DNA of 64,000 nucleotides from Roseimicrobium sp. ORNL1 (lineage in GTDB: Bacteria > Verrucomicrobiota > Verrucomicrobiia > Verrucomicrobiales > Verrucomicrobiaceae). The translations under genes and the position numbers were made by a program. The stretch lies in assembly GCF_011044495.1 (NCBI RefSeq), contig NZ_CP049143.1, forward strand, positions 7,068,001 through 7,132,000, written 5' to 3'. The notes under the pieces are model-generated. The model was not told the DNA's origin. It worked only from the letters and a program-made list of their open reading frames with translations, and ran no database searches. The first letter of the stretch is position 1. Every line of letters starts with the position of its first letter. Shown one piece after another: positions 1 to 64,000 of this stretch.

Positions 1-1
1 G

Positions 2-637
2 GGCCGTACGGACATCGATCTCTCTGCCGCACTCTTTTCTTCATCCTATCGGTATATCGACATCCTGTCGTACTACAACCTGAAAGGATTTGGCGGATGC
101 CACAGCGGCGACATCGTGGATGCCCCACAAGGTGCTGCAGAATTCATCGATGTCGAGATTCCCAAGCTTCTCACTCAAGGCGTGCGGTACGTCGTGATGT
201 CGATCAACAGCTACACCCAGCAGTTCTATTGCGATCTTCCGGAGTGCTTTGCGGGCTGGATGTCGCGTCAGTCCGCTGGTTCGGGTGAGATCTTTGAGCC
301 ACGCACGGTGGAGGGAAAGGCGGACATTGCGGCCAAGACCGCCATCTGCCTGCCCGCGGTGTTCGACTTGGAGGACAGGAAAGTCATCTGGGCTGATCTG
401 GCGCTTACCGAGCGTCTGTCGTGGAACAACGTTCACAACAATCTCTCAGGTATCGCGCTCATGCTCCGTGCGGTGACGAACCTCCAAAAGACCACGTTGA
501 AGGAACTCTTTGATCTCCACATCAAAGTCCGTGGCACCTTGGTTGAGGACAAGGATGCAGCCGACACGGTCTTTTCTCTGGATGAAGGCATTACGCCCTA
601 TGACCTGGATCTCATCGGATCCGAGTTCATGAAGTAG
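2..637 (+). CDS. C-terminal part of a TerD-like / MXAN_6230-type protein (5' truncated by window edge)
   Basis: The frame is open from the first bases of the window and ends with TAG at 635-637, so only the C-terminal ~211 residues are visible. The visible part starts GRTDIDLSAA, followed by YYNLK, GCHSGDI, AAEFIDV, RYVVMSINSYT and DLPECFAGWM. This succession resembles the TerD-like beta-sandwich region at the end of the MXAN_6230/SCO0854 family of large cytoplasmic proteins, as I remember it. TerD domains usually bind calcium and occur in stress-response systems; which residues would bind here is not clear. No signal peptide can be assessed. The family call is from memory of the motif pattern and is moderately secure; the full gene lies upstream of the window. 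Confidence 0.6.
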   Translation, partial: GRTDIDLSAALFSSSYRYIDILSYYNLKGFGGCHSGDIVDAPQGAAEFIDVEIPKLLTQGVRYVVMSINSYTQQFYCDLPECFAGWMSRQSAGSGEIFEPRTVEGKADIAAKTAICLPAVFDLEDRKVIWADLALTERLSWNNVHNNLSGIALMLRAVTNLQKTTLKELFDLHIKVRGTLVEDKDAADTVFSLDEGITPYDLDLIGSEFMK

Positions 638-690
638 CCATCGGAGTCCGCACAGACACCCACATCTTTTGTGCAACCTTCATTGGACGC

Positions 691-1287
691 GTGGGTTCAA
701 GTAGTTCGATGTCGAACCAATTTGACCCACCTTCGAAAAGCGGCTCCTCATCGGCCAGGCGCCGGCATCATACTTCTGGCAACGAGGACATCCTCGAGAG
801 CCTGCCCATCCATCTGGCTCGCATGTACCATGGGTTTGTGGCACTCGTGGATCGGCTGCGGGGTGAAGATGCCGATGAGCTGCCCCACTTCCGTCCGGGC
901 GCGGGTAGTGTGTACTTTGCGCTGCTGGAGAACGAAGGCCGCACGGCCACGGATCTAGCGATGAGATTGGGCATGCCGAAGCCGACCATCACCGGACTGC
1001 TGGACGGGCTGGAGCGGGATGGGGTCATCGAGCGAAAGCCCTGCGCCGAGGATGGCCGGGCGATGAGGCTCAGACTCACGAAATTCGGGAAGAAACTCGA
1101 ACCTGGACTACGACGCCGTCACGAGCAGTCCGTGCAAACACTGGAGGAAGGCCTGAGTCGTGCAGAGGCAGCGGAGCTTCGCCGACTCCTCTCCGTGGTG
1201 GTGGGCAACCTGGATCGCGTACGCCACGCCAAGTCGATGCCTGCAAAGCCGGTGCGCGCTTCACGCCAGGGCAGGAAAGCCGCCTGA
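691..1287 (+). CDS. MarR-family transcriptional regulator
   Basis: A 198-residue protein with a central winged helix-turn-helix: GRTATDLAMRLGMPKPTITG is helix-turn-helix-like and is followed by LLDGLERDGVIERKP and the wing segment EDGRAMRLRLT, the classic MarR arrangement. Long helices on either side (residues ~35-60 and ~130-175) would form the dimer interface. The first ~30 residues are polar and low in complexity, and the C-terminus is a basic tail. The start taken is GTG at 691; ATG at 709 is equally possible and loses six residues. It lies just upstream of the secreted esterase fusion at 1346 on the same strand and may regulate it; that link is inference. Confidence 0.88.
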   Translation: MGSSSSMSNQFDPPSKSGSSSARRRHHTSGNEDILESLPIHLARMYHGFVALVDRLRGEDADELPHFRPGAGSVYFALLENEGRTATDLAMRLGMPKPTITGLLDGLERDGVIERKPCAEDGRAMRLRLTKFGKKLEPGLRRRHEQSVQTLEEGLSRAEAAELRRLLSVVVGNLDRVRHAKSMPAKPVRASRQGRKAA

Positions 1288-1345
1288 GTTGCTCTTCCAT
1301 TTCATAGCCAAGTCTCGTTGTACCACCAACCCATCGCCACCCGTC

Positions 1346-3355
1346 ATGAACCGCTTCGTTTCCCGCCTGCGCTCATCTGTGCTCACCCTGCTTGCGTTTG
1401 TCTCGGCGAATGCTTTTGACTTCGCTCATGCCCAATCAGGTCCTCCACGTGCACAAACACCTGCGGGCGTGAAGGAACATCGGGACCTTGCCTACGTAGA
1501 TGGTGGTCACGAGCGGCACAAGCTGGACCTCTTCCTCCCGGAGAAAGCAGAGAGCCCACTGCCGCTCATCATCTGGGTTCATGGTGGCGGATGGCAGAAC
1601 GGCAGCAAAGATGGCTGCCCTCCCCTCCGCCAGGGATATGTGGAAAAGGGCTACGCCGTGGCGAGCATCAACTACCGTCTCAGCAGCCACGCCACCTTCC
1701 CTGCGCAGATCGAAGACTGCAAGGCCGCGGTACGCTGGCTGCGGACACATGCGAAGGAGTATGGCTTGGACCCGGAACGCTTTGGCGTGTGGGGCAGCTC
1801 TGCCGGCGGTCATCTCGTGGCGCTTTTGGGAACGAGTGGCGACGTGAAGGAGTTTGATGTGGGTGCCAACATAAATGTCTCCAGTCGCGTGCAGGCAGTC
1901 TGCGATTTCTACGGGCCCACGGACTTCGTGAAGTTTGCCTCGACACCCGGCTATGAATCGCACGCACAAGCCACCTCACCCGAAGCGAAGTTGCTCGGCG
2001 GAGCCCCGCTGGAGAACAAGGACAAAGCAGCGCAGGCAAATTCCATTACCTATGTCACAAAGGATGACCCGCCCTTCCTCATCGTGCACGGCGACAGCGA
2101 TCGCACCGTGCCTCTCAACCAAAGCGAAGCCCTGCATGCCGCACTGAAGCAAGCTGGCGTGAGCACGCACTTCCACGTGATCCACGGCGCAGGGCATGGC
2201 GGCCCGGGATTCGCCGGGGAGAACATCGATGCCATGGTGAGCACGTTTTTTGAGCAAAACCTGAAGGGCAAGTCTGCGGAAGTAGTCGCCTTGCAGACGG
2301 AAAGCAATGCGCCAGCAGGCACCCCCAGCACGCCTCAGCGCCCCGGCCCTCCGCAACCCACGGGAGCTCCCGCACGTCGCGGCATTCCGTGGGAAGCCAT
2401 CACACGGCGTGATGACAAGAATGGCGACGGCAAGGTGACCAAGGATGAGTTCAGCGGTCCAGCGCAACTCTTTTCCCGATTGGACAAAAACGGCGATGGC
2501 ACGCTGACCAAAGAGGAACACGAAGGTGCCATGCCACCCGCAGCGCCGACGCCCGCACCCACAGCGACTCCGTCCACGCCGCCTTCCTCGGCATCTTCAC
2601 AAACTCCTCCGTCATCTACGTCGAACACCAACACATCATCCTCAGCCGCGGCTGCCAGCATCAAGAACTTCAAGCTCGATGGCGAACGCTGGACCTGCGA
2701 AGCGGACGGCAAGCCGCTCTCGGGCATCCTCATCAAACCCGCTGGCAAAGGCCCCTTCCCCGCCATCTTGATCAATCACGGGCTCGGCTCGAATGCAGAG
2801 CAGTTCGGCCGCATGAAGGCGAAGGAGTTTGTGCAATGGGGCATGGTCTGCATTGCCACCGATCTCACGCATGCACGTCCACAGCCGGGTGCGGACCGTT
2901 CCCAGTTTGGAGCGAGCACGGAGAACCTCCGCCGGGCCAAGGCGTGCCTGGCCATCCTGGGCACTCTCCCGGAAGTGGATGCCAAACGCATCTGCGTGTA
3001 CGGCAACAGCATGGGCGCGTTCCTCACCGTGGGTCTTGCCGCGGAAGTCCCAGGCCAGATAGCCGCCGCTGCGATCTCCGCCGGCGGAGTGATCACGCAG
3101 ACAGGTTTCCCCTCGCCCACCGTGGACGCGGCAAAGAACATACGCACGCCCTTCATCATCCTGCACGGCGATCAGGACACCACCGTGCCACCAGAAAATT
3201 CCGCTCGTTTGAAGGAAGTGCTGGATCAGCAGAAAGTACCAAATGAGCGCCATGTCTTCCCCAGAGTCAGTCACAACCTCCACGCCGAAAAGGCGGATGA
3301 GGTCTACCGACTCATCAGGGCATGGTTCGCAAAGCAGGGCGTGCTGAAGCCCTGA
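1346..3355 (+). CDS. Secreted two-domain alpha/beta hydrolase with EF-hand linker
   Basis: About 669 residues from ATG 1346; an in-frame upstream extension lacks a credible signal, whereas this start gives MNRFVSRLRSS plus a hydrophobic stretch ending in AHA, a Sec signal peptide. Domain 1 (residues ~40-310) is a BD-FAE/esterase-lipase type hydrolase with oxyanion HGGGW near residue 78, nucleophile GSSAGG near 150, an Asp in HGDSDRT, and catalytic His in GAGHGG. A Pro-rich linker follows, then two EF-hand-like loops (DKNGDGKVTKDE, DKNGDGTLTKEE) at ~356-391, then a Pro/Ser/Thr linker. Domain 2 (~430-669) is dienelactone-hydrolase-like with GNSMGA near 553, HGDQDTT and SHN. It probably hydrolyses esters in the periplasm or outside the cell; the substrate is unknown. 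The two-hydrolase plus EF-hand architecture is unusual. Confidence 0.88.
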   Translation: MNRFVSRLRSSVLTLLAFVSANAFDFAHAQSGPPRAQTPAGVKEHRDLAYVDGGHERHKLDLFLPEKAESPLPLIIWVHGGGWQNGSKDGCPPLRQGYVEKGYAVASINYRLSSHATFPAQIEDCKAAVRWLRTHAKEYGLDPERFGVWGSSAGGHLVALLGTSGDVKEFDVGANINVSSRVQAVCDFYGPTDFVKFASTPGYESHAQATSPEAKLLGGAPLENKDKAAQANSITYVTKDDPPFLIVHGDSDRTVPLNQSEALHAALKQAGVSTHFHVIHGAGHGGPGFAGENIDAMVSTFFEQNLKGKSAEVVALQTESNAPAGTPSTPQRPGPPQPTGAPARRGIPWEAITRRDDKNGDGKVTKDEFSGPAQLFSRLDKNGDGTLTKEEHEGAMPPAAPTPAPTATPSTPPSSASSQTPPSSTSNTNTSSSAAAASIKNFKLDGERWTCEADGKPLSGILIKPAGKGPFPAILINHGLGSNAEQFGRMKAKEFVQWGMVCIATDLTHARPQPGADRSQFGASTENLRRAKACLAILGTLPEVDAKRICVYGNSMGAFLTVGLAAEVPGQIAAAAISAGGVITQTGFPSPTVDAAKNIRTPFIILHGDQDTTVPPENSARLKEVLDQQKVPNERHVFPRVSHNLHAEKADEVYRLIRAWFAKQGVLKP

Positions 3356-3377
3356 CCAGAAGCCAAGCGGCGACCGG

Positions 3378-4631
3378 TCACGCCGCCATCCAGCCCAGCC
3401 GGTTCGCAATCCCCCAAAGTCCAAACAAGGCGAGCACCACCGAGCCGGGCACGGCAACCGCCCAGCGAAAGAGCCGGGCACTCCGCGCCCACGCAGTCAC
3501 CAGAAGAGCAACCGCGAGCACGGCGAGAAGCCCAAGCTCCACGCCTGCATGAAAACCGAGAAGCGCCGAAACCTGCACCGCCGGCTCGGATCCCGCCGCT
3601 GACGCCGTTTCTGCTTCACCACCGAGCGCGGCAAACGCTGCAGCGAGACGAAATCCGGGGAACAACCCGAACACCACCACCAGCACCAGCCGCCAGAACG
3701 TGCACTGGGATTGAAACACATTCGCCACGGCCAGCACCACGATGCCTGATGCGATGCCCCACGCCACGATGGTGGGAGTCAGATGCACCCAGCCCATGAC
3801 ATCCATCCAGAGGGCCAGGCTATGTGCCACCACAAAGGCCAGCACTTGGGGAGCCAGCGCCTTGAACCCGCGCCCCAGGAGGAACATGGCGAGTACAAAC
3901 AGCATGAACTCATACCCCCGCGGCACCACCTGCAGAAACCCCAGGCGGAGAAACCCAAAGATGCTGGTAGAGGAGCTCACCGCTTGAGCTTGGCCTTTCA
4001 CGCCCTCGGCATCGCCTCCTTCTGCCGATGCCGCTGCCGTAATCACTCCCGTGTCCGGGGGCACCTCATGGCTGTTGCCAATGAGGTCGAGCAGGAAGCT
4101 CTTTTCCTTGGGGAAGAGTACCATCATGCGAGACACCTCTTTCCCTCGCAAGTTGTTCAGGAACAGCACACTCAGCTTGCCCTCAGGCTTGGCGACGATG
4201 CGGTACCCCTGAGAACCGGCGGGCACGGGGCCGCTCCAGTTGCCCGTCATCATCACTGGGTCCTCGTCCTTGGTGAGCGGCTGGGCATTGAGTGTGGTGA
4301 ACTCGAATTTGAACTCGGGGGTAAAAGCCCCGGAAGGCTCAAAATGGAAGTCCACGGTCGTGTCCTTCACAAAGGTGGCCGCCTGGGCCAAGAGCGCCGC
4401 GCGCTCGGCTTCCGGCATGGCTTTCAGCGCGCTATGGAGCAAATACGGGGCAATTTCCGGGTCCAAGTCGAAACACCGGGGATCCACCTCTACTTGAATA
4501 CTGCAGGTCCCGTCCCCCGGAAATGTGGAGCGCACGGGCACATCCGGGATGGGGTGCGCAACTGCCAGGGAGCACAGGGAAAGGACCCAAAGTCCAAGGA
4601 CAAAACGCAGGTACGGAAGACGTGGGCGCAT
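3378..4631 (-). CDS. HupE/UreJ_2-like membrane protein with altered signature
   Basis: A 417-residue protein with a signal peptide (hydrophobic stretch ending AVAHP), an exported beta-rich region of ~200 residues, and six or so C-terminal membrane segments from residue ~240. The architecture and the segment GFLQVVPRGYEFMLF match the HupE/UreJ_2 family, whose signature is normally HIxxxGxDHxLF. Here the first His is Gln, the Asp is Glu and the second His is Phe, so a metal-binding role inferred for the family may be lost. The gene is convergent with the esterase fusion (22 nt between stops) and divergent from the small gene at 4799. Function is unknown; the family is loosely linked to nickel or cobalt handling. 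Confidence 0.7.
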   Translation of the reverse strand: MRPRLPYLRFVLGLWVLSLCSLAVAHPIPDVPVRSTFPGDGTCSIQVEVDPRCFDLDPEIAPYLLHSALKAMPEAERAALLAQAATFVKDTTVDFHFEPSGAFTPEFKFEFTTLNAQPLTKDEDPVMMTGNWSGPVPAGSQGYRIVAKPEGKLSVLFLNNLRGKEVSRMMVLFPKEKSFLLDLIGNSHEVPPDTGVITAAASAEGGDAEGVKGQAQAVSSSTSIFGFLRLGFLQVVPRGYEFMLFVLAMFLLGRGFKALAPQVLAFVVAHSLALWMDVMGWVHLTPTIVAWGIASGIVVLAVANVFQSQCTFWRLVLVVVFGLFPGFRLAAAFAALGGEAETASAAGSEPAVQVSALLGFHAGVELGLLAVLAVALLVTAWARSARLFRWAVAVPGSVVLALFGLWGIANRLGWMAA

Positions 4632-4798
4632 GGGAGGGAGGCGGCAGAGTGAGGGGTGGCTGAGTTCAAACGGCCCACCCGGCCTTAATTAACGATTATT
4701 TTGCACCTGCATATAAGTCTTGCCGCTTTTGTGCGTTTTGTGTTTGCTGCGGGTACGCCGCCCAGCGGCAAGTCCAGTTCCACCCTCTCATCATCCAA

Positions 4799-5065
4799 AT
4801 GAAATACATCCTGACTCTCGCCGCCGCCTTCGCCCTCACGCTTGGCACCTCCTTCGCCGGCTGCGGCAAAATTGATACCGACAAGGGCAAACTCAAGGCC
4901 GTGAACGCCGAGAAGAAGCAGATCACCATCGACGTCGATGGCAAGGACGTCACCCGTACCCTCACCCCTTCCTCCAAGGGCGCTGACGAGCTCGACAAGC
5001 TCGTGGGCAAGAAGATCGTGGTGCAGAGCTCCCACGGCAAGGTGGAGTCCGTCGCCAAGGGCTAA
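4799..5065 (+). CDS. Small secreted protein, function unknown
   Basis: Encodes 88 residues with a clear signal peptide (MKYILTLAAAFALTLGTSFA, then GCGK). The mature part is ~65 residues, charged and predicted beta-rich (KGKLKAVNAEKKQITIDVDGKD), resembling a small OB- or SH3-like barrel as seen in short Verrucomicrobia periplasmic proteins. The ALTLGTSFAGC context could also be read as a lipobox-like site, but the AFA cleavage is as likely. A strong intrinsic terminator follows 33 nt after the stop, so it is probably a single-gene transcript. No family recognised. Confidence 0.8.
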   Translation: MKYILTLAAAFALTLGTSFAGCGKIDTDKGKLKAVNAEKKQITIDVDGKDVTRTLTPSSKGADELDKLVGKKIVVQSSHGKVESVAKG

Positions 5066-5097
5066 GTTCCGCACGAACAGCTCTCGCTATTTTGCAG

Positions 5098-5128
5098 AAG
5101 TCCGGAGGTATTCCCTCCGGACTTTTTT
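5098..5128 (+). terminator. Intrinsic terminator after the small secreted gene
   Basis: Perfect 11-bp stem (AAGTCCGGAGG at 5098-5108 with CCTCCGGACTT at 5114-5124), loop TATTC, followed by an uninterrupted T run to 5128. It ends transcription of the 4799 gene just before the next start at 5138. Confidence 0.92.
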
Positions 5129-5137
5129 ATTCCGGTC

Positions 5138-5458
5138 ATGACGCTGCCTCAAGACTACGCGCCTATCATCGCCCTGTTCATTGCCATCCCCGTGGTGGCT
5201 TGTGCATTGTATTTGCTGGCAGGGTGGCTCCTCGGGCGGCAGCGGAGGGCCTGTCCTGCATGCGCACAAAAGGAAGTGCGCTGTGTGCAGTGGATTCGCG
5301 CCACGGTGCTCATTGATGGTCGGAGAGCACCAGACAGTTGGTGCTACTATCTTTGCGACGCCTGTGGCGCCCGCTTCAAGCAGCATCTGGGAAAAGATTA
5401 CGAGGTGCCGTCGGATGAGGAATGGGAAGCCCAGTGCTCCGAAGCAATCAAGCGCTGA
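5138..5458 (+). CDS. Small membrane-anchored zinc-ribbon protein
   Basis: A 106-residue protein. Residues ~8-33 form one membrane segment (APIIALFIAIPVVACALYLL), followed by basic residues GRQRR. Then come two Cys pairs, CPAC at ~40-43 and CDAC at ~73-76, which would coordinate one zinc in a ribbon with the tail facing the cytoplasm. The spacing between the pairs (~30 residues) suits a zinc ribbon with an inserted beta-hairpin (KEVRCVQWIRATVLIDGRR). No family recognised. The start follows the terminator by 9 nt, so it must have its own promoter or depend on read-through. Confidence 0.75.
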   Translation: MTLPQDYAPIIALFIAIPVVACALYLLAGWLLGRQRRACPACAQKEVRCVQWIRATVLIDGRRAPDSWCYYLCDACGARFKQHLGKDYEVPSDEEWEAQCSEAIKR

Positions 5459-5510
5459 CCGGTTCCGGTCGCCAAAACAACATTACCCGATCAGCGCATC
5501 AATAGCGGCC

Positions 5511-6344
5511 TCACTTCTTCGAAAGCGCTTCGCGGATGAGCACCGGGTCATCCGTGGTGATGCCCTCCACGCCCATCGCCGCGAGTTCCCTGGCCTTCGC
5601 CGGGTCATTCACGGTCCACACGAGAACACCGAGACCTGCATCGCGGATCTGCTTCACGAAGGCTTCCGACCACGGCCAGTCTGAGCCAAGATCGAGCCCG
5701 TCCAGGCCATCTTTCTTTGCCTGTTCGATGAAGGGGGTCACATCCGTGCGGGGCTTCTTCTCCTTGTCCTTGCCTCCGGCGAGCAGGTACACCTTCAGCC
5801 AGGGGATGGCCTTCTTCGTGGCAGCGGCCGCTTCGGCGTTGAAGGTAATCACGGCAAGCTGCTTGGAGCGCGACTGCCACGGTCCGAGGGTGCGGGCAAG
5901 TGCGGGTACCACTTCGGGGCCGCATTTGATTTCCAAATAGAAGCGCTTGTTTCCCTCCGGCAGCGTGGCCAGGCAGGCCTGCAGAGGGGGAATCTTCTCA
6001 CCCTTCCATTTCGGATCTTTCCAAGAGCCGGCATCGAGTTGGAATAGCTCCTCCAACGTAGACTCCGCCACCACCTTGGCCACGCCCGTGGTGCGCTTCG
6101 TGTCCTTATCATGAATGATCGCAATCTGGCCGTCCTTGGTCAGGTAGAGGTCCAGCTCGCAGGCATCCGTCCCAGATTCCCAGGCGAGATTGAAGGAGGC
6201 CAGAGTATTCTCCGGGGCCTTCGCGGAGTAGCCGCGGTGGGCGATGATTTCCGTGGCCGAGCAAGGGAGCACGGCAGCAGTGGCGAGGGCGGCGACCATG
6301 AGAGGACGGGCGTAGCGTTGGAAGAGAGGGCGTGAGGGAATCAT
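5511..6344 (-). CDS. Secreted glycerophosphodiester phosphodiesterase
   Basis: About 277 residues from ATG at 6344, chosen because it gives a signal peptide (MIPSRPLFQRYARPLMVAAL..., ending CSA); 15 more codons are open upstream. GDPD TIM-barrel signatures are present: AHRGYSAKAPENT near the N-terminus (catalytic His and Arg), ELDLYLTKDG (metal-binding Glu/Asp), VIIHD-type IIHDKDTKRTTG (second catalytic His), EIKCG, and the closing VWTVNDP. The enzyme hydrolyses glycerophosphodiesters to sn-glycerol 3-phosphate and an alcohol, here in the periplasm. It is divergent from the D-aminoacylase gene at 6478, with 133 nt between them. Confidence 0.92.
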   Translation of the reverse strand: MIPSRPLFQRYARPLMVAALATAAVLPCSATEIIAHRGYSAKAPENTLASFNLAWESGTDACELDLYLTKDGQIAIIHDKDTKRTTGVAKVVAESTLEELFQLDAGSWKDPKWKGEKIPPLQACLATLPEGNKRFYLEIKCGPEVVPALARTLGPWQSRSKQLAVITFNAEAAAATKKAIPWLKVYLLAGGKDKEKKPRTDVTPFIEQAKKDGLDGLDLGSDWPWSEAFVKQIRDAGLGVLVWTVNDPAKARELAAMGVEGITTDDPVLIREALSKK

Positions 6345-6477
6345 AACGGGATGCTGCCTACGATGCCAGCCCCCCGCTGATTTCAGCAACTGAATAAGAC
6401 GTCATCTTTGCCCGTGCCGGTCTTGGCCCACTGTGCCAGAGTCGGAAACGGTTGTGCGTTACCTCTTCTCTCCCGTC

Positions 6478-8067
6478 ATGAGGCCCTGTTCCCGAAACAC
6501 TGCATCGCTCCTATTGGCTGGTCTGGCATTTCACCTGTCGTGCCTTGTAGCCCCGGCTGCGGACTATGACCTGCTGATCCAGAACGCCCGCATCGCAGAT
6601 GGCACCGGCGGAAAAATTTATACCGGCAGCGTGGCGGTGAAGGAGGGGCGCATCGCTGCCGTCGGTGACTTGAAAGGCGCTGCGGATCTCACCATTGATG
6701 CCCAGGGCCGTGTGCTCGCGCCGGGCTTCATCGATGTGCACACCCACTCGGAGAAAATCGCGAAGACTCCGGAAGCAGAGAATTTCCTGCGAATGGGCGT
6801 GACGACGATCATCACCGGAAACTGCGGCATGTCCCGCACAGACATCGGCGCCTTCTTCAAGGAAGTGGAGGAATCCAAGCCGACTCTGCATGTGGCTGCG
6901 CTCATCGGTCATGGCGATGTCCGCGAAAAAGCCATGGGCGGCAGCTTCCTGCGCGCCCCTACACCGGAACAACTGGACGCCATGCGCGCGATGGTCGCCA
7001 AGGCCATGGACGACGGCGCCGTGGGCCTGAGCACGGGACTCATCTATGTGCCCGGGACGTTTGCGAAGACGGAGGAAATCATCGAGCTGGCCAAGGTGGC
7101 GGCGCAACATGGCGGCATCTATGCCAGCCACATGCGTGCAGAGACGGTGAAGATCTTCGGTGCGCTGGAGGAGTTCATCCGCGTGGCCCGTGAAGCAAAT
7201 ATCCGCGCCGAGGTCTCGCATCTCAAGCTGAGCTCACCCACCGCTTGGGGGAAGTCCGCGGAAGTCTTCGCCCTGCTGGAGAAGGCACGCGCGGAGGGCC
7301 TGCAAATCACGCATGACCAGTATGTGTACACTGCCTCCAGCACCGGGCTGGGCCAGCTCATTCCTGATGAAGCACGCGAGGGCACACGGCAGGACTTCAT
7401 CAAGCGCTGCGAAGATCCGGAGCAGAAGGCCAAAATCCTCAAGGGCATGCAGGAGTCACGCGAGCGCCTCGGCCGCACGGACTACAGTTATGCAGTCATC
7501 GCACGCTATGCCGCGGACCCTTCGCTGAATGGCAAGACCATCCCCGAGGCCGCGAAGATCGCGCGTGGTTCGGATTCACTGGAGGACCAAATCGAACTCA
7601 TCCTCGAGATCGAACGCAAAGGTGGCGGCACTGCGGTGTATCACAGCATCGATGAAGGCGACCTCGCGGCCTTCCTCAAGCATCCCCTGACCATGTTCGC
7701 CAGCGATGGCAATCCACGCAAGCTGGGCGAGGACATGCCGCATCCGCGCAGCTATGGGAACAACGCCCGCGTGCTGCATCGCTACGTCCATGAGTTGAAA
7801 CTGGTCACATTGGAGGAAGCCATCCGCAAGATGACCTCCCTGCCCGCACAGACCTTCCGTCTGGAGGATCGTGGCATCATCCGTCCCGGCGCCTGGGCCG
7901 ATCTGGTCATTTTCGATCCAGAGAAGGTAAAGGACATCGCCACCTTCGAAGATCCTCACCACTACGCGGAAGGGTTCACGGATGTGCTCGTCGATGGCGT
8001 GCCGGTGATTCGCGATGGGAAACTCACCGAGGCGCGTCCCGGTGGGCCGCTTCGCATGAGCAAGTGA
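6478..8067 (+). CDS. N-acyl-D-amino-acid deacylase family amidohydrolase (secreted)
   Basis: 529 residues from ATG 6478, which gives a signal peptide (MRPCSRNTASLLLAGLAF..., ending APAA). The product fits the D-aminoacylase group of amidohydrolases: an N-terminal beta segment (DLLIQNARIADGTG), the metal site GFIDVHTHSE, TTIITGNCG with the family's metal-ligand Cys, GLSTGLIYVPG, YASHMR, AEVSHLK, and the catalytic Asp in FASDG. It would release D-amino acids from N-acyl forms or act on related amides. Catalytic residues appear intact. It is followed by an MBL-fold gene 69 nt downstream and an NPP-type gene after that, all co-directional and all exported, suggesting a shared transcript. Confidence 0.9.
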   Translation: MRPCSRNTASLLLAGLAFHLSCLVAPAADYDLLIQNARIADGTGGKIYTGSVAVKEGRIAAVGDLKGAADLTIDAQGRVLAPGFIDVHTHSEKIAKTPEAENFLRMGVTTIITGNCGMSRTDIGAFFKEVEESKPTLHVAALIGHGDVREKAMGGSFLRAPTPEQLDAMRAMVAKAMDDGAVGLSTGLIYVPGTFAKTEEIIELAKVAAQHGGIYASHMRAETVKIFGALEEFIRVAREANIRAEVSHLKLSSPTAWGKSAEVFALLEKARAEGLQITHDQYVYTASSTGLGQLIPDEAREGTRQDFIKRCEDPEQKAKILKGMQESRERLGRTDYSYAVIARYAADPSLNGKTIPEAAKIARGSDSLEDQIELILEIERKGGGTAVYHSIDEGDLAAFLKHPLTMFASDGNPRKLGEDMPHPRSYGNNARVLHRYVHELKLVTLEEAIRKMTSLPAQTFRLEDRGIIRPGAWADLVIFDPEKVKDIATFEDPHHYAEGFTDVLVDGVPVIRDGKLTEARPGGPLRMSK

Positions 8068-8136
8068 GTGAATAGCACTGACTGACGCTGGAAGAAGGCA
8101 CCTGGCAGGAGCGTTTTTTGTCTCCCTCCTCCCGCC

Positions 8137-9129
8137 ATGCTTCGTTTCCTCCGCCTGATCTTCCTCAGCATTGTTTCCGTATTGCCGGGAGTGCAGCATG
8201 CCGCCGACACTTTCACCCTGACGGTACTGGAGATTCCTGACATCCAGCGTGGGGCGGGCCTGGCTATCGTGATGCAGACTCCGTCTGGCAAGACCTTCCT
8301 GTACGACACAGGCTCCGCATATCCGGAGCGGCTCTCCTCAGATGGATGGCAGGCAAACTTCAATGCTGGCCGGGACTTGATAGTTCCCTTCCTCAAGCAG
8401 AACCACATCTCCAGCGTGGATGCCGTCCTCATCAGCCACGCCCACTATGATCACTTCGGTGGCCTCATGTGGCTGAAGGACAACTTCCCCATCAAGAAGC
8501 TCATCGACTCCGGCTATGTGTTCCCGGGCTCTTCCGATCAGCAGTACACCGGCGAACTCGGTGACTACAACAGACTGCGCGATGAGTTCAAGAATCGCGG
8601 CCAGCATCTTGCTGCCTTCACCAGTGACACGCTGGATCTAGATCCCGCTCTCAAGATTGAAGTCCTGGCCCCACCCAAGACCTACTTCACGGATCCCCTG
8701 CCCGACAAACGCGCAAAGAATGATCCCCCGGCCCACTATCTGGTGAACTCCAACTCGCTGGGTGTCCGCATCCAGCATGGTGATGTGGTCTTCTACCTTC
8801 CCGGAGACATCCAAAGCGAGGACATCGATGCCAGCCTGCTGCCGTCCGTGGACCATGCGAAGCTGAAATGCCACGTGCTTATCGCTCCCGGTCACGGCAT
8901 CCATTGCACCAAGGCCTTCACCGAAGTGACACGCCCGGAAGTTTCCATCGCCAGTGTCTTCGAGCGCTATGCCCGTGGCTTGAAGTCCACTCCCATGCTC
9001 AAGGCCGTGGGCACAAAGACCTATATCACAGGTCTGAATGGACGCATCCAGGTCGTCTCAGATGGCAAGTCCTACAAGGTCACCGCGGAGCGCGAAGACG
9101 CGCCAACTCCGAAACCGGCTGCGAAGTAG
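8137..9129 (+). CDS. Secreted MBL-fold metallo-hydrolase, ComEC/Rec2 C-domain type
   Basis: 330 residues with a signal peptide (MLRFLRLIFLSIVSVLPG..., cleavage near HAA). The metallo-beta-lactamase signature SHAHYDHFGG (HxHxDH) lies around residue 105; further ligands are LPGDIQ and the Gly-His pair APGHG. The order and the first strands (FTLTVLEIPDIQRGAGLAIVMQTPSGKTFLYDTG) match the soluble beta-lactamase-like domain of ComEC/Rec2 proteins, here free-standing and exported with no membrane channel part. The likely activity is phosphodiester or ester hydrolysis; the substrate is not evident. Confidence 0.88.
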   Translation: MLRFLRLIFLSIVSVLPGVQHAADTFTLTVLEIPDIQRGAGLAIVMQTPSGKTFLYDTGSAYPERLSSDGWQANFNAGRDLIVPFLKQNHISSVDAVLISHAHYDHFGGLMWLKDNFPIKKLIDSGYVFPGSSDQQYTGELGDYNRLRDEFKNRGQHLAAFTSDTLDLDPALKIEVLAPPKTYFTDPLPDKRAKNDPPAHYLVNSNSLGVRIQHGDVVFYLPGDIQSEDIDASLLPSVDHAKLKCHVLIAPGHGIHCTKAFTEVTRPEVSIASVFERYARGLKSTPMLKAVGTKTYITGLNGRIQVVSDGKSYKVTAEREDAPTPKPAAK

Positions 9130-9185
9130 TCGGCCTGCTCTCCAGCCACCCCGTCCTCCTCTCCTCCACTCACAAGACTTCAATC

Positions 9186-10547
9186 ATGCTGCGTTGTTCC
9201 CTTTTCACGCTCCTCACTGCCGCCGCGCTCCTTGCCCCTGCCGCCGCTGAGCTTCAGCCCAAGGATCGCCATGTGATTCTCATCAGCATCGACGGCTTCC
9301 CTGCGTGGCTGTGGAAGGACCCTGCAGTGACTGTACCGAATTTGCGCAAGCTCGCAGCAGACGGCGCGCAGGCAGAGGCAATGACGGTCTCCAACCCCTC
9401 CATCACCTGGATCAATCACACCACGCTGGTCACCGGCGTGAACCCACGCAAACACGGTGTGCTCTTCAATGGCCTCCTCGTGCGCCAGGGTCCCGACAAG
9501 CCGCCGAAGATCGAGCAGTGGGCGGACAAGACGGACATGGTCTTTGCCCCGACCCTTTACGATCTCGCTCATGAAAAGGGACTCGTCACCGCCGAGGTGG
9601 ATTGGGTGGCCGTGACGAAAGCGCAGACCATTGATTGGAGCTTTCCCGAGCTGCCATCACCCGAAGGCAAGCTGGAGCAGGAAATGATCGCCGCGGGCGC
9701 CATCACGCCTGAACAGATCACCTGGATGCAACTCGGTCCGCAGCGCAAGAACATCGCATGGATTGACACCATGTGGACGAACGCTGCGTGCTACGTCTTC
9801 AAGAAACACCAGCCGAACCTCTTGATGTTTCACGTGCTGAACACGGACCTCTCCCACCACGTCTACGGTCCCGGTTCTCACGCAGGCTACACGGCATTGG
9901 CCTATGCGGACCGGCTCATTGGCGATCTCGTGAAGGCCGTGGATGAAAGTGGTCTGCGTGACAAGACCACCATTGTCATCAGCACGGACCATGGTTTCAA
10001 AAAGGTGGACAAGTACATCTACCCTAATGTGGTGCTGAAGAAGGCCGGACACCTCACCGCTCTTGGCCCGAAAATTACCACCTGCGAAGTCGCCGCCATG
10101 ACCCAGGGCGGCATGTGCTTTGTCTATGTGACTGACCCAGCCCGCAAAGCCGAACTTCTGCCCAAGCTCAAGGAACTCCTCGCTGCGACGGAAGGCATCG
10201 ACAAGGTCATCGACGGCACCGAAGGCCCCACGCTGGGAATGCCTCTCCCCACGGAGAATCCAGGCATGGGTGATCTCATCCTCTACGCCAAGGCAGGCTT
10301 TGCCTTCAACGCTTCTGCTGCTGGTGAAGAAGCCACCGGCCCGACCACCAACTACGGCGGCACCCACGGTTACCTGAACAGTGATCCGGAACTCGACGGC
10401 ATCTTCATCGCCTCCGGCGCCGGCATCAAGCGCGGCGTGGTCATCCCCCGCATGGCGAATCTGGATGTCGCGCCAACCATTGCGAAACTGCTGAAGTTGG
10501 AGATCCCCAATGTGGACGGGAAGGCGCTGGGAGAGGTGCTGGAGTGA
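9186..10547 (+). CDS. Secreted alkaline-phosphatase superfamily nucleotide pyrophosphatase/phosphodiesterase
   Basis: 453 residues from ATG 9186; the frame is open upstream, but this start gives the signal peptide MLRCSLFTLLTAAALLAPAA. Type I phosphodiesterase/NPP motifs are intact: ISIDGFPAWL (metal Asp), NPSITWINHTTLVTG (nucleophile Thr), NTDLSHHVYG (Asp and His ligands), STDHGF (Asp-His pair), and GTHGYLN near the end (final His). It would hydrolyse phosphodiester or pyrophosphate bonds in the periplasm. It is third in a run of exported hydrolases starting at 6478, 56 nt after the MBL gene. Confidence 0.92.
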   Translation: MLRCSLFTLLTAAALLAPAAAELQPKDRHVILISIDGFPAWLWKDPAVTVPNLRKLAADGAQAEAMTVSNPSITWINHTTLVTGVNPRKHGVLFNGLLVRQGPDKPPKIEQWADKTDMVFAPTLYDLAHEKGLVTAEVDWVAVTKAQTIDWSFPELPSPEGKLEQEMIAAGAITPEQITWMQLGPQRKNIAWIDTMWTNAACYVFKKHQPNLLMFHVLNTDLSHHVYGPGSHAGYTALAYADRLIGDLVKAVDESGLRDKTTIVISTDHGFKKVDKYIYPNVVLKKAGHLTALGPKITTCEVAAMTQGGMCFVYVTDPARKAELLPKLKELLAATEGIDKVIDGTEGPTLGMPLPTENPGMGDLILYAKAGFAFNASAAGEEATGPTTNYGGTHGYLNSDPELDGIFIASGAGIKRGVVIPRMANLDVAPTIAKLLKLEIPNVDGKALGEVLE

Positions 10548-10583
10548 GATGACCCCTCCCTCTCTTGATCACACTGCCTCCTA

Positions 10584-11234
10584 TTAGGGAGGTAGAACCT
10601 CCAGAGAGGCCACCACTCGATCCACCACAGGAGCCAATGTGGGATCCATGAGGAATATCTGCAATTGCCACATCGTCGAGCCACGCGCCACCACCACAAC
10701 ATCAATGCGCAGGTCGGCACCTTGGATTTTGGTATGATAGACCGCTTTTCGCGCATCCAGGTTCGAGATGCGGAGAGCAGTCGCGGAATACTTTGGGTCC
10801 GTATCTCCAAGCTTGGCCGCCGAGTTTGATATCGCGCCTCTAATGGCGCCATCCAGATTTGGCACGATACCGGCCTTATATTCAATTCTATTGAGTCCAA
10901 CGCGCAGCTTGTTTGCGCCCTGTTCCCCCTCCCACATAGAAACAGACTCCAGCATCGGCTTCACCTCATTTGCCGCAGACATCAAGCGCCTGGCTGTATC
11001 CGGACGGTTTTCCAGTTTGAATGGAATATCCAGGGCAGCGCCGACTACTTCACGGCGCTGCCAAGCCTCTTCCGATGAGACACTTGGGGCATCCGGCGTT
11101 TTGGCAGCAGTACTGGATCTGGAGGACGTCCAGAGTCCGAGACCGACAACGACCGCAAAAGCCAATACCAACAACCCCAAGCCCAGACAGCAGGTGATTA
11201 CTTTTTCTTTGCTTGAGGCAGGCGCATCACTCAT
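10584..11234 (-). CDS. Membrane-anchored protein of unknown function
   Basis: 216 residues from ATG 11234 (MSDAPASS); a GC-poorer in-frame extension upstream is less likely. A short cytoplasmic head is followed by one membrane helix at ~15-38 (CCLGLGLLVLAFAVVVGLG) and an exported domain rich in charged helices and beta strands (EEAWQRREVVGAALDIPF, YSATALRISNLDARKAVYHTKIQG). No catalytic motif or family recognised. The region 10600-11350 is noticeably lower in GC than its neighbours, which may mark later acquisition. It is convergent with the NPP-type gene and divergent from hisF. Confidence 0.7.
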   Translation of the reverse strand: MSDAPASSKEKVITCCLGLGLLVLAFAVVVGLGLWTSSRSSTAAKTPDAPSVSSEEAWQRREVVGAALDIPFKLENRPDTARRLMSAANEVKPMLESVSMWEGEQGANKLRVGLNRIEYKAGIVPNLDGAIRGAISNSAAKLGDTDPKYSATALRISNLDARKAVYHTKIQGADLRIDVVVVARGSTMWQLQIFLMDPTLAPVVDRVVASLEVLPP

Positions 11235-11419
11235 GGCGGCACCGTGCACGGGGTCTTTCTCAAAACCACACGATTCTCCGAGTTTTTTCGCCACCGAATC
11301 ATTGGTCCTATCCGTAGTTGGACGTTCGCCATTTGGGCTGAGACCTCCCTTGCGTTTCCCGTTTCCTCGCCCTACCGATATTCAGCCAACTCCCGCCCTT
11401 GGGCGTATCCATTCTCTCA

Positions 11420-12193
11420 ATGCTCACCAAACGCATCATCCCCTGTCTCGACGTTCACGACGGCCGTGTCGTGAAAGGCACGAAGTTCCTCGATCTGCGC
11501 GATGCGGGGGATCCGGTGGAGTGTGCCGTGGCCTACAACAACCAGGGAGCGGATGAACTGGTCTTTCTGGACATCACGGCCTCCAGCGATGAACGCCGCA
11601 CCATGGTGGACGTGGTGGAGCGCACCGCGGAGCGTTGCTTCATGCCGGTGACCGTGGGTGGTGGCATTCGCACCGTGGCGGACATGCGGCAGATGCTGCT
11701 GGCCGGCGCAGACAAGGTCAGCGTGAACACCGCGGCCATCTTCAATCCTGAAGTGGTGGACGAGGCCGCGAGTGCCTTCGGCTGCCAGTGCCTCGTGGTC
11801 GCCATCGATGCCAAGCGCAACGAGCGCGGCTCCTGGACGGTCTATACCCATGGCGGTCGTAAGCCCGCCATCCGTGATGGCAAGGAACTGGACGCCATCG
11901 AGTGGGCCGCAGAAGTGTGCCGGCGCGGTGCGGGCGAGATTCTTCTCACCAGCATGGATGCCGATGGCACCAAGGCCGGTTACGACCTCGGCCTGAACCG
12001 CACCGTGAGCGAAGCCGTGACCATCCCGGTCATCGCCAGCGGCGGCGCGGGCAATCTGGATCACATGGTGGATGTGTTGCGTGATGGCAAAGCCGATGCC
12101 GTGCTGGCCGCGAGCATCTTCCACTTCGGTGAATACACCGTGGGCGATGTGAAGCGCCACTTGCAGAAGCATGATATTCCGGTGAGGCTGTAA
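11420..12193 (+). CDS. hisF: Imidazole glycerol phosphate synthase subunit HisF
   Basis: 257 residues, the normal length, from ATG 11420 ([20 protein letters not shown]). It is the cyclase half of the enzyme that converts PRFAR to imidazole glycerol phosphate and AICAR in histidine synthesis. The catalytic Asp of CLDV and the second Asp in [13 protein letters not shown] are present, as are the phosphate-binding loops VTVGGGIRT and VIASGGAGN. An alternative start at 11399 adds seven residues without support. No other histidine gene is near, so the pathway genes are dispersed here, as is common in this phylum. Confidence 0.97.
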
Positions 12194-12258
12194 TCAGTCA
12201 CGCGGTCGCGTAGACGAAATGACTTGTGGGGCACGCGTGAATGCGAGATCCTCATGCC

Positions 12259-12624
12259 ATGTCTGACTTCATTTGGGACCTCTTCCAGCAACAGCAAATT
12301 AACGATGCCGAGGAGCAGGCTCGGAACGCCCAGCACAGGGCTGCATCCACCCAGGGTGATCTCGCGGACCTGACCAATCGAGTAGAGCGGCTCTCCCTGA
12401 TCTGTCAGGCGATGTGGGAGCTTCTTTCCCAGCACACGCACATTTCGAATAACGATCTCATGCGCAAGGTGGTGGAAGTGGATCTGCGCGACGGCAAGGA
12501 GGATGGGAGAATCGCCGCACGCGTGATCCAGTGTCCCAAGTGCAAAAACAACGTGAACACGCAACGCCCCCGTTGTGTCGTATGTGGCAGCGTGATCGCC
12601 ACGAAGCATCCCTTCGAGGTGTAA
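12259..12624 (+). CDS. Coiled-coil/zinc-ribbon protein, paralogue 1
   Basis: 121 residues from ATG 12259 (MSDFIWDLFQQQQ). Residues ~8-50 are heptad-like and Gln/Glu-rich, probably a coiled coil (EEQARNAQHRAAST, LADLTNRVERLS). Then comes a conserved core CQAMWELL...VDLRDGKEDGRI and a C-terminal zinc ribbon with CPKC and CVVC pairs (16-residue spacing between pairs). The end, FEV, is shared with the next gene. No family name recognised; likely cytoplasmic. The same core and ribbon occur in the gene 48 nt downstream, so these are tandem duplicates. Confidence 0.78.
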   Translation: MSDFIWDLFQQQQINDAEEQARNAQHRAASTQGDLADLTNRVERLSLICQAMWELLSQHTHISNNDLMRKVVEVDLRDGKEDGRIAARVIQCPKCKNNVNTQRPRCVVCGSVIATKHPFEV

Positions 12625-12672
12625 GAGCCGCACCCACTACCAATCTCACCTTCTCCCAATACGAACCAAACC

Positions 12673-13011
12673 ATGCTACCCGAGCGCTCCACAAGCCCCG
12701 AACAATTCCCCATTGGTGGAAACAAGGTGGAGTCGGTGCAAGACCGACTCACCCGCCAGGAGAGACGGCTGGACCGTCTCGCACTTCACTGCCAGGCCAT
12801 GTGGGAAATGCTGCGAGAACGCGCCGAGTTCACGGAGGAAGAAATCTCCGCGAAGATCCTGGAAGTGGATCTCCGCGATGGCCGCGCAGACGGTCGCATC
12901 AGCCAGCAGGTGGCAACCTGTCCAAGCTGCAAGCAGAGGACCAGCACCAAACGCGAGACGTGTGTCATCTGTGGAGCGGAGCTTGGCAGGAATCTCGCTT
13001 TTGAAGTTTAA
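12673..13011 (+). CDS. Coiled-coil/zinc-ribbon protein, paralogue 2
   Basis: 112 residues from ATG 12673 (MLPERSTSPEQF). Its second half aligns without gaps to the preceding gene: CQAMWEML, VDLRDGRADGRIS, CPSCK, CVICGAEL and terminal FEV. The N-terminal part is shorter and predicted helical (QDRLTRQERRLDRLALH). The zinc ligands (two CxxC pairs) are intact. The paired arrangement and strict conservation of the VDLRDGxxDGRI segment suggest a shared fold that may form hetero-oligomers; no function can be assigned. Confidence 0.78.
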   Translation: MLPERSTSPEQFPIGGNKVESVQDRLTRQERRLDRLALHCQAMWEMLRERAEFTEEEISAKILEVDLRDGRADGRISQQVATCPSCKQRTSTKRETCVICGAELGRNLAFEV

Positions 13012-13055
13012 GACGCTCTGCCTCCCGGGAGCACCCTGCCAACGCTGCTCATGTC

Positions 13056-13319
13056 ATGGCTGAGGATGCCAGTCCACATCATCAGGCTGAAGCTCGCAGC
13101 CAGGCAGCCGCATGGTGGGGCGGCGGCATTTCCATCTTCCTGCTCGCCTATATCCTGAGCCCCGCGCCCCTTGCCTGGGTGTATGAGCGGTTCGGATGGG
13201 GAAGTCCTCAGTGGCCCAAGCATGTGTACGCACCCCTCATCGTGCTCTACGATCGGTTTGAGCCCGTGAAGAACTTCTACGACGGCTATGCCAAGCTGCT
13301 CGGACTGGATCACATGTGA
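13056..13319 (+). CDS. Small single-pass membrane protein
   Basis: 87 residues from ATG 13056. A polar head (MAEDASPHHQAEARSQ) is followed by a membrane segment (AWWGGGISIFLLAYILSPAPLAWVY) and an aromatic-rich tail (FGWGSPQWPKHVYAPLIVLYDRF). The start follows the zinc-ribbon gene by 44 nt on the same strand. No family recognised; several similar short genes with this YAPLIVLYDRF-type tail occur as hypothetical proteins in Verrucomicrobia as far as I recall. Confidence 0.7.
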   Translation: MAEDASPHHQAEARSQAAAWWGGGISIFLLAYILSPAPLAWVYERFGWGSPQWPKHVYAPLIVLYDRFEPVKNFYDGYAKLLGLDHM

Positions 13320-13409
13320 TGGCTGCATTTCCTTCTGGTGCGACCGCGCAGGCCGTGCCACTCTCAGGGAATAGGAACACCCCACCACACTTCTTTTCTC
13401 ACCACGACC

Positions 13410-13862
13410 ATGAGCATCACCGCGCAACTCACCGAGGACATCAAGACCGCCATGAAGGCCAAGGACACCGTGGCCCTCAATACCGTGCGCTCGCTCAAGT
13501 CCGCCCTGAAGTATGCCGCCATTGAAAAGCACGGCGCCGATGGTGAGCTGGACGACACTGATTCCATCGTGGTCATCCGCCGCGAGATCAAGAAGCGCCA
13601 GGACTCCGTGTCCCAGTACGAAGCCGCCCAGCGCTCGGAACTGGCCGAGGTCGAGAAGGCTGAAATCGCCGTACTCGAAAAGTATCTGCCTGCCGCCATG
13701 AGCCAGACCGAGGTGGAGAAGCTGGTGACCGACGCGATTGTAGAGACCGGAGCCACCTCCAAGAAGGACATGGGCAAGGTGATGAAACTCGTGCAGGAGC
13801 GCTCCGCTGGCCGTGTGGATGGCAAGACGCTGAGCGCAGAGGTGAACAAGCGGTTGAGCTAA
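13410..13862 (+). CDS. GatB/YqeY domain-containing protein
   Basis: 150 residues from ATG 13410 (MSITAQLTEDIKTAMKAKD), matching the usual YqeY length and opening. Family features include ALNTVRSLKSALKYAAIEK, VVIRREIKKRQDSVSQYEAA, YLPAAMSQTEVEKLV and MGKVMKLVQERSAGRVDGKTLSAEVNKRL. The fold is the all-helical C-terminal domain that GatB uses to grip tRNA; free-standing YqeY proteins are of uncertain function. It lies 27 nt upstream of the Rieske gene and could share its transcript, though its role is probably unrelated. Confidence 0.93.
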   Translation: MSITAQLTEDIKTAMKAKDTVALNTVRSLKSALKYAAIEKHGADGELDDTDSIVVIRREIKKRQDSVSQYEAAQRSELAEVEKAEIAVLEKYLPAAMSQTEVEKLVTDAIVETGATSKKDMGKVMKLVQERSAGRVDGKTLSAEVNKRLS

Positions 13863-13889
13863 GGCTCACACTGCGCTTCAGGAACAGGC

Positions 13890-14912
13890 GTGTCACTGCG
13901 AGATTCCTGGAACATCGCCGCACAGTCGCGTGAGCTGCGCGACCAGCCGCTGGCGCGTACCCTCTTTGACACGCCGCTGGTAATCTTTCGCGATGCCTCA
14001 GGCGTCGCGCAGGCCTTGCTGGATCGCTGCGCTCATCGCAACATGGCTCTCTCCGAGGGCAAGGTGAATGCCGGTTGCGTGGAGTGCCCTTACCACGGTT
14101 GGCGCTATGATGGCGCAGGCCACTGCCAGCACGTGCCATCGCTGGGTGACAATGCAAAGCCCCCACGTGTGAGTGTGCGCTCCTTCCCCGTGGTCGAGCA
14201 GCAGGGCTTCATCTGGGTATGGATGGGAGATGACCCGACGACAGCCGCATCCAGTCGTCCCTATGAGTTTGCCCATCTCGATGATCGCGGATGGACGACT
14301 TTCGTGATGAACACCCGCTTCGAGGCAAGTGTGGAAGCGTGCCTGGAAAACTTCCTGGACTGCCCGCACACGGTGTATGTGCACAAGGGATGGTTCCGCA
14401 GCCCGGACACCCGTGTGCTTCGCGCGCACGTCACGCGCGATGCCACGAGTGCTTGCGCGCAGTTCGAGGGCGAGCCCATTTCCACCAGTGTGGTGTCGAA
14501 GCTTCTATTTCCCAAGGGGAAGGAAGTGGTGCACACGGATCGCTTTATCCTGCCGAACGTCAGCCGCGTCGACTATGCCTTCACACCGGAGCGGCACTTT
14601 ATCATCACCTCCCAATGCACCCCGATCAGTGAACACGAGTCTCAGGTGTACACGGTCATGACGTATGCCTTTGGCAAAATCGGCTGGCTGGTGCGGTTGT
14701 TCTTTGAGCCGCTCTCGCGGATCATCATCGGCCAGGATGTGGATGTGTTGAAGCGCATGACGCGGCAGCTTCGACGCTTTGGCGGAGCGCAGTTCTCCCA
14801 CGTGGAGACGGATCTCCTCGGTCTGCACATCCAGGGCATGCGGAGAAAAATGGAACGCGGTGAACCCCAAGACGCAGATGCCCCCGGACGAACCATCGAG
14901 ATCCGCTTTTGA
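13890..14912 (+). CDS. Rieske [2Fe-2S] non-heme iron oxygenase
   Basis: 340 residues from GTG 13890, with GGAACAGG just upstream as a possible ribosome site. The N-terminal Rieske domain has C47-A-H49 and C66-P-Y-H69, the cluster ligands. The C-terminal domain has the mononuclear iron signature at 153-165: Asn154, the bridging Asp157, His160 and His165 in ENFLDCPHTVYVH. The length and order fit single-component alpha subunits of the VanA/PaO type, which oxygenate or demethylate aromatic or lipid-like substrates using a separate reductase. No reductase is encoded nearby. It is the first gene of a tight five-gene cluster with a GH3 ligase and GNAT-type acyltransferases. Confidence 0.93.
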   Translation: MSLRDSWNIAAQSRELRDQPLARTLFDTPLVIFRDASGVAQALLDRCAHRNMALSEGKVNAGCVECPYHGWRYDGAGHCQHVPSLGDNAKPPRVSVRSFPVVEQQGFIWVWMGDDPTTAASSRPYEFAHLDDRGWTTFVMNTRFEASVEACLENFLDCPHTVYVHKGWFRSPDTRVLRAHVTRDATSACAQFEGEPISTSVVSKLLFPKGKEVVHTDRFILPNVSRVDYAFTPERHFIITSQCTPISEHESQVYTVMTYAFGKIGWLVRLFFEPLSRIIIGQDVDVLKRMTRQLRRFGGAQFSHVETDLLGLHIQGMRRKMERGEPQDADAPGRTIEIRF

Positions 14913-15486
14913 ACTCCTGCTGGCGCATCGTGGACTCATCGCGCTGCTGGTACTCTCCGCCACCGTGGGAGTATTCTCCGTGGTGCAGAACAGCGGCGCC
15001 ATCGTCGGCGGGCGCATCAGCCCACCGAAGATCGCGTGGCTGAACTTCGCGCTCTACATGTTCGTCGTGCTTCCGGTCGTCGTAGGCTGGTATGCGCCGG
15101 TGGATGCCGCCACGGCCCGGCTCTATCGCATCGTCTTCTGGAGCTTCCTCATTCGCGGGGTCATTGAGTTCTACATGCTCTATGTCACCCGATCGTGGCG
15201 GTGCGGGTATGGCATTTCTCACGACTTGCTCACCGCAATGCTGGTGATCATTTTCTGGCAGAGCGCAGGAGGGCTGACCGTGCTGCTGCTGGCCACGCTC
15301 ATCATTGAGGCACGCATGGCCAAGATCTTCCGGGCCCGGGTGGATCCCGCCACGGGCGTTTACTTTGCCGACAACAGCGCCCACTTCGCCGCAGTGAATC
15401 GTTTCACCTGGTGGGTCAATGCTGCCCTCTACCCCATCCTGGGGTGGCTTCTGTGGAAGAATCATGCATTGTTCACCGCAGCATAA
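14878..15486 (+). CDS. Polytopic membrane protein of the Rieske/GH3 cluster
   Basis: 202 residues from ATG 14878, overlapping the Rieske gene by 35 nt, which implies translational coupling. About five membrane segments can be read: HRGLIALLVLSATVGVFSVV, LNFALYMFVVLPVVVGWY, YRIVFWSFLIRGVIEFYMLY, LLTAMLVIIFWQSAGGLTVLLL and TWWVNAALYPILGWLLW. It contains no recognised catalytic motif; conserved-looking polar residues are in ISHD and the cytoplasmic loop EARMAKIFRARVD. It could supply a membrane-bound substrate or serve as the partner that anchors the pathway; both are inference. Confidence 0.82.
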   Translation: MPPDEPSRSAFELLLAHRGLIALLVLSATVGVFSVVQNSGAIVGGRISPPKIAWLNFALYMFVVLPVVVGWYAPVDAATARLYRIVFWSFLIRGVIEFYMLYVTRSWRCGYGISHDLLTAMLVIIFWQSAGGLTVLLLATLIIEARMAKIFRARVDPATGVYFADNSAHFAAVNRFTWWVNAALYPILGWLLWKNHALFTAA

Positions 15487-15487
15487 G

Positions 15488-16258
15488 ATGAAACAGCTTT
15501 CCAGTGAAGTCCGCCGCGTGACCAGCCTCTCTGAGGCAGAGGTGCACGGGCTCTTCGCGCTCTTCGCCACCTGCTATGAGGCGGTGAACCTGGAACAGTT
15601 CACCGCCGACCTCTCCGCCAAGGACGATGTGCTGCTGTTGCGTGATGCTGGTGGCGTCGTGCAGGGCTTCTCCACCCAGGTGACCCGTCGCTTTGAAATC
15701 GAGGGCCGCGTCGTCCGAGTGCTCTTCTCGGGAGACACCATCATTGCCCCAGAATGGTGGGGCACCCAGGAACTCGTGCGCGCATGGTGCCGCTATGCAG
15801 GACGTGTAAAAGCGCGACACGGGGACGAGCTTCTCTACTGGCTGCTCCTTTCCAAAGGGCACCGCACCTATCTGTATCTGCCGCTCTTCTTTCACCGCTA
15901 CCATCCACAGGCAGGCTCGGAGGATGTCGCACTCCCCCATATCAAGGACGTGGTGGCATCGCAGATGTTTGGGGAAGACTACTGTGCAGCGTCTGGCCGG
16001 TTGGAGTTCGTCTCATCCAAGGGGCATCTCCGCAGCGCGCTTGCGGATGTGCCCACCGCGCGCGACCGGCGCGTGCATGTGGCCTTCTTCCTGGAAAAGA
16101 ATCCGCGCTACGCAGAAGGTCACGAGCTGGTGTGCCTCGCGGAGATCTCACCGGAAAATATGCGCGGCGCGGCGCGACGGCATTTGCTGGAAGGCATGCA
16201 GGGTGAAGACTGCACGCCGCTTCCCGCAGTCCCGTGGGGTAAGCCCGCGGTGTGCTGA
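15488..16258 (+). CDS. GNAT-like acyltransferase-fold protein
   Basis: 256 residues from ATG 15488, one base after the stop of the membrane protein gene. The fold reads as GNAT-like: a first helix (EAEVHGLFALFATCYEAV), strands VLLLRDAGGVVQGFSTQVTRRF and RVVRVLFSGDTIIAPEWWG, the latter resembling the strand-4/loop region before the CoA site, and a helix ELVRAWCRYAG. A clear Q/RxxGxG/A loop is not evident, so the cofactor could differ from acetyl-CoA. The C-terminal third includes a Cys-containing segment (EDCTPLPAVPWGKPAVC) of unknown role. It sits between the membrane protein and GH3 genes. Confidence 0.72.
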   Translation: MKQLSSEVRRVTSLSEAEVHGLFALFATCYEAVNLEQFTADLSAKDDVLLLRDAGGVVQGFSTQVTRRFEIEGRVVRVLFSGDTIIAPEWWGTQELVRAWCRYAGRVKARHGDELLYWLLLSKGHRTYLYLPLFFHRYHPQAGSEDVALPHIKDVVASQMFGEDYCAASGRLEFVSSKGHLRSALADVPTARDRRVHVAFFLEKNPRYAEGHELVCLAEISPENMRGAARRHLLEGMQGEDCTPLPAVPWGKPAVC

Positions 16259-17767
16259 GTGCCTATCTCCCATCCTGCGCAGATCTTTCTCATGCTTGCA
16301 CACTTCGCCTGGAAGAGCCTCTGCCGGCCAGCGTACCGGCGTTTGCTATCGGCGATGCGCGACCCTCACAAGGCTCAGGAGAAGGTACTGGCTGGCTTGC
16401 TCCAAAAGAACGCCGCATCTCACTTTGGGAAAACGCACTCCCTGCATCCGCGCATGAGCGTGCGAGAGTTTCAGCAATCCGTGGCCGTCTCCACCTACGA
16501 GGATCTGCGCCCACTCATCGAGCGGGCCGCAGGTGGCGAGCCAAATGTCCTCACCTCTGAGCCGGTGCTGATGTTTGAGACCAGCAGCGGCTCCACCAGT
16601 GCCGCGAAGCTCATCCCTTACACGCGCTCCCTGCGTGCTGAGTTCCAGGAGGCCATCCGCGCCTGGATATACGATCTGTACGTCTCTCACTCCGCCATCG
16701 CACGCGGGCGGCACTACTGGAGCATCACACCACTGCACCGTGAACAGCGCAAGACCAGCGGCAGTATCCCCATTGGCTTCGATGACGATGCGGAATACCT
16801 CGGTCGTGTTGAACAGTGGCTCTCCTCGAAGCTTTTCGCCGTGCCAGCCTCCGTGGGCAAACTGCCGGACATGGATGCCTGCCTCGCCGCAACGCGTGAG
16901 CACCTGCGCAAAGCAAGGGATCTGCGGTTTATCTCGGTGTGGAGTCCAAGTTTTTTGGAACTGCTGCTGGATGGTTTTGAGGAGTCGCCCGCTGAACTCT
17001 GGCCTGACCTCACGGTGGTGAGTTGCTGGGGCGATGCCGCATCGCGATCCGGATACGCCTCGCTTCAGAAACGACTGCCGGGAGTGAAGCTTCAGGCAAA
17101 GGGCCTGCTCGCAACGGAAGGGGTCATGACCATCCCGCTCGAATCCTTGGGCGGGTGTGTGCCGTGCCTGCACTCCCACTTCTATGAATTCGTGCGCGCC
17201 GATGCTTCCCACGGAGACGCCGAAACACTCTTGTGCGATGAACTGGAAGCCGGAGGTGAATACTCCATCCTGATGACAACCGGCGGTGGACTCTGGCGGT
17301 ATCGCATCGGTGATCGGGTGCGGTGTGTCCGGCTGGAGGGCAGGACTCCCATCCTCGAGTTCGTAGGCAAGGAGGACGGAGTGAGTGATTTGAAAGGCGA
17401 AAAGCTCAACCCACATTTCGTGGGACGTGCTCTGGATGCCCTGCGACTCAAGCACCATCTCGGCACCGCCTTTCTCATGCTGACACCATCTGATGATGGA
17501 GCCTCCTACACCCTGTTGGCTGAGCTTGGCCAGCGCCCGGCTCCATCATCACTTTCCACGGATCTCGATGAACTTCTCCAGGAGAATCCCCATTACCAAT
17601 ACTGCCGCGAGCTCGGCCAGCTGGATGCCGTTCGCATTGTCCCCGTCTCGGCAGACGCAGCCACACGCTATCTGCAGCGCAGCATCGCGCTCGGCCAGCG
17701 TGCAGGAGATGTCAAACCGGCAGCCCTCCACCGCGAGCGCGGCTGGGAAGCGTGGATGAAGCCTTGA
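16259..17767 (+). CDS. GH3-family acyl-adenylate-forming ligase
   Basis: 502 residues from GTG 16259, immediately after the preceding stop (TGAGTG); ATG 16292 is an alternative. The GH3 nucleotide-binding motif is at ~107-120 (FETSSGSTSAAKLIPYT), followed by SPSFLELLL, LLATEGVMTIPL (motif II position), HSHFYEFV, YSILMTTGGGLWRYRIGDRVR (motif III) and EFVGKEDGVSDLKGEKL. GH3 enzymes activate a carboxylic acid with ATP and join it to an amino acid or other amine; plant members conjugate jasmonate and auxin. Bacterial members have little known chemistry. Context with an oxygenase and acyltransferases suggests it conjugates an oxidised product. Confidence 0.92.
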   Translation: MPISHPAQIFLMLAHFAWKSLCRPAYRRLLSAMRDPHKAQEKVLAGLLQKNAASHFGKTHSLHPRMSVREFQQSVAVSTYEDLRPLIERAAGGEPNVLTSEPVLMFETSSGSTSAAKLIPYTRSLRAEFQEAIRAWIYDLYVSHSAIARGRHYWSITPLHREQRKTSGSIPIGFDDDAEYLGRVEQWLSSKLFAVPASVGKLPDMDACLAATREHLRKARDLRFISVWSPSFLELLLDGFEESPAELWPDLTVVSCWGDAASRSGYASLQKRLPGVKLQAKGLLATEGVMTIPLESLGGCVPCLHSHFYEFVRADASHGDAETLLCDELEAGGEYSILMTTGGGLWRYRIGDRVRCVRLEGRTPILEFVGKEDGVSDLKGEKLNPHFVGRALDALRLKHHLGTAFLMLTPSDDGASYTLLAELGQRPAPSSLSTDLDELLQENPHYQYCRELGQLDAVRIVPVSADAATRYLQRSIALGQRAGDVKPAALHRERGWEAWMKP

Positions 17768-17793
17768 GTTCGTGATTCCCCTGCTCTGTCACC

Positions 17794-18891
17794 ATGCCGC
17801 TGCGCTTCCGCCTCGCCACTGCTGAAGACGACGCTGCCCTACGTCGTGCCTTCGCTGCCACTCCGATGGAGGGCGGCATGCGTCTGGCATTCGAACGTGA
17901 GCCGTCCTTCTTCGATGCGTTGCGCGTGCAGGGTGACGTGACCCAGGTGATCATCTGCGAGGAAACGAACGCAGGTGAAATCATTGCCATTGGCACGCGG
18001 TGTCTCGCGGACGCTTTTGTAAACGGCACTCCCCAGCGCGTGGGGTATCTCAGCGATCTGCGCATCCTCCCGCAGTGGCGCAAGGGAACTGTCCTGGCTC
18101 GCGGATGGAAGTTTCTCCTCTCGCTTGATGAAGATGGTCTCGTGGATCTTTATCACACGGCTATCTTTGCCGAGAATGCGGGCGCCAAGTCAGCACTCAC
18201 CCAGGCGCGCGCCGGCGTTCCGCAGTATCACCCCTTGGGAGGATTCATCACCGCGGGAATTCATCCCTCCCACTCAGCGCCGCCAGTGTCGCCACATCTT
18301 CGGGTCACCCGCGGAACGGCATCTGAGCTTCCTCATATCGTGGAATTCTTGAATGCACACAACACCTCACGCCAGTTCGCGCCCGTGCATCGGGTGGAGG
18401 ACTTTGCGCCCGGTGGTCGCTGGCGGGATTTCCGCATCGAGGACTTCTTCCTGATACGCAATGGTGCAGACCTATGCGGTGTGGGCGGTGTGTGGGATCA
18501 GGCGGCATTCAAACAGACACGTGTGCTCGGCTACACCGGCAAATGGCGCTGGTTCTACCATCTCTCGCAGCTCACGCACCGCGTCCTCCCTGTGCCACGC
18601 CTTCCTTCACCAGGAGAGCACTTTCGATTTGGCTATGGCTGCTTCATGGCCTGCCCATCGCAGGATCCAGAAGTCTTCCGCCAGCTGGTGCATGCGATGC
18701 GCCACGAAGCCTCCAAGCGCGGATGGATGCACCTTCTCCTGTCGCTGCACGAGAACGATCCGTTGCTTCCCCTCTTGAGCGACATTCCCCACACACCTTT
18801 CCGGGCCGAGTTGTTCTGGCTGAGCCCTCGTGGCACTGGGGCCACTCCCCATTCACAGCTCGTGCCGCATATTGAAGCAGCACTGCTGTAG
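17794..18891 (+). CDS. Double-GNAT-domain acyltransferase
   Basis: 365 residues from ATG 17794, 26 nt after the GH3 stop. The N-terminal half looks like a GNAT domain (FRLATAEDDAALRRAFAATP, VIICEETNAGEIIAIGTR, VGYLSDLRILPQWRKGTVLARGWKFLL, where RILPQWRKGTVLARG resembles the V-x-P-x-x-R-x-x-G/A CoA loop). The C-terminal half repeats the fold (LRVTRGTASELPHIVEFLNAHN, FFLIRNGADLCGVGGVWDQ, FGYGCFMACPSQDPEVFRQLVHAMRHEAS). Two acyl-CoA or aminoacyl sites are possible. Last gene of the tight Rieske operon; it would add an acyl group late in the pathway. Confidence 0.83.
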   Translation: MPLRFRLATAEDDAALRRAFAATPMEGGMRLAFEREPSFFDALRVQGDVTQVIICEETNAGEIIAIGTRCLADAFVNGTPQRVGYLSDLRILPQWRKGTVLARGWKFLLSLDEDGLVDLYHTAIFAENAGAKSALTQARAGVPQYHPLGGFITAGIHPSHSAPPVSPHLRVTRGTASELPHIVEFLNAHNTSRQFAPVHRVEDFAPGGRWRDFRIEDFFLIRNGADLCGVGGVWDQAAFKQTRVLGYTGKWRWFYHLSQLTHRVLPVPRLPSPGEHFRFGYGCFMACPSQDPEVFRQLVHAMRHEASKRGWMHLLLSLHENDPLLPLLSDIPHTPFRAELFWLSPRGTGATPHSQLVPHIEAALL

Positions 18892-19091
18892 CACTCGCGC
18901 ATTGATCCCGCAGACTGCACGAAGCGCCGCGTCTTTGAGGGCACATTGCATGGTGCACAGGCTCTTTCGGTGGAAGCGCATGATGGACATACGCCTCATC
19001 GCAAACGCCCAGCATCTACTGCCACGCGGATGGCACCGCGCATGCGCCATAAGCAAGGGCAACCATCTCGAACCCACACCCCCTTGCCACC

Positions 19092-19253
19092 ATGCTCTCC
19101 TACACCATCACATTCCTCATTGTCGCGCTGCTCGCCGCCGCGCTCGGTTTCACGGGCATTGCCGGCACCGCCGCAGGCATTGCGAAAGTCTGCTTCTTCA
19201 TCTTCCTGCTGCTGTTCCTCGTGTCGCTTTTCACCGGACGGAGAGCAGCCTGA
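19092..19253 (+). CDS. DUF1328 family small membrane protein
   Basis: A 53-residue gene running from ATG 19092 to TGA at 19251-19253. The product begins [20 protein letters not shown], followed by the Gly/Ala-rich stretch [18 protein letters not shown] and a second hydrophobic stretch [15 protein letters not shown]. This order and length match the DUF1328 (UPF0391/YtjA) family of two-helix membrane proteins, often stress-induced. A strong intrinsic terminator follows 23 nt after the stop, supporting a real transcription unit. Confidence 0.9.
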
Positions 19254-19275
19254 CTCTCCCGCGCGCAAAAGCCGC

Positions 19276-19315
19276 CAGTCCCGTGGGTTCAGCGAGCCTC
19301 ACGGGACTGTTTTTT
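19276..19315 (+). terminator. Intrinsic terminator after DUF1328 gene
   Basis: Perfect 10-bp stem (CAGTCCCGTG at 19276-19285 with CACGGGACTG at 19300-19309), a 14-base loop and a run of T at 19310-19315. It closes the DUF1328 transcript. Confidence 0.9.
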
Positions 19316-19371
19316 GCCAATGCGTCAGCAGTGCCGGACCCACTCCCGTGGAGCTTGGGCCCGGCTCTTGC

Positions 19372-19890
19372 TTACTGGGCAATGCGGTAGCGCTTGCGCT
19401 TCCGGTACAGGGTCGCGGCGTCGATCCCGAGTACTTCCGCGGCCTCGGCCAGAGACTGTGTGTTCTCCACGATGCGGCGGATGTGTTCCTGCTCCAGGGA
19501 CTTGATGCTGATGCGTGCTCCTGGCACGACCTGTTCGCCGTTCGTCCCGGACTCGCCAGGTTTATGTCCGTTCTGGCCCAGTTCCTCGGTCAGGGAGATG
19601 AGGGCTCCCATGAATTCGTCGACCGGCGTGTGGTCTTCACAGGTCGCATAAGGCACGACCCTGAGGGCGGGACATGTGTGCTCCACCTCCTTCAGGACAT
19701 TTCGGCTGGATCCAGGGGCATCGTTCGCTGCGGGTACGTGCCAGAGGGCAAGGTCATATGGCTGGTGAAGGGCGCTGGACAGGGCTTCACCGCTATCTGG
19801 CACGACGGTGGCGCGGTGCCCCGCCGCTTGAGCTGCCTGCGTGGCGGCATGGTGACTTTTTGCATCATTGTCGATGATGAGAATATTCAT
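19372..19890 (-). CDS. Pseudo-receiver plus Fis-type HTH regulator
   Basis: 172 residues. The N-terminal ~110 residues follow the receiver fold (MNILIIDNDA, TVVPDSGEALSSA, YDLALWHVP), but the position of the phospho-acceptor Asp (third strand, DLALWH) is His51, while the acidic pair Asp7/Asp9 is kept. The C-terminal ~45 residues (KSLEQEHIRRIVENTQSLAEAAEVLGIDAATLYRKRKRY) are a Fis/NtrC-type helix-turn-helix. The sigma-54 AAA+ domain is absent. The form resembles RegA/ActR-type regulators that lack the ATPase, but phosphorylation at the normal site is not possible, so it probably responds to something else or is controlled by level. Confidence 0.85.
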   Translation of the reverse strand: MNILIIDNDAKSHHAATQAAQAAGHRATVVPDSGEALSSALHQPYDLALWHVPAANDAPGSSRNVLKEVEHTCPALRVVPYATCEDHTPVDEFMGALISLTEELGQNGHKPGESGTNGEQVVPGARISIKSLEQEHIRRIVENTQSLAEAAEVLGIDAATLYRKRKRYRIAQ

Positions 19891-20049
19891 GAGGTACTCC
19901 TCCTCCGCACATTCAGGGATGCGGATAAAATTGGGTTGTTCTCCCCTTGGTGTTCAGAGCCTTCTCACGCCACCGACGCGACCTCAGGGGGTTGATGAGG
20001 GCACGCAGCGGCAAGGTGCCACGGCGTTGAAAAGGCTGCGTTGCGGGAC

Positions 20050-20211
20050 TTAGTAGTGGGTGTTTTGATCGGCCTTCTGCTCGATCTTGGAGCCAAGCTT
20101 TTCCACGTCACTGCCGAAGCCTTTAACTGTCTTGCAACTGCTGAGCGCGCCACTCATGGCGACAGCAGCACAGGCGAGAAGTGCAAACTGTAGAAGTGTT
20201 TTCGCTTTCAT
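20050..20211 (-). CDS. Entericidin-like small lipoprotein
   Basis: 53 residues from ATG 20211 (MKAKTLLQFALLACAAVAM). The lipobox is LSSC, so the mature form is acylated at that Cys and begins CKTVKGFGSDVEKLGSKIE, the typical entericidin A/B start (C-x-T-x-x-G-x-G-x-D-[VI]). Length and composition match the family, whose members are small envelope lipoproteins tied to a toxin/antidote pair in E. coli; the function of single copies in other phyla is unknown. Longer in-frame starts upstream are unlikely because they precede the signal peptide. Confidence 0.88.
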   Translation of the reverse strand: MKAKTLLQFALLACAAVAMSGALSSCKTVKGFGSDVEKLGSKIEQKADQNTHY

Positions 20212-20424
20212 TTCAGGTGATGTTGGTTTGGACACCACCATAAAGCGCATGACTCCGGCCAAGTCGGTCAACTTTTACACAAGTCTCTCTTTATCAGACG
20301 CTTGCACACATCGAATCCGGACTGAAGCGCACAAAATCCCATGCAATTTGCACCGGATAGACCCATAAGGGTGAGGCGTTCTGCACGAAATATGCCCGTA
20401 CCAAAGCAGAACGCGATAGGCTCC

Positions 20425-21240
20425 CTAGACGCGGATCATATCCTTCACCACTTGGAACCAGAGATAGAAGCAACCACGCCAGGAGTAGCGGAAATGCTCT
20501 GCGCCTTCACGGACAATGACTCCTGCGGTGAGGTTGTGGTTGATCTGCTCGCTCAAATCCGTCGCCAGCGTGGTGTGTAGCGTGTCCGGGTCCTGGGTGG
20601 CAATGTCCTCCGGCTTCACTCCATGCTTTTGCAGGTAGGCATCGTGAGCCGTGAGCATTTCATCAAACGTTTCCGCGGTATCGCACCGCTGCAGACGCTG
20701 CTGCGGCGCCAGCTTCATGGTGAAGCTGAAGGGATAGTTTGTCGTCACATAGGTCACCCCGTCCTTGGCGCGGGAGGTGAGGCTGGCGTGGGAAAATACA
20801 AACCCGTCCTGCTGTGCGACACTCACCGTCGCCTGCATCTTTTTCTCGTGATGGTAAAAGATGCGGACAAAGTGGTCGGTGGCATCCCATTTCCAGCCGG
20901 CGTCATCGGCCTTGCTGAAGCCGGATTCCTCCACCTCGGAGGTGATGTCATCCAAATCAGGGAAAATCTCCCGCGACGGCGGGAAGCGGTGGCGCACCTC
21001 GCTGTGCAGGGGAAAGCGCAGTTTGCGCACACGACCCACAATCTCCACCCAGGGGAAAAGCACCCAGAGGGAGAGCGCAAAGGCACCCCAAGCGTGGCTT
21101 TCTCCAGCCAGAAAATAGCCGCCCAGATACGTGGCTGCGAGCACGGCGAGCCATCCCACCTTGGAGAGCCAGCGGTTGTTGAACGTGCGGCACGCGTATG
21201 CGAAAACCAGCAGTCCGATGATAATCAGCACTTTTGACAT
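20425..21240 (-). CDS. Membrane protein of unknown function
   Basis: 271 residues from ATG 21240 (MSKVLIIIGLLVFAYACRTF). Membrane segments near residues 3-20 and 28-70 (VGWLAVLAATYLGGYFLAG, AWGAFALSLWVLFPWV) are followed by a soluble domain of ~200 residues with mixed helix and strand (DDITSEVEESGFSKADDAGWKWDATDHFVRIFYHHEKKMQATVSV). The domain is cytoplasmic if the N-terminus is in. Features such as HDAYLQKHGVKPEDI and SEQINHNL do not lead me to a family. It is divergent from the DUF5069 gene. Confidence 0.72.
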   Translation of the reverse strand: MSKVLIIIGLLVFAYACRTFNNRWLSKVGWLAVLAATYLGGYFLAGESHAWGAFALSLWVLFPWVEIVGRVRKLRFPLHSEVRHRFPPSREIFPDLDDITSEVEESGFSKADDAGWKWDATDHFVRIFYHHEKKMQATVSVAQQDGFVFSHASLTSRAKDGVTYVTTNYPFSFTMKLAPQQRLQRCDTAETFDEMLTAHDAYLQKHGVKPEDIATQDPDTLHTTLATDLSEQINHNLTAGVIVREGAEHFRYSWRGCFYLWFQVVKDMIRV

Positions 21241-21411
21241 GGACGAATGGGATATGGGGATCGGACAGACAACCAATGCACGATTTATGCAAATTGCAAA
21301 CCCTCATCAGGCCTGCGGCGTCGTATGACCTCATTGATCATGCGTTTGAACCCGCCCCGTTGGACGCGTTCACCTTGCATGAAAAATTGAATCCATACCA
21401 CCCAGTCCTCT

Positions 21412-21864
21412 ATGAACTTCTCCGCACCGGACCTCTCCGAGCATCCTCCCCGCAGCGTACGCATCCGCCTCGGCGGCTATGTCATCCTCCCACGCATGCT
21501 CGACAAGTGCCGCGCTGAAATCAAAGGAACCCAGGGGCCCTATCACTATGCGTGTCCGATCGATCAACGCTTCCTTCAATTCACCGGAGTTGATTCCGAT
21601 GCCTTGAAAGCCGAAGTCGCCAAGGGACTGGGCGATGGTGAGTTGCTCGAATGGATTCAGAAGAATGCCAAGAACGCCCGCGCTGACTGGGAAATCTCCC
21701 AATGGAGTGCGCACCAGGAATCCACTGCACCAGGCGCGACGGGCTCACGTGAGTTCGTTAATGAACAGATCAAAACTGCCGGCCTCGACAAACGAAGTGA
21801 TCTCGCCACGTGGTTCGACTGGCTGGATGCGGATGACTACGTGAGCTACGGCGGCAAGGCGTGA
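21412..21864 (+). CDS. DUF5069 domain protein
   Basis: 150 residues. It fits DUF5069, a family of short proteins in Planctomycetes, Verrucomicrobia and relatives, with an opening PPRSVRIRLGGYVILPRMLDKCRAEI, then YHYACPIDQRFLQFTGVD, and a closing LDKRSDLATWFDWLDADDYVSY. The pattern G-Y-x-x-L-P-R-x-L-D-K is characteristic. It is probably a cytoplasmic helical protein; the function of the family is not known. It is divergent from the membrane-protein gene at 20425. Confidence 0.86.
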   Translation: MNFSAPDLSEHPPRSVRIRLGGYVILPRMLDKCRAEIKGTQGPYHYACPIDQRFLQFTGVDSDALKAEVAKGLGDGELLEWIQKNAKNARADWEISQWSAHQESTAPGATGSREFVNEQIKTAGLDKRSDLATWFDWLDADDYVSYGGKA

Positions 21865-21897
21865 AACCCGCGCCGTCATCACCCTGATTACGTAGAG

Positions 21898-21934
21898 AAA
21901 AAAATCCGTGCAGCGCTCTTCAACGCTGCACGGA
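21898..21934 (-). terminator. Minus-strand intrinsic terminator of the His-rich genes
   Basis: On the minus strand an 11-bp perfect stem (arms 21924-21934 and 21905-21915, TCCGTGCAGCG with its complement) and an 8-base loop are followed by seven T (the A run 21898-21904 on the plus strand). It lies 30 bases after the stop of the 21964 gene and ends that transcription unit. Confidence 0.9.
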
Positions 21935-21963
21935 CGAATACATCAGTCGCGGTTAGCGGTCGA

Positions 21964-22275
21964 TCACTCGTGACCAGGGCAGTACCAGTGGCTTTGTCCA
22001 TCGCACCACACATGACCATGGTGATGGCAATGGTGACCACAGAAGCGGCTGCCACAGATGTGCTCACCGCCTCCTCCGCCACCGCCGTGATGGCCACGAC
22101 GACGGTGTCCCATTGTATCGGGAGTCGTGTTCGCTGGCGTATTGGTGGAGAGGTCCTGGGTCTTGTCCTGTTGCTGGCTGATGGGTGCAGATGCTGACGG
22201 CAGTGACACTGCCGACCAGACGGTGCCGCCTGCGGTGAGCAGCAGAGCGGCGGAAATAACGAGTAGCTTTTTCAT
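21964..22275 (-). CDS. Secreted His/Cys-rich small protein
   Basis: 103 residues with a signal peptide (MKKLLVISAALLLTAGGTVW). The mature part has a polar spacer (QQQDKTQDLSTNTPANTTPD), then a basic-Gly stretch (MGHRRRGHHGGGGGGGEHICG) and a Cys/His-rich end (RFCGHHCHHHGHVWCDGQSHWYCPGHE) with five Cys and many His. That end looks able to bind several transition-metal ions, or to fold around a disulfide/metal core. It is the second gene of a pair with the His-rich gene at 22339. No family recognised. Confidence 0.72.
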   Translation of the reverse strand: MKKLLVISAALLLTAGGTVWSAVSLPSASAPISQQQDKTQDLSTNTPANTTPDTMGHRRRGHHGGGGGGGEHICGSRFCGHHCHHHGHVWCDGQSHWYCPGHE

Positions 22276-22338
22276 GGAATAGCGTTGCGTTTGGTTTGTT
22301 TAAATTGGGAGGTAGATTCAAGAGGTTGGCGTACGTGC

Positions 22339-22653
22339 TTACCTGCGAATGAATACATATCCGATACCGGGGATATAGATCTGGGTGCCGCCTTCGCTGT
22401 GATGGTGACCGTGGCCATGATCGTGTCCTCCTTGATTGTGTCCGCCATGTCCGTGGCCATGATCACCATGGTGATCGTGTCCCCCATGCCCGCCGTGGTC
22501 GTGACCGTGACCTCCGTGTCCGCCATGATCATGGCCGCCATGACCGTGTCGGTCTCCGTCTCCATGACGATGGTCGTGGTCCCGCGCAGAGGCTGTGGTC
22601 GGAGCCAGGGCCAAAGCGGTAGCTACGACGAGGGAAGTGAACAGAAATTTCAT
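22339..22653 (-). CDS. Secreted His-Gly-Asp repeat protein
   Basis: 104 residues with a signal peptide (MKFLFTSLVVATALALAPTTASA). The mature part is an almost pure His/Gly/Asp repeat (runs like GGHDHGGHGGHGHDHGG) ending in the ordered strand QIYIPGIGYVFIRR. The His density suggests periplasmic metal binding or buffering (zinc, nickel or copper) but no transporter is next to it. The repeated DNA (22400-22600) is a consequence of codon repetition and is not a CRISPR or satellite array. Co-transcribed with the gene at 21964, which ends at a strong terminator. Confidence 0.75.
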   Translation of the reverse strand: MKFLFTSLVVATALALAPTTASARDHDHRHGDGDRHGHGGHDHGGHGGHGHDHGGHGGHDHHGDHGHGHGGHNQGGHDHGHGHHHSEGGTQIYIPGIGYVFIRR

Positions 22654-22892
22654 AAAGGGGGTTATCAGGTGGTTTTCTTCGGCCGCATGTTTGTGATTCT
22701 GCAGCCACCACCTTCGACGGAGCCCCTTTTCTCTTATTCAGGCCACCATCATTATTTTTTGGCGGCGTGCACAACTCGCCATGTGCGAGCACGCACGCAG
22801 TGCTTGTGCTCACGCAGTTCACGACTGGGTGAATTCCCTCCACCTCGGAGGCATCAACTGCCACACGTGCCGTCCGGCTAGATCAAATGCTG

Positions 22893-24329
22893 TCAGGCCA
22901 GCACGCCGCGCACGACATTACCCGGCTGTCCATTCAGGATGGTTTCATTCCGTGAACCGCGCTTGTACGCCAGCTTCTCCGCATTGAGTCCCATCAAATG
23001 CAGCACCGTGGTGAGATAGTCATGATGATACACCACATCCGTCTGCGCAAAGAGGCCGAAGTCATCCGTGCTGCCATGCACGTGGCCGCGCTTCACACCA
23101 CCGCCGGCCATCCAGATACTGAATCCATCCGTGTTGTGATCGCGACCCGGCTTGCCCTTGCCGCGTCCTTGAATCACCGGCAGGCGCCCCATCTCACCAC
23201 CCCAATACACCAGCGTGCTGTCCAGCATGCCGCGTGATTTCAGATCGGTGACGAGCGCTGCGCTTGGCTGATCCACTGTGGAGCATTTCCTCTGCAGTGC
23301 TTCGAAGATGTTCTCATGCATGTCCCAGGAGTAGTCCCAGATCTGCACGAACCTCACGCCTCGCTCCACCAGCCGGCGCGCGATGACACATGCTTCACCG
23401 AGGCGGCGCGTCCGATCATTGTCCAGGCCATACATCGCACGCGTAGCCGCGGTTTCCTTCTTCAAGTCAAACACCTCACGCGCGGCGATCTGCATACGGG
23501 CGGCCAGTTCATAACTCGCCATGCGAGCCTGCAGGTCATGCTCGCCAGGGAATTGTTCAAGGTGCCGCCGGTTCAGCGATTCCAGCAGATTGAGCTGCAG
23601 ATCCTGCGGTGCGCCTTTCAGGTACGCGGGCGGATCCAGATTCATGATGCGCGGCTCCTGCTCGCGCACGTGTGTTCCCTGGAACATCGAAGGCAGCAGC
23701 CCGCTGGCCCAGAAAGGGGAACCGGGAGGATTCTTCCCCACCACCAGCGCCACGAAGGCGGGCAGGTTCTGATTCTCACTGCCGAGCCCATAGGTGAGCC
23801 AGCTCCCCAGAGCAGGGCGGCCGTTGAGGCCAGTGCCGGTATCCATGGCACGCATGCCGGCCACGTGATTGCGGATGCCCTTGAGGTTCATCGAGCGCAC
23901 CAGGCAAATGTCATCCGCGATGCCCGCAGTGTGCGGAATGAGTTCGCTCAGTTCCATGCCACACTCACCGTGCTTCTTGAACTCGAAGGGACTCGCCATC
24001 ACCTCACGTGAGGCGCCACCGGCATTGTCGAATTTGATCTCGCCACCGGGGAAAAGCTTGCCGTCATACTTCTTGAGCAGCGGCTTGGGGTCGAACATGT
24101 CGATGTGGCTCGGCCCGCCCCCCATGAAGAGCGAGATCATGGCCTTCGCCTTTGGAGCATGATGCGGCGCCTTGGGGAGATTGTCATACACCGCGCGCTC
24201 CAGGATTGGCTTCTCCGGATTCACTGCGGCGAGCACACCGTCATCCTTGAGCAAGCTGAGAAATCCCAGCGCGCCAATATTCATGGCGCTGCTGCTTAGG
24301 AAGTGACGGCGAGAAAAACAATCCGACAT
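22893..24329 (-). CDS. DUF1501 protein (Tat-exported sulfatase-like)
   Basis: 478 residues from ATG 24329 (MSDCFSRRHFLSSSAMNIG), with a Tat-type twin-Arg (SRRHFL). It shows DUF1501 features: AKAMISLFMGGGPSHIDMFDPKP, GKLFPGGEIKFDNAGGASREVM, GMELSELIPHTAGIADDICLVRSM, HVAGMRAMDTG, GLLPSMFQGTHV, RGRGKPGRDHN-type motif KGKPGRDHNTDGFS and GGGVKRGHVHG. The family is distantly related to alkaline phosphatase/sulfatase folds; no activity is known. It is normally paired with a PSCyt1/DUF1553 protein, as here, where an ExbD gene lies between. Confidence 0.92.
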   Translation of the reverse strand: MSDCFSRRHFLSSSAMNIGALGFLSLLKDDGVLAAVNPEKPILERAVYDNLPKAPHHAPKAKAMISLFMGGGPSHIDMFDPKPLLKKYDGKLFPGGEIKFDNAGGASREVMASPFEFKKHGECGMELSELIPHTAGIADDICLVRSMNLKGIRNHVAGMRAMDTGTGLNGRPALGSWLTYGLGSENQNLPAFVALVVGKNPPGSPFWASGLLPSMFQGTHVREQEPRIMNLDPPAYLKGAPQDLQLNLLESLNRRHLEQFPGEHDLQARMASYELAARMQIAAREVFDLKKETAATRAMYGLDNDRTRRLGEACVIARRLVERGVRFVQIWDYSWDMHENIFEALQRKCSTVDQPSAALVTDLKSRGMLDSTLVYWGGEMGRLPVIQGRGKGKPGRDHNTDGFSIWMAGGGVKRGHVHGSTDDFGLFAQTDVVYHHDYLTTVLHLMGLNAEKLAYKRGSRNETILNGQPGNVVRGVLA

Positions 24330-24537
24330 GACCCGCACATTACGCGGATTGTCGGGGTGTTCTGTCTCCTCCCAAGAAGTGCGCCTACATTATATGAGAC
24401 ATGAAATGGAACATGACCAAAACGCGTCTTTTTGTGCCGTCCTTAAGTCGGCACAACCGGTACGGTCAGGACACCAGTCGTCAAGTTGACCAGCGATCCG
24501 CGAAGGATTACCATGCCCCTCGCACACCAGTTGGTTC

Positions 24538-24981
24538 TCACTCCTCGCCCACTGTAAACGTCACATTCGCCAGCTTCGCCTTGGACATCGCATTCATCAC
24601 ATCAATGATGCGCTCGTAAGAGGCCTGTTCCTCCGCGCGAATCGTCACCAACACCTTATCCCCACGCGCCACCGCGTCTGCTGAGATGCGCTGAAGGGCC
24701 GCGGTGAACAGTGGCATCGCCTTCTGTCCGGCGGCATCATATTGCTCCTCGTTCATCATCACGACGCCGTCCTCTGCAATCACGACATCCAGTTCGGTGG
24801 GCGGCAACACGGCCCGCTCCTTGTCGTCATGGGCGGGGAGACCAAAGGAGAGATGCCGCTCCATCTTCACGGAGTTCGCCATCACCATAAAGAACAGCAT
24901 GATGACAAACACCACATCGATCATCGGGGCGATTTGAAAACCCACGTTGACCGGCTCGGTAGAGATGGCAGAGGACTTCAT
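24538..24981 (-). CDS. ExbD/TolR-family biopolymer transport protein
   Basis: 147 residues from ATG 24981. A short cytoplasmic N-terminus is followed by one membrane helix with the conserved Asp (QIAPMIDVVFVIMLFFMVMA), then a periplasmic domain that ends DKVLVTIRAEEQASYERIIDVMNAMSKAKLANVTFTV, as in ExbD. The protein would use the proton motive force with an ExbB/TolQ partner, but no such gene is in the window. It sits between the PSCyt1/DUF1553 and DUF1501 genes, 56 nt after the former, so it is likely co-transcribed with them. Confidence 0.9.
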   Translation of the reverse strand: MKSSAISTEPVNVGFQIAPMIDVVFVIMLFFMVMANSVKMERHLSFGLPAHDDKERAVLPPTELDVVIAEDGVVMMNEEQYDAAGQKAMPLFTAALQRISADAVARGDKVLVTIRAEEQASYERIIDVMNAMSKAKLANVTFTVGEE

Positions 24982-25037
24982 GCCGCGATTACGCCATGGA
25001 ACCGCGGCCTGTGTCGAGCACAATCTGCGTGCGCCGC

Positions 25038-27659
25038 CTACTCCACGTAGAGAAACCGGTTCGAGCCCAGCAGCACCTGGCACAGACTTGCCAGGGCACG
25101 CCGCTCCAGTTCCTCGGGCTTCGCCGCGGCATTGGTTCCCTTCAACACCTTCGCCTGTTCCGTGAGATAAGAAGCCAGCGAATCGACTTCGGTGACAGCA
25201 TCCGGCACTCCGAATACCAACTGCCACGCCAGTGCCGCCTGCTTGCGCACATCACTCCCTGCTTCAGCACGCACCCGCTTCGCGAGGAAATCTGCCTGCT
25301 CCACCACAAACGCGCTGTTCATGAGCAGGAGGGATTGCGGCGCCACCGTGGAGCTATTGCGCAGCTCGCAGTTCGGTTCCATCTGTGGCGCGTCGAATAC
25401 TGCCAGCACCTGCGCCGGCAGGGAACGCTTTTGCGTGACATAGATGCTGCGTCGGAACAACTGCTCCGCCGGCAGCGGCTTGTCGGAGCCCACCACGGTC
25501 TGGTTGTTTTCATCCACCCGCACCGGCACCGGCGGACCGGCAGGCTGGGTGTTGAGTGTGCCGCACACGGCGAGTGTGGCGTCACGGATGACCTCGGCCT
25601 CGAGTCTGTGCACGGGATAGCGCCACAGTAAGGCGTTGGCCGGATCGCGTGCCTCGCCAGCAGGTGTCTTCTTCGAGCTCTGCCGATACGCGGCGGAGGT
25701 CATGATGAGGCGATGAAGCTTCTTCAGGCTCCATCCCTGCGTCATGAACTCACTAGCCAGCCAGTCCAGCAGTTCGGGATGGCTTGGCTTTTCCCCCTGA
25801 TGGCCAAAGTCGCCGGGAGTATTCACCAAACCGCGACCGAAGTGGTGCATCCAGAACCGGTTTACCAACACCCGCGCCAGCAGCGGATGTTTCCCACTGG
25901 TGAGGTGCTTCGCAAAGGCCAGTCTGCGCCCCGTGCCCGGCACTGCCGGATCATCCGCCATGAAGTCGAAGGGCTTGTCCGGACTCAGCACCGTGAGATC
26001 TCCCGGCCCTACCGCATCACCCGGAAGTTCGCGATTCCCCCGCATGAAGACCTGGGTCACAGGAATGGTCGTCTTGCTGCCGTAGGCCACTGGCTCCGCG
26101 AGCACACGGACAAAGTTTTCCTGCGGCTTCTTCGCCCGGATAGCGGCCGCTCGCGCCGCATTGTCATCCTGCATCTTTTTCAGGTCATTCTCGCGGCCGT
26201 ACTTGGCGAGAAAGAGATTCAAGATGCCCACCGAGGGCGTGACCTTGATGCCGGGATATTCCTCCACCAGCTTCTTCTGTTCTGCGGTCAGACTTTTGAC
26301 ATCCTTCTGAAACGCCAGTCCCGCTTCACGGCACTTCTGCTGCAGATCCGGCGCGAGCGCCTTCACCTCCTGCTCGAAGACCCAGTCGCGAAGCTCCACC
26401 AGCTGCGCCTGGAGTTCCTTCTCCACCTCCACCGCCTGCTTTTCCAACTCAGCGCTCGTCGCGCGCTCTGTCGTGGTCAGGAGGGATATGCGGCGCTGCC
26501 TCGGCTCGCGCCACTGCTTCCAGTCCAGCGCGGGTTCGAAGATGGCACGCAGCCGATAGAAGTCCTTCTGCAGGATGGGATCAAACCGGTGGTCGTGACA
26601 CTCCGCACAACCCACGGTCATGCCCATCAAAGAACTGCTCACGATCTTCACCGTCTCGGTGACGACTGCATTCTTCGCGAGATCCTTGTCCATGCGCTCG
26701 GTGCCCGTGCCATCCGGTGCCATGCGCAGGAATCCGGTCGCCGTCAGCTTGCGTGTCTGATCCGGTGTGAGATTCACCGGAGGCGAGGGGATCATCTCAT
26801 CGCCGGCGAGCTGCTCGCGGATGAACTCATCAAAGGGCAGATCCGCATTGAGTGACTGGATCACATAGTCGCGGTAGCGCCACGCATCATCGCGATCCGT
26901 GTCTTCATCGTTGTACCCCTCAGAGTCGGCATACCCCGCCACGTCCAGCCAATGACGTCCCCAGCGCTCGCCATAATGTGGAGACTCCAGCAGCCGGTCG
27001 ATCAGCTTCTCATAAGCATCGACTCGTGTGTCCTTCTCAAAAGCCTCCACTTCTTCTGCAGAGGGTGGCAGGCCAATGAGGTCGAATGACGCACGCCGGA
27101 TGAGCGTCGCCTTGTCTGCTTCGGCACCGAACTGAAGGCCTGCCTTCACCAGCCTCGCTCGCAGGAAGGCATCCACAGGATTCGCCTGCGCGCCCTCAGG
27201 CACCTTGGGATGCTTGATTGGTTGAAAGGCCCAGTACCCACGCTCCTCTTCGGAAATGACCGTTCCCGGTGCCAACACGGCAGGCTCCGCGCGCAAGGTC
27301 TTCGCACCTTCGGATATCCACTGCTCGATCTTCGCAATCTCTGCGTCCGGCAACTTCTTCCCACCCTTGGGCATGTCGCCGCTCTTAAGCTGCTCGATCA
27401 ACAGACTTTTGTGCGCGTCCCCCGAAATGATGGCCGGACCGCTCTCGCCACCCTTCTCCATGAGATGCTTCAGCCGCACATCAAGACCGCCTTTGATCTC
27501 CTTCTCCTCACCGTGGCAATGGAAGCAATGCGCCTTGAGAACAGGACGGATATCCCGTTCAAACATAAGGGGCGCTGCCTGTACGAAGCCACTTCCGGCC
27601 ATGCCAATGAGCGTGGCAGGAAGGGCGTGTAGAAACGAAAATGACCGCAGTTGTCGCAT
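25038..27659 (-). CDS. PSCyt1/DUF1549/DUF1553 cytochrome-like protein
   Basis: 873 residues with a signal peptide (MRQLRSFSFLHALPATLIGMAG). Domain 1 (residues ~30-120) is a planctomycete cytochrome c-like domain with heme motif CFHCH at ~45-49 and MPKGGKKLPDAEIAKIEQWI (Met as a possible axial ligand). Domain 2 (~160-380) is DUF1549/PSCyt2 with NPVDAFLRARL, RRASFDLIGLPPSAEEVEAF, RWGRHWLDVAGYADSEGYNDED. A coiled-coil insertion (~400-470) precedes DUF1553/PSD1 (~570-830) with RLAFAKHLTSGKHPLLARVLVNRFWMHHFGRGLVNTPGDFG and NSSTVAPQSLLLMNS. It is exported. These proteins usually accompany DUF1501 partners and are thought to act in polymer degradation. Confidence 0.94.
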   Translation of the reverse strand: MRQLRSFSFLHALPATLIGMAGSGFVQAAPLMFERDIRPVLKAHCFHCHGEEKEIKGGLDVRLKHLMEKGGESGPAIISGDAHKSLLIEQLKSGDMPKGGKKLPDAEIAKIEQWISEGAKTLRAEPAVLAPGTVISEEERGYWAFQPIKHPKVPEGAQANPVDAFLRARLVKAGLQFGAEADKATLIRRASFDLIGLPPSAEEVEAFEKDTRVDAYEKLIDRLLESPHYGERWGRHWLDVAGYADSEGYNDEDTDRDDAWRYRDYVIQSLNADLPFDEFIREQLAGDEMIPSPPVNLTPDQTRKLTATGFLRMAPDGTGTERMDKDLAKNAVVTETVKIVSSSLMGMTVGCAECHDHRFDPILQKDFYRLRAIFEPALDWKQWREPRQRRISLLTTTERATSAELEKQAVEVEKELQAQLVELRDWVFEQEVKALAPDLQQKCREAGLAFQKDVKSLTAEQKKLVEEYPGIKVTPSVGILNLFLAKYGRENDLKKMQDDNAARAAAIRAKKPQENFVRVLAEPVAYGSKTTIPVTQVFMRGNRELPGDAVGPGDLTVLSPDKPFDFMADDPAVPGTGRRLAFAKHLTSGKHPLLARVLVNRFWMHHFGRGLVNTPGDFGHQGEKPSHPELLDWLASEFMTQGWSLKKLHRLIMTSAAYRQSSKKTPAGEARDPANALLWRYPVHRLEAEVIRDATLAVCGTLNTQPAGPPVPVRVDENNQTVVGSDKPLPAEQLFRRSIYVTQKRSLPAQVLAVFDAPQMEPNCELRNSSTVAPQSLLLMNSAFVVEQADFLAKRVRAEAGSDVRKQAALAWQLVFGVPDAVTEVDSLASYLTEQAKVLKGTNAAAKPEELERRALASLCQVLLGSNRFLYVE

Positions 27660-27727
27660 GTGATTTGAAGCGACAAACTACGGTCCAAAGCCCTCCGCCC
27701 TTTCGAGGCGGACGCGCACGAGGCCGG

Positions 27728-29245
27728 CTACACCGTGATCTCCGGCACCACAAACGGCGCACGGTATTCACGCGTGAGCAGCTTCGCCGCTGCATCATTG
27801 CCCACTGCCTTCTCCGTCTTCGGATCAAAATTCAACACGGGACCGAGGGTGAGCGGCGTGGCATTCAAGTCGACGCCATTCGCCTGCAGATGTGCCAGCA
27901 CTCGATCGAGGGTCTCACTGGCGCCAGCATCAGCGCTGATGGCCTGCTTGATTTCATCCACGCTCTTCTTCGCACCGAGCTGGTGGGAGATGTTCGCGGT
28001 ATGGCACAATGCCGCGCTGATGTGGCCCTCCTGCACCTCGGCAGTCAGATCCTCGCGCTTCCGGCTACGCACCGCCTTGATGAAGTTCTCAAAGTGGCTG
28101 GTCGCACCGTCCCACTTCTTCAGTTCCTTGCCATCCTTGTCATAGGCGATGGCGCTGTCGTAGTTCGGTACCAGCACGTGGCCGCCCTCGCAGTGGATCA
28201 CCACGCCGATCTGGCCACCCATGAAATCGTCCATGTCCGCGCCGTCTTTGATCTTCTCTTTTTCCTTTTCTTTGTCCTTCTCGGCACCCTTCGGAACTTC
28301 GATCTCCCTGGTCTTCGGAAGTCCGCGCACTTCAAAGATCAGCGGAGCCGCGGCATAGGCCTGGTAGATGATCTGGGTATTCGGTGTCTCACCATCGTCT
28401 TCGTATCCCAGGCGACCACCCACACTCCACACGCGAGGCGCGATTTCGTTTTCTCCGAGGAACCACCGGGCAATATCCATCTGATGCACACCCTGGTTGC
28501 CCAGGTCGCCATTGCCATACGCCCACTGCCAGTGCCAGTCGTAGTCCAGCTTCTTGCGATGGATGGGCGCCACCTGCGCCGGGCCGAACCACAAATCAAG
28601 ATCCACTCCCTCCGGCGCCGGCAGTGGTCCCTTGGCCTTGCCAATGGTCTTGCGCCGCTTGTAACACAGGCCGCGCGCGATCTTGATCTTGCCCAGGTTC
28701 CCCGCCTTCACCCACTGCACTGCATCGCGAATGCCACTGCTGCTGCGGATCTGGGAACCGGTTTGCGCGATGCGATCATACTTGCGCGCGGCGTTCACGA
28801 GCTGTCGGCCTTCCCAGACATTGTGCGAGACGGGCTTCTCCACGTACACATCCTTGCCCGCCTGCATGGCCCAGATACCGGCCAGCGAGTGCCAGTGATT
28901 CGGCGTGGCAATGCTGATGGCATCGATGTCCTTGTTCTCAAGGAGCTTCCGGATGTCCTGATACGTTTGCACCTCCTGGCCCTGCGCCTTGAAGGCATCC
29001 GCCTGCTTGGCCAGCGCAGCCTTGTTCACATCGCACAGCGCCGCCACGCGCACGCCTTTGATCTCAGAGAAAGACTTGATGTGTTCCGCACCGCGTCCGC
29101 GGAAGCCGACCACGGCGACATTGATGACATCATTTGCACTGCTGCCGCCACCCTTCCCACAAGAGGTCAGGCCTTTGGAAATGAAAAAGGAACCGCCCGC
29201 GATTGCGGACTGCCTGAGGAAGCGGCGGCGGGATGTTTGGGTCAT
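27728..29245 (-). CDS. Gfo/Idh/MocA family oxidoreductase (Tat-exported, possible lipoprotein)
   Basis: 505 residues. A Tat signal (SRRRFLRQSAIAGGSFF) is followed by LTSC, so it may be a lipoprotein. The Rossmann domain has INVAVVGFRGRGAEH (NAD(P)-binding GxGxxG variant), and the family motif VYVEKPVSHNVWEG carries the catalytic Lys. The C-terminal domain includes WFGPAQVAPIHRKKLDYDWHWQWAYGNGDLGNQGVHQMDIARWFLG, typical of secreted Planctomycetes/Verrucomicrobia members. An insertion rich in Lys/Glu (KDKEKEKEKIKDG) is unusual. It likely oxidises or reduces a sugar or polyol in the periplasm; the substrate is unknown. Same strand as and upstream of the PSCyt1 gene. Confidence 0.92.
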   Translation of the reverse strand: MTQTSRRRFLRQSAIAGGSFFISKGLTSCGKGGGSSANDVINVAVVGFRGRGAEHIKSFSEIKGVRVAALCDVNKAALAKQADAFKAQGQEVQTYQDIRKLLENKDIDAISIATPNHWHSLAGIWAMQAGKDVYVEKPVSHNVWEGRQLVNAARKYDRIAQTGSQIRSSSGIRDAVQWVKAGNLGKIKIARGLCYKRRKTIGKAKGPLPAPEGVDLDLWFGPAQVAPIHRKKLDYDWHWQWAYGNGDLGNQGVHQMDIARWFLGENEIAPRVWSVGGRLGYEDDGETPNTQIIYQAYAAAPLIFEVRGLPKTREIEVPKGAEKDKEKEKEKIKDGADMDDFMGGQIGVVIHCEGGHVLVPNYDSAIAYDKDGKELKKWDGATSHFENFIKAVRSRKREDLTAEVQEGHISAALCHTANISHQLGAKKSVDEIKQAISADAGASETLDRVLAHLQANGVDLNATPLTLGPVLNFDPKTEKAVGNDAAAKLLTREYRAPFVVPEITV

Positions 29246-29254
29246 GGGCGACCC

Positions 29255-30367
29255 TTACAATCCGGCAGCAGCTTTGTAATCAAAAAATTCCAGCCCATGC
29301 GCCTCTGCGATGGCGTGGTGAGTCACCTTTCCTTCGAAAAGATTCAAGCCTCCCAGGAGATTCGGGTCCCGCTTGAAGGCCTTCGGCACGCCATGGTCCG
29401 CCAGGGTCTCAATGTAACGATACGTCACATTCGTCAGCGCCTGCGTGGCGGTGCGCGCATACGCAGCAGGCATGTTCGCCACGCAGTAGTGAATCACATC
29501 CTCCTCCACATAGATGGGGTCCTGGTGCGTGGTGGCGCGGGAAGTCTCCGCGCAGCCGCCCTGGTCGATCGCGATGTCCACAAACACACTGCCCGGCTTC
29601 ATCACCCGCATCATCTCGCGGTTGATGAGCTTGGGTGCCTTGGAGCCCGGCACCAGCACGGCTCCAATGAGCAAATCCACATCCGGCAGCATGTCGAGGA
29701 TGTGGGCCTGATTGGAGTAGAGCGTGTGCGCCGTGCTCAGGGTGATGTCCAGGAAGCGCATGCGCTCCACATCCACCTCCAAGATGGTCACATCCGCGCC
29801 CAGTCCCGTAGCCATGCGTGCTGCATTCACCCCAGCGGTGCCACCTCCGATGACGACCACTTTTCCTGGCAGCACTCCCGGCACGCCGCCGAGCAACACC
29901 CCGCAGCCGCCCTCGTGTTTCGCCAGGAAATAGCCACCGACCAGCACGCTCATGCGGCCCGCGATTTCGCTCATGGGCTCCAGGAGCGGCAATCGGCGAT
30001 TCACCTCCACTGTCTCGTATGCAATGCAGGTGGCGCCCGAGCGCATGAGCGCCTCTGTGAGTGGCTTGCTGGCGGCCAGGTGCAGATAGGTAAAAAGGAT
30101 CTGGCCGGGACGCAGCAGCGGATACTCCTCCGCCAGCGGCTCCTTCACCTTCACGATCAAGTCAGCCTGGGCGAAGACTTCCGCATGCGCGCCCACCACC
30201 ACGGCGCCGGCCCGCTCGTAATCGGCATCAGGAAAGCCCGAGCCAAAGCCCGCATTCGACTCCACCACCACCTGATGCCCACGCTTGATGAGCTGGTAGG
30301 CAGCGCTGGGGAGCAGCGCAACGCGGTTTTCCTGCGGTTTAATCTCCTTGGGTACACCGATGATCAT
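29255..30367 (-). CDS. ald: Alanine dehydrogenase
   Basis: 370 residues, normal for Ald. It interconverts L-alanine and pyruvate plus ammonia with NAD. Hallmarks: opening [21 protein letters not shown] (substrate Arg), KVKEPL (catalytic Lys), [10 protein letters not shown] (His at the active site), [28 protein letters not shown] (NAD Rossmann loop), and [23 protein letters not shown] (catalytic Asp). The stop lies 9 nt before the Gfo/Idh/MocA start, so the two may share a transcript. Cytoplasmic; often used for ammonium assimilation or alanine use. Confidence 0.96.
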
Positions 30368-30468
30368 GGCTCAAAACTCAATGAGAACGTTTTCAGAGGC
30401 GAGGAAAAAAAGACGAACCTTCAGAGACACTGACCACGGTCGCGTCCCCTTCGCTCAATCACACCCTA

Positions 30469-31416
30469 TCACGCCAGTTCCGGCACCGGAGTGGGAAGGG
30501 CCTTGCCGTTGAAGTACGCGGAAAGATTCGCCACCACGAGATCCGCCATGGCCTTGCGAGTTTCCATGGTGCCGCTGCCCACATGCGGGAGCAGCACCAC
30601 ATTCTCCATCTTGAGGAGCTTCTTCGGCACATACGGTTCGTCTGCGTACACATCCAATCCCGCGCCTTTGATGAATCCACCTTGCAGCGCGCTGATGAGC
30701 GCATTCTCATCGACCACGGAGCCACGTGCGATATTGATCAAGGTCCCCTCCGACCCGAGGGCGAAAAGGACCTGCGCATTCACCAGGTTTTTGGTCTGCT
30801 CCCCGCCGGGGCACGCGACGATGAGGTAGTGGCACCACGCCGCCATCTCCGCCGGAGAGAGGAAATACTGATACGGGACGTCCGCCTGCTTCTCGCGGGA
30901 GCAATAGCCCACCTGCATGCCAATCGCCTCCAGTCGCCGCGCAACCGCCTTGCCAATGCGCCCCAGGCCGAGAATGCCGGCCCGCTTTCCTCCAGGCTTG
31001 CTGGTCAGTTCAAAGTTCCCCCGCGCCCACAGGCCTGCCTGGAGAAACTTGTTGGCCGGCACCAGCTTGCGAGCGGTCATGAGCACCAGCGCCAGAGCGA
31101 TGTCCGCCACGTCCTCCGTCAGCACATCGGGGGTATTCGTCACACGGATGCCGCGCTGCCGGCAATAGTCGAGCGGTACGCCGTCATATCCCACGCCAAA
31201 GACACTGATGATCTGCAGGGAAGGAAGATCCTTGAGCAGGGAGAGATGATAGGTCGTGCCCCCCGCCCCAATGATGGCACGGATATTCGTCCCGTGCGCA
31301 TTGAGCAGTTCGTCCCTATCTTTCGAATGGTGCCAGTCATGGCAGACGAACTCCTCTCTCAATGGCGCGAGAAGGAGATCCGGCAACGGAGCCAGCAAGA
31401 GCACTTCAGGCTTCAC
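30469..31416 (-). CDS. D-isomer-specific 2-hydroxyacid dehydrogenase
   Basis: 315 residues from a GTG start at 31416. NAD-binding loop GILGLGRIGKAVARRLEAIG, catalytic Arg in LINIARGSVVDENAL, Glu in GLDVYADEP, and His in VVLLPHVGSGT are all present. The substrate-binding region includes IISVFGVGYDGVPLDYCRQRGIRVTNTPDV, like hydroxypyruvate/glyoxylate reductases (GhrB-like). It would reduce a 2-oxoacid to a D-2-hydroxyacid. It lies 101 nt upstream of ald on the same strand. The substrate cannot be set from sequence. Confidence 0.93.
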   Translation of the reverse strand: MKPEVLLLAPLPDLLLAPLREEFVCHDWHHSKDRDELLNAHGTNIRAIIGAGGTTYHLSLLKDLPSLQIISVFGVGYDGVPLDYCRQRGIRVTNTPDVLTEDVADIALALVLMTARKLVPANKFLQAGLWARGNFELTSKPGGKRAGILGLGRIGKAVARRLEAIGMQVGYCSREKQADVPYQYFLSPAEMAAWCHYLIVACPGGEQTKNLVNAQVLFALGSEGTLINIARGSVVDENALISALQGGFIKGAGLDVYADEPYVPKKLLKMENVVLLPHVGSGTMETRKAMADLVVANLSAYFNGKALPTPVPELA

Positions 31417-31445
31417 AAGTGAACATGCCTCCTATCTAAGGCGAC

Positions 31446-31470
31446 GCGAGGGAACTTTATCCCTCGCTTT
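31446..31470 (+). other. Intergenic hairpin of uncertain role
   Basis: Perfect 8-bp stem (GCGAGGGA at 31446-31453 with TCCCTCGC at 31460-31467), six-base loop, and TTTAAT after. No gene on the plus strand ends here, so it may be a stem in the 5' leader of the minus-strand dehydrogenase gene, or a remnant. The 270 bases 31417-31686 are otherwise AT-richer and hold no gene I can support. Confidence 0.35.
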
Positions 31471-31686
31471 AATATGAACCAGCTTCTGAATTTCGTCATT
31501 AAACATCACAAAAATACGCACCGTCCACGGCCATCTATTTCATTTGCCAGCAGGGAAGCTGACGCCGACGATCTGTCCCAGAAATTGATATTCGGGACAA
31601 TAAGGCGAATAGGCCACGCATCCGTGCCGTCGAACCCGGACGATCTCTTTTTGCCCCTGATCTGAAACCCCCACCTGCCCATCGCC

Positions 31687-32472
31687 ATGAATCACCCCAC
31701 CAGCACCCTGCGGGGACTGCTCGCCGCCCTGGTCGCCAGCGCGGTCCTGCCTGCGGTCACTGCCTCCGCCGAGGACCGCTTCCGCATCCCCCTGCCACCG
31801 CCTCCTGGGGAGGTGATTCGCGATGTTCGTGGCTTCATTCACAACATCGGACGCGGCATCAAACGCGGCACCCAGAAGGCCTTCAACGATCCACGGGAAT
31901 CCGATGAGCGCGAACGCGACCTGCCCCGCCCCCGCCGGGACCAGGGGCCCACCGGCGAGTGGGACGGAAAGTTCTATCCAGACGAATACGACAAGCGTGG
32001 CGCACGCACGCCGCAAGACCGGCAGGCACTGCCGCCGCGTGACATTCCAGCAGGCCCTGGCGGCTGGACCAGCGAAGAACAGCTCCAACGCGAGGCTGCT
32101 TCACGGGATGCGGCCCGGAATTATCAGCCCTCGGAAATGCCTCCCGGCACATCCGGCGCGACCAGGAAAAAGAACACCCTGCCTCCTTCGGAAGGCGTTC
32201 GCACCCCCACCCCGCCCCCTCAAACTTCACCCAGCCACAAGGAAGGTGGCGTGAAGGAAAGCGCCCCGCCTTCCAACACTGCGACCACGACACCCAAGCC
32301 GGCAGCACCTTCCACCGACGTGCAATACGGCTCCCCGGTGCCCGGCAAGCAGGGCCTGGTTTATCCACCGGGCGTCGAGAAGAAGCCTGAGAACATGGTG
32401 GACGTGGCCGATTTCAAACCCGGCCAGCTCGTGCGCAATCCGCGTAACGGCGAGCTGTTCAGGGTGCCTTAA
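31687..32472 (+). CDS. Secreted Pro-rich protein of unknown function
   Basis: 261 residues with a signal peptide (MNHPTSTLRGLLAALVASAVLPAVTASA). The mature part is strongly hydrophilic and Pro/Arg/Ser-rich with little regular structure (DPRESDERERDLPRPRRDQGP, PPPQTSPSHKEGG), and its C-terminus has a short ordered segment (VQYGSPVPGKQGLVYPPGVEKKPENMVDVADFKPGQLVRNPRNGELFRVP). The end is shared in style with Verrucomicrobia proteins I have seen listed as hypothetical. It probably sits in the envelope as a flexible linker; no enzymatic motif. Confidence 0.72.
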   Translation: MNHPTSTLRGLLAALVASAVLPAVTASAEDRFRIPLPPPPGEVIRDVRGFIHNIGRGIKRGTQKAFNDPRESDERERDLPRPRRDQGPTGEWDGKFYPDEYDKRGARTPQDRQALPPRDIPAGPGGWTSEEQLQREAASRDAARNYQPSEMPPGTSGATRKKNTLPPSEGVRTPTPPPQTSPSHKEGGVKESAPPSNTATTTPKPAAPSTDVQYGSPVPGKQGLVYPPGVEKKPENMVDVADFKPGQLVRNPRNGELFRVP

Positions 32473-32490
32473 CGTTTTCGTTATTCTTCG

Positions 32491-32508
32491 GGAACGACGG
32501 TTCCTTTT
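32491..32508 (+). terminator. Intrinsic terminator after the Pro-rich gene
   Basis: GGAAC/GTTCC 5-bp stem with GACG loop (32491-32504) followed by TTTT, 18 bases after the stop of the 31687 gene and overlapping the end of the convergent DUF4407 gene. A short stem, so moderate confidence. Confidence 0.55.
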
Positions 32509-34213
32509 ACGCGCTGATCCGCGACGGCGTCTCCTCATGGAAGAAGAGCTCCATGCGGCGGCGCATGTCGCGGTAGAAGGCCTGGGCCATTTCTTCCACC
32601 ATCGCGGCCTTGCTCCCATCCTGTGTGGCGACAAGTTCCCGTTCACGACGGATGCGCTCATCGAAAGCGCGCTCCAATTCGAGAAGGTGCTCGAGAAACT
32701 CCTTGGCCGCTCGTGAGCGATCTACGCCTTCGATAAGCGCATGCTCGAGCGGCTTGTTCCGGGTGAGATGCAGCAAGCGGCCCTCGGAGAGTCCTTCCAT
32801 GTAGCGGTTATAGCTCTTCAGGAAGGCGAGGCGTTCCTTGTCGAAGCGCACCTCATCCTGATCCAGCAGCGTGTCATAGGGACCCGGCTTGGAGAAAAAT
32901 TTCACCACCAGCGGGATGGTGTCCACGAGCATGAAAAGCGCCGTCAGCACCGCATAAGCGATCAGGGCGAACCGGCCACCCTCGGCATCATTCTCAAAGA
33001 GCGCATGCAGGGCCTTGGTCTGTGTGAGGATGTCGCGGCGGGGCTCGGCGCGGATGGCTGCCACGCGCTGCTGCTCATCCTGCTGCAGCTTCATGAGTTC
33101 TCCAGCGAAGCTCTTGGATTGTTCCAGCTTGGCATCGATCTGGGCGCGCAGCGTGGCACGAATGCCATTCTGCTGCTCCACAAACGAATCCGCCTGCTGC
33201 TGCTGCACCTGCTGCTTCAAACCTTCCAGGCGCTGCTGATCGAGCTGGGACTTGCGAAGGACTTCGGCAGCGGCCACTTCTGCCTGCGTGGTGAGCGACT
33301 GCTCCGTGCTGGCCACATCCGCGCGAAGCTGGTTGAGCTGGGTGGTGAAGGACTCCAGCAATCCCGAGAGGCGCTTGGATTCATCACGCCGCCACGCGAG
33401 CTGGTCTGCCTGGATGCTCTTGGCGCGGGGTCCGAGACCGATGATGCCGCTGCGCTGGCCGTTGAGTTCACGCTCAAATTCCTTCTGCCAGAAATCCAGT
33501 TCCCCCTGCAGCTTGGTGGCCTGCTCGTTGAGCGAGGTGATTTCCTTTTCAATGGTGGTGATCTTCTCACGACCCGGCGCGGTGGCATCCGCAATCTTCT
33601 TGTCGAGCTCCTGCTTGGCCTTGGCCTCTTCGGCCGTCATGGGTTTGGCTGCACCCGGCAGCGCATCCTGGACGAGGAACTTGGCATTGAAGGTCTCATC
33701 CCATTGTTTGCGCTGGGTCGCGACTTCAGCATCGAGCGCTGCTATCTTCGCCTCCACCGCCTTCTTGTTGGCATCGAATTCCTTCCTCGCGGCCGCAATG
33801 TCCGCATCGCGTTGTTTTTCGATGCTGGTATTAATGGTGTCGCGGAACAGCAGCAGCGCCAGCGGGTGCGAAATGGAAAGACCCATCAAGGCGGCCACCA
33901 CGATGCGCAGGCTGAACTGGGCGAGCTTGCGGAAAAAACTTTGATAGGCCCGATAGGTAGCCAGCAAGGCCCGGTCCACCGTGAGGATGATGAACGCCCA
34001 CACCATCGACACCGCAGCGATCACGCGCCAGTCATCCGTGAGTGTGGAGAGGGCATACGCCGCGGCTACGGCGGCGAAGGCACTGGGCACCAGCACCGTG
34101 GCGCCAAAGGCCACGTACTTCCGACGTTCCCACGAGGGGCACTCGGCGAGGCTTTCATCACTGGCTCCCGATAACCAGAAAAACAGGCGGGTCACAGGCC
34201 CTGGCGGCTTCAT
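32507..34213 (-). CDS. DUF4407 domain membrane protein with long coiled coil
   Basis: 568 residues. DUF4407 features include RLFFWLSGASDESLAECPSWERRKYVAFGATVLVPSAFAAVAAAYALS, then FIILTVDRALLATY and FRKLAQFSLRIVVAALMGLSISHPLALLLF: four membrane segments with short loops. A coiled coil of ~250 residues (~140-390) rich in Glu/Lys/Gln (KEFDANKKAVEAKIAAL, KLQGELDFWQKEFERELNGQ) follows, then a last membrane segment (FALIAYAVLTALFMLVDTIPLVVKFF) and a cytoplasmic tail with a helical EHLLELERAFDERIRRERELV. Members are widespread but uncharacterised; the coiled coil suggests a scaffold in the cytoplasm or periplasm. Confidence 0.88.
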   Translation of the reverse strand: MKPPGPVTRLFFWLSGASDESLAECPSWERRKYVAFGATVLVPSAFAAVAAAYALSTLTDDWRVIAAVSMVWAFIILTVDRALLATYRAYQSFFRKLAQFSLRIVVAALMGLSISHPLALLLFRDTINTSIEKQRDADIAAARKEFDANKKAVEAKIAALDAEVATQRKQWDETFNAKFLVQDALPGAAKPMTAEEAKAKQELDKKIADATAPGREKITTIEKEITSLNEQATKLQGELDFWQKEFERELNGQRSGIIGLGPRAKSIQADQLAWRRDESKRLSGLLESFTTQLNQLRADVASTEQSLTTQAEVAAAEVLRKSQLDQQRLEGLKQQVQQQQADSFVEQQNGIRATLRAQIDAKLEQSKSFAGELMKLQQDEQQRVAAIRAEPRRDILTQTKALHALFENDAEGGRFALIAYAVLTALFMLVDTIPLVVKFFSKPGPYDTLLDQDEVRFDKERLAFLKSYNRYMEGLSEGRLLHLTRNKPLEHALIEGVDRSRAAKEFLEHLLELERAFDERIRRERELVATQDGSKAAMVEEMAQAFYRDMRRRMELFFHEETPSRISA

Positions 34214-34285
34214 GCGCGAAGATCTACCCCATGTCCCTGCAAATGCGAGATCAATCCAAGGCCATGGCCATAGGCAGGCCTCTCC

Positions 34286-35572
34286 CTAGTCCACCGGCCC
34301 CTCCACCTCGGCGGGTCCTGTCTTCTCCTCCGGCAATAACATGGCCACCAGGGCCGCAGGAGCGAACAGCCACCCTGCGTAGAGCAAGGCCTCACGCACA
34401 TCGCCAACCTTCCCCGCAGCCGTGAGCCCGAAATACACGGTGCCAGCTGCCGCGACGATGCGGCCGAAGTTATAACAGAAACCCGCCCCCGTGGTGCGCA
34501 GCAGCGTGGGGAAGAGCGGTGGAAGGCACATGGTGAAGAGGCCAAACACCCCCTGGCAAGCGCCGATGATGCCAAACCACATCAGCGTATCCTGATAGCT
34601 CCTCTCCACGTGGAAGCACATCCACATCGCGCCGAAATACATCGCCAGCATCAGCACGATGGCATTCCGGAAACCGATAAACTTGGCAAACGCGCCGGCA
34701 ATGAAGTTACCGATGATGCTGCCAATCATGATCCAGAACAACGCGACTGCAGCCACGTGATTCCTCTCCGTATCGTTCATGGCCAGCACTTCCGGCAATT
34801 TTCGGATATGCGCCTGCTGCCAGAACATAAAGGCCCAGTGCGCGGTGAGCGAGATGGCGCAGATGGCCAGCACCCGCCAGGTGGTGCTGCGTACCTTCGG
34901 CCCAAACAAGGCCCCGAGGCCCGGTGGTTTCTCAGTCGCCTTGCTGCGGGCATGCTCCCACTCCTCCGTCTCGGGCACCGCCTTGCGAATCCACAGGGTG
35001 ATGAGAGCGGGAAAGATACCCACAAGGAAGATCCATCGGGGCTCATGGCTGCCAAGAAAGTAGCCCGCAGCGCAGGCGAGCAGCACCCCGCAATTCACCG
35101 CACTCTGCAGCGTGGCGGCAATCCACGGACGCCACGACTTCGGCCACGTCTCGGACAATAGCGAAGCACCCACGGCCCACTCGCCCCCGATGCCCAGCGC
35201 CGCGAGAAAGCGGAAGATGAGCAGATGCCACCAGGTCTGGGCGAAGAAAGACAACCCTGTGAACACCGCATAGGTCAGGATGGTGAGCACCAACGTGCGG
35301 CTGCGTCCCAAGAGATCTCCAACGCGCCCGAAGAAGGCGCCACCAAAAGCCCACCCCACCAGGAAGCCCGCATTGATGAGAGCGCCATGCTGTCCCACGC
35401 TCGGATCCGTCTGCGGAAGGCCCATGAGCAACGCCACGAAGGGCGTGGCCACCAGGGTGTACAAATGCATGTCCAGCCCGTCGAAGAGCCAGCCAAGCCA
35501 CGCCGCCAGTCCGGAGCGCTTTTGATGAGAAGAAAGATCGCGAAGTCGGGTGACAGGGACAGGCTTGGACAT
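34286..35572 (-). CDS. MFS transporter (metabolite:H+ symporter type)
   Basis: 428 residues with twelve membrane segments readable. The segment GWLFDGLDMHLYTLVATPFVALLMGL at the start is typical of the aromatic acid/sialic acid:H+ symporter group (helix 1 Asp), and FFGRVGDLLGRSRTLVLTILTYAVFTG is the MFS loop 2-3 motif (GRxGD..GRR). RFLAALGIGGEWAVGASLLSETWPKSWR is the helix 4 motif. A carboxylate or sugar-acid substrate is likely. The Pro/Glu-rich tail (LLPEEKTGPAEVEGPVD) is short. No partner genes give the substrate. Confidence 0.9.
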   Translation of the reverse strand: MSKPVPVTRLRDLSSHQKRSGLAAWLGWLFDGLDMHLYTLVATPFVALLMGLPQTDPSVGQHGALINAGFLVGWAFGGAFFGRVGDLLGRSRTLVLTILTYAVFTGLSFFAQTWWHLLIFRFLAALGIGGEWAVGASLLSETWPKSWRPWIAATLQSAVNCGVLLACAAGYFLGSHEPRWIFLVGIFPALITLWIRKAVPETEEWEHARSKATEKPPGLGALFGPKVRSTTWRVLAICAISLTAHWAFMFWQQAHIRKLPEVLAMNDTERNHVAAVALFWIMIGSIIGNFIAGAFAKFIGFRNAIVLMLAMYFGAMWMCFHVERSYQDTLMWFGIIGACQGVFGLFTMCLPPLFPTLLRTTGAGFCYNFGRIVAAAGTVYFGLTAAGKVGDVREALLYAGWLFAPAALVAMLLPEEKTGPAEVEGPVD

Positions 35573-35640
35573 TCCCGCGAGTCTAGCGTGGGGATCTCAC
35601 GGCGCGAAAGCGCAAACTACACTTCCCGGAACTGGAATGG

Positions 35641-36372
35641 TCATTCCGCCTTCGCCCACGCACCCGCATGCTCAGAGCGCGCCACGGCCATCGCCTTGCC
35701 CAACTGCGCCGCATATTGATCCGACTTCGGAAGCGGGGCGGGCAATCCAGAAGTCTGCTGCCCCAGTGGCGCCGCATAACCCTTGCGTACGAGCAACTCA
35801 CCCAGGTCAAAGTGTTTTCCGTCCTCCAGATCCACCGTGACAAAGCCGTAGTAACGCTCCGTGTCCGGCACGCGTTCCCACTTCGTATACACCTTGAAAC
35901 GATGTTTGCTGAGCAGGTTGGAGACAAAGGTCATGGCATCGGCGCCTGCGGCGAGCATGGCGTCGGTGGAGGCATTCTGGAAGAAAGCCGACTGCTCGCG
36001 AAAACGTTTGGGACGGGAGGCAATGAGGTCCGCCGCATCTATGAAGTACAGGACAAACACATCCTCCCTCGGCCCGCTGCGAATGCGCAAGGTGTCCGCC
36101 TCATTCGCGCGACCAGGCACCAGCTTCGGCTCGGGCAGTACCCACCACTCTCCCTGCTTGTAGGCGCGGGCCTGATGCACCTGATCCGTCCCCTCCAGCG
36201 GCACAGCCACCGGCACCGCCTTGGGAGCTGCCACGGCCTCGGCGACCGGAATCGCCTTCACCGGCTCCTTGTGCAGGCGGTAGCGCGCCTTCAGCAGCAT
36301 GGCCAGCAGCAGCATGAAAAACAGGATCACCACCGTGATGATTCCGTTGTGAATGGCGGCGCGCGGAGGCAT
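35641..36372 (-). CDS. Membrane-anchored staphylococcal-nuclease-fold protein, catalytic residues replaced
   Basis: 243 residues. One N-terminal membrane helix (IITVVILFFMLLLAMLL) is followed by a Pro/Ala linker and an OB-fold nuclease-like domain. The usual family strand with RLxGIDAPE reads FVLYFIDAADL, YGR reads YYGF, and the closing LVRKGYAAPL ... ARSEHAGAW matches the family pattern (LvxxGlA, AkxxxxGlW). The catalytic Arg of RLxGID and the Arg of YGR are absent (Val and Phe) and the Glu of DAPE is Asp, so nuclease activity is unlikely. It probably acts as a binding or scaffold domain in the envelope. Divergent from the methyltransferase gene. Confidence 0.74.
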   Translation of the reverse strand: MPPRAAIHNGIITVVILFFMLLLAMLLKARYRLHKEPVKAIPVAEAVAAPKAVPVAVPLEGTDQVHQARAYKQGEWWVLPEPKLVPGRANEADTLRIRSGPREDVFVLYFIDAADLIASRPKRFREQSAFFQNASTDAMLAAGADAMTFVSNLLSKHRFKVYTKWERVPDTERYYGFVTVDLEDGKHFDLGELLVRKGYAAPLGQQTSGLPAPLPKSDQYAAQLGKAMAVARSEHAGAWAKAE

Positions 36373-36419
36373 GGCTCCTTGTAACTCGAAATCGATTGCT
36401 TCGAAATCCCTAATTTCTC

Positions 36420-37013
36420 ATGAATTGGAACGAAATGTACGAACGCGGCGAGACGCCGTGGGAAAAGGGTCAGCCCACTCCGGTGCTCGCAGAAATGCAC
36501 GCCAAGCGGCCCGAAGTGTTTCAGGGCCAGACCTTTGTCCCCGGCTGCGGTACCGGGCATGATGCCCGCTGGCTGGCCGAGCATGGCTGCGGCCCCGTGC
36601 TGGGCGCGGACATCGCTCCGCTGGCCATCGAGCGCGCCAAAGCCACCGATACCCAAGGCCTGGCCAGCTACCGGCTCATCGACCTCTTCAATCTCCCGCA
36701 AGATGTCGTGGGTGCCTTCGACCTCGTCTGGGAACACACCTGCCTGTGCGCCCTCGATCCTTCCATGCGCCAGCAGTACGTGCAGGCGGTGCGCTCCGTG
36801 CTGAAGAAGCATGGCATGGTCGCCGGTGTGTTCTTCATCAATCCCGAGATGGATCCCGGCGAGACGGGGCCGCCCTTCGGCATTTCCGTGGCCGAGCTGG
36901 AATCTCTGTGGAGCGCCGCCGGCTTTGAACTTCTGGACGCCTGGGTGCCGACCGCTGCCTATCCCGGCCGTGAAGGCCGCGAGCGTGCGGTGATTCTGCG
37001 CCTTGTTTCTTGA
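36420..37013 (+). CDS. TPMT-family SAM-dependent methyltransferase
   Basis: 197 residues. The opening MNWNEMYERGETPWEKGQPTPVLAEM, PGCGTGHDARWLAEHG (SAM-binding motif I), VLGADIAPLAIERAKA and EHTCLCALDPSMRQQYVQAVRSVLK fit the thiopurine S-methyltransferase family, including bacterial members that methylate thiols, selenium and tellurium compounds. GxGxG-equivalent PGCGTG and the acidic motif II (ADIA) are intact. The likely role is methylation of a small thiol or chalcogen compound. It is convergent with the dGTPase gene (17 nt between stops). Confidence 0.92.
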   Translation: MNWNEMYERGETPWEKGQPTPVLAEMHAKRPEVFQGQTFVPGCGTGHDARWLAEHGCGPVLGADIAPLAIERAKATDTQGLASYRLIDLFNLPQDVVGAFDLVWEHTCLCALDPSMRQQYVQAVRSVLKKHGMVAGVFFINPEMDPGETGPPFGISVAELESLWSAAGFELLDAWVPTAAYPGREGRERAVILRLVS

Positions 37014-37029
37014 GGGAGGTAGCTCTCTC

Positions 37030-38298
37030 TCAAAGAAACTCACCCATCCCGGCGCCCACGTCGAAGAGGCGCTGGTGCACGCGGTAAGCGCTGCGATCCG
37101 TCAGGCTCGCGATCCAATCGCAGACCAACCTGGCGCGGACTCTTTCGTCCTCCTCGCGATCGAGCACGCGTTCCACCGCCTCCGGCAGGAAATGCCAGAC
37201 ACGGCCGCCCTCGCGTTTGATGTATCTCTCGGCCAGCACTTCGAAGAGTCGCTTCAGGACGCTCTCCGCCTTGTAATCGAGCTGGTGGAGTTGCGGCGTT
37301 TCAAACACCAGGTCCATGGCGATGCGCTTGTTCAGCCGGGCGCGCTTTTGCATGGTCGCATCCACGACCAGCTCGTAGCGATAGCGCCGTGAGAGCTCGC
37401 TCATGAAGTTGCCGCGGATCTGCAGCGAACACGCACGGATGTGCTCGCCAATGCCGCGTCCCAATCTCCCCTCCACCTTCCCTTCACGGATCGCCTTGAG
37501 GAGGAATTCTACCTGGACCGTTTCCGCGTCATCCAGTGGATTGCCCGCAGCCCAGGTCTCCAGTTTGGCCTCTGTGATGAAACCGCGCTGGATGGCGTCT
37601 GACAGGTCATTGATGGAGTACGCGGTGTCATCCGCCCAGTCCATGATCTGGCACTCCAGGCTGCGGAAGCTGTTGCGCACCTCGCCGGGGGAAAGCTCCA
37701 CGGGGAAGGGCTGCTCGCCATGCACGAAATCCAGCGCCGCGGACTGCTCGTCGTAAAGGTAGTGATTCTTCGCGGTGGGGGTTTCGTGATGCAGTGTCTT
37801 ATACTTCATCACACCATCCAGCAGGGCCCGGGTGGGATCCATGCCCTCCCGACCTTCACCGAAGATGGTGCGGGTGAGTAGCCGGAGGGTCTGGGCATTT
37901 CCCTCAAAGCCCCCATAGGGCTTCATCAACTGGTGCAGCGCCCGCTCGCCGGTGTGGCCAAAGGGAGGATGCCCCAAATCGTGGGCCAGACAGGTGGCTT
38001 CCACGAGATCGGTGTCGATGCCCTCGCTCCCCTGCAGCAGCTCACTGCTCTTCTGCAGCCATGCGCAGATGGAGCGCCCCACCTGCGCGACCTCCAGCGA
38101 GTGCGTCAGGCGCGTGCGATAGAAATCATACTCGCCGACGAGGAAGGAATAAAAGACCTGCGTCTTACCCTGCAGGCGCCGGAGGGCGGCGCTGTGCAGG
38201 ATGCGATCGCGATCGATCTGGAACGGCGTACGGTGATCGTCCGGGTGCGCTGACCTGGACGATACCGTCGCTGTATCAAAACTGGAGTAGAAGCTCAT
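37030..38298 (-). CDS. dgt: Deoxyguanosinetriphosphate triphosphohydrolase (dGTPase-like HD protein)
   Basis: 422 residues from ATG 38298 (MSFYSSFDTA); the ATG at 38337 adds 13 residues and would overlap the next gene. HD metal-binding residues: RLTHSLEVAQ (His), CLAHDLGHPPFGHTGE (HD, with the following His) and WADDTAYSINDLSDA (Asp). DRDRILHSAALRRLQGKTQVF opens the dGTPase domain. The enzyme hydrolyses dNTPs, chiefly dGTP, to nucleosides and tripolyphosphate. The C-terminal part (KAESVLKRLFEVLAERYIKREG) is the typical closing helix. Convergent with the methyltransferase. Confidence 0.94.
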   Translation of the reverse strand: MSFYSSFDTATVSSRSAHPDDHRTPFQIDRDRILHSAALRRLQGKTQVFYSFLVGEYDFYRTRLTHSLEVAQVGRSICAWLQKSSELLQGSEGIDTDLVEATCLAHDLGHPPFGHTGERALHQLMKPYGGFEGNAQTLRLLTRTIFGEGREGMDPTRALLDGVMKYKTLHHETPTAKNHYLYDEQSAALDFVHGEQPFPVELSPGEVRNSFRSLECQIMDWADDTAYSINDLSDAIQRGFITEAKLETWAAGNPLDDAETVQVEFLLKAIREGKVEGRLGRGIGEHIRACSLQIRGNFMSELSRRYRYELVVDATMQKRARLNKRIAMDLVFETPQLHQLDYKAESVLKRLFEVLAERYIKREGGRVWHFLPEAVERVLDREEDERVRARLVCDWIASLTDRSAYRVHQRLFDVGAGMGEFL

Positions 38299-38329
38299 CA
38301 ACCCCGCCGGCGTAGCAGGCGGGTATGCT

Positions 38330-40540
38330 TCAGTCAAAGGAAACGATGTCCTTCAGTTCCCATTTGAGCGAGAGGCGGGGCAGATCCTTCTCCTGGAAGG
38401 CGTGGCCACGAAGTGCGCGCAGGGCCTGCACCCACTTGAGGTTCTGCCGGGCTTCCTTGATCTGTTCCGGCGTTTGGGTGGGCGAGAGCGCCGCAGCGTC
38501 GCTGGCCCATTCCGCAATCGCACTGAGGTCCAGGCGCCAGACCAGGCCATCGAGCGGCTGCGCCGGAGGCGTGGCCAGATCGCCGATGAAGCTTTCAGCA
38601 GCAGGCTTCGACGTGCTGACCACAAGCAGCTTGTCGCTGATGGAGGACACAGGGAAGAGGTCTCCATTGAAGAACTCGTTCTTGTAGAACCATGTCGTCA
38701 TGCCATTCGCTTCGGAGCTTTCCGGAGTGGGCACTTTGGGAGCTTCAGCACCCTCACCACCCTGCCCGAACACCGAGGCGAGAATCCCGGAGAGCGCATC
38801 GGTAGTCTTGCTGATCGACGCCCATCCGCTGGCGATTTCGCTGCGGTTGGCCACTTCGGCGACCAGGGTCGCACGGGGGAACTTCATCTTCTGGGCATCT
38901 TCAAGAGGCACACCCGGAAGCGAGGGCATCTTTCCATTCACATCCAAAAGCATCGCAAACTGGCTGCCGAGTCCCTTGTCACTGATCTGGACATCCGCGA
39001 GGTACAGCTCCTTGATCGTGGGCAGGATGGCCATTTCAAAGAGGGCAAACTTCTGGCCGCCGTCCTGACCGGCAATGCCTGCCTGCACCAGCTGCTGGGC
39101 TGCGGTGTAGCCGATGGTGAGCAGCTTTTCCATCCACAGACGGACCGCCTTCTCATAGGCAGGATTGCGGTGGTACGCGATGCCAAAGACCACGCCCGGA
39201 CGGTCCACCAGATTGGCGAAGGTGAGCGGCTTGCCCAGGGTCACCGCGCGGGTACGCGCACCGCCGAAGAACTCAGCCTGCAGCGCGCCGCCTTCCCACC
39301 AGGAAATGCCGGAGACGTCCGTGAAATCACGTGAGTACACGTCGGTCTCAAGCGGCACCAAATCTGACACCTGCTTCTCGAGCAGTTCGGCCATGGGCTT
39401 GAACAGTTCGTTCCCCTTCATCGCGCTCACCGCACCGCGCAGCATGGGCACCAGCGGCTGGTCGTCATGCATGGCGCTCATCGTGGCGGCAGTGGAAAAC
39501 ACCAGGCCGGTGAGATCCTTCTGTGCGAAGGGCACCAGAGAGGCCAGCTCGGGCTTGGCGAGAAGCGACTTGGTGGGATCCGCGGCAAACTTCAGGTGAT
39601 CCAGATTCTTGCCGGTCGCGACAATCAAATACCCTTCCACAGTGCCAATGCCGAGGACGAACTTCTTTTTGCGCACGTCTTCCAGAGCCTTGGCAAAGGC
39701 CTTCTGGGAAGGCTCCGGGAACATCTTCGCCGGCCCTTCCGTGAGTTCCTTCTGCTTTTCCTCGGTGATGACCTTGGTCATCTCGATGGTGACCACCTTG
39801 AAAGCATGGCCGTCAGCAGTCTTGAAGTCCGAGATGTCGACCCACTCCGGTTTGTCCTTGAGAGATTTCTCGCTGAAGATCTCGGCGATTGCTTCCGCGC
39901 CCTTGTCCGTTTTCACGCCCGCGATGAGGGACGGGAGTTCGAACTTGGCGATGAACTGGCCGACCTTGTCGAGGCTGTCCTGATCCGTGAGAAGCGGCTG
40001 GAAGATGGCAAGAGGATTCGGCCCTCCTTCTCCTCCGCCCTGCAGGTTGGCCATGCCACCCGTCAGGAGCATTTTCATGTTCACCTCATTGTACAGGCGG
40101 TTCAGGTCACGCATGAGCGCGGCATCCCGGGCAAAACCCGCAGTACCGGCGATGAACATGTCATCACCCCAGAGGTCGAGGAAAAGCTGCTGCGCCTTGT
40201 TCTCCGAGGAGGGCGCCGGAGTCTTGTCATTCACCAGACCGCTCAGGTCTTTCCACCAGACGGTGTTTTTGATGTTGCCCAGATGCTTCTTAAGCTGGGC
40301 GGAGCCGACGTAAAACTCCGCATCCACCGGCAATTTCGCAGCAAAACCGAGCTTCGCGGCGTGGTCCGCCAGTGATGCCGGCTTCGCTGCCTTGGCTGGC
40401 TCGGCCTTGGGAGATGCTGCGGTACCCCCGTCGGCTTTGGGAGTGGAGGACTCCTCTTTTTTACCACACTGGCTCAGGGAGAAAGCCAGGGGAAGAACGA
40501 GGACGGGGAAGAACCGGCGGAGACGACTCAGTGGTTTCAT
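38330..40540 (-). CDS. Large exported lipoprotein of unknown function
   Basis: 736 residues from ATG 40540 (MKPLSRLRRFFPVLVLPLAFSLSQC); an upstream extension of 44 residues lacks a signal. The lipobox FSLSQC gives an acylated N-terminus, then a Lys/Ser/Pro-rich spacer. The mature part (~70-736) has long alpha/beta segments (VDAEFYVGSAQLKKHLGNIKNTVWWKDL, EKQVSDLVPLETDVYSRDFTDVSGISWWEGGAL, EKAVRLWMEKLLTIGYTAAQQLV). It has no catalytic motif I recognise. Its size and the repeated phrase DAEFYVGSAQ resemble DUF3352-like cyanobacterial lipoproteins, but I cannot confirm this. Upstream of and on the same strand as the dGTPase gene. Confidence 0.75.
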   Translation of the reverse strand: MKPLSRLRRFFPVLVLPLAFSLSQCGKKEESSTPKADGGTAASPKAEPAKAAKPASLADHAAKLGFAAKLPVDAEFYVGSAQLKKHLGNIKNTVWWKDLSGLVNDKTPAPSSENKAQQLFLDLWGDDMFIAGTAGFARDAALMRDLNRLYNEVNMKMLLTGGMANLQGGGEGGPNPLAIFQPLLTDQDSLDKVGQFIAKFELPSLIAGVKTDKGAEAIAEIFSEKSLKDKPEWVDISDFKTADGHAFKVVTIEMTKVITEEKQKELTEGPAKMFPEPSQKAFAKALEDVRKKKFVLGIGTVEGYLIVATGKNLDHLKFAADPTKSLLAKPELASLVPFAQKDLTGLVFSTAATMSAMHDDQPLVPMLRGAVSAMKGNELFKPMAELLEKQVSDLVPLETDVYSRDFTDVSGISWWEGGALQAEFFGGARTRAVTLGKPLTFANLVDRPGVVFGIAYHRNPAYEKAVRLWMEKLLTIGYTAAQQLVQAGIAGQDGGQKFALFEMAILPTIKELYLADVQISDKGLGSQFAMLLDVNGKMPSLPGVPLEDAQKMKFPRATLVAEVANRSEIASGWASISKTTDALSGILASVFGQGGEGAEAPKVPTPESSEANGMTTWFYKNEFFNGDLFPVSSISDKLLVVSTSKPAAESFIGDLATPPAQPLDGLVWRLDLSAIAEWASDAAALSPTQTPEQIKEARQNLKWVQALRALRGHAFQEKDLPRLSLKWELKDIVSFD

Positions 40541-40773
40541 TGCGGGCGGGAAGCTAGCAGGAGTGCCCCGCTTGGCAACCGAACTGCGTGAACACTTGCT
40601 CCATGAACCTGTAAACGGAGCATTTCGGAGCACTAAAACTTTCACAACTTCCCTTGAACATTCCCTGTCCACACATGTCCTGACAACGCGTCATCCACCT
40701 GAATACAATTTTGCAAAGAGGCTGAACTGCGCACTTCCCTAATGGCCCTATCTTTGCCACAATCACACACGAC

Positions 40774-41469
40774 ATGAAAGAATATGCCTTCATCCATGAA
40801 CACGGGCAGGTGCCTGACAGCCTGCGCACGGTCCCGTTCCTGGAGTCCTTCAGCGACGAGCAGCTCGACGACGTCCTAAATTCCAGCAGCTATATCCACT
40901 GTGAACCTGAAGATGTGATCATCCAGGAAGGCGCCGTGGACTCGCGCATTTACATTCTCCTGAACGGCGTTGTGGACGTGCGCAAGGATGGAAAGACGCT
41001 GGCCACCATCAAGCGGCCCGGCGAAGTCTTTGGCGAGCTGGCCGTGGTGAATGACGACCGCCGCTCCGCCTCCGTGGTGGCTGCCAAGCCCACCGTCTGC
41101 CTCGCGGTGGACCAGAAGTTCCTCCAGGACGTGAAGCCCAGGGACGAGTATCCCGCCTTCTACGCCGCGCTGTATGAATTCATCGCCCGGGTGACGGCCG
41201 GACGCCTTCAGGCCACTTCCCGCCGCCTCGCCGAGGTGGAGAAGGAACTGCGTGAACTGAAAGCCAGCCTGGCCGCCGAAGGTGGCGAGAGCAGCGAACC
41301 CTCCGCTCCGGCTGCGCCCCCTGCCAAAACGCAGAACGGCCACGGAGGGCTGAAGAAGTCCAAGGCGGCCGCCGCCAGCAAGCCAGCCTCCGCACGCAAA
41401 CCGGTGGCCAAGCGCCGCCCCGCCAAGCCACGCCGCGTCCTCGCCAAACGCAAGGCGGGCAGGAGATAG
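40774..41469 (+). CDS. Cyclic-nucleotide-binding domain protein with histone-H1-like basic tail
   Basis: 231 residues. Residues ~20-120 form a cNMP-binding domain: FLESFSDEQLDDVL, VIIQEGAVDSRIYILLNGVVDVRKDGKT and the phosphate-binding cassette PGEVFGELAVVNDDRRSASVVA (Glu88 and Arg96/97 in place). No helix-turn-helix follows. Instead residues ~130-165 are helical and partly coiled coil (GRLQATSRRLAEVEKELRELKASL), followed by an Ala/Pro/Lys tail (~190-231) with KKSKAAAASKPASARKPVAKRRPAKPRR, like bacterial AlgP or histone-H1-like tails. It may bind DNA through the tail under cAMP or c-di-GMP control; the ligand is not known. Confidence 0.85.
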   Translation: MKEYAFIHEHGQVPDSLRTVPFLESFSDEQLDDVLNSSSYIHCEPEDVIIQEGAVDSRIYILLNGVVDVRKDGKTLATIKRPGEVFGELAVVNDDRRSASVVAAKPTVCLAVDQKFLQDVKPRDEYPAFYAALYEFIARVTAGRLQATSRRLAEVEKELRELKASLAAEGGESSEPSAPAAPPAKTQNGHGGLKKSKAAAASKPASARKPVAKRRPAKPRRVLAKRKAGRR

Positions 41470-41512
41470 ACAGATTTCGGCACATTGAGAGGACCGCAGC
41501 GAGGGCTGTACC

Positions 41513-41537
41513 AAGGCGAATTTCGCCTTCCGTTTTG
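41513..41537 (+). terminator. Intrinsic terminator after the cNMP-domain gene
   Basis: Palindrome AAGGCGAA (41513-41520), T, TTCGCCTT (41522-41529) followed by CCGTTTT. It lies 43 bases after the stop of the cNMP gene, ahead of the convergent porin gene. The stem is good but the T run is delayed by CCG. Confidence 0.65.
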
Positions 41538-41599
41538 CACGCCCCCGGTTTCACACTTGCATCACTGCACGCGGCAGCTCGTGAGGCGATCCGTGGCCA

Positions 41600-42994
41600 T
41601 CAAAACTTCACACTCACAGAAATCATTCCAAAATCGACGTCCTCCCCGCCATTTTGTTGAATGAAACGGCCTGCAAAAAAGTGGGTGTAGGCGGCCGCAA
41701 CCTGGACATGCCGGGTGGCGTGCCAGGTCACGGCGACCGAGAGATCTGTGCCTACAAACCGGGCGAAGTCTGGGTTCCCCTCATAAATGACTGCTCCACC
41801 TGGGGTGTAAATCCCGTCCTCCCCACTTTCCCTCCAGTAAAAGTCGCTTCCAAGATCGATTGTCCACCCCCGGGAAGGCTGCAGCCGGAGACAAGGATGA
41901 ACGTCCATAAAGTTCTGGGGCCCCAGCAGGGATGCCTCGGTAAAGTAGTTGCCACGGGGGAACAGGGGATTGAGCGTCTGTAGATCGCGATCGGATCGAT
42001 CACGGTCCCCCGACGCGATCGCGGCCTTCAATCCCAGGCGGGGCCGACCCCAGAGGTGAGGTACCGTGTATCCATGGTCCGTGGCGAGTGACCACGCCGC
42101 GATGTCACCTTCTGCAAATCTGCCAAACTGGTAAAGGGCCTCATGATTAAAGTCCCACCGCCCTCGTGTTCCAAAGAACCGCGCCCCCAGTGTATGTCGC
42201 TCCTCCCGGCCGCTGCCTTGGCTGAACCTAGAACGTGGGCTGTCCAGTCCCAGATAGTACAGGTCGAGCTTGATACCAGGCAGCGCAGTAACGGGCAGCG
42301 TGGCGTAAGCGCCCCAGAACCAGAGATCGCGAATGTGCTGATCATCGAAGACACCAGTATCCACTTCAACAGGACTGGAGAAGAACAGATCCAGTGAGCT
42401 TTCGTTCTTCCGATAAAGGAGACGCACCGCATCAAACGCCCGGCGGCTGTTGGTCCCCTCGCGAACACTGATCAGGCGCTCGGAGCCGTAGGACATCTCT
42501 TGCCTGCCCACGCGCAGCGTCAGGCTTTGGTCGTTCCTGGTAAGCATCACCAGATCCCCGAAAAGCTGATGAAGATCCACCGCGTTACGGTCCGTCGGCC
42601 TCGGCCCACCTGGGCGGCCGTCCTCCAGCGAGCTCTGCAACTGTCCGAAAATTCGGAACCTTTCAGAAGCATGGAAGTCCGCATGCAGCAGGTAGCGCTG
42701 CATCAGGTAGGCATTGTCCGCATCGGGGTTGGCGCTGAAGAACTCGTTCTCATAACTTTCAAAGCGCTCCCGCAATTCTCCACCCACCGAAAGGTAGCCA
42801 GCTCTGCCATCTAGCACTGGAAGGTATTTCAGCGCGTCCCAAAAACCAGAGCGTTCGGACGGATTCTGGAGGAAGCGGTAATCTTCATCATAGCGCAAGG
42901 ATTTGAATGGTGGGCGTTCGGCCTCCGCGTTTGCGTCCGCGATCAGAACACCCGCCATCAACATCTGCACAAAAGGGAGAGCGAAGCGGTTCAT
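41600..42994 (-). CDS. Alginate-export-family outer-membrane porin
   Basis: 464 residues from ATG 42994 (MNRFALPFVQMLMAGVLI..., signal peptide to ANAEA). Beta-barrel features: alternating strands throughout and the last residues VDFGMISVSVKF ending in aromatic Phe, as outer-membrane beta barrels do. Alginate_exp features include YLSVGGELRERFESYENEF, RFRIFGQLQSSLEDGR, RVGRQEMSYGSERLISVREGTNSRRAFDAVR, and LPGIKLDLYYLGLD. It would let polysaccharide, aromatic or small polar solutes cross the outer membrane. No synthesis genes for alginate are near, so the specific substrate is open. Confidence 0.88.
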   Translation of the reverse strand: MNRFALPFVQMLMAGVLIADANAEAERPPFKSLRYDEDYRFLQNPSERSGFWDALKYLPVLDGRAGYLSVGGELRERFESYENEFFSANPDADNAYLMQRYLLHADFHASERFRIFGQLQSSLEDGRPGGPRPTDRNAVDLHQLFGDLVMLTRNDQSLTLRVGRQEMSYGSERLISVREGTNSRRAFDAVRLLYRKNESSLDLFFSSPVEVDTGVFDDQHIRDLWFWGAYATLPVTALPGIKLDLYYLGLDSPRSRFSQGSGREERHTLGARFFGTRGRWDFNHEALYQFGRFAEGDIAAWSLATDHGYTVPHLWGRPRLGLKAAIASGDRDRSDRDLQTLNPLFPRGNYFTEASLLGPQNFMDVHPCLRLQPSRGWTIDLGSDFYWRESGEDGIYTPGGAVIYEGNPDFARFVGTDLSVAVTWHATRHVQVAAAYTHFFAGRFIQQNGGEDVDFGMISVSVKF

Positions 42995-43018
42995 CGGGAT
43001 ACCCTCTCCAGCATGGAA

Positions 43019-43050
43019 GCGGAGCCACTCAACCATGGAAGTGGCTCCGC
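43019..43050 (-). terminator. Hairpin between the isochorismatase and porin genes
   Basis: Perfect 11-bp stem (GCGGAGCCACT at 43019-43029 with AGTGGCTCCGC at 43040-43050), ten-base loop, 32 bases after the stop of the 43082 gene on the minus strand. The following minus-strand bases are only TTCC, so it may be a weak terminator or an attenuator hairpin between the two genes. Confidence 0.45.
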
Positions 43051-43081
43051 TGTCCAGAGATTGCGCTCAGGCCAGGTTTCT

Positions 43082-43717
43082 TCAGCGCTTGACCGCCTTC
43101 TGAGCTGCATTGTAGCTGCTGATAAGGCAGCGATAACTTGGCAGATGGTTCGAGAAGAGTGTGGCAAGCCCCTCGATGTCATTACGCCAATCGCGATGAA
43201 GTTCACAGGCGACGCCGAACCACGTCATCATCTGCGCTCCAGCCGCCTGCATGCGGAACCACGCTGCATCGCGGGTGGTCTTGTTGAAGGTGCCCGAAGC
43301 GTCTGCGACCACAAACACTTCATATCCTTCCTCCAACGCGGACAACGCCGGGAAAGCAACACACACCTCGGTGACGATGCCGGCGATGAGCAGTTGTTTC
43401 TTGCCCGTGGCCTTCACGGCCTTCACAAAATCCTCATTGTCCCAGGCATTGATGTTGCCTGGTCGGGCGATGTAGGGCGCCTTGGGGAATTTCTCCTTGA
43501 GTTCAGGTACCAACGGCCCGTTGGGTCCGTCCTCAAAGCTTGTGGTCAGGATGGTTGGAAGCTTGAAGTACTCCGCGATATCCGCCATCGCGAGCACTCC
43601 GTTCTTGAAGTCGTCCGGAGAGAAGTCCTGGACCAGATTGGTGAGGCCTGCCTGGTGGTCTACCAGAAGGACAGCTACATTGTTTTTGTCGAGTCGGTTA
43701 TATTTGAATTCGCTCAT
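43082..43717 (-). CDS. Isochorismatase-family hydrolase, YcaC-like
   Basis: 211 residues. The isochorismatase-like fold shows VAVLLVDHQAGLTNLV (catalytic Asp), AWDNEDFVKAVKATGKKQLLIAGIVTEVCVAFPALSALEEGYEVFVVADASGTF (with the catalytic Cys in TEVCV and the cis-peptide segment), and WFRMQAAGAQMMTWF. These match the YcaC subgroup, hydrolases of unknown natural substrate (amidase-like). Cytoplasmic. It lies head-to-head with a LysR gene (43828), 110 nt apart, the usual arrangement for a LysR-regulated target. Confidence 0.93.
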   Translation of the reverse strand: MSEFKYNRLDKNNVAVLLVDHQAGLTNLVQDFSPDDFKNGVLAMADIAEYFKLPTILTTSFEDGPNGPLVPELKEKFPKAPYIARPGNINAWDNEDFVKAVKATGKKQLLIAGIVTEVCVAFPALSALEEGYEVFVVADASGTFNKTTRDAAWFRMQAAGAQMMTWFGVACELHRDWRNDIEGLATLFSNHLPSYRCLISSYNAAQKAVKR

Positions 43718-43827
43718 GGCATCTCCTTTGTGAGTTCACGGTGGCCCAGCATCGTCGGGCAAAAAATTGCAGCCGGAAAATACTTCGTTGTTTGCCTCAC
43801 CATGCCCGGCAGGTATGCTTCTCTCTG
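43718..43827. promoter_or_regulatory. Divergent promoter region between YcaC-like and LysR genes
   Basis: 110 bases between two head-to-head starts. LysR proteins usually bind a T-N11-A site in such a region and repress their own gene while activating the divergent one. I did not find a unique convincing T-N11-A palindrome by eye. Nothing else is seen here. Confidence 0.5.
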
Positions 43828-44712
43828 ATGGAACTGCGCCACCTCAGATATTTTGCGGCTGTCGCCCAAGAGGAAAACATCACGCGCGCAGCGGCGAAGT
43901 TGCATGTGGCGCAACCAGCCCTCAGCCGGCAAATTCGCGATCTAGAACTGGAGCTGGGGGTGGCCCTTTTCGAGCACAACGCCCGCTCCGTCCGGCTGAC
44001 CGAGGCCGGACGTGTATTCCTGAAAAGCGCCACCGCGACCCTCAAACACGCGGAACTGACAGCGCAGTCTGTCCGGAAGTATGCCAGCGGACACTTGGGA
44101 GAAATTCACATCGGCTACGCAGCGTCCCTGACAGTCGAACTTCTGCCGCGTGCCATCAACCGCTTCCAGCAGAAGCATCCGCGCGTCCACGTGCAGATCC
44201 ACGACCTTTCCACGGAAGGCATGCTGGCCGGGTTGCGGGATGGTACCCTTCATATCGCACTCCTGGTGCGCCCCTCCACTCCAGCTTTGGGTGGATTGAT
44301 CTATGAGGAAGCCGTCCATTTCCGACCCGGTGTGGCCCTGCCAGTCACTCACCCTCTGGGAAATTTGGACGCCATTCTCCCTGCCCATTTGTCCGGCGAA
44401 CATATTCTGGCCTATACCCACGCAGACTATCCCGAGTATCACGTGTGGCTGAGGGGGATCCTCAAAAGAGTGCGTCCATCCCCACGAATCGTTGCGGAAT
44501 ATGACAGCTCCACAAGCTTGATCGCCGCAGTCGAATCCGGCTGTGGCATTGCCTTGGTTCAAGTGGGATTTGAAAAACTCGCGGGAGCGCGGTTACTCAC
44601 CCGACCGCTCGACGCCCGGGATTCGGGTTTTTCTTTTGGGGTCGCAAGACGCAAGGATGATGTTTCGGAAACCACTCTGCATTTTGTAGAATCCATCCAA
44701 GCGCAGTGCTGA
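43828..44712 (+). CDS. LysR-family transcriptional regulator
   Basis: 294 residues from ATG 43828 (MELRHLRYFAAVAQEENITRAA), the family's usual start. The winged HTH is in ITRAAAKLHVAQPALSRQIRDLELELGVALFEHNARSVRLTEAGRVFL. The substrate-binding domain has the CbnR/BenM-like opening GEIHIGYAASLTVELLPRAINRFQQKHPRVHVQIHD, suggesting an aromatic-like effector. It is divergent from the YcaC-like hydrolase and presumably regulates it. Confidence 0.95.
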   Translation: MELRHLRYFAAVAQEENITRAAAKLHVAQPALSRQIRDLELELGVALFEHNARSVRLTEAGRVFLKSATATLKHAELTAQSVRKYASGHLGEIHIGYAASLTVELLPRAINRFQQKHPRVHVQIHDLSTEGMLAGLRDGTLHIALLVRPSTPALGGLIYEEAVHFRPGVALPVTHPLGNLDAILPAHLSGEHILAYTHADYPEYHVWLRGILKRVRPSPRIVAEYDSSTSLIAAVESGCGIALVQVGFEKLAGARLLTRPLDARDSGFSFGVARRKDDVSETTLHFVESIQAQC

Positions 44713-44799
44713 TCTGACACTGTGAGCCCCTTATCACGCAGGTGGCAAGGTGCGACCTGTGGTTGCCCATTTCTGAATCCTGCGCCACGCTCGCGCCCC

Positions 44800-45696
44800 A
44801 TGGCTTCCCCGCGCAGTTTCCGTCTTGAAATGCTCCAGGTGGCGCGACTCGCGCCCAAGTTGCTGGGCGAATCAGCGTCGCTGGTGGAGAAGTTCCTCCT
44901 CTCCCAAGTGACGCCGCAGGGCGGCTTCGCCGATCGCCAGGGAAAGCCGGACCTGTATTACACCGTCTTCGGCCTGGAGTCCCTGCTCGCGCTTCGTGTG
45001 GAGGCCCCGCAGGAGAAAGTCTCTGCCTACCTGCGCACCTTTGGTCATGGCGAGGGGCTTGATTTTGTTCACGCGTGCTCCCTGGCGCGCTGCCATGCGA
45101 ACCTGGGCGGCCAGTTCATTTCCCAATCAGACAAGCACGGCCTTGCCGACCTCATTGAAACCTACCGCACCCCGGATGGTGGCTACCATGGCACGCGCGG
45201 CAGACCGGCAGGCTCTGCGTATGGCGGTCTCCTCGCCTGGGGCGCCTACAACGACCTGAACCTGCCGATGCCGCAGGAAGAACGTCTCGGAGAGGCCCTG
45301 GCAGCGCTGGCCCTGGCGGATGGCTCCTTCGCCAACGAACCCGGCATGCGCGAAGGCACCACCACCACCACGGCAGCGGCGGTCACGCTGGCGCGTCATC
45401 TTTCGTTTCCACTACCGACCGGCACCGGAGCATGGCTGCTCAAGCAGGTGCACCCCAGCGGTGGCTTCCTGGCCACACCGCGCGCGCCACTGCCGGATCT
45501 GCTCAGCACCGCCACGGCACTGCATGCGCTGGAGGGACTGCAGATCCCCTTCGGCCACATCCGCGAGATCTGCCTCGACTTTATCGACAGCCTCTGGACA
45601 GCCGAGGGAGGATTTTATGGTCACTGGGCCGATGACCATCTCGACGCCGAATACACCAGCTATGGATTGCTGGCGTTGGGGCATCTAAGCTCCTAG
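44800..45696 (+). CDS. Prenyltransferase/squalene-cyclase-repeat protein
   Basis: 298 residues from ATG 44800. It folds as repeated alpha-helical pairs with glycine-rich turns: QGGFADRQGKPDLYYTVFGLESLLAL, DGGYHGTRGRPAGSAYGGLLAW, DGSFANEPGMREGTTTTTAAAVTLA, SGGFLATPRAPLPDLLSTATALHAL and EGGFYGHWADDHLDAEYTSYGLLAL. The series resembles the beta subunit of protein prenyltransferases/geranylgeranyl transferase II, with ~5 repeats. No catalytic Asp-rich DxDD of squalene-hopene cyclases is visible, and the zinc ligands of eukaryotic beta subunits are only partly matched (DxxxxxxxY). Function is unknown. Same strand as the LysR gene, 87 nt after it. Confidence 0.83.
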   Translation: MASPRSFRLEMLQVARLAPKLLGESASLVEKFLLSQVTPQGGFADRQGKPDLYYTVFGLESLLALRVEAPQEKVSAYLRTFGHGEGLDFVHACSLARCHANLGGQFISQSDKHGLADLIETYRTPDGGYHGTRGRPAGSAYGGLLAWGAYNDLNLPMPQEERLGEALAALALADGSFANEPGMREGTTTTTAAAVTLARHLSFPLPTGTGAWLLKQVHPSGGFLATPRAPLPDLLSTATALHALEGLQIPFGHIREICLDFIDSLWTAEGGFYGHWADDHLDAEYTSYGLLALGHLSS

Positions 45697-45888
45697 TTTA
45701 AAGACGCATATATACATGCTGAAATATGCACGGTAGTACTCACCTCCACGCCGAGACATTTCTCTTGCCAGAGAAGTGCCGGATACTTAAGTTTGATAAA
45801 GGATCTGGATACATTTTGACGCTATTACCGTGAACAATATGGTTTTAGTGATTCCTTAGGTCCTGTACTTGCTATTCTCTGGTTGCTC
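45697..45888 (+). promoter_or_regulatory. AT-rich upstream region of the Roadblock/MglA operon
   Basis: 192 bases with clearly lower GC than both neighbours. A TTGACG hexamer is at 45816-45821, but no good -10 stands at the usual 16-18 bases from it (CAATAT at 45835 is only 13 away). The AT-rich character fits a promoter; the exact boxes are not certain. Confidence 0.35.
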
Positions 45889-48800
45889 ATGGCCTTCTCC
45901 ATTCGCAGTTTCTTCGGCAAAGATAGACGGCCCAACCCTGCCGCCCCGGGATCTCCGACGAATCAAAGCAGCGCTCGCCCTCCTTCGGGTGCGAACCCAT
46001 TTCAGGCTGCACCCAAACACGCTCTCGCTGCCAGTCCCTCCAAACCAGCAGCGAATCCGGCATCTGCGCCAGCGCTCATGAACTCTCCTTTCACACCTTT
46101 CACCCCCGCTGACTCGGGACGGACGGAACTGACTGTGGGAGACATCCTCCCTGGCTTGCCCCCGGAGGTCGCAAACAACCGGCAGATTCCCCTGAGCGAG
46201 CCCCTGCATCTGGCAGAGGAGGTGGTGGAGCGCGCCCTTTCCACTGGGCAGCTCGCGATCCCACTTTTTGAGATCTACCGCGTATGCCCGGCGCTCTTTT
46301 CCGCGCCCATTTCTCCGGAAGACAAGCGCACCGCACCCATCCCACCGCACAAGATTGCCGCATTGATTCCCAAAGGACCCGCTGCGGCAGTTCCCGGCAC
46401 CGGCGTAGGTCTGGGCGGCAGTTCGCCTTTTGCCATCGCGACCCCCGGTTCTGCGCCGGGATTCCCGGGTGGGCAGGCGCCGAAGAGCAGCTTGTTCTCG
46501 CCCTTCGTCCAATCGGACAACGACAGCGATACCACGGAAGTTCCTACCCTCTTTCGGCCATCGCCGTTCAACTTCGGTGCGCCGACTTCGGAATCCAGGC
46601 AGGCGCCGGCCACGCCGCCGCAAGCCCCCCCGGCACCGGCGGCTTCACCATTTGGCATGGCGGGCAGTCCTCCTGAGTCCCTTCTGAACGGCCCTGCACC
46701 CGGGGTGCCCAATCCCTTTGCTCCCTCCTCTGCCTCGTCGTTTTCGGCCATGGCTTTCGGCACGCCGCTTCCTGGCTCGAGCGGAGATGCTCCCCAGGCC
46801 CCAGCGCCCGCCCAGCAGCAGGCGCCGACTCCCGCGACGCCGCTGTCTCCTTTCAGTCGGGCAAAGACTGTCACTGGCGCCATCGACATCTCTCGGTTTG
46901 CCCCCAAAGCCGGAGGGGTGTCAGCCGATGCGCCAGCTCCCGCACCCCCGCCGCCGCTATGGTCCGGCGACTCCCCCTTTGCCTCTACGCCTGAGTCCGG
47001 ATCGGCGGCACTTCCCCCGACGGCTTCTTCGAACATCAGCCCCTTCAGCGTGCCGGTGGAGACCTCTCCCTCCGCACCACAGCCACAGGAATCCCCAGCA
47101 GCCCCCGGCTCCGCCGGTGGACCGAACTGGATGCCCTCGCCGACGAAGCCCGGTATCGGAGCCAGCCCGTTCGCCGGATTCGCCGTTCCGCCGCCGGCGC
47201 CACCGATTCCGCTTCAGGCCCTGCCGAAGGAGGCTGTCGAGGCCGCAGAATCCTTTTTTGCTGATCCGGCTCCGGTGTTGCACCCAGCAGAAGCCGAGAT
47301 CCCAGCGCCGACGATTCCCGCAGCGGGCATGCCTGCGTTCCCCGGCTTCTCCCCCACTCCCGCGAACTCGCAACCACCGCCCCTGCAGCCCAGTCCCTTC
47401 ACTCCGGCACCAGAGATGGCCCGCCCGGCACAAGCCCAGGCTCCTGCGAACATGAATCCTTTTGAGCGGATTCAGGCGCTGAGCCGTCCGGAGGTTTCGC
47501 AGGCGCCGACTCCCACTCCCGCCCCGGCTTCCGAAACCCAGGCTCCTGCCGCTGCTGCACCTGCTCCTGCTCCGGTCTCGGTGTTTGCCTCCATGTTCGC
47601 GCCCGCTCCGGAATTGCGCGTCGTACCATCCCACCCTGGCCATGCATCCACTTCCTTGGAAAAGGTCACGCTGAGCCTCGCCTCCGTGTTGAGGGACTGC
47701 AAAACCAACGATATCGGCATCAGTCCGGATCACATCCCTTCCTGGGTGCGGGTGAATTTGCCGCTGGATCTTATTCGCCCACAACTGCTGAGCGGAAAGG
47801 TGACCCTGCGGGTGACCCAAGTGGTGGCCGCACTGGATCCTGAGCTCCGCACGCTCATCACGCCTTCCCGACCGGATCTCGCGGTGGATCTCCCGTTAAA
47901 CGATCTCCGCAAGGCCCTGCCCAACGAGCCGTTCCCCGAGCCGGCTACGGCCGCGCCCGCGCCCACCGAACCAGAAGCCATCCCGGCGCTGTTCCAGCCC
48001 TTCACGCCTTCTGCGCCGCCTGCCGCACCCACACCCGTTCATGCGCCGGACCTCGTGTTTGGCACGCCGACGACGCCCCCGCCTGTCCGTCTTTTCCCCG
48101 AGCCCGAGCTTGAGCCCCTGCCTCAATCGCAACCGCAAGCGGAAGCCCAACCGGAAGTCACCAGCAGTGCCTGGCCTCTGGCGCCCGGCACACCGGAACC
48201 GGAACCCATTCCCGCGGTAGAATCCGAGGAAATCGCTTCTGCCTTCTCCTTCCTGCAGGATGAGCCTGAAATCTCCGAAGCACCCGAGCCCTTCCTGGAC
48301 GAAGCGGTGCTCGCCAACATGGCGCCTGTAGCCGAAGAAGCTGCGCCTGCGCCTGCTGCTCCGGTTGAAGTGCCAACGCCTGAGCCGACGCCTGCACCAG
48401 CGCAGGCACCGGCTCCGGCCGCAGAGACAGCGACACCTTTACTGATCCCAACCCCCCCCCGCCCTGCCGTATCCGAATCTGCAGGCATTACCAAATCCGC
48501 CATCCGAGTGATCCCTCAAACATCCGCAAGCCAAAGCGCCAGCCAGATGCTGCTGCGCGCCCTGTTGAACACTGACGAACCGCTGGACCTGCCAACCGTC
48601 ACGCACCTCCTGGCATGCCAGCCCGGCATCGTAGCCGTGGCATGCCTGCGCGACGGGCTCTGCCTCGCCGCCGCCGGAAACGGCAGCGCGGAAGCCGAGC
48701 ATTTCCTCACTCAAGCGCCGAAGCTGCACCACCATGTGCAGCCCCTGATCCAGCTCACGGGTTCGGTTGATACCGAAACCTTCAGCATGAACAGCGGTCC

Positions 48801-48945
48801 GCTGGTCATCACCTTCTCGCTGCAGAGCGAGCTGACTCTCGGCGTGCTGCATGATCCGCGCACCCAGGGACCTGCCCTCCGTGATCGCATCACGCTCATC
48901 GCCCGCGAACTCATCCCGCTCGCCAAGCCTCCTGCTTCTGCGTGA
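45889..48945 (+). CDS. Giant Pro/Ala-rich Roadblock/LC7 (MglB-like) protein
   Basis: 1,018 residues from ATG 45889 (MAFSIRSFFGK). Most of it is Pro/Ala/Ser-rich and disordered. Ordered parts: (a) a ~85-residue domain coded at 46117-46380 (ELTVGDILPGLPPEV to KIAALIP); (b) a similar domain at 47659-47928 (VTLSLASVLRDC to LRKALP); (c) a C-terminal Roadblock/LC7-like domain at ~48529-48930 (LLACQPGIVAVACLRDGLCLAAAG, LVITFSLQSELTLGVLHDP), the fold of MglB, the GTPase-activating partner of MglA. Thirteen (S/N)PF motifs punctuate the first linker. The gene is 39 nt upstream of an mglA-like gene. Likely role: a scaffold and GAP for the GTPase in cell polarity or surface organisation. No signal peptide. 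Confidence 0.82.
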   Translation: MAFSIRSFFGKDRRPNPAAPGSPTNQSSARPPSGANPFQAAPKHALAASPSKPAANPASAPALMNSPFTPFTPADSGRTELTVGDILPGLPPEVANNRQIPLSEPLHLAEEVVERALSTGQLAIPLFEIYRVCPALFSAPISPEDKRTAPIPPHKIAALIPKGPAAAVPGTGVGLGGSSPFAIATPGSAPGFPGGQAPKSSLFSPFVQSDNDSDTTEVPTLFRPSPFNFGAPTSESRQAPATPPQAPPAPAASPFGMAGSPPESLLNGPAPGVPNPFAPSSASSFSAMAFGTPLPGSSGDAPQAPAPAQQQAPTPATPLSPFSRAKTVTGAIDISRFAPKAGGVSADAPAPAPPPPLWSGDSPFASTPESGSAALPPTASSNISPFSVPVETSPSAPQPQESPAAPGSAGGPNWMPSPTKPGIGASPFAGFAVPPPAPPIPLQALPKEAVEAAESFFADPAPVLHPAEAEIPAPTIPAAGMPAFPGFSPTPANSQPPPLQPSPFTPAPEMARPAQAQAPANMNPFERIQALSRPEVSQAPTPTPAPASETQAPAAAAPAPAPVSVFASMFAPAPELRVVPSHPGHASTSLEKVTLSLASVLRDCKTNDIGISPDHIPSWVRVNLPLDLIRPQLLSGKVTLRVTQVVAALDPELRTLITPSRPDLAVDLPLNDLRKALPNEPFPEPATAAPAPTEPEAIPALFQPFTPSAPPAAPTPVHAPDLVFGTPTTPPPVRLFPEPELEPLPQSQPQAEAQPEVTSSAWPLAPGTPEPEPIPAVESEEIASAFSFLQDEPEISEAPEPFLDEAVLANMAPVAEEAAPAPAAPVEVPTPEPTPAPAQAPAPAAETATPLLIPTPPRPAVSESAGITKSAIRVIPQTSASQSASQMLLRALLNTDEPLDLPTVTHLLACQPGIVAVACLRDGLCLAAAGNGSAEAEHFLTQAPKLHHHVQPLIQLTGSVDTETFSMNSGPLVITFSLQSELTLGVLHDPRTQGPALRDRITLIARELIPLAKPPASA

Positions 48946-48984
48946 TTACCATTCCCTGTTAGCGATCCGCTCACGTTCACTCCC

Positions 48985-49713
48985 ATGGCTGTCATTCACG
49001 AAGACCGCCGAACGGTCAGCTTCAAGATTGTCTACTGTGGCACGCCCATCGGCGGCAAGACCACCAACCTCCAGCACATTCACAAGTGCCTGGATCCTGC
49101 GTCGCGTGGTGAGTTGGTAAGCCTCTCCACGGCGGCGGATCGCACGCTCTTCTTCGACTTCCTCGCGGTGGAAGCCCCCATCATGGATGGATACACCGCG
49201 AAGTTCCAGCTCTACACGGTGCCCGGCCAGGTGGCGTACAACGCCACCTACCAGCTCGTGATGCGCCAGGCGGACGGCCTTGTCTTCGTGGCAGATTCCC
49301 AGCTCGACCGCATGGCGGACAACCTGAAGTCCTGGGAGATCTTCCACGCCAACCTGCGTGGCAACGGCCAGTCGCTCGAACGTGTCCCGCTCGTGCTGCA
49401 GTACAACAAGCGTGACCTGCCGAACGCGGCTCCGGTGGAGTACCTGGACTACCTGCTGAACAACGGCGAGCGCCGGCACTACAGCTTCGAGGCGAATGCC
49501 GCTCGCGGACATAATGTGCTCACCACACTCAATGCCATTTCCCACGAGGTGCTCACTCGTTTCTCCCAGTGCATGACGGAGAATACCTACGAAGGCGAGC
49601 AGCAGAACAGCCCTGCCGTGACGGCGGAGCAGATGTCCGGTGATGAGACCGACAGCTTCATGGCCCGCAGACGCGCCATGCTGGCACGACGCACCGATAG
49701 CGCCGCGAGATAA
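48985..49713 (+). CDS. mglA-like: MglA-type small Ras-like GTPase
   Basis: 242 residues. GTPase motifs: P-loop CGTPIGGKTTNLQ (~18-30; the GGKTTN form is specific to MglA), switch II TVPGQVAYNATYQL, MglA stretch MRQADGLVFVADSQLDRMADNLKS, and NKRDLP for guanine. The length exceeds MglA (~195) by a C-terminal extension (NTYEGEQQNSPAV ... FMARRRAMLARRTDSAAR) of unknown role. MglA cycles between GTP and GDP forms with MglB as GAP, setting cell polarity in Myxococcus. Here it follows a Roadblock-domain protein by 39 nt, the expected MglB-MglA order. Confidence 0.95.
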   Translation: MAVIHEDRRTVSFKIVYCGTPIGGKTTNLQHIHKCLDPASRGELVSLSTAADRTLFFDFLAVEAPIMDGYTAKFQLYTVPGQVAYNATYQLVMRQADGLVFVADSQLDRMADNLKSWEIFHANLRGNGQSLERVPLVLQYNKRDLPNAAPVEYLDYLLNNGERRHYSFEANAARGHNVLTTLNAISHEVLTRFSQCMTENTYEGEQQNSPAVTAEQMSGDETDSFMARRRAMLARRTDSAAR

Positions 49714-49780
49714 ATACACGCTGCAATGCGAGACCCACGTGGAGAATCGCGCCTCTGGATGCGTTGAAAGAGGCCCGTCC

Positions 49781-50602
49781 ATGATTCCTCCTCGCCTCAC
49801 CTCGTTCCTCCTCGCATTCGCGTTCCTCTTCTCCTGCGCCACCGCATCTACCTGCTTCGCTGCTCCACCAACATCTGCAGCGAGCTACGGTGAAGCTGCG
49901 TGCGAAGGTTCGTACAAGCGGCATGTGCAAGGCATCTGCACCAACGGCAAGGATGCCATCTACTGGTCATGGACCGAGGCGCTGGTGAAGACGGATCTGC
50001 AGGGTCATATTCTCAAAAACGTGCCTGCTGCCGATCATCATGGAGACCTGACCTATCACGACGGAAAGATCTACGTCGCGGTGAACCTCGGCAAGTTCAA
50101 CCTGCCTGCCGGGAAGGCAGATTCGTGGGTGTTTGTTTATGATGCAGACTCGCTCGCAGAACTCTCACGCCATCCCGTACCCGAAGCCGTCCACGGCGCT
50201 GGGGGCATGACCTGGAAGGACGGGCACTTCTTCATTGTCGGCGGCCTGCCCACGGACGGGAAAGAAAACTACGTCTACGAATACGATGACAAGTTTACCT
50301 TCGTCCGCCGACATGTGCTGGATAGTGGATACACCCTGATGGGAATCCAGACGGTGGAATATACCAACGGCACCTGGTGGTTCGGCTGTTACGGCAAGCC
50401 TCCCGTACTGGTGCGTGCCGATGAGAACTTCAAGGTGACCGGGAAATGGGAATTCAACGCTGCCGTTGGCATCATTGCCCTCCCGGATGGCCGGTTCCTC
50501 ATCGGGGAGAACAAGGTGGACAAGGAAAAGAAGAACACCGCGCGGGTGCGCTTCGCGCGGGTGGATGCGGAGAAGGGTCTGGTGCTGGAATCCGGGAAGT
50601 AA
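49781..50602 (+). CDS. Secreted beta-propeller-like protein
   Basis: 273 residues from ATG 49781 (MIPPRLTSFLLAFAFLFSCATA), the first start with a signal peptide. The mature part reads as repeated four-strand blades with recurring phrases: GICTNGKDAIYWSWTEALVKTDLQG, LTYHDGKIYVAVNLG, MTWKDGHFFIVGGL, NGTWWFGCYG, IIALPDGRFLIGEN. Such proteins bind or cleave small ligands, but no catalytic residues stand out. No family name is claimed. It follows the mglA-like gene on the same strand and may or may not share its promoter. Confidence 0.78.
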   Translation: MIPPRLTSFLLAFAFLFSCATASTCFAAPPTSAASYGEAACEGSYKRHVQGICTNGKDAIYWSWTEALVKTDLQGHILKNVPAADHHGDLTYHDGKIYVAVNLGKFNLPAGKADSWVFVYDADSLAELSRHPVPEAVHGAGGMTWKDGHFFIVGGLPTDGKENYVYEYDDKFTFVRRHVLDSGYTLMGIQTVEYTNGTWWFGCYGKPPVLVRADENFKVTGKWEFNAAVGIIALPDGRFLIGENKVDKEKKNTARVRFARVDAEKGLVLESGK

Positions 50603-50659
50603 ACTTTGTGGGGCAGATGCCGTGATCGACTACGCTGGCAACAGCAAAGCATCCCGTGA

Positions 50660-50735
50660 ACGTCTCGTGAGAAGAACACACCATACCAGGATGCAATGCT
50701 CTTCGGCGGACCACCTTGCGCGAAGCGCCTTGGAG
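50660..50735 (+). repeat. Left arm of a dispersed inverted repeat, split by IS110
   Basis: Begins ACGTCTCGTGAGA (50660-50672) and ends with 25 bases (50711-50735) that are the exact reverse complement of 52670-52694. The 38 bases between the two conserved blocks are similar in length in both copies. The copy stops at 50735, where the IS110 element begins; it resumes at 52486. Confidence 0.85.
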
Positions 50736-50750
50736 ATAGTCTGAGACGGT

Positions 50751-50756
50751 CTGCAA
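50751..50756 (-). promoter_or_regulatory. Candidate -35 box in the right end of IS110 (junction promoter half)
   Basis: Reads TTGCAG on the transposase strand. Linear, no -10 follows at the right distance. In the excised circle, the right end joins the left end through the core CT and the box would stand exactly 17 bases before TATAGT (52478-52483). IS110 relatives are known to build a sigma-70 promoter across that junction. Confidence 0.7.
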
Positions 50757-50781
50757 GCGTGGAATGATGATTTTGTTCACC

Positions 50782-52167
50782 TCAAGTTGGAGCAAGCTGT
50801 GATGTGTCATCTGACTGGTGGCGCTTTTGAGAGGCAGTGAAGATGGATTGGTCGTAGGGTTTGCGATCCTTCCAGATGCGCCAGAGGATGCGCAGCCAGC
50901 GCCAGGCCAGGGCTCGGACGGCCGTGTGGTGGTTTTTACCCTTGGCGCATTGACGCTCATAAAACTGGAGCGCCCAGTCGCAAAACTTGATGGAACACGC
51001 TGCGAACTCGTGGAAGGTCTGGCGCAGGTATTTGGGACAGGCGTGACGTCGCAGGATGAGGCTGGTCTTGCCGCTGGATTTGCGTACCGGAGACAGGCCG
51101 CTGAAGTTCTGCAGGGCTTGGGCGTCGGCCCAGCGCTCCCGCTGCGAGCCCATGGCGCACAGCAGTCGGGGTTCCAGCGCCGCCCCCGCACCGGGAAGGC
51201 TTTTGAAGATGAAGGCATCGGGATGCGCTTCGTAGAGTTCGTGGATGCGCTTGTCGTAGTCTTCGATGGCCGGCAGCAAGGTGCGCAACTGGCGCACCAG
51301 TCGGGCTACCTCCAACTCAGCAGGCAGCAGCACGGCATGGTCGTGAACCAGCGCAGTAGCTTTGGCAATGAGGTCCAGTCGCTGCTGCACCCATGCTTCA
51401 CGCCGCACGTGGTGCTTGTAGAAGAGTGAGCGCAACCGATGGGGTTTGGCCGCCTGCAGCTTCTGGAGAGTAGGCCAGCGTTGCAGCAGTTCCAAGAGCA
51501 TGGGATTGGCCATTTCACGGCACAACTCGAGGGCCACCGGATAGCACAACTTCAACTGGCTGGTGAGTTGGTTGGTCAGGGCCGTGCGCTCATCCACCGC
51601 ATGGCGGCGGTTGCGGCACAGGGCGTCCAGCAGGCGGGTCTGCTCATCATCAGGCTGCCACAGACGCAGTTGGTCGCGATGGCGGTAGAGCATGTCCTCG
51701 ATGGCATCGGCATCGGTGTTGTCGGCCTTGGCTCCACTGGAGCGAAAAGCCTTGCGGTAGTTGGCTGAAGCCAGGGTGGGAATGGCGTAAATATCGATGA
51801 AGTCAGTGTGCTCCATGAGGGCATAAATGAGCACGCTGCGGCTCTGCTCCACGGCCACGGCAATGCGGTGGCCTCCAAAGTGGGTGCGCAGTTGCTGCAA
51901 CCAGGCTGATACTTCGGCGGTGGCAAAGCTGCCGCGGTGCAACCGGGTGGGCTGGGCCACATCGCGCCGGGTGTAAAACTGCTTTTGATCCCCCCAGTCA
52001 ATGCCGATGAAGGCCTCATAGACAGGGGCAGGAACCGGTGGGGGTGGCGGGCAGGAGTCCGCCGCAGGAGAAGCAAGACAGGAGTCAGGGGCCGGTGACA
52101 GCCCGCTGGGTGGGGAAGCTTTCATAAGCCAATGGAAGGTTGCGCTCCGGAGAGCTTGGGCCGACAT
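50782..52167 (-). CDS. IS110-family DEDD transposase
   Basis: 461 residues from ATG 52167, or 447 from ATG 52125 (MKASPPSGL), which removes a Pro-rich head; the choice is open. The RuvC-like DEDD domain shows IGIDWGDQKQFY (Asp), VAVEQSRSV (Glu), and TDADAIEDMLYRHR (Asp, Asp). A long helical coiled-coil region (~180-330) links to the C-terminal Transposase_20 domain (FKSLPGAGAALEPRLLCAMGSQRERW ... SGLSPVRKSSGKTSLILRRHACPKYLRQTFHEFA), which in IS110 proteins carries the catalytic Ser. Catalytic residues appear intact. It acts with a bridge RNA from its own 5' non-coding end, annotated at 52180-52471. Confidence 0.96.
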   Translation of the reverse strand: MSAQALRSATFHWLMKASPPSGLSPAPDSCLASPAADSCPPPPPVPAPVYEAFIGIDWGDQKQFYTRRDVAQPTRLHRGSFATAEVSAWLQQLRTHFGGHRIAVAVEQSRSVLIYALMEHTDFIDIYAIPTLASANYRKAFRSSGAKADNTDADAIEDMLYRHRDQLRLWQPDDEQTRLLDALCRNRRHAVDERTALTNQLTSQLKLCYPVALELCREMANPMLLELLQRWPTLQKLQAAKPHRLRSLFYKHHVRREAWVQQRLDLIAKATALVHDHAVLLPAELEVARLVRQLRTLLPAIEDYDKRIHELYEAHPDAFIFKSLPGAGAALEPRLLCAMGSQRERWADAQALQNFSGLSPVRKSSGKTSLILRRHACPKYLRQTFHEFAACSIKFCDWALQFYERQCAKGKNHHTAVRALAWRWLRILWRIWKDRKPYDQSIFTASQKRHQSDDTSQLAPT

Positions 52168-52179
52168 TGGGCATGCAGC

Positions 52180-52471
52180 TGCAGGCTTGAACGAAGGACT
52201 TATAGAGATTCGTCAAAGCGAAAAAGTCTGAGCATTCGTTGGGGCCTGGAGACACATCCACAGTCGAAATTCTCCAAACAAGCATCATGTGCTCAGTGCG
52301 CAGATTCGTGCCGTGGATGTGCATGCACCGGGCGGTGGCGGCCACCACCGCCCGGCCTCCGAAGTCTAACTCACCACGCCCAACGGGCGCGGCGGAAAGT
52401 TATTCACAAATCGGCGGCCACCACGCAGCTCCTTGCGGCTGCCACAGGCCGCCGATTGATGAATAACTTCC
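52180..52471 (-). ncRNA. Candidate IS110 bridge RNA (target- and donor-binding loops)
   Basis: Read on the minus strand, 5' to 3'. (1) A 5' hairpin with arms 52471-52447 and 52419-52394. (2) A second hairpin, 52355-52328 (11 bp). (3) Target-binding loop: outer stem 52311-52320 with 52254-52263 plus CGAA/UUCG; left guide CUGCGCACU (52295-52303), inner hairpin GAGCA/UGCUU, right guide GUUUGGAG (52272-52279). (4) Donor-binding loop: outer stem AACGAA/UUCGUU (52235-52240 with 52190-52195) plus GGC/GCC; left guide CUCAGACUUUUU (52221-52232), right guide CUAUAAG (52199-52205). Guides match the target and donor ends (see findings). Both loops and the 5' stem are the known IS110 bridge-RNA layout. 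The RNA is longer than the IS621 one. Ends are approximate. Confidence 0.84.
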
Positions 52472-52477
52472 GAGGCA

Positions 52478-52483
52478 ACTATA
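52478..52483 (-). promoter_or_regulatory. Candidate -10 box in the left end of IS110 (junction promoter half)
   Basis: Reads TATAGT on the minus strand, two bases inside the core dinucleotide. It would lie 17 bases after TTGCAG (50751-50756) in the circular form and start transcription near 52471, the base where the 5' hairpin of the bridge RNA begins. Confidence 0.72.
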
Positions 52484-52485
52484 AG

Positions 52486-52509
52486 TGCGTGTGCGAAGCA
52501 CCGCTTTGG
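52486..52509 (+). repeat. Continuation of the split repeat beyond IS110
   Basis: TGCGTGTGCGAAGCACCGCTTTGG, given here as TGCGTGTGCGAAGC then ACCGCTTTGG; it is the exact reverse complement of 52646-52669 in the intact copy. Together with 50711-50735 it rebuilds the 49-base core. Bases 52510-52645 between the two copies hold no gene and would be the loop of the ancestral palindrome. Confidence 0.85.
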
Positions 52510-52645
52510 TGGGAAGCTTTGGGGTGCGGAGCTTCGAGCAGGAACATTTATGCCAGGTAGTTTTGCATCACAGGGACGCCTCGAGCTGCGAGCTCCGCTT
52601 AGGTCAGGAGTAGATCCTGCATTATCCACCTCGCGGCGTTTCCTC

Positions 52646-52745
52646 CCAAAGCGGTGCTTCGCACACGCACTCCAAGGCGCTTCGCGCAAGGTGGCACCCG
52701 CATGGGATGCATGTTGCCTGGCACGTCGGACATCTCACGAGACGT
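52646..52745 (-). repeat. Intact copy of the dispersed inverted repeat (uninterrupted IS110 target)
   Basis: Starts CCAAAGCGGTGCTTCGCACA, runs through CGCACTCCAAGG at 52665-52676 where the other copy is interrupted, and ends TCTCACGAGACGT at 52733-52745. It is inverted relative to the copy split by the IS. It shows what the IS target looked like before insertion. A small hairpin (GGCACGTC, 52720-52727; GACGTGCC, 52741-52748) sits near its outer end. Confidence 0.85.
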
Positions 52746-52787
52746 GCCGACGCCTCCCACACAAAGGCCAGCCTTAACTCTTCATTC

Positions 52788-53990
52788 TTATTTAAACGTG
52801 ATCTCAGCCCTGGCTGAGGCCTGCTCACGTACGGCCTTGCCAATCACGGTATCGAGTGTCTTGCCTTCGCCGCTCTCCTTTTGCTGGGTGGCCACGTAGG
52901 TTTGACGCTCGTTGTTCAATTCACGGATGCGGGTCTGGAGTTTCTCACGTTCGGCGCATTTCTGCTCCACATAGGCAGCGCGCTCTTCGGGCTTCAGTTT
53001 CTTCATCTCCTCCGGTAGGTCGCCTTCCTTCACGGCCTCCAGATTCACATCACCCTTCTTGCACGCGTCCACGAGATCCCAGCTGCCATTGTAGTAGGAG
53101 GATGAGGCCTTCGAGACAGCGCGCTGCACGGGAGCTCCGGCGGAAGCCTTCGCGCCCGCATTGTTGTCCTGACGCACCTGGTTGTCCTTCCCGGCCCTGC
53201 CCTTGTCGCCGTAGATGATATACGTGTTATTCAGCTCGATGCTGAGCTTCGTGATCTCCTCGTCCTGGGGAGCCTTCACATGCACCACGGCCTTGTCCTG
53301 GTCGATGGTGAGGAACTTGCCTTCCGCAAGGTGCGCGCCTCTTCTCCAGCCACCGTTCGCGCCATCGGTCTCGCTGCCGCAGTGGATCGTATTCACCACC
53401 ACGCCTTTCGAGATGGCGCTGCGGCAGGTCTCATCCGCGCCGACTGGCCCCTGCGTGAAGGGCTCGTTCCCCGCGATGAAGATGGCCTTGTACACGGTGG
53501 GTGACTTGTCCCACGCGAGGTTATCAATGGCTTCACGAATGACCGCACCGCAGTACTCGCTGCCACCATTGGTGGTGAGCTTGAAGAGTTCATCGGACAC
53601 CTTGTCCAAGTCGCGTGTGAAGGGCAGGATCTGCCTCACAAAGTTCGTGCCCGCGCTCAGGTTATTGTTGCCGTACTCATAGAGCGCGACGTGCACCACA
53701 GGAATCTTGTCCCCCTGCTTCGCGTCCTTGAATTCGTTCACAATCTTCCAGAGCTGGGTCTTTGCCTGCTCGATGAGGCCGTCCATGCTGTTGCTGGTAT
53801 CCAGGAGGAGGGCGATTTGCACCGGCGTCTCCTTCTGATCCACCTCCAAATGAGGCTCAAGCTTCGTGGTCAGCGGATTCTTGGGCTTGTCGATCACTGC
53901 CTCCTCCGCGTGGGAGTTCACCATGGCAAAGGCGAACAGAGCCGTGCCCCCGAGAACGAGACTGCTGAAAATTTGAGGTATGGGTTTCAT
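52788..53990 (-). CDS. Secreted VWA-domain protein
   Basis: 400 residues with a signal peptide (MKPIPQIFSSLVLGGTALFAFAMVNSHA). A von Willebrand A domain begins at ~58 with the MIDAS signature LLLDTSNSM (DxSxS), followed by ELFKLTTNGGSEYCGAVIREAIDNLAW and GNEPFTQGPVGADETCRSAISKGVVVNTIHCG. The C-terminal third is charged and helical (EKCAEREKLQTRIRELNNERQTYV). It likely binds a partner protein through the metal site in the periplasm. The pattern matches Verrucomicrobia/Planctomycetes VWA proteins tied to no known pathway. Its stop lies 43 bases beyond the repeat at 52646-52745. Confidence 0.86.
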   Translation of the reverse strand: MKPIPQIFSSLVLGGTALFAFAMVNSHAEEAVIDKPKNPLTTKLEPHLEVDQKETPVQIALLLDTSNSMDGLIEQAKTQLWKIVNEFKDAKQGDKIPVVHVALYEYGNNNLSAGTNFVRQILPFTRDLDKVSDELFKLTTNGGSEYCGAVIREAIDNLAWDKSPTVYKAIFIAGNEPFTQGPVGADETCRSAISKGVVVNTIHCGSETDGANGGWRRGAHLAEGKFLTIDQDKAVVHVKAPQDEEITKLSIELNNTYIIYGDKGRAGKDNQVRQDNNAGAKASAGAPVQRAVSKASSSYYNGSWDLVDACKKGDVNLEAVKEGDLPEEMKKLKPEERAAYVEQKCAEREKLQTRIRELNNERQTYVATQQKESGEGKTLDTVIGKAVREQASARAEITFK

Positions 53991-54056
53991 GACACCCCAG
54001 CGTAGACCCGCTGGGAGTGTCTTCTGTAAACGGTGGGTAAAATGGGAGATGGTGTA

Positions 54057-55331
54057 TCATCTCACGAACCAGAAGCACACCACCGCAATCGCTGTGGGCG
54101 GGAGCGCGCCCAAGAACAAACCCAGAGGACTGATCCCCTCATCGCCGAAGGCCTTCGCCTTTTGCAGGATGCCTACGCCGGCGGGGTTGGGGGCATTGGC
54201 GATCACCGTGAGACCACCACCCGTGACTGCACCAGCGACGAGGGCGTACTTCAATGATTCATCAATGCCCTCCACCAGTGAGCCGAGGTAAGTGAGCGCC
54301 GCATTGTCCGTAATCGCCGTCAATGCGGTGGCGCCGAAGAAGAGGGTGGCGCCATCGAGGCTCGCGATGAGCGGCTTGAGCCAGTAGGCCTGCAGCGAGC
54401 CAAGGGTCACCAGACCCGCAAGAAAGAAACCCACCAGCAGGCCTTCGCGGAGCTTGAGATTGTCCTGATACTCTCGTGTCGCGGTTACCAATCCGAGGAA
54501 AAGCATGAACACGCCGAAGAACACATCCGGGTGATGCGCAAAAGCCACCACCGCGGCGAGAAACAGCACGTGCATGGTGGTGAGCCACACGGGGATGGGT
54601 TGCACTTTGTGCGACGCGACTTCGAGGGCGTTCAGTTCCTTGCGGAAATACCAGGCCACCAGTGCGGTGGAAGCAATGCAACTCAGCGCGGCGCGCCAGC
54701 CGAAGTGGGTAAACATGTAGGCGGTGTCCCAATTCCACTTCGCAGCGACCATGAGCACCGGCGGCGCAGCGAAATGCGTGAGCGTGCCCCCGATGGAAAT
54801 ATTCACAAACAGCAGGCCGAGGGTGGCATAGGCAAACTTCCGCGTGATGCCATGGTCGAAGTAACGACGCTTCAGCACCAGGGCGAGGAGCGTCATGGCG
54901 GCAGGCTCCGTGATGAAGGAACCAAGCAGAGCGCCCACCGAGAGAGCGGCCAGGTAGAATGCCATCGACTCCTTGAAAGGCAGCAGCCTCGCCACCGCGG
55001 AAATCATGGACTCTGCGAGCCGCACCACCGGACGTGTGGCGGCCACCACCATGACCACCAGCACGAACTTTGGCTCGGTGAAGTTCAAGCTCTCGATGTA
55101 GTGCACCGCCTCGTGCACGGACTGCTTCAGCGCGATGATTCCGACGAAAAGCGCCGAGGCCCAGAGACCGAAGACCACCTCGGTCTCCGCGAGGAAGTGC
55201 AGCAAGTTCTCCTGGATCGAGCCCTTGGGATACTTGTGCGCCCAATGGGCAAAGCGCTGAACGCAGAAGGTGTGCAGTACCGCCACTGCAAAGAGCACGG
55301 TGGCAAGGACTTCCATGGGGGCAGGGGTCAT
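54057..55331 (-). CDS. Putative Na+/H+ antiporter (PF07399 type)
   Basis: 424 residues with about eleven membrane segments. The order of segments, VFGLWASALFVGIIALKQSVHEAVHYIESLNFTEPKFVLVVMVVAATRPV, SVGALLGSFITEPAAMTLLALVLKRRYF, and ALTAITDNAALTYLGSLVEGIDESLKYALVAGAVTGGGLTVIANAPNPAGVGILQ, matches the putative Na+/H+ antiporter family, in the ion transporter superfamily (repeat Asp/Asn-rich breaks at ITEPA and ITDNAALTY). It is likely a cation/proton exchanger, not proven. A start at 55316 is an alternative. Divergent from the FAD oxidoreductase gene. Confidence 0.88.
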   Translation of the reverse strand: MTPAPMEVLATVLFAVAVLHTFCVQRFAHWAHKYPKGSIQENLLHFLAETEVVFGLWASALFVGIIALKQSVHEAVHYIESLNFTEPKFVLVVMVVAATRPVVRLAESMISAVARLLPFKESMAFYLAALSVGALLGSFITEPAAMTLLALVLKRRYFDHGITRKFAYATLGLLFVNISIGGTLTHFAAPPVLMVAAKWNWDTAYMFTHFGWRAALSCIASTALVAWYFRKELNALEVASHKVQPIPVWLTTMHVLFLAAVVAFAHHPDVFFGVFMLFLGLVTATREYQDNLKLREGLLVGFFLAGLVTLGSLQAYWLKPLIASLDGATLFFGATALTAITDNAALTYLGSLVEGIDESLKYALVAGAVTGGGLTVIANAPNPAGVGILQKAKAFGDEGISPLGLFLGALPPTAIAVVCFWFVR

Positions 55332-55710
55332 CGTCGGGATCGTCTGAACGTTTTGGAGACGATGGCGACCCTACCATCGAGATGTGACACTCCCGTGACG
55401 CGAAAAAGGCATCACAGAACCCTTTGTTTTGGACACGCTGAGGTTAGTGGAGAGTACTGGTGTGTCAATGGAAGCCGGGCAGAAGTGATCCTTCGTTGCA
55501 CGATTACCAACAAGTCGGGAAGGCCTTGGCAAATACCGTCCACTCGCTAAATAATTGAGGCCTCCCGACGGGTGCTAAAATGGCCCGCGAGGCCCCGTTG
55601 CCTTCTCCAGCGTCGTATCCATTTGGGCTCCTAAAATTTGCTTGTCCAAGATGGTCCGAACGGGACTGTAGCCTTTACACTCTTTGCGTTTCTCCGCTCT
55701 AGTAGATTTG
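55332..55710. other. 379-base divergent intergenic region
   Basis: No gene is seen on either strand. It holds the promoters of both divergent neighbours (antiporter and FAD oxidoreductase). A short imperfect hairpin (CGTCT...AGACG near 55340) lies next to the antiporter start. I found no promoter boxes or operators good enough to report. Confidence 0.5.
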
Positions 55711-58095
55711 ATGATCATGAAGAAGAAGCACCCCATCCTCACCCTCTGCCTCGCGGCGGCCACGGCCGGCGCGTTCGGTGCCGCGGCGCCGCTGGCACAC
55801 GCGGCTCCGGCCAATCTGTTCGTGGAAGCTGAATCCTTCCAGGACCAGGGCGGCTGGGTGCTGGACACACAGTTCATCGATGCCATGGGCTCGCCCTACC
55901 TCATGGCCCATGGCCTTGGGAAGCCCGTGAAGGACGCCTTCACCACGGTGAAGAATGCCACCGCCGGCAAGTACCGCGTGTGGATCCGCACGAAGAACTG
56001 GGTCGGCCCCTGGGATGCCCCTGGAGCCCCCGGACGCTTCCAGGTCTCCGTGAACGGCAAGTCACTGGGCAAGGATTTCGGCACGCAGGGCAAGGACTGG
56101 CTCTGGGAAGACGGTGGCGAAGTGGAACTGCCCGCCGGTGAGACGAAGCTGAGCATCCAGGACCAGACCGGCTTCAACGGCCGCGTGGACGCCATCCTCT
56201 TCACGAGCGATCTGAAGTTCACCCCGCCCTCGGAAAAGAAGGCACTGGCGTCCTTCCGCCACAAGAGTCTCGGCCTGCCTGATGAGGCCCCTGCGACGAA
56301 GGAATACGACCTCGTGGTCGTGGGTGGTGGCTACGCCGGCATGGGTGCCGCCATCAGTGGCGCCCGCCAGGGTCTCTCCGTCGCGCTGGTGCAGAACCGC
56401 CCCGTGCTGGGTGGCAACGGCTCCAGCGAAGTGCAGGTGTGGGCGCAGGGCGGCACCCGCCGTGGCCTGTATCCGCACCTTGGCGAAATCGTGGAAGAAT
56501 TCACCGACCGCGCCAGCAACAGCCCCGGTTTCGTGGAGGAGTACGGTGACAAGTTGAAGGAGCAGGTCGTGCGCGACGAGAAGAGCATCGACCTCTACCT
56601 CAACAACCACGTGTGGAAAGTGGAGATGGCCAAGGGCAAGGACAAGAAGATCGTGGGTGCCATCGCGCTGAACACGAAGACGGGTGAGGAAAAGAACATC
56701 CGCGGCAAGTTTTTCGTGGACTCCACGGGTCATGGCAACCTCGGCGCGCTCGCCAATGCTGCCTACACCATGCTCGAAAAAGGCCACCTTGGCATGAGCA
56801 ACATGTGGGTGGTGTCCAAGACGGACAAGGCGCAGGACTGGCCCGAGACTCCCTGGGCGCTCGACCTGGAGCCCGACAAGGACTTCCCCACGCCGAAGGT
56901 CTTCAAGCCTCTTAAGAACAATGTCATCGGCGCCAACAAGCCCGCCCCTGACCTCAGCCACTTCAAGGTGTCCGACTTCCTCCACGGGGAGTGGTTCTGG
57001 GAGAGCGGCTTCGACAAGCATCCCATCGAGGAGCTGGAAATCGTGCGTGACTGGAACCTGCGCGCCCTTTTCGGCGCCTTCTCGGGCCTGCGCAAGAAGG
57101 ACCCTGCGAAGTATGCGGACTACGCCTTCCAGTGGGTGGCCTATGTGGGCGGCACGCGTGAGTCCCGCCTGCTGACGGGTGATGTGGTGCTGAACGAAGA
57201 CGACATCGTCAGCGGCAAACAGTTCCCGGATGGTTGCGTGCCCACCACGTGGGACATCGACCTTCACTACCCGAAGGAGCAGTACATGACCAAGTACAAG
57301 GACAATCCCTTCATCTCCCGCGCCGCCTTCGGCAAGGGTGTGGACCGCAAGAATGGCTACCCCATTCCCTACCGCTCCTTCTACTCGAAGAACATCGACA
57401 ACCTCTTCATGGCTGGCCGCTGCATCTCGGTGGATCACAGCGCGCTGGGCACCATCCGCGTGATGCGTACCTGCGGCATGATGGGTGAAGTGGTGGGCAA
57501 GGCCGCGTACCTCACCGTGCGTCACGAGACCACGCCGCGTGGTGTGTATGAGCAGTACCTCGACAACCTCAAGGACCTCATGACCAAGCCCGGCGCCATG
57601 CGTCGCGACAGCATCGAAGGCCAGCTCTACATGCCCGCCAACGCGGCGAAGCTGCCGGAGCTGGTGGAAGATTCCATCAATCCCGCGAAGCTGGAAGGCC
57701 TGGTCATCGATGACGAGGACGCCGAGCTCACCGGAAGCTGGACCAAGGGTGAAGGCCTCAAGCCCCACGTGAACAAGGGCTACAGCTACACCGGTGCGGC
57801 AGGAGCGAGCGCCCGCTTCCCCTTCAGTGTCAAGGAAACCGGCACCTATGAAGTACGCATCGCCTGGCAGCCGCACCAGAACCGCGGCACCACCGTGCCG
57901 GTGAGCGTGCTCAGCGCGGACGGCCAGAAGGACTTCACCGTCGACCAGAGCAAACCCGCCGACCTGAAGCTGGGCTTCCACTCGCTGGGCAAGTTCAAGT
58001 TCGAAGCCGGCGCCGAAGCCGCCGTGACCTTCCGCACGGAAGGCGCGAAGGGCAATGTGCACCTGGATGCCGTGCAGGTGCTGCCTGCGAAGTAA
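55711..58095 (+). CDS. Secreted FAD-dependent oxidoreductase with CBM-like ends
   Basis: 794 residues from ATG 55711; ATG 55717 is equally good. Signal peptide MIMKKKHPILTLCLAAATAG. Residues ~30-175 form a beta-sandwich with NLFVEAESFQDQGGWVLDTQF and TAGKYRVWIRTKNW, like carbohydrate-binding modules. The FAD part starts YDLVVVGGGYAGMGAAISGARQGLSVALVQNRPVLGGNGSSEVQVWAQGG (dinucleotide loop GGGYAG and the FAD second motif), and the FAD-binding end is NLFMAGRCISVDHSALGTIRVMRTCGMMGEVVGKAA. A second CBM-like domain is at ~655-794 (YTGAAGASARFPFSVKETGTYEVRIAWQPHQNRG). It likely oxidises a sugar or polyol outside the cell; the substrate is unknown. Confidence 0.9.
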   Translation: MIMKKKHPILTLCLAAATAGAFGAAAPLAHAAPANLFVEAESFQDQGGWVLDTQFIDAMGSPYLMAHGLGKPVKDAFTTVKNATAGKYRVWIRTKNWVGPWDAPGAPGRFQVSVNGKSLGKDFGTQGKDWLWEDGGEVELPAGETKLSIQDQTGFNGRVDAILFTSDLKFTPPSEKKALASFRHKSLGLPDEAPATKEYDLVVVGGGYAGMGAAISGARQGLSVALVQNRPVLGGNGSSEVQVWAQGGTRRGLYPHLGEIVEEFTDRASNSPGFVEEYGDKLKEQVVRDEKSIDLYLNNHVWKVEMAKGKDKKIVGAIALNTKTGEEKNIRGKFFVDSTGHGNLGALANAAYTMLEKGHLGMSNMWVVSKTDKAQDWPETPWALDLEPDKDFPTPKVFKPLKNNVIGANKPAPDLSHFKVSDFLHGEWFWESGFDKHPIEELEIVRDWNLRALFGAFSGLRKKDPAKYADYAFQWVAYVGGTRESRLLTGDVVLNEDDIVSGKQFPDGCVPTTWDIDLHYPKEQYMTKYKDNPFISRAAFGKGVDRKNGYPIPYRSFYSKNIDNLFMAGRCISVDHSALGTIRVMRTCGMMGEVVGKAAYLTVRHETTPRGVYEQYLDNLKDLMTKPGAMRRDSIEGQLYMPANAAKLPELVEDSINPAKLEGLVIDDEDAELTGSWTKGEGLKPHVNKGYSYTGAAGASARFPFSVKETGTYEVRIAWQPHQNRGTTVPVSVLSADGQKDFTVDQSKPADLKLGFHSLGKFKFEAGAEAAVTFRTEGAKGNVHLDAVQVLPAK

Positions 58096-58122
58096 GGGCC
58101 ATCTCGAAACCATTCATCACTC

Positions 58123-58166
58123 AACTCCCAGGTGTTCGCGCAGGCGGGCCCTGGGAGTTTTGTTTT
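58123..58166 (+). terminator. Intrinsic terminator after the FAD oxidoreductase
   Basis: Perfect 10-bp stem AACTCCCAGG (58123-58132) with CCTGGGAGTT (58150-58159), a 17-base loop, and TTGTTTT after. It lies 28 bases past the stop. Confidence 0.87.
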
Positions 58167-58307
58167 CCAGCCGATGAAGTGAACGAGAGCGAAGAGTGTG
58201 CGCGGTCCACGATCAAGGAGCGAGATCTAAGCGCGGGGATGTTTTGAGACTCCGTTTGTAAACGACCTGCTCATGGACACCGCGAATGTTGTTGATAATT
58301 TTCCTCC

Positions 58308-59066
58308 ATGCCGCCCTCAAGCGCACCTCGGACACTTCAGTACCTCTGGCTGGGATTCTTTGTCCTCGTGATTTGTGGTGGGGCACTGGCTGCCGTTTAC
58401 AAGACCATGCAGAATCCCCGCATCACTGAAGTGCGCGAACGCGTGACTCCCACGTTGAGAACCGAACTCGCCACGGATGGCTTTGCACTGGGGAACCCCG
58501 CCTTCATCCGCATTGTGAAGGAGGAACGTGAACTTGAGCTTTGGATGAAACCCAAGGGCGCGACGGAATATAAGATGTGGAAGAAGTGGCCCATCGCCGC
58601 TATGTCCGGCGAGCTCGGGCCGAAGCAGAAGGTGGGGGATTTCCAGGCACCCGAAGGATTCTACGGGACGAACGCAGGTTTCCTCAATCCAGCTAGCAAA
58701 TACCACCTCTCCTTCAACATCGGATACCCCAACGAGTTTGACCGTGCGCATGGACGTACCGGTGATTTTCTCATGATACACGGGAACAAGGTCAGCATCG
58801 GATGCTTCGCCATGACGGATCCTGTCATCGAGGAGATCTACCTCGTGGTGGAGTCCGCCATCCACGCCGGGCAAAAAGAAGTGCCCGTGCATGTGTATCC
58901 CTTCCGCATGACGGACGAGCGCATGCTACGGGCGGAAACAGAGGAGTCCGAGTGGCTGGGCTTCTGGAAGGATCTGCATGAGGGCTGGGCGAAGTTCGAA
59001 GAGACGAAGACCGTGCCAAAGGTAAAGGTAGATGCCGCAGAGAAGCGGTATGTGGTGATGGAGTAG
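58308..59066 (+). CDS. L,D-transpeptidase (YkuD/YafK-like), membrane-anchored
   Basis: 252 residues. One N-terminal membrane segment (LWLGFFVLVICGGALAAV) is followed by the catalytic domain. The key motif is FLMIHGNKVSIGCFAM (HGxxxSxGC, catalytic Cys), preceded by ELELWMKPKGATEYKMWKKWPIAAMSGELGPKQKVGDFQAPEGFYGTNAG. This arrangement (long early part with GDxxAPEGxY) is typical of the YafK/DpaA branch. Such enzymes cross-link or cleave peptidoglycan or lipoprotein links. The C-terminal region is charged and helical (MLRAETEESEWLGFWKDLHEG). A single-gene unit as far as seen. Confidence 0.9.
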   Translation: MPPSSAPRTLQYLWLGFFVLVICGGALAAVYKTMQNPRITEVRERVTPTLRTELATDGFALGNPAFIRIVKEERELELWMKPKGATEYKMWKKWPIAAMSGELGPKQKVGDFQAPEGFYGTNAGFLNPASKYHLSFNIGYPNEFDRAHGRTGDFLMIHGNKVSIGCFAMTDPVIEEIYLVVESAIHAGQKEVPVHVYPFRMTDERMLRAETEESEWLGFWKDLHEGWAKFEETKTVPKVKVDAAEKRYVVME

Positions 59067-59164
59067 AAAATGGGGCGCGGAACTTTCGGCTGGTGGATCG
59101 GCGGACGGTGGCAGAACACTGCTGACGCGTTCATTACCTATACGGGAGCGAAGCGGGCTGCAGT

Positions 59165-59300
59165 GGATTCAACGCAGAGACACAGAGACGCAGAGCAGCT
59201 ACGGAGACTGAGGCTGTCACGCTCTTGAGCGTGTGCAGGTGATGACCTCTCGACCGATTCTCAGTCTCCGAAGTTCCCTCTGTGTCTCTGTGTTGAATCC
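59165..59300. repeat. MITE-like inverted repeat (~136 bp)
   Basis: Two long arms, 59165-59212 and 59260-59300, are inverted: GGATTCAAC, CAGAGACACAGAG and CGGAGACTGAG recur in order (one base differs in the first block). The loop contains a perfect small hairpin CACGCTC-TT-GAGCGTG at 59218-59233. No coding capacity. The motif of CAGAGACACAGAG resembles dispersed short elements in other genomes of this group. It lies in the intergenic region 59067-59414, which is otherwise empty. Confidence 0.8.
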
Positions 59301-59414
59301 CACGTACGTTTCCCCGCCCATCCGTAGAAGCTTTGTCGCACTACTTTCCCTTGCCCACTTCGCCCATCTTCCGCCATCATGTCGTGGCTCCCCGCTTTCC
59401 CATCCCTTCTTCCC

Positions 59415-60329
59415 ATGAGCACCTCCCCCATTCCCCGCCGCACTTTCCTCCAGACCGCCACGGCCACGGCGAGCGCCACTGCGGCCATGGCTGCCGGGCT
59501 CTTCCATCGTCTCGAAGCCGCCGATGCCGCGTCCGGCTTGAAAGGCCACATCAACCACTCCGCCTGCAAGTGGTGCTACCCGAAGGTGCCCTTTGACGAC
59601 CTCTGCCGCGCTGGCAAGGAGATGGGACTCACCTCGCTCGACCTCGTGGATCCGCCCGACTTCGACACGCTGAAGAAGCACGGCCTCACCAGCGCCATGA
59701 TCAGCTTCCCCACCATCGAGGGACCGGGCGGCGAGAAGGTGGGCAGCATTCCCCATGGCTTCAACAATCCCGCGTATCACGATCTCCTCGTGAAAGCGTA
59801 TGAGCCGCATCTCAAAGCCAGCGCGGACTTCGGCGCGAAACATGTGATCTGCTTCTCCGGCAATCGCAATGGCATGGACGAAGAGACCGGCATCAAGAAC
59901 TGCGTCGCTGGATTGAAGAAGGTGCTTCCCATCGCCGAGAAACACGGCATCACACTGGTGATGGAACTGCTCAACAGCAAGGTGAACCACAAGGACTACA
60001 TGTGCGACAAGAGCGCGTGGGGCGTGGAGCTCTGCAAGCAGCTCGGCTCACCGAACTTCAAGCTGCTGTACGACATCTACCACATGCAGATCATGGAAGG
60101 CGATGTGATCGCGACCATCAAGCGGGACAACCAGTACTTCGCCCACTACCACACCGGCGGCGTGCCCGGACGTCATGAAATCGACGAGACCCAGGAACTC
60201 TACTATCCCGCCATCATGAAAGCGATCGTAGACACCGGCTACAAAGGCCACGTGGCACAGGAGTTCATCCCCGCGCGTCCCGATGTCCTCGCCTCGCTGA
60301 AGCAGGCGGTGGGGATCTGTGATGTGTGA
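59415..60329 (+). CDS. Tat-exported hydroxypyruvate-isomerase-like TIM barrel protein
   Basis: 304 residues from ATG 59415 (MSTSPIPRRTFLQTATATASAT), whose RRTFLQ is a Tat motif. It has the AP-endonuclease-2-like TIM barrel: HINHSACKWCYPKVPFDDLCRAGKEMGLTSLDLVD, PHLKASADFGAKHVICFSGNR, KHGITLVMELLNSKVNHKDYMC (Glu, metal ligand), FKLLYDIYHMQIMEGDV (Asp, His), FAHYHTGGVPGRHEID and HVAQEFIPAR (Glu). Residues for one divalent metal (Glu-Asp-His-Glu) are kept, so it may be an active sugar isomerase in the periplasm. Substrate is unknown. Confidence 0.92.
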   Translation: MSTSPIPRRTFLQTATATASATAAMAAGLFHRLEAADAASGLKGHINHSACKWCYPKVPFDDLCRAGKEMGLTSLDLVDPPDFDTLKKHGLTSAMISFPTIEGPGGEKVGSIPHGFNNPAYHDLLVKAYEPHLKASADFGAKHVICFSGNRNGMDEETGIKNCVAGLKKVLPIAEKHGITLVMELLNSKVNHKDYMCDKSAWGVELCKQLGSPNFKLLYDIYHMQIMEGDVIATIKRDNQYFAHYHTGGVPGRHEIDETQELYYPAIMKAIVDTGYKGHVAQEFIPARPDVLASLKQAVGICDV

Positions 60330-60378
60330 TGCGGTGCGTCGTCATCAAGCACAGGGCCGCTGATGCGTGGCTCGCGCT

Positions 60379-62187
60379 CTAACGCGGACGCAAAGGCGGC
60401 GGTCCCTGGCCACCCGTAGGTGGCATCGGCGGTGGAGATGGCTGATGCGGTGCCTTCGGCATGGGAGGTGGCGCTCCTTGGACCACATGCCACGGAATCT
60501 GCACCACTGGTCCTTTCCCTGGCATGACCAGCACGGGAATGAAGCCGGTGTCCGGTGGCGGCATGCAGTCGCCACGCAGCATGATGTCCATGGCAAAGCA
60601 TCTGACACCATTCGTCTCTTCTGCCGGCACCTCGCGCCTTCTCCAGGCATGGTATTCATCAGTGGACATCAGTTCGGCCAACTTGGGATGTTCGCCCTCT
60701 CCGCCGCCTCCCATATAGATATCGGCCATCATCTCTGCCACGATATGAGCGAGCATGAAGTCCTGGGTGGTTTGTGATTCCGCTCCCAACACGAGGGCGG
60801 GCAGGTACTGGTCAGGGGTCCTGCGTAGTTGTGAGTTGGCAATGACCGAGGACACGAACCACACCTCGCCCCTGGTCGCGAGATCCAGGCAAGTCTGCTT
60901 CACCTTCCTGGAGTGGAAGATGTTCCGTTTCGCATGAGAGTAGAGTTCCTTGATGAGATGGGGCTTGATGATCGCGATGATGCAGAAGAGCCAGCGTGGT
61001 ACGTGTGCGTCGTCATAATACTTCTCAAACGCATCTGTTCGCAGCCACTCAATCGCACGCTCCTTGATGAGGTCCTTTTTGCCCATCCATTCCTTCACGG
61101 ACTTCTCCAGCTCTGCCAGCGCTTCTTGCAGAGCCTCCCTCATCACCTCTTCTTCATCTGGGATTTCGGATGAAGAACGTATCGCACCGCTGGTGGCAGC
61201 GAGAGCAGCGACATCGCGGTCTCCAGCACGGCCACGTCCGTCCGCCTCCCGCACAGGTTTGTTCAGCACTTCAGGGGCAGGTGGCGCATCATCCTCACGC
61301 CAGTGCAGCACCGGACGCGGCGGCGCATAGCATGACTCTTCCCGCGCCTGAGCACGCCATATCTTGCCACTGGGTCCCTCCGTGGTGTGGCCGGTGTCCA
61401 TGACCGCACCGGACTTCAGCAGGTAGATGCCCATGTTCATGGGAAAGATGCGCATCTCCTCCAGATCTGTATCCGCGCTGGAAGATGCCATTTCGATGTC
61501 CTGTAGATCGAGCTGCGCCATGCCCACCGTGTCTGTCAGCGTCCACGTATCATCCACATGGATGTTGCGTACCGTGACGAGCGCCTGAATGGGCGGGATG
61601 TTCTGCGCCCGGCTGCCATCCAGCGTTTCCTCAAGGAGTCCTTTTGGAAGAAGACGCTCACCACCGGGATTGAAGTACGCGAGCGCTCCCTCCACCTCCA
61701 GCAGTGCAGCGGTCACCTCCGCTAGCCACAGCACTTCGGGCTGCGCATCGTAGTCCGGTGGCATCACCTTGGAATCTTTACCCGCCCCTTTCACATACGT
61801 GATGCGCACACGAACAAAAGCCTGATGGGCCTGCGCATGTTGTTGCGCTTCTGGATACACCGCATACTGCACGGCGCGCTGCAGTCCTCCCGGATAAGTG
61901 CAGGGACCGTAGGCGCCCATGGCCCACGCGCCAAAGATCTTCGGCTCCTCCTTGGGGTCGCCCATCCCGTCTGGCCACGGCTTGTCCGTGATGTCCACGA
62001 TGCATATGCCGTTCACCTCAGGGCGCCAGTTCAGGAGAATTGCGGGGCCACTCATTTCCGGCCACTCGTTCTCATCCTCCATGCCCGCCACCACATACCC
62101 CTTGGACTCCAGCCTCCATCGCAGAGACGCCAGCGAAGGCGCATCCTCGAACAGTACCACCATGCCTTGTGTATAAAAACCCTTCAT
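60379..62187 (-). CDS. Uncharacterised protein with Pro-rich tail
   Basis: 602 residues (ATG 62187; ATG 62163 possible). The first ~130 residues are a compact domain with MVVLFEDAPSLASLRWRLESKGY, NGICIVDITDKPWPDGMGDP and FGAWAMGAYGPCTYPGGLQRAVQYAVY; phrases like this occur in DUF4261-type proteins, but I cannot confirm membership. The middle has mixed alpha/beta (ALVTVRNIHVDDTWTLTDTVGMAQLDL). A long helical region rich in Glu/Lys (~345-400) follows, then a part with RRTPDQYLPALVLGAESQTTQDFMLAHIVAEMMADIYMG. The last ~35 residues are Pro/Gly-rich. No signal peptide; cytoplasmic. Confidence 0.72.
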   Translation of the reverse strand: MKGFYTQGMVVLFEDAPSLASLRWRLESKGYVVAGMEDENEWPEMSGPAILLNWRPEVNGICIVDITDKPWPDGMGDPKEEPKIFGAWAMGAYGPCTYPGGLQRAVQYAVYPEAQQHAQAHQAFVRVRITYVKGAGKDSKVMPPDYDAQPEVLWLAEVTAALLEVEGALAYFNPGGERLLPKGLLEETLDGSRAQNIPPIQALVTVRNIHVDDTWTLTDTVGMAQLDLQDIEMASSSADTDLEEMRIFPMNMGIYLLKSGAVMDTGHTTEGPSGKIWRAQAREESCYAPPRPVLHWREDDAPPAPEVLNKPVREADGRGRAGDRDVAALAATSGAIRSSSEIPDEEEVMREALQEALAELEKSVKEWMGKKDLIKERAIEWLRTDAFEKYYDDAHVPRWLFCIIAIIKPHLIKELYSHAKRNIFHSRKVKQTCLDLATRGEVWFVSSVIANSQLRRTPDQYLPALVLGAESQTTQDFMLAHIVAEMMADIYMGGGGEGEHPKLAELMSTDEYHAWRRREVPAEETNGVRCFAMDIMLRGDCMPPPDTGFIPVLVMPGKGPVVQIPWHVVQGAPPPMPKAPHQPSPPPMPPTGGQGPPPLRPR

Positions 62188-62317
62188 CAGGGGTGCATTT
62201 CACTCCGACCGTCCTCCAACTGGCAAGGCGAATACGGAGTTCTGCTCAAAAATTCATCCTCGCCCTGCGCCGTTTCCCCCTTGCACTCATGCCGGTCGTG
62301 GGCACGGTGGACGCAGC

Positions 62318-62638
62318 ATGAAGATGACCCCCGAGCAGAAGACTGGATTTGCCCAAGGCCTGGCCTTTGGGCTGTTCTTTCAGGTGCTCGGGGACTTTAT
62401 GAAGGACGTGGCCCGCAAGCCTGAGTTGCCGTACTACGGCGGGCAGATTGCGGAGATCATGGGATATGTAATCTTCGCCTGGGGATGCACGCATCTCGTC
62501 GCTGCGAAACGACTTCCCAAATGGACATCCCTGCTGGGCTTCCTGAGTGTCATCGGCCTGGCCATCCTGCTGGTGCTGCCTGACCGCTCCGCCAAGACCG
62601 GCACGTCCGCCACGGATGCGCCAGCCCCGGCCAACTGA
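62318..62638 (+). CDS. Small two-helix membrane protein
   Basis: 106 residues. A first amphipathic or membrane stretch (FAQGLAFGLFFQVLGDFM) and two clear membrane helices (QIAEIMGYVIFAWGCTHLVA, WTSLLGFLSVIGLAILLVL) with a short Pro/Ala tail. No family recognised. It lies 18 bases before the start of the SGNH-like gene and could be co-transcribed with it. Confidence 0.72.
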   Translation: MKMTPEQKTGFAQGLAFGLFFQVLGDFMKDVARKPELPYYGGQIAEIMGYVIFAWGCTHLVAAKRLPKWTSLLGFLSVIGLAILLVLPDRSAKTGTSATDAPAPAN

Positions 62639-62656
62639 TTTCTTTTTGTTTCCTCT

Positions 62657-64000
62657 ATGAAGGTCCTGCTCCCACTCAGCACGACCCTAGTGGCGAGCCT
62701 GCTCACCGCAGCTTCGTGCCTGGCGAAGGACACCGAACCTGAGGCGGTGCCTCTCCTGCGCAATGGCGACATGGAGGCCGGTGGCCCTGCGCCCGCAGGT
62801 TGGATTGGAAAGTTCGGCCCCTGTGAAGTGAGGACGGACACTCTCTGGTACCACGGCGGGAAGGCCAGCATGCTGGTGGATCGCAGTGCGATGTCCGACA
62901 ACGGGCGCGGCTGTGTGCACCAGATGATCGTACTGCGTGACCCGCCGAAGGAGGCCAACCCGGCCATCATTTCACCCGCGACGCCCTCTGAGGCGAAGAC
63001 TCCCATCACGGCGCCTGAACCGCTGAAGATCCAAGTCAGCGGCTGGCTGAAGACAGACCCCGGTGCGAAGGCGACCTTCGCGGCACACTTCTTCGATGAC
63101 AAGTATGGGTTCAACGACCTCGTGCCCATCGCACACGTGGAGAAGTTTCAGGAATGGCAGCAGGCACAAGCCGAGATCGACGTGCCTCCGCAAGCAACGC
63201 GCGTGGCTATCGCCTTGTATCTGGAAGGCCGCAGCCGCGCGTGGCTGGATGATGTGACCTTCACCATCACACCGGAAAGCGCGGTGAAGGAGATCGTCGC
63301 GCGCAACCAGGCAACGCCCGAGCCCGAGGCGCCCAAGGAACCTACCGACGTGAGCAAGGCGCCTGCAACTGCAGTACCTGGCTACTATGCAGACCAGCCA
63401 CGCGTGTGGCAGGCATTTCACGAATCCTTCGTGAGCCGCGCAAAGCAGGGTGGCATGGATGTTCTTTTCCTCGGCGATGCGATCACTCAAAGCTGGACCA
63501 CCACTGGCGATGATTCGTGGGAGAAACACTTCGCCCCCTTCAAGGCGTCGAACTTTGGTCTCAGTGGAGACAAGACAAGCAATGTGCTGTGGCGCATCGA
63601 GAACGGTGAGCTCGAAGGCATTTCACCCAAGGTGGTGGTGCTCATGGTTGGCATGAACAACCTTGGCAACCAACAAAATACCACCCCGGACATCACTGCT
63701 GGCATTCGCGCGATAGTTGAAAAGCTTCGTGCCAAGCTTCCTCAGTCGAAGGTGCTGGTGCTCGGCATCCTGCCCATGGGCGCAGATCCCATGGGACCTG
63801 AACGCGTGCGCGCCGCGCAGGTGAATACCGAGGCGGTCGCGATTGGAAACAATGCAGAGGTGCGCTTCCTCGATCTCTTCCCGCGATTCCTGACACGCAG
63901 CGGCACACTGGTGCCGGGAGCCTACGCTTCAGACAACGTGCACCTCACCGCCCAAGGTTACGCCATCCTCGCGGAAGAATTGCGGCCCTGGGTGGAGCAG
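62657..64000 (+). CDS. SGNH/GDSL-fold protein with Ser-to-Ala nucleophile change (runs off window)
   Basis: At least 448 residues from ATG 62657, no stop before the window end. Signal peptide MKVLLPLSTTLVASLLTAAS. Residues ~30-205 are a beta-sandwich (NGDMEAGGPAPAGWIGKFG, RSRAWLDDVTFTIT). Then an SGNH domain: block I reads DVLFLGDAITQSW, where the catalytic Ser of GDSI is Ala (gcg codon at 63479-63481); block II SNFGLSGDKTSNVLWR; block III VVLMVGMNN (Asn of the oxyanion hole); block V DNVHLTAQGYAIL (Asp, His). The other triad members are kept. Without the Ser it is unlikely to be a hydrolase in the usual way; it may bind a glycan or ester. Confidence 0.88.
   Translation, partial: MKVLLPLSTTLVASLLTAASCLAKDTEPEAVPLLRNGDMEAGGPAPAGWIGKFGPCEVRTDTLWYHGGKASMLVDRSAMSDNGRGCVHQMIVLRDPPKEANPAIISPATPSEAKTPITAPEPLKIQVSGWLKTDPGAKATFAAHFFDDKYGFNDLVPIAHVEKFQEWQQAQAEIDVPPQATRVAIALYLEGRSRAWLDDVTFTITPESAVKEIVARNQATPEPEAPKEPTDVSKAPATAVPGYYADQPRVWQAFHESFVSRAKQGGMDVLFLGDAITQSWTTTGDDSWEKHFAPFKASNFGLSGDKTSNVLWRIENGELEGISPKVVVLMVGMNNLGNQQNTTPDITAGIRAIVEKLRAKLPQSKVLVLGILPMGADPMGPERVRAAQVNTEAVAIGNNAEVRFLDLFPRFLTRSGTLVPGAYASDNVHLTAQGYAILAEELRPWVEQ

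What the first reader, a model, noticed from the sequence alone, without database searches (positions are those of the whole stretch)
52180..52485. A bridge RNA readable by eye in an IS110 element, with guides that fit its own target and donor
The 5' non-coding end of the IS folds into a 5' stem plus two internal-loop structures in the order known for IS110 bridge RNAs. Donor loop: CUAUAAG (52199-52205) is exactly complementary to the 7 bases CTTATAG at the left end including the core CT; CUCAGACUUUUU (52221-52232) copies 10 of 12 bases of the right end up to the core. Target loop: CGCACU of the left guide equals the 6 bases left of and including the core in the intact target, and UUUGGAG of the right guide pairs with CUCCAAG (6 Watson-Crick pairs plus one G-U). 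Four independent guide matches plus compensated stems are hard to get by chance. The target here is a genomic repeat, so the guide pairs give a testable rule for where this family inserts.
Basis: partly seen in the sequence, partly recalled or inferred. Interest (0 to 1): 0.95.

Follow-up and report, generated by a model that had tools for sequence, protein, structure and literature searches.

The report
Bridge RNA of an IS110 element
A jumping gene in this bacterium carries the kind of two-headed guide RNA, known since 2024, that pairs with its own ends and with the site it jumps into; this is a clear new example of that known system rather than a new kind of system.

Summary
The window carries a 1752-bp IS110-group element on the minus strand (50734-52485). 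Its left end encodes a target loop and a donor loop whose four guides match its own target and ends. A second, 100% identical copy sits at the same site of another copy of the same repeat, so ends, target and CT core are fixed by comparison. The four guide words never occur together in 20,000 shuffles.

Stems covary in relatives (17 of 20 pairs with changes on both sides). Target guides follow each element's own flanks, in a hand-read test (left guide 6.4 nt against 3.4 swapped, 0 of 20,000) and in an automatic one (30 and 24 elements; 0 and 4 of 20,000). The 'handshake' base fits in 14 of 14. Joined ends rebuild a promoter. The recombinase keeps DEDD+Ser, and its predicted fold matches IS621 and ISCro4.

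This is a new, well-defined member of the published bridge-RNA family. Extras: a REP-like target repeat (64 exact sites) and a large 5' hairpin with conserved arms that I cannot explain. Expression and activity are untested.

The parts
50734..52485 (-). IS110-group element, 1752 bp counting the CT core at both ends
   Evidence: Identical 1752-base copy at another locus with different flanks; ends fixed against intact target sites
50785..52167 (-). DEDD recombinase, 461 codons (start could also be 52125)
   Evidence: Pfam PF01548 1.6e-21 and PF02371 1.9e-12; D57 E107 D149 D152 S365 invariant in 13 proteins; predicted fold matches IS621 and ISCro4
52476..52485 (-). left end: core CT then TATAG, the -10 box of the circle-junction promoter and right donor sequence
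50734..50756 (-). right end: TTGCAG (-35 of junction promoter), left donor sequence CTCAGACTAT and core CT
   Evidence: 17-bp spacer to TATAGT once ends are joined
52395..52470 (-). long 5' hairpin with arms GTTATTCA / GTGAATAAC
   Evidence: fold; compared in relatives
52372..52395 (-). second hairpin CCGCCGCGCCCGTTGGGCGTGGTG
52328..52355 (-). third hairpin, G+C-rich
52180..52321 (-). bridge RNA core: target-binding loop and donor-binding loop
   Evidence: covariance model match 103.5 bits; covariation. The window is one of the 14 sequences the model was built from
52253..52321 (-). target-binding loop with closing stem
   Evidence: 16 pairs, 12 with compensatory double changes in 14 sequences
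52295..52301 (-). left target guide GCGCACT
   Evidence: 7 of 7 with copy-1 flank, 6 of 7 with window copy
52272..52278 (-). right target guide TTTGGAG
   Evidence: 6 Watson-Crick pairs plus G-U with CTCCAAG
52182..52248 (-). donor-binding loop with closing stem (CAGGC/GCCTG, AACGAA/TTCGTT)
   Evidence: sequence; 4 inner pairs (CGAA/TTCG) 99.0% kept in 26 sequences; the outer stem was not tested for covariation
52221..52232 (-). left donor guide
   Evidence: 10 of 12 identical to the right end (counted by eye)
52199..52205 (-). right donor guide CTATAAG; the next base (52198, U) is the handshake base for the target A left of the core
   Evidence: 7 of 7 pairs; handshake 14 of 14 elements
50711..50735 (-). 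right half of the interrupted target, CTCCAAGGCGCTTCGCGCAAGGTGG
52484..52700 (.). repeat carrying the interrupted left half and, in the other arm, an intact inverted target
   Evidence: matches to query 1805-2021 elsewhere in the genome
52666..52677 (+). intact target CGCACTCCAAGG in the other arm of the same repeat

Best explanation
An IS110-group insertion sequence that moves as a circle guided by a bridge RNA from its left end. Joining the ends in the circle rebuilds a sigma-70-like promoter (TTGCAG-N17-TATAGT) that reads into the left end. The transcript folds into a 5' hairpin region, a target-binding loop and a donor-binding loop. The recombinase holds this RNA. LTG and RTG pair with the two strands of CGCA-CT-CCAAGG in a REP-like repeat, LDG and RDG pair with the circle junction, and strands are exchanged at the CT core. 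Shown here: ends, core, target, guides, covariation, handshake base and active-site residues. Inferred from IS621: expression, RNP assembly, strand exchange and activity.
For: Two identical copies at the same site of two repeat copies with different flanks. Four guides in the published order, absent together in 20,000 shuffles. Target stem covaries on an alignment not fitted to the structure, 12 of 16 pairs; over 26 distinct model matches the covariation score is 0.718 against 0.161 shuffled and at most 0.118 when slid. Hand-read swap tests: LTG longest run 6.43 vs 3.40 over 14 elements, 0 of 20,000; RTG 36 pairs beyond the core vs 7.1 over 8 elements, 4 of 40,320 permutations (true pairing included; two pairs of elements share guides); handshake base 14 of 14 vs 3.9. 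Automatic test with guides cut at fixed model positions and searched over wide flanks: LTG 30 elements 6.37 vs 5.30, 0 of 20,000; RTG 24 elements 6.13 vs 5.43, 4 of 20,000. In G211, 7 of 8 copies sit after GCGCTCC, which the guide encodes. The model finds bridge RNAs, not used to build it, in Cupriavidus, Pseudoalteromonas and Leptolyngbya elements and in an ISEsa2-annotated element. -35 to core spacing is 17 in 8 of 8 elements with a known right end. Predicted fold: IS621 8wt9 E 5.3e-14, ISCro4 9t56 E 8.4e-13.
Against: No transcript or activity data. LTG fails for L024 (run of 3) and for one copy each in G317 (L048) and G211 (L050). By inspection, L015 and L073 match their flanks with the guide shifted by one base. 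The left donor guide test is the weakest: 37 of 56 identities vs 29.1, 180 of 40,320 swaps as good, and L017 gives 1 of 7 unless a one-base bulge is allowed. The right donor guide (7 of 7 in 14 of 14) is not independent evidence: elements were picked by a pattern that includes it, and left ends were located by TATAG or by its complement. Right ends were found by eye with the guides in view. By inspection only the first handshake position pairs in the window copy. The model finds nothing in 5 of 10 further loci tried (L031, L063-L066).
Confidence: 0.96

Rival explanations
1. Target choice is made by the recombinase recognising the REP-like hairpin repeat itself; the RNA similarity to the site is incidental.
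For: The target lies between two small hairpins (GTGC-TTC-GCAC and GCGC-TTC-GCGC, read from sequence) of a strongly palindromic repeat, and IS elements of several families are reported to choose REPs (PMC1525189, passages).
Against: Guides change with flank between elements.
Confidence: 0.02
2. The structure is only a leader of the transposase mRNA that controls translation, not a separate RNA.
For: The RNA as modelled ends 12 bases before the first start codon (52167), so both could be one transcript; the long 5' hairpin resembles structures that block read-through (recalled).
Against: A leader does not explain target guides that track the flanks. A dual role is not excluded.
Confidence: 0.02
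3. A real bridge RNA in an element that no longer moves.
For: Only two copies in the genome although 64 exact target words are free.
Against: The two copies are identical over 1752 bases in different surroundings, the reading frame is open and the residues invariant in relatives are kept.
Confidence: 0.12

Closest known systems
IS621 (IS110 group) and its bridge RNA
   Same: Left-end RNA with 5' hairpin, then target loop, then donor loop; left guides pair with the bottom strand, right guides with the top strand; CT core; junction promoter; handshake base; REP-like target; DEDD+Ser recombinase with matching predicted fold.
   Different: Recombinase only weakly similar in sequence (E 3.2e-7) and with roughly 30-45 more N-terminal residues, depending on the start; the transcript predicted from the junction promoter would be near 300 nt rather than about 177 because of a large 5' hairpin and two more hairpins; different target. 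I did not have the IS621 DNA to compare the RNAs directly.
ISCro4 recombinase (PDB 9t56)
   Same: Best sequence match in the PDB (E 2.7e-9) and similar predicted fold.
   Different: About 18% identity in the structural alignment.
ISEsa2-annotated IS110 elements on enterobacterial plasmids
   Same: About 36% protein identity; the bridge RNA model matches one of them, E 2.8e-16.
   Different: Other guides; its ends were not worked out here.
seekRNA of ISEc21 and IS1111 elements (PMC11187229, passages)
   Same: Same principle: a non-coding-region RNA with pieces complementary to both target strands; in IS110-type elements the region lies upstream of tnp.
   Different: IS1111 elements usually have the region downstream, the reverse order of the two pieces, and subterminal inverted repeats.

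Membership tests
[quoted passage not shown]
   Both Pfam domains over cut-off; D57, E107, D149, D152, S365 invariant in 13 proteins. Equating them with IS621 D11, E60, D102, D105, S241 (passage) is by spacing and is inference
IS110 group of IS110 family with bridge RNA | Long non-coding left end upstream of tnp that holds the RNA (IS1111: right end) | tested here: met
   318 bp upstream of the first start codon, core included, against 48 bp from the stop codon through the core at the right end
[quoted passage not shown]
   Folds and covariation
IS110 group of IS110 family with bridge RNA | First loop pairs with target, second with donor; 5' side with bottom strand, 3' side with top strand | tested here: met
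   All four guides in this order in the window; swap tests in relatives
IS110 group of IS110 family with bridge RNA | Short core shared by target and donor, included in the pairings | tested here: met
   CT from comparison of both junctions with intact sites; within the left donor guide the core C faces a U (possible G-U)
IS110 group of IS110 family with bridge RNA | Promoter rebuilt across the joined ends of the circle | tested here: met
   TTGCAG-N17-TATAGT; sequence only, no transcript
IS110 group of IS110 family with bridge RNA | Handshake base pairs with target position 7 | tested here: met
   U with A in the window; 14 of 14 hand-read elements
IS110 group of IS110 family with bridge RNA | RNA expressed, bound by the recombinase and needed for recombination | not testable with these tools
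   needs RNA-seq, binding and recombination assays
IS1111 group | RNA downstream of tnp | tested here: not met
   RNA is upstream; only 48 bp from the stop codon through the core at the right end

The most novel reading that the evidence does not exclude
The part between the junction promoter and the bridge RNA proper is a separate working module that published IS621-type elements are not known to me to have in this form: a large hairpin whose base keeps the words GTTATTCA and GTGAATAAC (like inverted DnaA boxes; the DnaA consensus is recalled) while its inside changes freely. It recurs in front of different bridge RNAs in several families of the phylum and also stands alone, once beside an ORF that reads like a Y1 (REP-associated) transposase. 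It could tie transposition or bridge RNA supply to a host protein.
Probability: 0.12. Interest if true: 0.5.

Novelty: new member of a known kind. Interest (0 to 1): 0.3.

Why it matters
It gives a fully defined bridge RNA system (recombinase, RNA, donor, core, target) far in sequence from IS621, with two natural insertions and dozens of intact sites, so its guide rules can be tested directly. The comparison with relatives is an independent check that target guides and the handshake base follow the insertion site over large protein distances (28-43% identity to the window protein), and it adds starting points for programmable recombinases. It does not change the picture of how such elements work.

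Tried and rejected
Rfam: only two matches, far below their gathering scores, over 50600-52800. Close relatives by peptide patterns: 13 and 4 stretches matched a pattern in genome contigs and viral contigs, none confirmed by tblastn. Chance matches: rejected. Orphan bridge RNAs in the own genome: the model finds the two IS copies and a third match at E 0.097 that was not followed. I first read L015's core as TC and dropped this, since the right-target guide position fits CT (by inspection). The hairpin pattern is not confined to IS110: 15 of 236 genomes match (reversed-pattern control: one match, in G231). Of 18 loci examined, 5 (L082, L086, L090, L091, L092) have IS110 homology over more than 300 aa, 1 (L093) has a 114-aa piece and 12 have none by tblastn with six queries.

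How elements were chosen: of 50 loci brought by the protein searches (L015-L043, L054-L074), 13 were used with the window in the hand-read tests. They were picked by a donor-loop pattern, and L057 by eye; the other 37 include partial, weak and contig-end hits. One target per element was used. For the multi-copy L025 and L027 types I used a matching copy (as in L047/L049, and L051). Copies printed but not in the sum: L048 run of 3, L050 run of 4, L046 7, L052 8, L053 7, and the window copy itself 6 (its twin, copy 1, with 7 was used). L024 (run of 3) is in the sum. RTG and LDG tests use the 8 elements whose right end I identified; L015, L019, L054 and L073 lacked enough downstream sequence, L022 was not sought, L027 was left out as near-identical to L025. 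The handshake and right-donor tables were read by hand. It looks for the guide anywhere in the flank, not only at the junction; L057's 12-nt run, for one, is not at the junction itself. L118 was entered beside its near relative L021, and L131/L120/L033 carry the same LTG, so the elements are not all independent.

Full report
Observation. The window lies in a single-contig genome of 7.96 Mb. On the minus strand, 50785-52167 encodes an IS110 recombinase with both defining Pfam domains. A second copy lies at 2.48 Mb; the two are identical over 1752 bases, while the sequence around them differs. Comparing both junctions with intact sites fixes the core as CT: left junction CGCACT|TATAG, right junction ACTAT|CTCCAAGG, empty site CGCACTCCAAGG. 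In 20,000 dinucleotide shuffles of 52180-52321 the words CGCACT, TTGGAG, CTCAGACT and CTATAAG occur singly in 1419, 798, 110 and 6 shuffles and never all together; the product of these rates is about 5e-9 if they are independent.

Target. CGCACTCCAAGG occurs 64 times exactly in the genome (reversed-pattern control 1), 50 of these between 1.99 and 2.83 Mb. It lies in a palindromic repeat (one copy folded) whose arms hold two small hairpins, GTGC-TTC-GCAC and GCGC-TTC-GCGC, with the insertion point in the linker between them (read). In both IS copies one arm is interrupted and the other is intact. Among the 30 of 64 sites read, the base at the seventh guide position is A 17, C 8, G 4, T 1. The guide copies G there, which copy 1 has; the window copy has A. 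The longer word CGCACTCCAAGNCGCTTCGCG is found in 4 of 240 genomes: 29 times here, and 8, 3 and 1 times in the others.

Relatives. Protein searches found matches at E 0.001 or better in 45 of 387 genomes of the phylum and 53 of 384 of the class, the own genome included. Fourteen elements (window and 13 loci) were read by hand. Each has two core bases and a TATAG-like word, then a target loop framed by CGAA.../...TTCG, a donor loop framed in the same way, then the gene. Most also have a strong hairpin between the end and the target loop; the L025 and L027 types do not (fold -6 to -7 kcal/mol). On the MAFFT alignment, RNAalifold gives a 16-pair target stem, 12 pairs with double compensatory changes. 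A covariance model built on these 14 was run on 28 sources and matched each once, its own 14 included. Over the 26 distinct rows, 94.4% of cells pair (64.5% shuffled), 17 of 20 pairs have changes on both sides, and the covariation score is 0.718 (shuffled 0.161, slid at most 0.118). That alignment was fitted to the structure, so one search is the fairer test. Four matched elements outside the phylum were not used to build the model: Cupriavidus, Pseudoalteromonas, Leptolyngbya and an ISEsa2-annotated element. Of the 10 sources, 5 gave no match. In 23 of 367 genomes the model has a match at E 0.01 or better.

Do guides follow sites? Hand-read: left target guide against own left flank, mean longest run 6.43 nt over 14 elements, 3.40 when swapped, 0 of 20,000 swaps as good. 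Right target guide: 5 to 8 contiguous Watson-Crick pairs including the core in the 8 elements with a known right end; 4 of 40,320 permutations are as good, the number expected from the true pairing and swaps within two pairs of elements that share guides. The handshake base described for IS621 (PMC11208158, passages) pairs with the target base left of the core in 14 of 14, against 3.9 when swapped. Donor side: left donor guide 37 of 56 identities against 29.1, 180 of 40,320 swaps as good, which is modest; right donor guide 7 of 7 in 14 of 14, including three variant left-end words (CTTATTG, CCTATAG, CCTATGG), but the elements were picked and their left ends located with its help. Automatic: guides cut at fixed model positions and searched in wide flanks give 6.37 against 5.30 for the left target guide (30 elements, 0 of 20,000) and 6.13 against 5.43 for the right (24 elements, 4 of 20,000). 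Misses: L024 fails on the left target guide but fits on the right (6 pairs). In G211, 7 of 8 copies sit after GCGCTCC, and 6 of 8 continue CCAG on the right. Of the 5 G317 copies whose left end was found, 4 sit after GCGCTCC; in 3 further G317 loci the pattern did not find the left end. L057, 41% identical in protein, carries the same target guide words (CGCACT, UUUGGAG) and sits in a site with CGCACT on the left and CTCCAAA on the right.

Mechanism. Joining right and left ends gives TTGCAG-17-TATAGT. The distance from a -35-like word (TTGACG, TTGACT, TCGACG, TTGTAA or TTGCAG) to the end of the core is 17 in 8 of 8 elements with a known right end. Thus the circle would transcribe the left end, as shown for IS621 (PMC11208160 section 5). 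The recombinase keeps D57, E107, D149, D152 and S365, and its predicted structure (mean pLDDT 83.1) best matches IS621 and ISCro4 complexes. Expression, binding and activity are inferred.

Comparison with print. I read sections 5, 6, 7 and 12 and passages of PMC11208160, and passages of PMC11208158, PMC11187229 and PMC1525189. Seven features of bridge RNA elements were tested from sequence and met; expression and activity could not be. A search from 2024 for two of 'bridge RNA', 'IS110' and 'Verrucomicrobi' found 21 papers and listed 15; none listed held 'bridge RNA' together with 'Verrucomicrobi'. The search says nothing of papers outside the library.

What remains odd. Between the junction promoter and the bridge RNA proper the window has about 150 nt with three hairpins. 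The first (52395-52470) has arms GTTATTCA/GTGAATAAC. By both words recur in L022, L055, L058 and L060 and, in changed form, in L015, L054 and L057; similar arms are seen in L063-L066. They are absent from L017, L020, L024, L046, L050 and L073 among others. Stand-alone copies exist. It may just be a large form of the published 5' stem-loop; the word conservation is unexplained.

Noticed in passing
G000:C1:1997713-2820566 (outside the window): 50 of 64 exact target words CGCACTCCAAGG lie in about 0.82 Mb, a tenth of the chromosome, often as inverted pairs about 165-300 bp apart. Why the REP-like repeat is crowded there is unknown.
   Followed up: partly
52395-52470: Hairpin arms GTTATTCA/GTGAATAAC shared by left ends of several IS110 lineages; TTATTCACA resembles a DnaA box (consensus recalled). 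The same words also occur in clusters in G149 and G175; what those clusters are was not tested.
   Followed up: partly
L083, L084, L094, L095: Stand-alone hairpins of the same kind, with TGATACG-like words in front and no IS110 gene found beside them by tblastn; L083 has an ORF that reads like a Y1 (REP-associated) transposase (not checked against Pfam).
   Followed up: partly
G000 whole genome: 17 matches to Y1_Tnp (PF01797), one inside the repeat-rich stretch at 2.515 Mb and one at 2.006 Mb; candidates for spreading the target repeat.
   Followed up: no
L063-L066: IS110 relatives with a left-end hairpin of the same kind, but no match to the bridge RNA model; their guide RNA may have another form.
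   Followed up: no
L136 (G211:C1:2212800-2216400): Two copies of the G211 element lie head to head, their left ends about 0.34 kb apart, both after GCGCTCC.
   Followed up: no
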